Shown piece after piece: positions 1 to 8,809 of a stretch of 8,809 bases of DNA. The stretch's first letter is position 1, and every line of letters starts with the position of its first letter. The notes beneath the pieces were generated by a model. The model made no database searches. It saw only the letters and a list, made by a program, of their open reading frames with translations, and was not told the DNA's origin. The DNA comes from Microcaldota archaeon (GTDB taxonomy: Archaea; Micrarchaeota; Micrarchaeia; Norongarragalinales; UBA8480): NCBI GenBank assembly GCA_023247085.1, contig JAHFHC010000030.1, positions 1 through 8,809 on the forward strand, given 5' to 3'. The position numbers were made by a program, and so were the translations under genes.

Positions 1-1
1 T

Positions 2-1267
2 GGAATAGTACGTTTTGAACGCCTTGAAATTCTACTTGGAAGCAAAACCGGCACCTTAATTACCGCTGGAATCGGCCCAATTGTACTTGCCTCAATATTC
101 TTACAACTAGCTGTTGGCTCCAAACTAATAAACTTAAATTTATCAAACCCCGAAGACCGCAGGTTATTCCAAGGGTTCCAAAAACTACTTGCAATTGCTT
201 TAGCTGCACTTGAAGGAATAATATACGTACTAAGCGGCTACATCCCAGCTGCAGGTTCAATTGCAGGCTCAACTGCGATTCCGTTATTTGGTTCAATAAT
301 GATAACGCAAATGCTAGTCGCCTTACAATTAATGGTGGGGTCAATTCTACTGTTGTACCTCGATGAAGTAGTACAAAAGTACGGAATCGGAAGTGGAATT
401 TCACTCTTCATCGCAGCAGGAGTTGCACAAGCGATTTTCATTGGCGCATTTAGCTTTGCATCAACAGCAGGAATCCCAGCTGGTTTAATCCCTCAATTCC
501 TCTTCTATTTATCACAAGCAGAAGTACAAACCGCAATCTGGACCCTACTGCCAATAATCTTCACTGTAATCATATTCTTCGCAGTTGTATACGTATCAGG
601 AATGCGCATTGAACTTCCAATATCATATGGATTTGCCCGCGGGCTAGACGCGCGTTACCCGCTCAAATTCCTCTACGTTTCCAACATCCCAGTCATTCTA
701 GCTGCTGCTGTATTGTTAAACCTGCAATTATTTGGCCTAGTTATTTCCAATGCTGGCTTTCCTTTACTAGGCCACTACCAGCAAAACCAACCAATTGACG
801 GCCTAGCCTACTTCACAACCTCACTTCCATCTCCACTCCTAATAACAGGAGGTTACCCCGCTTACCTTAACTATATTTCATCGCCAGGAGAAATCCTGCA
901 CATAATCGTCTATGGCATATTGCTCATACTGCTTTGTATAATCTTCGGCTGGTTCTGGATTGAAAGCACAGGCATGTCCGCCAAAGACGTAGCTGGACAA
1001 TTAAACCGCGCGCACTTACAAATCCCCGGCTTCAGGCAAGACCCGCGCGTAACTGAAAAAGTACTAGAACGCTATATTCCGGTAATAACGGTACTTGGCG
1101 CAGCATTCGTTGGCGTACTAGCTTGGTTTGCAGATATAACCGGCGCACTCGGAACCGGCACTGGAATTCTACTAGCAGTTGGAATAGTTTACCAATTCTA
1201 CGAAGAACTAGCCAAACAACAAGTCTTTGAAGTATACCCGACACTAAAAAGAATTGTACAGAGATAA
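2..1267 (+). CDS. secY: Protein translocase subunit SecY (5'-truncated by window edge)
   Basis: SecY forms the protein-conducting channel of the Sec translocon in the cytoplasmic membrane. Frame 2 is open from base 2 to the TAA at 1265-1267 and gives 421 residues. It reads into SecY sequence long before the first in-frame ATG at 299, so the true start lies left of the window. Visible hallmarks are SKTGTLITAGIGPIV near the first residues, LSNPEDRRLFQGFQKLLAI a little later, and YGIGSGISLFIAAG. Many hydrophobic segments follow, then the C-terminal tail ending YEELAKQQVFEVYPTLKRI. Archaeal SecY proteins usually exceed 430 residues, so only the N-terminal tail and part of the first membrane segment appear to be missing. 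The DUF106 gene starts six bases after the stop, which fits one transcript. In many archaea adk sits directly after secY; it does not here. Family assignment is firm. Confidence 0.96.
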   Translation, partial: GIVRFERLEILLGSKTGTLITAGIGPIVLASIFLQLAVGSKLINLNLSNPEDRRLFQGFQKLLAIALAALEGIIYVLSGYIPAAGSIAGSTAIPLFGSIMITQMLVALQLMVGSILLLYLDEVVQKYGIGSGISLFIAAGVAQAIFIGAFSFASTAGIPAGLIPQFLFYLSQAEVQTAIWTLLPIIFTVIIFFAVVYVSGMRIELPISYGFARGLDARYPLKFLYVSNIPVILAAAVLLNLQLFGLVISNAGFPLLGHYQQNQPIDGLAYFTTSLPSPLLITGGYPAYLNYISSPGEILHIIVYGILLILLCIIFGWFWIESTGMSAKDVAGQLNRAHLQIPGFRQDPRVTEKVLERYIPVITVLGAAFVGVLAWFADITGALGTGTGILLAVGIVYQFYEELAKQQVFEVYPTLKRIVQR

Positions 1268-1273
1268 CGCCCC

Positions 1274-1759
1274 ATGATTGACAATCCCCCAATTATAATT
1301 GCCATTATCGCACTTGCCTTTTCTATTATTTCACTAATAGTAAACCACAAAATCGGCGGAAGAAAAAAAGTAAAACAATTACAAAAAGAAGTAAACGAAT
1401 TCCAAAAAAACTTTGAAAAAGCTACAAAAGACAAAAACGAAAAAGAGCTACAGCACCTTAAACTAATTGAACCAGAAATAATGAAAAAAATGCAAGAAAT
1501 GCTCTTGCTTCCATTAAAATCAATGGTGATAATACTAGTACTATTCTTTGGAGTAATGGCGGCAGTAACCCCCGCCTTTCACGCATTTGTCATTACTTTG
1601 CCATTCGACCTCCATTTATCAAGTCTACTAGCGCTTAAACTTACACAAACCGCCATGTACGGCCCAAGAGGATTCTTCATCCTTTGCACAATCGTGTTTA
1701 ATTTATCTCTTGAACTGATCTATTCAAAATTCTTCGAAAAAAAAGAAGCAAAGCCCTAA
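1274..1759 (+). CDS. DUF106 membrane protein, EMC3/TMCO1/YidC-like (Oxa1 superfamily)
   Basis: This 161-residue protein has the layout of archaeal DUF106 proteins, relatives of YidC/Oxa1, EMC3 and TMCO1 that help insert membrane proteins. Membrane segment 1 is at about residues 7-23. A charged stretch likely to form a coiled coil runs from about 30 to 75 and is rich in Lys, Glu and Gln. Segment 2 is at about 84-107 and segment 3 at about 133-151, led by the family-like YGPRGFFIL. Its place between secY and rpl34e matches the conserved archaeal order and its role beside the translocon. No clear Shine-Dalgarno site precedes the ATG, which lies six bases after the secY stop, so translation may be coupled. 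Insertase function is inferred from the family, not shown here. Confidence 0.85.
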   Translation: MIDNPPIIIAIIALAFSIISLIVNHKIGGRKKVKQLQKEVNEFQKNFEKATKDKNEKELQHLKLIEPEIMKKMQEMLLLPLKSMVIILVLFFGVMAAVTPAFHAFVITLPFDLHLSSLLALKLTQTAMYGPRGFFILCTIVFNLSLELIYSKFFEKKEAKP

Positions 1760-1778
1760 AAACCACTTTTTACTTCCG

Positions 1779-1787
1779 TTATATAAA
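1779..1787 (+). promoter_or_regulatory. TATA box of the rpl34e promoter
   Basis: TTATATAAA is a near-ideal archaeal TATA box. It lies in the AT-rich gap after the DUF106 gene and ends 34 bases before the rpl34e ATG at 1822. Archaeal transcription starts about 25 bases downstream of the box, which gives a leader of roughly 10 bases. A nearly leaderless mRNA fits the lack of a Shine-Dalgarno motif before this ATG. Confidence 0.6.
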
Positions 1788-1821
1788 CCTTAATGCAGCT
1801 AAAAAACTAAGTTGATTATTT

Positions 1822-2154
1822 ATGCCATTTCCACGCCAGAGAAGCACTTCTCAAAAGAAAAAAACACACCGCACACCATCCGGTAGAGTTTCAACTCTAT
1901 ACTCACAAGGCAAAGGAAGCAAACACAGTTGTGCAATTTGCCACACTTTACTATCCGCGGTTATGGTTAGGTCAAAAGCATTAAAACGCGCAACTAAAAC
2001 TCAACGCAGGCCAGAACGTAAATTCGGCGGAGTACTATGCGCTTCGTGCGTCGAAACTCTAATCAAAGAAAAAACCAGGCTCGAAACTGGTTCAATTTCA
2101 CGCGAAGAAGTTTCACTAGCGCACCTAAAATACCTAGACCGACTCAAAGCATAA
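1822..2154 (+). CDS. rpl34e: 50S ribosomal protein L34e
   Basis: L34e is a zinc-binding protein of the large ribosomal subunit found in archaea and eukaryotes. The 110-residue product has two CxxC pairs (C37/C40 and C73/C76) that would hold one zinc ion. It also has the family stretch QRRPERKFGGVLCASC at about residues 61-76, followed by a basic helix. Archaeal versions are usually about 85-95 residues. The extra length is the tail after residue 87 (LETGSISREEVSLA and on), which I do not recognise as a domain. A TATA box lies at 1779-1787. The position between the DUF106 gene and cmk is the usual archaeal order. Confidence 0.93.
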   Translation: MPFPRQRSTSQKKKTHRTPSGRVSTLYSQGKGSKHSCAICHTLLSAVMVRSKALKRATKTQRRPERKFGGVLCASCVETLIKEKTRLETGSISREEVSLAHLKYLDRLKA

Positions 2155-2178
2155 GAAAACTCACTCGTCGTCAAAAAC

Positions 2179-2198
2179 ACTCAAAAGCATCCTTGAGT
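2179..2198 (+). repeat. Small inverted repeat after rpl34e
   Basis: ACTCAA and TTGAGT form a perfect 6-bp stem around the 8-base loop AAGCATCC, 24 bases after the rpl34e stop. No T-run follows, so it is not an obvious archaeal terminator. It sits just upstream of the likely cmk promoter. The 8-mer GCATCCTT recurs at 4135-4142, within another hairpin. Function unknown; a stem this short could arise by chance. Confidence 0.25.
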
Positions 2199-2212
2199 AA
2201 TATAGTATTATA
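2198..2212 (+). promoter_or_regulatory. Likely cmk promoter (TATA-rich region)
   Basis: The stretch TAATATAGTATTATA holds overlapping TATA-like hexamers, ending 29 bases before the cmk ATG at 2242. Transcription would begin around 2228-2235, giving a very short leader. There is no Shine-Dalgarno motif in front of cmk, which fits leaderless translation. The exact box cannot be fixed by eye. Confidence 0.4.
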
Positions 2213-2241
2213 GCCCCCAACTGGTTTAATCTTCCTATAAC

Positions 2242-2895
2242 ATGCGAATAGCTATTTCAGGTTTATCCGGCTGTGGAAACACAACAGCATGCGCAAACGT
2301 CAGCCAAGCGCTTAACCTAAAAAAAATAAACTACACGATGCGCGACATCTCCAACGAAACCAAAATCCCTTTAACTGAAATACAATTACTAGCCGAAAAA
2401 TACGACGCAATTGACTGTGCTTTAGATTATAAATTACTCCAATTAGCACAACGTGAACAAAACTGCGTAATAGGAACCCGCCTCGCAGGCTGGCTCATCA
2501 ATGCAGATTTAACCGTTTGGCTACACGCTTCCCTTGCAACACGAGCAAAACGAGTTGGAAAACGAGAAGAAAAGCCACTTAGTCGGTTAATGAAAGAAAC
2601 TCGACTTCGAGACAAGCAGAACATTTTGCGCTACAAACACATTTACAACATAAACACATTAAACCACGATAATTTTGATCTCGTAGTAAACACCGAGCGT
2701 TTGTCTCCAGATCAAGTGGCTGCATTAATTGTTGCAGCAGCTAAACTAGCTGAAAAAAACTGGCAACGCGTCAAAAACCCGTTTCCAGAACAGATAAAAA
2801 GGATAATCGACCGTAACCTCAGTGAAGGAAACTTATTGAAAGTAAAAGATAAGCAAGTCGAACAGGTGATAAAAACATGTCTTCAATTCAAGTAG
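2242..2895 (+). CDS. cmk: Cytidylate kinase, archaeal type
   Basis: This enzyme phosphorylates CMP/dCMP with ATP in pyrimidine nucleotide salvage. The 217-residue product opens with a P-loop, SGLSGCGNTT at residues 6-15. N13 stands where most kinases have Lys; I recall the CGNTT form from other archaeal Cmk-like proteins. The family signature GTRLAGW lies at residues 78-84, with R80 as the expected CMP-binding arginine. Basic residues KRVGKREEK form the likely lid, and an R-D-rich helix follows. Archaeal Cmk is typically about 175-195 residues. The extra residues are at the C-terminus (about 175-217), rich in Lys and Glu. The last 19 bases overlap rpl14e, so the two are co-translated. Gene order rpl34e-cmk-rpl14e-cbf5 is standard in archaea. 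Confidence 0.88.
   Translation: MRIAISGLSGCGNTTACANVSQALNLKKINYTMRDISNETKIPLTEIQLLAEKYDAIDCALDYKLLQLAQREQNCVIGTRLAGWLINADLTVWLHASLATRAKRVGKREEKPLSRLMKETRLRDKQNILRYKHIYNINTLNHDNFDLVVNTERLSPDQVAALIVAAAKLAEKNWQRVKNPFPEQIKRIIDRNLSEGNLLKVKDKQVEQVIKTCLQFK
2865..2870 (+). promoter_or_regulatory. Shine-Dalgarno site for rpl14e
   Basis: GGTGAT matches the complement of the 3' end of archaeal 16S rRNA. It stands six bases before the ATG at 2877, inside the cmk coding sequence. It fixes the start of the short rpl14e and supports this small gene being real. Confidence 0.7.
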
Positions 2896-3038
2896 GTAGA
2901 AAATGCGTAAAAACAAAAGGCAGAAAAGCAGGCCAAACCGTCACAATTACAAAAGTAATTGACAATAACTTCGTAGAAGTAAATGACGCAAAAGGCAAAA
3001 CTAAAAAATGCAACATAATGCACCTAGAGCCAATTTAA
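2877..3038 (+). CDS. rpl14e: 50S ribosomal protein L14e (short, 53 residues)
   Basis: L14e is a KOW-domain protein of the archaeal and eukaryotic large subunit. Translation from the ATG at 2877 gives 53 residues starting MSSIQVGRKCVKTKGRKAGQ and ending KKCNIMHLEPI. These match both ends of the family's core: the VGR-CVKT-GR-AG start and the CNI-HLEP end. The family is usually 75 or more residues, so this copy is reduced almost to the KOW barrel. The acidic-basic loop in the middle is shortened to NDAKGKTKK. The reading frame overlaps cmk by 19 bases in another frame. A perfect Shine-Dalgarno site lies six bases upstream. The gene is easy to miss because of its length. Its place between cmk and cbf5 is the conserved archaeal one. 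Confidence 0.9.
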   Translation: MSSIQVGRKCVKTKGRKAGQTVTITKVIDNNFVEVNDAKGKTKKCNIMHLEPI

Positions 3039-3057
3039 CGAGAGTATAGTCCCTCGT
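3038..3057 (+). other. Small hairpin between rpl14e and cbf5
   Basis: ACGAG (3038-3042) can pair with CTCGT (3053-3057) around a 10-base loop. A pyrimidine-rich run follows up to the cbf5 ATG at 3080. The loop contains GTATAG, which could act as a weak TATA box 30 bases before that ATG. I cannot tell whether this is an internal promoter, an attenuator or chance. Confidence 0.2.
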
Positions 3058-3079
3058 ACTTTTGGCTTCTTTTTCTCTT

Positions 3080-4084
3080 ATGCACGTCTTATATCGCGAG
3101 GAAAGCAAAGTCGGCAAATCGCCTAGCGAACGCGGTATTGAAGAAGCGCTTGAATTTGGAGTTGTTTGTATTGACAAGCCACAAGGACCATCAAGCCACG
3201 AAGTAAGCGCTTTTGCGCGTAAAATTCTCAACATTGAAAAAACTGGCCACACTGGTACGCTGGATCCAAACGTATCTGGAGTTTTACCAGTGCTATTGAA
3301 CCAAAGCTGTAAAGCATCACACTTTCTTGGCAACACAACAAAAGAATACGTGTGCGAAATGCAACTTTCAAAACCAGTTGAACAAAAAAAACTAAATTCG
3401 GTTTTCAACAGGTTCAAAGGAAAAATTTATCAAAAGCCTCCACTTGCAAGCGCAGTTGCAAAAAATCTCCGTATACGCGAAACTTACGAATTGCAAATCC
3501 TAGAAGTGACTGGCGCAAGAGTATTATTCCGAGTAGCTTCAGAAGCGGGTTTTTACGTACGCAATCTTGTTTTCGATATTGGAGAAGTGCTTGGCGTAAA
3601 AACAGAAATGGCGGAACTTAGGCGAACACGCGCAAGTGGCTTAACAGAAAAACAAGCAGTCACCTTGCAAGAGCTATCTGACTACTACTGGCTTTGGAGA
3701 GAAAAAGGACGAGATGATTTGAAAAAATTCATAATCCCAATTGAAAACTTTATTGGATTGAAAAAAGTTATTGTGAGCGACGACTGCCTCAAGCCAATCT
3801 CAACCGGCGCAGACCTCGCCATTCCGGGAATTTTGTCCCTTGACGAAAAAATACAAAAAGGCGAACACGTTGGAATCTACACTGGCAAAGGAGAACTCGT
3901 TGCAGTCGCAACTGCCTTAATGTCATCCGTAGAAATTAAAAACAACAAAAAAGGAATAGCGTTCGACATCGATAGGGTAGTGCATGGTTTCAACGAAAAA
4001 ATGTTTCCGACAATAGCAAGTGAAAAGTCACTTGCAAAAGATTGGCTGGCTAAAGAGGATGAAAAAGCGTGGAAAAACCTGTAA
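3080..4084 (+). CDS. cbf5: tRNA/rRNA pseudouridine synthase Cbf5 (TruB family)
   Basis: Cbf5 is the catalytic subunit of the H/ACA ribonucleoprotein. It makes pseudouridine in rRNA under guide RNAs and can also act on U55 of tRNA. From the ATG at 3080 the product has 334 residues, the usual archaeal length. The catalytic motif GHTGTLDPNVSGVLPV sits at about residues 56-71, with D62 as nucleophile. IYQKPPLASAV at about 116-126 is the conserved tyrosine/proline motif. YVRNLVFDIGEVLGVKTEM at about 159-177 completes the active site. A C-terminal PUA domain is at about 230-310. An in-frame TTG at 3062 would add six residues. Neither start has a Shine-Dalgarno site, and ATG is preferred. The modified T-loop position lies in the arm that is split by introns in two tRNAs of this window. 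Confidence 0.94.
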   Translation: MHVLYREESKVGKSPSERGIEEALEFGVVCIDKPQGPSSHEVSAFARKILNIEKTGHTGTLDPNVSGVLPVLLNQSCKASHFLGNTTKEYVCEMQLSKPVEQKKLNSVFNRFKGKIYQKPPLASAVAKNLRIRETYELQILEVTGARVLFRVASEAGFYVRNLVFDIGEVLGVKTEMAELRRTRASGLTEKQAVTLQELSDYYWLWREKGRDDLKKFIIPIENFIGLKKVIVSDDCLKPISTGADLAIPGILSLDEKIQKGEHVGIYTGKGELVAVATALMSSVEIKNNKKGIAFDIDRVVHGFNEKMFPTIASEKSLAKDWLAKEDEKAWKNL

Positions 4085-4128
4085 AAGGCGAGACGGTGAA
4101 GTTTATAGGAAATACAAAGAACGTTTTA

Positions 4129-4155
4129 TCAAGGGCATCCTTAAACAATCCTTGA
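4129..4155 (+). repeat. Inverted repeat in the cbf5 to tRNA-Ser gap
   Basis: TCAAGG (4129-4134) is the exact complement of CCTTGA (4150-4155). A shorter alternative stem, AAGG/CCTT, shares the same bases. The loop holds GCATCCTT, also found in the small hairpin at 2179-2198. The gap (4085-4246) otherwise shows only AT-rich sequence and possible TATA boxes for the tRNA. Function unknown. Confidence 0.25.
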
Positions 4156-4197
4156 AACCGCTGAAATAATTTGGTGATTTCTAGTTCTAGCATAGGC

Positions 4198-4227
4198 TTT
4201 TTAAAGCAGTTCATGCCAAATTAATTT
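4198..4227 (+). promoter_or_regulatory. Candidate tRNA-Ser promoter elements
   Basis: Two TATA-like stretches precede the tRNA: TTTTTAAA at 4198-4205 and AAATTAATTT at 4218-4227. The second is centred about 25 bases before the tRNA 5' end, which would start transcription at the mature end. The first would leave a leader of about 20 bases for RNase P. The first is the better TATA match, the second the better distance. Confidence 0.35.
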
Positions 4228-4282
4228 CACTCTTGAAGCATGTTTTGCCGGGATGGCAGAGCGGTAATGCGCAGGCCTGGAA

Positions 4283-4347
4283 CATTTTCCAGTAGAGGAC
4301 CTAATTACAGTGACCGATTAATACGGTAGACTGCCCTGGCCTCAGAA
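4283..4347 (+). other. tRNA-Ser intron 1, canonical anticodon-loop position 37/38
   Basis: The splice junctions show a textbook bulge-helix-bulge. Exon CTGG (4277-4280) pairs with intron TCAG (4342-4345) to make the 4-bp central helix. It is flanked by 3-base bulges AAC (4281-4283) and AAA (4346-4348). Cutting after the second base of each bulge removes 65 bases and leaves a 7-base anticodon loop. Inside, CAGT/ACTG (4308-4311 with 4330-4333) and ACCG/CGGT (4313-4316 with 4324-4327) form a rod with a 7-base loop. CCAG/CTGG (4289-4292 with 4336-4339) closes it. No ORF. Confidence 0.85.
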
Positions 4348-4379
4348 AGCTTGTGCCCTAACGGGCTCCTGAGTTCGAA

Positions 4380-4497
4380 GAGAAACCCTTTTTTCTTTTA
4401 CGAAAAGAAAAAAGTCTTTCAGCCCAAAAAAAGAAAAAGGGTAATTTAGTTTTTGTTTACAGCGCGGGCTGCAATAGGAAAAGGGGTTTTTAGGAAT
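4380..4497 (+). other. tRNA-Ser intron 2, non-canonical T-loop intron (about position 59/60)
   Basis: The T-stem halves CTGAG and CTCAG are 125 bases apart, so about 118 bases interrupt the T loop. Exon TTC (4374-4376) pairs with intron GAA (4494-4496) as a relaxed central helix. AGAAACCC (4381-4388) then pairs with GGGTTTTT (4484-4491), one G-U, as the intron helix. Boundaries could shift by one or two bases because A and T flank both sites. The intron contains a perfect 12-bp oligo-T/oligo-A hairpin at 4388-4414. A second A-rich copy, ending AAAGAAAAAGGG at 4441, could pair with the first arm instead. No ORF. Confidence 0.8.
4388..4414 (+). repeat. Oligo-T/oligo-A hairpin, copy 1 (in tRNA-Ser intron 2)
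   Basis: The arm C-T6-C-T4 (4388-4399) pairs perfectly over 12 bp with A4-G-A6-G (4403-4414) around the 3-base loop ACG. The same design, T-run C T-run / A-run G A-run, recurs at 7080-7100 and 8420-8445. All three copies are in non-coding DNA. Confidence 0.7.
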
Positions 4498-4532
4498 TCT
4501 CAGTCCCGGCGCTTTTATTGATAGTGTAATTC

Positions 4533-4537
4533 GGTGA
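4533..4537 (+). promoter_or_regulatory. Shine-Dalgarno site supporting the TTG start of rps13
   Basis: GGTGA lies nine bases before TTG at 4547. The first in-frame ATG (4637) has no such motif. This is why the longer reading with a lysine-rich N-terminus is preferred. Confidence 0.55.
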
Positions 4538-4546
4538 AATAAATTT

Positions 4547-5188
4547 TTGGAAAAAGATAACAAATCAAAAGACTCTAAAGAAGCTAAACCTTCAAAAGAC
4601 CATAATAAGGACAAGAAAAAACCAGGGGTTCCTGGCATGGCTAGCCAAAGCCAAACTGTTATTAAACGCAGAGTTCCAACTTCAAAAGATTTCCGTGGAG
4701 TAATCCGCATAGTTGGAAAAGACGTTGACGGACACCTTTACATTTCAGAAGCACTACGTCGAGTTAAAGGCATCGGCTATGCTTTGTCAAATGCTTTAAC
4801 AACTGCAATTCAAATGCAACTTTCAATTAAACCAACCACTCTAGTTGGCGACTTAACAGAAGAACAAATGAATCAAGTTGAAGAATTAATGAAAAATCCA
4901 ACTAAGTGCGGCGTACCATTATTCATGCTCAACAGACAAAAAGATTTTGACTCCGGTGAAGACAAGCACTTGCTTGGAACTGACTTAATTTTCCAAACAA
5001 AGCAAGATATTCAACGCGAAAAAGACACTCGCTCTTGGATAGGGTGGAGACATTCAATCGGACAAAAAGTCCGCGGTCAACACACTCGCACAACTGGCAG
5101 AACTGGAATGACTATGGGAGTAGTTAAAAAAGCACTTGCACCAGCAGCCAAGCCAGCAACCGCAGGAGAATCAAAAGACAAGAAGTAG
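4547..5188 (+). CDS. rps13: 30S ribosomal protein S13 with lysine-rich N-terminal extension
   Basis: S13 sits in the head of the small subunit and contacts the P-site tRNA. From TTG 4547 the product has 213 residues. The S13 core starts near residue 50 (RIVGKDVDGHLYISEALRR). The helix-hairpin-helix VKGIGYALSNAL is at about 73-84. The rRNA-binding RHSIGQKVRGQHTRTTGRTG is at about 168-187, then a basic Ala/Lys tail. Residues 1-30 are an added, highly charged segment, rich in Lys, Asp and Ser and likely disordered. Starting at ATG 4637 would give 183 residues, still above the common archaeal 145-170. The GGTGA site at 4533-4537 favours TTG. It is the first gene of the alpha cluster, 35 bases after tRNA-Ser. 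Confidence 0.93.
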   Translation: MEKDNKSKDSKEAKPSKDHNKDKKKPGVPGMASQSQTVIKRRVPTSKDFRGVIRIVGKDVDGHLYISEALRRVKGIGYALSNALTTAIQMQLSIKPTTLVGDLTEEQMNQVEELMKNPTKCGVPLFMLNRQKDFDSGEDKHLLGTDLIFQTKQDIQREKDTRSWIGWRHSIGQKVRGQHTRTTGRTGMTMGVVKKALAPAAKPATAGESKDKK

Positions 5189-5215
5189 TAATTTTACAAA
5201 CTTAAGTGAACAAAA

Positions 5216-5725
5216 ATGGGAAGCCCAAAAAAATTAAGAAAACAGTTTGAAGCACCTAAACGCCAGTGGGACGCTGCTAGAATTAAAGAAGAGCGCAAGC
5301 TTGTAGACGAATATGGGTTGAAAAACATGCGCGAATTATGGCGAATGAAAACCATACTAAGAAAAATTCGCCGAGAAGCAAGACGTTTACAATCCGGCAA
5401 AGGCAAAAACATCGAACAACGCACTCACTTACTACTTAACCGTGTTAAATCCTTCTTGCTTCCAGACCCAAAGTCGCTTGAAGATGTACTTGCACTTGAC
5501 ACGCATAGCATACTTGAACGAAGGCTACAAACCCGCGTACAAAGAATGCACTTGGCAGTAACTCCACTTCAAAGCAGACAATTCATCGCACATGGACACA
5601 TCGCCGTTAAAGGCAACCGCGTAACCGCTCCCTCTTACTTAGTTAAATTCGGCGAAGAAAACGCAGTAACTTGGTACAATAAACCAGTAGAACTAAAACA
5701 CGAACAGGTGAAGGCACTTGGCTGA
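5216..5725 (+). CDS. rps4: 30S ribosomal protein S4
   Basis: S4 is a primary 16S rRNA-binding protein that starts assembly of the small subunit body. The 169-residue product begins [19 protein letters not shown], typical of the archaeal N-terminus. A basic helical region follows. The S4 RNA-binding domain is at about residues 100-145 (LERRLQTRV...[20 protein letters not shown]). Length is as expected for archaea. GTGA at 5206-5209 lies six bases before the ATG and supports this start. The stop overlaps the TTG start of rps11 by eight bases, which suggests translational coupling. Confidence 0.95.
5707..5711 (+). promoter_or_regulatory. Shine-Dalgarno site deciding the TTG start of rps11
   Basis: GGTGA inside the last codons of rps4 stands six bases before TTG 5718. 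The alternative ATG codons at 5727 and 5733 are 15 or more bases away. TTG is therefore the likely start. Confidence 0.6.
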
Positions 5726-6146
5726 CATGAGAATGAGACGCACAGGCACAGTTGCACCAAAAGAAGGCAAATGGGGAGTAGCTCATATTTATTCGTCTAA
5801 AAACAATACTATAATCACTGTAACTGACATCAGTGGCGCAGAGACAATCGCAGTTGCAAGCGGTGGCATGATCGTTAAAAACGACCGAGAAGAAGGAGGG
5901 CCATATGCAGCAATGCAAGCCGCTTTTAAAGCAAGCGAAAAATCAAAAGAACGCGGAGTAGTTGGCGTAATCGTACGCGTACGCGCTCCAGGTGGCCATG
6001 GCTCTAAAACTCCCGGTGTAGGTGCACAAGCAGCAATTCGCGCATTGGCACGCTCTGGCCTTCGCATAAGCAAAATTGAAGACGTTACTCCAATTCCAAC
6101 AGACACAACCAAGAGACCAGGCGGTAAACGCGGAAGAAGAGTCTAA
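5718..6146 (+). CDS. rps11: 30S ribosomal protein S11
   Basis: S11 is part of the platform of the small subunit near the E site and mRNA exit. The 142-residue product carries the family motifs [22 protein letters not shown] at about residues 19-40. [21 protein letters not shown] follows at about 49-69, and [21 protein letters not shown] at about 90-110. The C-terminus [11 protein letters not shown] is the conserved basic end. The start is TTG, backed by GGTGA six bases upstream, and the coding region overlaps rps4 by eight bases. The motif starts are offset by one residue at most in my count. Family and frame are certain. Confidence 0.95.
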
Positions 6147-6160
6147 GAAAATTCAAAAAA

Positions 6161-6170
6161 AAATATATAA
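6161..6170 (+). promoter_or_regulatory. Possible internal promoter (TATA box) before rpoD
   Basis: AAATATATAA lies in the 58-base gap between rps11 and rpoD, ending 34 bases before the rpoD ATG. Transcription would start about 10 bases before that ATG. The gap is very A-rich, so a chance match is possible. It would allow extra transcription of rpoD and the downstream tRNA-Leu. Confidence 0.4.
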
Positions 6171-6204
6171 TGATAAAACAAAAAAGGATCTGACAAAATT
6201 CACA

Positions 6205-6915
6205 ATGGCTGTTAAATTCGAAGAAATCAGAAAAACAAAAACCGGCGCGTATTACCACGTGACTGGCGCGTCAATTTCCCTACTTAACGCACTACGCAGA
6301 ATAGTTAACAGTAGCTTGCCAACCTTTGCAATTGATGAAGTCACCTTCTTTGAAAACAGCTCTGCATTATTCAATGAATATATCGCCCACCGGCTAGCGC
6401 TCATTCCACTTACGCTTGACGAAAACGCTGCACCAGACTTACAAGTTACCTTTTCACTTGAAGCAACTGGACCAACCGTAGTTTATTCAAAAGACTTGAA
6501 GTCAACCGACGAAAAAATCGCACCAGCTTCCACTCGTATTCCAATAATCGTACTCAACGAAAACCAGTCAATTCGCCTTGAAGCAACCGCAACAATGGGA
6601 ATTGCCCGACAACATGCAAAATTCCAAAACAGCCACGCTTCATACTCACATTACCCCAACGTAAAAATCAAAGGCTCCAAAACAGAAGCAATGAAAGTAT
6701 TGCCAAAAGGAACAGTTGATGAAAACGGCAAATTACTTCACCCAGAAAACCTTGACATTGACATATTATCAGACAACGTTTCGATAACGCCAGTAGAAGG
6801 AGAATACATCCTCTACATAGAGAGTTATAACGGCGAAGCGCCTGAACACGTATTAAACCGAGCTGTTTCAATTCTCAAACAAAAAACTGACGAATTGAAA
6901 ACAGAGCTCAAATAA
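6205..6915 (+). CDS. rpoD: DNA-directed RNA polymerase subunit D (Rpo3)
   Basis: This is archaeal subunit D, the counterpart of eukaryotic RPB3 and one half of the bacterial alpha dimer, not a sigma factor. With subunits L, N and P it forms the platform on which the polymerase assembles. From ATG 6205 it has 236 residues. The dimerisation motif LLNALRRIVNSSLPTFAIDEV is at about residues 26-46. The next stretch, EYIAHRLALIPL, is family-typical. MGIARQHAKFQNSHASY near the middle matches the conserved AKWQP-like strand. The C-terminus EAPEHVLNRAVSILKQKTDEL is the final helix. There is no cysteine at all, so the Fe-S cluster domain of some archaeal D subunits is absent. A longer in-frame reading reaches back into rps11 but is not supported. 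Confidence 0.94.
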   Translation: MAVKFEEIRKTKTGAYYHVTGASISLLNALRRIVNSSLPTFAIDEVTFFENSSALFNEYIAHRLALIPLTLDENAAPDLQVTFSLEATGPTVVYSKDLKSTDEKIAPASTRIPIIVLNENQSIRLEATATMGIARQHAKFQNSHASYSHYPNVKIKGSKTEAMKVLPKGTVDENGKLLHPENLDIDILSDNVSITPVEGEYILYIESYNGEAPEHVLNRAVSILKQKTDELKTELK

Positions 6916-6940
6916 TGCAGGGGTAGCAAAGCCAGGTCAA

Positions 6941-7025
6941 AATAATATGCAGATGAGTTGCCTGTCCTCAAATAACCGGTTAACTGGTTAACAACAGAAC
7001 AGCAGCGATTGCGTTTTTAGACTAA
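6941..7025 (+). other. tRNA-Leu intron 1, non-canonical D-loop intron
   Basis: Exon GGTC (6935-6938) pairs with GACT (7020-7023) in a 4-bp central helix, one G-U. It is flanked by two AAA bulges (6939-6941 and 7024-7026), a clear bulge-helix-bulge. Because both bulges are AAA, the cut can slide by up to three bases without changing the product. Length is 85 bases in every case. Inside, TAACCGG (6973-6979) and CTGGTTA (6984-6990) make a 7-bp hairpin with loop TTAA. GTTG-CTGT (6957-6965) and ACAGCAGC (6999-7006) extend it with one bulge. No ORF. Confidence 0.8.
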
Positions 7026-7072
7026 ATGCGCAGGATTGAGGTTCCTGTCCCGTATGGGTTCGAGAGTTCAAA

Positions 7073-7130
7073 AACGACCTTTTCTTTTAGAAAAAGAAAA
7101 CGTCGACGAAAAGAAAAAGATTTGAATCAA
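7073..7130 (+). other. tRNA-Leu intron 2, non-canonical T-loop intron (about position 59/60)
   Basis: TTCAAA (7067-7072) after the T stem pairs with TTTGAA (7121-7126), giving the central helix plus two more pairs. The 3' bulge is longer than the usual three bases. Splicing that leaves TTCAAA + T restores a normal 7-base T loop. The junction can slide by two bases because AA is on both sides; the length stays 58. The body of the intron is one oligo-T/oligo-A hairpin (7075-7105), followed by a second A-rich run like that in tRNA-Ser intron 2. No ORF. Confidence 0.78.
7075..7105 (+). repeat. Oligo-T/oligo-A hairpin, copy 2 (in tRNA-Leu intron 2)
   Basis: T4-C-T4 (7080-7088) pairs with A4-G-A4 (7092-7100) around the loop AGA. 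CGAC (7075-7078) pairs with GTCG (7102-7105) beyond a single C-C mismatch, for 13 bp in all. It is the same design as the hairpin in the tRNA-Ser T-loop intron. Confidence 0.7.
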
Positions 7131-7191
7131 TCTCTCCTCCTGCATTTACATGTTAAAATAGAAACAGAAAATAAATCAGACAGAAGCAAAT

Positions 7192-7196
7192 GGTGA
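7192..7196 (+). promoter_or_regulatory. Shine-Dalgarno site of rpl18e
   Basis: GGTGA lies seven bases before the ATG at 7204 and fixes that start. The 59-base stretch between tRNA-Leu and rpl18e also holds TTAAAATAG at 7153-7161, a weak TATA-like sequence. Confidence 0.55.
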
Positions 7197-7203
7197 AACA
7201 AAA

Positions 7204-7554
7204 ATGGTTCAACGTGGCCCAACAAACATAACCTTGGCCAAATTAATATCAGGTTTAGAACAAGCAGCTAAGAAAAACAAAGCTCCAATTTGGAAACGCG
7301 CAGCTGAACTACTCTCCAGGCCAACACGCAAACGCGTAGAAGTAAACCTCGTCAAGTTAGGTAAATTAAGCGGGCAAGTGCTTGTTCCCGGCAAAGTACT
7401 GTCAGTTGGAGTTGGCTCAAAAGCAACAATCGCAGCATTTTCATTCTCGTCAAAAGCAAGAGAAAAAATCGCTAAAACTGGGGGAAAAACAATTTCAATC
7501 AAACAACTCATTGAAATGAACCCAACTGGCAAAAACGTCAAAATAATTATTTAA
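7204..7554 (+). CDS. rpl18e: 50S ribosomal protein L18e
   Basis: L18e is an archaeal/eukaryotic large-subunit protein related to bacterial L15. The 116-residue product has the expected length. It shows the family features TNITLAKLISGLEQAAKK at about residues 7-24 and IWKRAAELLSRPTRKRVEVNL at about 29-49. VLVPGKVLSVG lies at about 60-70, and the final strand-helix ending MNPTGKNVKIII. It follows tRNA-Leu by 59 bases, the same neighbour I recall in haloarchaea, and starts the L18e-L13-S9-RpoN segment. Confidence 0.94.
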   Translation: MVQRGPTNITLAKLISGLEQAAKKNKAPIWKRAAELLSRPTRKRVEVNLVKLGKLSGQVLVPGKVLSVGVGSKATIAAFSFSSKAREKIAKTGGKTISIKQLIEMNPTGKNVKIII

Positions 7555-7599
7555 GAGACAAAACAAAAAAAATCATTAAAAGGAATGACCAACAAAAAC

Positions 7600-8019
7600 A
7601 TGAAAAACATAGTAATTGATGCAACTGGACTTGTCATCGGCAGACTCGCTACCCAATGCGCAAAAGAAGCGCTACGTGGACACTCAATAGAAGTACTAAA
7701 CATAGAAAAAGCAGTTATCTCCGGCAACCCCAAAAAAATAATCACAGTGTATAAAAAACGCAGAACAATGACTAACCACGCTAATCCAGAAGAAGGCGCA
7801 AAATGGCCAAGGAGACCAGATTACCTCTTCAAAAAAATACTATCAGGCATGACTCCAAATTCAATACGCGGCAAACTAGCCTTGCGCAGAGTAAAAGCAC
7901 ACTTAGGCGACAACGGCAAAAAAGGCCAAGCATATAACATCAAAAACGCTTCTCAACTAAGAGGAAATCACATTACACTAGGAGAATTATCAACCGCACT
8001 TGGGTGGGCACATGGCTAA
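7600..8019 (+). CDS. rpl13: 50S ribosomal protein L13
   Basis: L13 binds 23S rRNA early in large-subunit assembly. From ATG 7600 the product has 139 residues beginning MKNIVIDATGLVIGRLATQ, which matches the usual archaeal start of the fold. EVLNIEKAVISGNPKKII follows. The rRNA-binding KWPRRPDYLFKKILSGMTP is in the middle, and GELSTALGWAHG is the end. An in-frame ATG at 7585 would add MTNKN; AGGA touches that codon directly, so it cannot serve it as a ribosome site. The same motif is 15 bases from ATG 7600, which is longer than ideal. Either start is possible. The last eight bases overlap rps9. Confidence 0.92.
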   Translation: MKNIVIDATGLVIGRLATQCAKEALRGHSIEVLNIEKAVISGNPKKIITVYKKRRTMTNHANPEEGAKWPRRPDYLFKKILSGMTPNSIRGKLALRRVKAHLGDNGKKGQAYNIKNASQLRGNHITLGELSTALGWAHG

Positions 8020-8416
8020 AAAAACAATCGTAACCCGTGGAAAACGCAAAGAAGCAATTGCACGCGCAACAATAACCGCAGGAACCGGCAGGTACACGGT
8101 TAACGGAGTAGCAGTTAACGCCTTATCCTCAATCTTCCTACGCGACGTTTACAGTGAACCACTTTCATTCTTCCCCGACGCAACTAAATACGACATTGCA
8201 GTTAAAGTAAACGGCGGCGGCGCAAGCGGACAAGCACAAGCAGCGAGAACCGCAGTTGCACGCGCATTACTGCAAGTGCACGGCGCACCAGATGCGGTTA
8301 AACAACAAATGCTCGCATCCGACAGGTCACTCCTCGTAGAAGACCCACGTAGAGTTGAACCAAAGAAATTCAAAGGACCAAAAGCAAGAGCAAGATTCAC
8401 AAAATCTTACCGTTAA
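8012..8416 (+). CDS. rps9: 30S ribosomal protein S9
   Basis: S9 lies in the head of the small subunit, and its C-terminal tail reaches the P-site tRNA. From ATG 8012 the product has 134 residues, the usual archaeal size. It starts MAKKTIVTRGKRKEAIARATI. It contains VKVNGGGASGQAQAARTAVARAL in the middle and ends PKARARFTKSYR, the universal basic tail with terminal Tyr-Arg. GGTGG at 8003-8007 is four bases upstream and supports this ATG over a TTG at 8000. The start overlaps the rpl13 stop by eight bases, which suggests coupling. Confidence 0.95.
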   Translation: MAKKTIVTRGKRKEAIARATITAGTGRYTVNGVAVNALSSIFLRDVYSEPLSFFPDATKYDIAVKVNGGGASGQAQAARTAVARALLQVHGAPDAVKQQMLASDRSLLVEDPRRVEPKKFKGPKARARFTKSYR

Positions 8417-8446
8417 AGCTTTTTCTTTTTTTTTAAAAAGAAAAAC
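8417..8446 (+). terminator. Oligo-T/oligo-A hairpin, copy 3 (rps9-rpoN gap), possible terminator
   Basis: T5-C-T5 (8420-8430) pairs with A5-G-A5 (8435-8445) over 11 bp with loop TTTT. The nine-T run is the sort of signal at which archaeal polymerase pauses or stops. It lies between two genes normally in one operon, so it may only attenuate. It shares its design with the hairpins in the two tRNA T-loop introns. Confidence 0.45.
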
Positions 8447-8467
8447 AATCAGGTGTAAATGTAAAAT

Positions 8468-8668
8468 ATGATGATCCCAATTCGTTGCTTCTCATGCGGC
8501 AAACCAGTAGCCGAAGACATAGACGAATATGTAGTCAAAACAGAAGTAGAAAAACAAGACGTTGCCAAAACTCTAAACGACTTAGGCTACCCACGCTACT
8601 GCTGCAGGCGAATGTTCGTTTCATACGTCCCACTAATCGACGAAATCAAACACTTCCAAAGATTCTAA
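8468..8668 (+). CDS. rpoN: DNA-directed RNA polymerase subunit N (Rpo10)
   Basis: This is archaeal subunit N, the counterpart of RPB10, not sigma-54. It is a small zinc protein in the D-L-N-P assembly platform with RpoD. The 66-residue product has the family start MIPIRCFSCGKPV. C7 and C10 form the CxxC pair and C45-C46 the adjacent pair of the atypical zinc site (YCCRRM). It ends VPLIDEIKHFQRF. ATG occurs twice in tandem (8468, 8471); family proteins usually begin at the second. AGGTG at 8451-8455 is 12 bases away. An in-frame ATG directly followed by TAA (8459-8464) lies between the two. rpoK, the usual next gene, is not here. Confidence 0.94.
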   Translation: MMIPIRCFSCGKPVAEDIDEYVVKTEVEKQDVAKTLNDLGYPRYCCRRMFVSYVPLIDEIKHFQRF

Positions 8669-8689
8669 AAACCAAAAAGAATTTCTGGA

Positions 8690-8707
8690 TTTTGTTTTTA
8701 TTTTTTT
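8690..8707 (+). terminator. T-rich terminator region after rpoN
   Basis: The run TTTTGTTTTTATTTTTTT lies 22 bases after the rpoN stop. Archaeal transcription can end at such T-runs without a strong hairpin. The A-rich stretch at 8667-8678 could also pair loosely with it. It separates the operon from the tRNA-Pro gene. Confidence 0.5.
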
Positions 8708-8720
8708 ACTATGTGGCTTG

Positions 8721-8728
8721 ATTTTAAA
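8721..8728 (+). promoter_or_regulatory. TATA box of the tRNA-Pro promoter
   Basis: ATTTTAAA ends 25 bases before the 5' end of tRNA-Pro at 8754. This is the spacing expected for transcription to begin at or very near the mature 5' end. Confidence 0.5.
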
Positions 8729-8753
8729 CTTCTACTGTGCTAACTATTTTAAT

Positions 8754-8809
8754 GGGACCATGGGGTAGCCTGGCATCCTACGGCCTTGGGGTGGCCGTGA
8801 CCCGAGCAA
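8754..8809 (+). tRNA. tRNA-Pro (anticodon GGG), cut by window edge and possibly interrupted in the T arm
   Basis: The 5' acceptor GGGACCA (8754-8760) is followed by a D arm TAGCCTGGCATCCT typical of tRNA-Pro. Anticodon stem: CGGCC (8781-8785) with GGCCG (8793-8797). The loop TTGGGGT places anticodon GGG at 8788-8790. The variable region and T-stem half (TGACCCGAG, 8798-8806) look normal. The next bases are CAA where the universal TTC of the T loop should begin. The gene runs off the window three bases later, so an intron near position 53/54 is possible but unproven. The 3' half is not visible. A tRNA-Pro downstream of rpoN is what I recall from haloarchaeal gene order. Confidence 0.85.

Follow-up and report, generated by a model that had tools for sequence, protein, structure and literature searches.

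A micrarchaeotal tRNA-Leu(GAG) gene with introns in its D and T loops, the first of which carries a conserved guide-like RNA module

Genomic context and identity of the gene

The window analysed here, i. e., the whole stretch of 8,809 nucleotides, corresponds to a single contig (C8) of a genome of 892,562 bases in 36 contigs that is 92 % complete and whose relatives are Candidatus Micrarchaeota. Positions 6917–7143 of its forward strand, together with the discriminator A at 7144, harbor a tRNA-Leu(GAG) gene flanked by rpoD (6076–6915) on one side and rpl18e (7204–7554) on the other, and this gene order (rpoD, tRNA-Leu, rpl18e) is kept across the phylum. The gene is split into three exons, all on the forward strand: exon 1 (6917–6940) supplies the 5' strands of the acceptor and D stems as well as the D loop through GGTCAA; exon 2 (7026–7071) comprises the 3' strand of the D stem, the anticodon arm, the variable arm, the 5' strand of the T stem, and TTCAA; exon 3 (7130–7144) contributes the end of the T loop, the 3' strands of the T and acceptor stems, and the discriminator. 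Intron 1 (6941–7025) interrupts the D loop and intron 2 (7072–7129) the T loop, and their lengths of 85 and 58 nt are exactly those of the original prediction, which had furthermore described all stems as present, the anticodon loop as intact, no insert at the canonical site (37/38), and a tRNA of 85 bases after removal. All of this is borne out: the exons sum to 84 nt, or 85 with the discriminator, and ARAGORN calls tRNA-Leu(gag) once both inserts are deleted in silico.

In the raw sequence, neither ARAGORN nor the Rfam tRNA model reports any tRNA at 6917–7144, as had been anticipated for standard annotation, and the intron interruptions explain why the gene is invisible to it. A second, uninterrupted Leu(GAG) gene, named beforehand as the observation that would count against the prediction, is absent from the 11 tRNAs that RF00005 places above its cut-off in this 92 % complete genome. 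Uninterrupted Leu genes of relatives, used as positive control, score 49–55 bits with the same model, so that a second copy would be detectable unless it resides in the missing 8 %; the gene at 6917–7144 is thus the sole tRNA-Leu(GAG) gene detected in the genome. That it is a genuine gene with two introns can be regarded as very probable, since a chance match is difficult to reconcile with its placement between rpoD and rpl18e, with the 45 same-locus genes of relatives that likewise parse to tRNA-Leu, and with the inserts that many of these carry at matching points of the two loops. An Rfam STnc150 match elsewhere in the window (3987–4188) lies far under its cut-off and was rejected.

Splice sites and splicing endonuclease

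The D-loop junction consists of a 4-bp helix (GGTC/GACT) with an AAA bulge on each side, and the T-loop junction of a 4-bp helix (GTTC/GAAT) with 3-nt bulges AAA and CAA. With cut positions inferred from these bulges, excision would leave a mature D loop of AAGCCAGGTCAAA and a mature T loop of TTCAAAT. The D-loop site had been described as clean, and its GGTC/GACT helix between AAA bulges is indeed present; it is, however, not a strict bulge-helix-bulge (BHB) motif, and both sites are to be considered relaxed because their inner helices are weak.

A matching enzyme is encoded on another contig (C26), where endA is interrupted solely by an assembly gap of 10 N. The two EndA halves match the ARMAN-2 epsilon2 structures 4fz2/9w2k, one (E 7e-43) in the N-terminal unit of that endonuclease and the other (E 8e-83) in its catalytic and C-terminal units, with the catalytic triad of Tyr, His, and Lys retained in the alignment. 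By sequence, EndA is accordingly of the ARMAN-2-like epsilon2 type (an alphaN-alpha-betaC fusion), for which a broad substrate specificity has been described (PMC12397907, PMC6379350), and excision of both introns would therefore be expected. Both introns are thus presumably removed and the exons joined.

Intron states at the same locus in relatives

Among the 45 syntenic tRNA-Leu genes that were read in relatives, 12 are intron-free, 15 carry an insert in the D loop, 24 one in the T loop, and five one in the anticodon loop; D- and T-loop inserts without an anticodon insert co-occur in six, the window included. Several non-canonical introns per tRNA are, moreover, documented in other archaea (PMC4090602, PMC12397907), and the combination is hence not exceptional. 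The assessment as unusual in the original prediction consequently fits archaea at large, but not the micrarchaeotal group compared here. At the same locus of two relatives, G006 and G004, the anticodon GAG is replaced by AAG. Such A34 tRNAs would not be expected in archaea.

The T-loop intron and a dispersed repeat

Intron 2 contains a short repeat (7080–7116, forward strand) of the form TTTTCTTT-N-AAAGAAAA-N-AAAAGAAA. When searched as TTTTCTTT-N2-8-AAAGAAAA-N5-16-AAAAGAAA, it occurs 29 times in the own genome, as compared to a single match for the reversed control pattern, and it is present in 26 of 60 relatives. About ten copies, including the one in the window, lie within tRNA genes in sense orientation, and with one deletion placed around a copy, a tRNA was regained at 12 of the 31 places tried (some of these calls being doubtful) versus 1 of 95 control positions. 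This suggests that a mobile or copied element adds intron content; possibly, the repeat is itself mobile and colonizes, or even creates, tRNA introns. A similar process, intron transposition, has been proposed for Thermoproteales (PMC4090602). The repeat is enriched in tRNA introns, in sense orientation, and its linkers are often palindromic. One antisense copy lies immediately past endA and has the last ~28 bases of that gene on either side in near-identical form, reminiscent of a duplicated insertion site.

Other tRNA genes of the genome are interrupted as well. The tRNA-Ser(GGA) gene of the window (4247–4510, forward strand) contains two introns: a canonical one (about 4283–4347), whose first nucleotides are perfectly complementary to the anticodon loop, and one in the T loop (about 4379–4494); ARAGORN calls Ser(gga) with both removed. 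The genes for tRNA-Leu(UAG) and tRNA-Leu(CAG), on contigs C28 and C36, have intact D loops and an interrupted T arm, and their T-arm introns are almost identical despite differing anticodon arms.

A conserved RNA module within intron 1

The more notable feature of the gene, which the original prediction did not mention, is a conserved guide-like RNA module within intron 1. It is common to nine D-loop introns inserted at the GGTC^AAA site in four families (f1, f2, f3, and f5) of one order and comprises, from the outside inwards, a C-stem, a kink-turn-like motif, a stem of 8+2 layers, an internal loop, and an apical hairpin. In the window, where all elements are on the forward strand, the 5' side is built of the C-stem strand ATGCAG (6947–6952), the GA of the kink-turn-like motif (6955–6956), the 5' strand of the GA stem (6957–6965; GTTGCCTGT, with a single bulged C), and the first putative guide strand, CCUCAA (6966–6971). 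The apical hairpin (6973–6990; TAACCGG-TTAA-CTGGTTA) is followed by the second putative guide strand, ACAGA (6994–6998), the 3' strand of the GA stem (6999–7006; ACAGCAGC, of the 8-nt length common to the nine introns), and the 3' side of the kink-turn-like motif together with the closing C-stem strand (7007–7014; GA-TTGCGT). This module is predicted to fold stably as drawn.

Across the nine introns, the kink-turn-like motif takes the form NNU-GA facing GA, AA, UA, or AG, and the GA stem counts ten layers (8 bp and two G-A). The strands of the internal loop read [C/U]CUCA and ACAGR (with the variants GCAGA, ACAAG, AUAGG, and AAAGG), and CUCA as well as the distance of exactly 8 nt from ACAGR to the 3' GA, AA, UA, or AG of the kink-turn are kept in nine of nine. 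The sequences of the GA stem, in contrast, are almost wholly different between species, each strand pairing best with its own partner: own pairing amounts to 6.75 of 8 as compared to 4.48 across species, and only one of 40,320 permutations is as good, which amounts to a strong covariation. A kink-turn with a 3-nt bulge and a C-stem is found in six of the nine introns; the window deviates by a bulge of 2 nt, G013 by one of 5 nt, and G019 by the lack of a good C-stem. A covariance model of the module (R1), run on 60 genomes, matches the nine D-loop introns with E values of 6e-11 to 2e-5, and the next matches (from E 0.0015) read as protein-coding with no tRNA nearby and were discarded. Two further D-loop introns at the same site, in G007 (29 nt) and G015 (53 nt), lack the module, which is hence not required for splicing.

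Complementarity to the anticodon arm

The presumed target of the two internal loop strands is the anticodon arm of the very same tRNA, namely the anticodon loop and the 3' strand of its stem (7036–7048, forward strand), with tRNA positions 32–37 at 7036–7041, U38 at 7042, and 40–44 at 7044–7048. In the window, CCUCAA is the complement of positions 32–37 (UUGAGG), and ACAGA that of 41–44 (CUGU), the A facing C40 being unpaired. Over all nine introns, [C/U]CUCA(A) is complementary to 32–37 at six of six positions (including G-U) in eight introns and at five of six in G010, and ACAGR is complementary to positions 40–44 in 41 of 45 cells, position 40 being mismatched in three introns, the window among them. 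The ACAGR strand furthermore pairs with its own tRNA better than with permuted tRNAs (p 0.016), as illustrated by the matching partners ACAAG and CUUGU in G008 and GCAGA and UCUGU in G003. In eight of the nine introns, the two pairings leave U38-N39 free between them; G013 has C38 and nevertheless keeps the module. All features of this layout occur together in eight of the nine introns as compared to 0.05–1.6 % of dinucleotide shuffles, figures that are descriptive rather than independent p-values, as the criteria were written after viewing the sequences and the nine introns are homologous. A comparable U-containing target was encountered at only one other site in about 330 kb of own-genome DNA (both strands, overlapping loci). 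Among the three Leu isoacceptors that were read, U38 and a D-loop intron coincide in GAG alone (UAG has A38 and CAG G38), and most relatives have U38 but no such intron.

A putative guide for pseudouridylation of U38

Archaeal H/ACA guides pair with both sides of an unpaired UN dinucleotide, and their productive folds are marked by a spacing of ten layers between the pocket and the second of the G-A pairs in the kink-turn (PMC4652768). On this basis, the best-supported reading of the D-loop intron is that of an H/ACA-like guide for Psi38, a reading that we hold at slightly less than even odds. The topology is inverted, with the kink-turn side joined to the tRNA. An ACA/ANA box would be expected 14–16 nt from the pocket after an open lower stem; the open lower stem is absent, a closed apical hairpin takes the place of lower stem and box, and the nine introns contain no consistent ANA and none in a clear position. 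Without an assignable ACA/ANA box, the module is not assigned to the H/ACA family, although it would act like its members, and with a closed hairpin at the far end of its pocket it represents at best an inverted H/ACA-like RNA. Two more conventional assignments were rejected: an H/ACA RNA in normal reading direction would require a target 5'-CUGU-UN-UUGAGG that mismatches the tRNA and would have its kink-turn in the wrong stem, and a box C/D guide of the tRNA-Trp type would call for C (RUGAUGA) and D (CUGA) boxes with the guide placed upstream of D, but by sequence reading none of the nine introns has a CUGA beyond its guide strand, and only a conserved RUGA is present.

Psi38/39 is normally made by TruA (COG0101; PMC2584109). 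In 60 Micrarchaeota genomes, no TruA was retrieved with PF01416, and NCBIfam TIGR00071 gave no match over its cut-off and one weak partial match; as 2 of 14 control genomes (Sulfolobus acidocaldarius and Corynebacterium) were negative too, the sensitivity of this search is imperfect and non-detection is not proof of absence. The catalytic subunit of the H/ACA RNP, Cbf5, is encoded in the window itself (3062–4084, forward strand; TruB_N, DKCLD, and PUA domains), and Nop10 is present in the genome. Gar1 was not detected with PF04410, a weak model that also misses the control archaeon Sulfolobus, which renders this result uninformative.

Taken as a whole, the best explanation, to which we assign a probability of roughly 0.5, comprises a sole detected GAG gene, a spliced tRNA, an H/ACA-like guide for U38, and a lineage-variable T-loop intron. 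The transcript would be cut at the relaxed BHB sites in D and T loop by the epsilon2-type endonuclease and the exons joined. The D-loop intron would offer a kink-turn to L7Ae, a GA stem of ten layers, and the pocket strands [C/U]CUCA(A) and ACAGR, which may pair with positions 32–37 and 40–44 of the own tRNA either in cis, within the unspliced precursor, or in trans once splicing is complete, thus presenting U38 to Cbf5 for conversion to pseudouridine; the guide would thereby replace the TruA that went undetected in these genomes, and the T-loop intron would be a lineage-variable insertion with a dispersed short repeat. The more specific proposition that an inverted, ACA-less H/ACA guide has served the own U38 since the ancestor of the order because TruA was lost is put forward tentatively, as a scenario somewhat less probable than the best explanation given above. 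A tree of five neighboring proteins, in which deep nodes are weakly supported, is consistent with ancestral presence and losses, which does not amount to proof.

If correct, this would be the first pseudouridylation guide borne by a tRNA intron. tRNA introns could then bear guides of the H/ACA type and not just of the C/D type described so far, an inverted architecture that lacks the ACA box would be compatible with H/ACA function, and the replacement of a lost modification enzyme would provide a testable reason for the retention of archaeal tRNA introns.

Alternative explanations

The strongest competitor, albeit an unlikely one, holds that these are two ordinary non-canonical BHB introns and that the module merely aids folding or splicing, as an L7Ae-bound or self-stabilized hairpin with no guide function. 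Archaeal tRNAs with several introns are well known, the module is predicted to fold stably, and both the missing ACA box and the missing target U in G013 would come naturally. However, the D-loop introns of G007 and G015 manage at the same site without it, and folding alone predicts neither a complementarity that flanks U38-N39 nor the covariation with positions 40–44. Clearly less probable is that the pairing between intron and anticodon arm acts as a conformational switch or antisense element that opens the stem in the precursor and thereby delays maturation or exposes it to another modification enzyme: the perfect or near-perfect complementarity to 32–37 in all nine introns and the rarity of comparable targets in the own genome would agree with it, but the anticodon stem stays intact in the structure predicted for the complete pre-tRNA, and the kink-turn and the fixed stem of 8+2 layers would be left unexplained. 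A decayed or pseudogenized tRNA-Leu whose inserts are never removed might account for sites that are relaxed rather than strict BHB, but is highly improbable given the intact stems and anticodon, the lack of another detected copy, and a conserved locus with interchangeable intron states.

Comparison with known systems

The multi-intron tRNAs of Thermoproteales, for example, tRNA-Pro(UGG) of Pyrobaculum islandicum, likewise combine BHB-type introns in D, T, and anticodon arms, several per gene, with a broad-specificity endonuclease (PMC4090602); the present case differs in its micrarchaeotal origin with an epsilon2 enzyme, the lack of an anticodon intron, and the conserved guide-like module of the D-loop intron. 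An intron that guides modification within the anticodon arm of the tRNA it interrupts is known from tRNA-Trp of Haloferax volcanii and other Euryarchaeota, which, however, is of the box C/D type and directs 2'-O-methylation (Cm34 and Um39; PMC4090602), whereas the D-loop intron described here has an H/ACA-like layout and its presumed product is pseudouridine. With archaeal H/ACA sRNAs and the H/ACA-like RNAs of Pyrobaculum, it shares the kink-turn, the GA stem of ten layers, and an internal loop that, in eight of the nine introns, would pair with both sides of a UN dinucleotide, and the Pyrobaculum RNAs also do without a lower stem (PMC4652768, PMC7991803); unlike these, the module is inverted, closed by a hairpin at its far end, devoid of a clear ACA/ANA box, and located inside a tRNA intron. 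A precedent for the proposed function is Psi35 in tRNA-Tyr of Sulfolobales, where a guide RNA stands in for a missing stand-alone pseudouridine synthase of the anticodon arm (PMC4652768), there as a separate sRNA for position 35, here borne by an intron and presumably directed at position 38. Multiple non-canonical introns in archaeal tRNAs were thus already known; what is new is the conserved guide-like module in D-loop introns.
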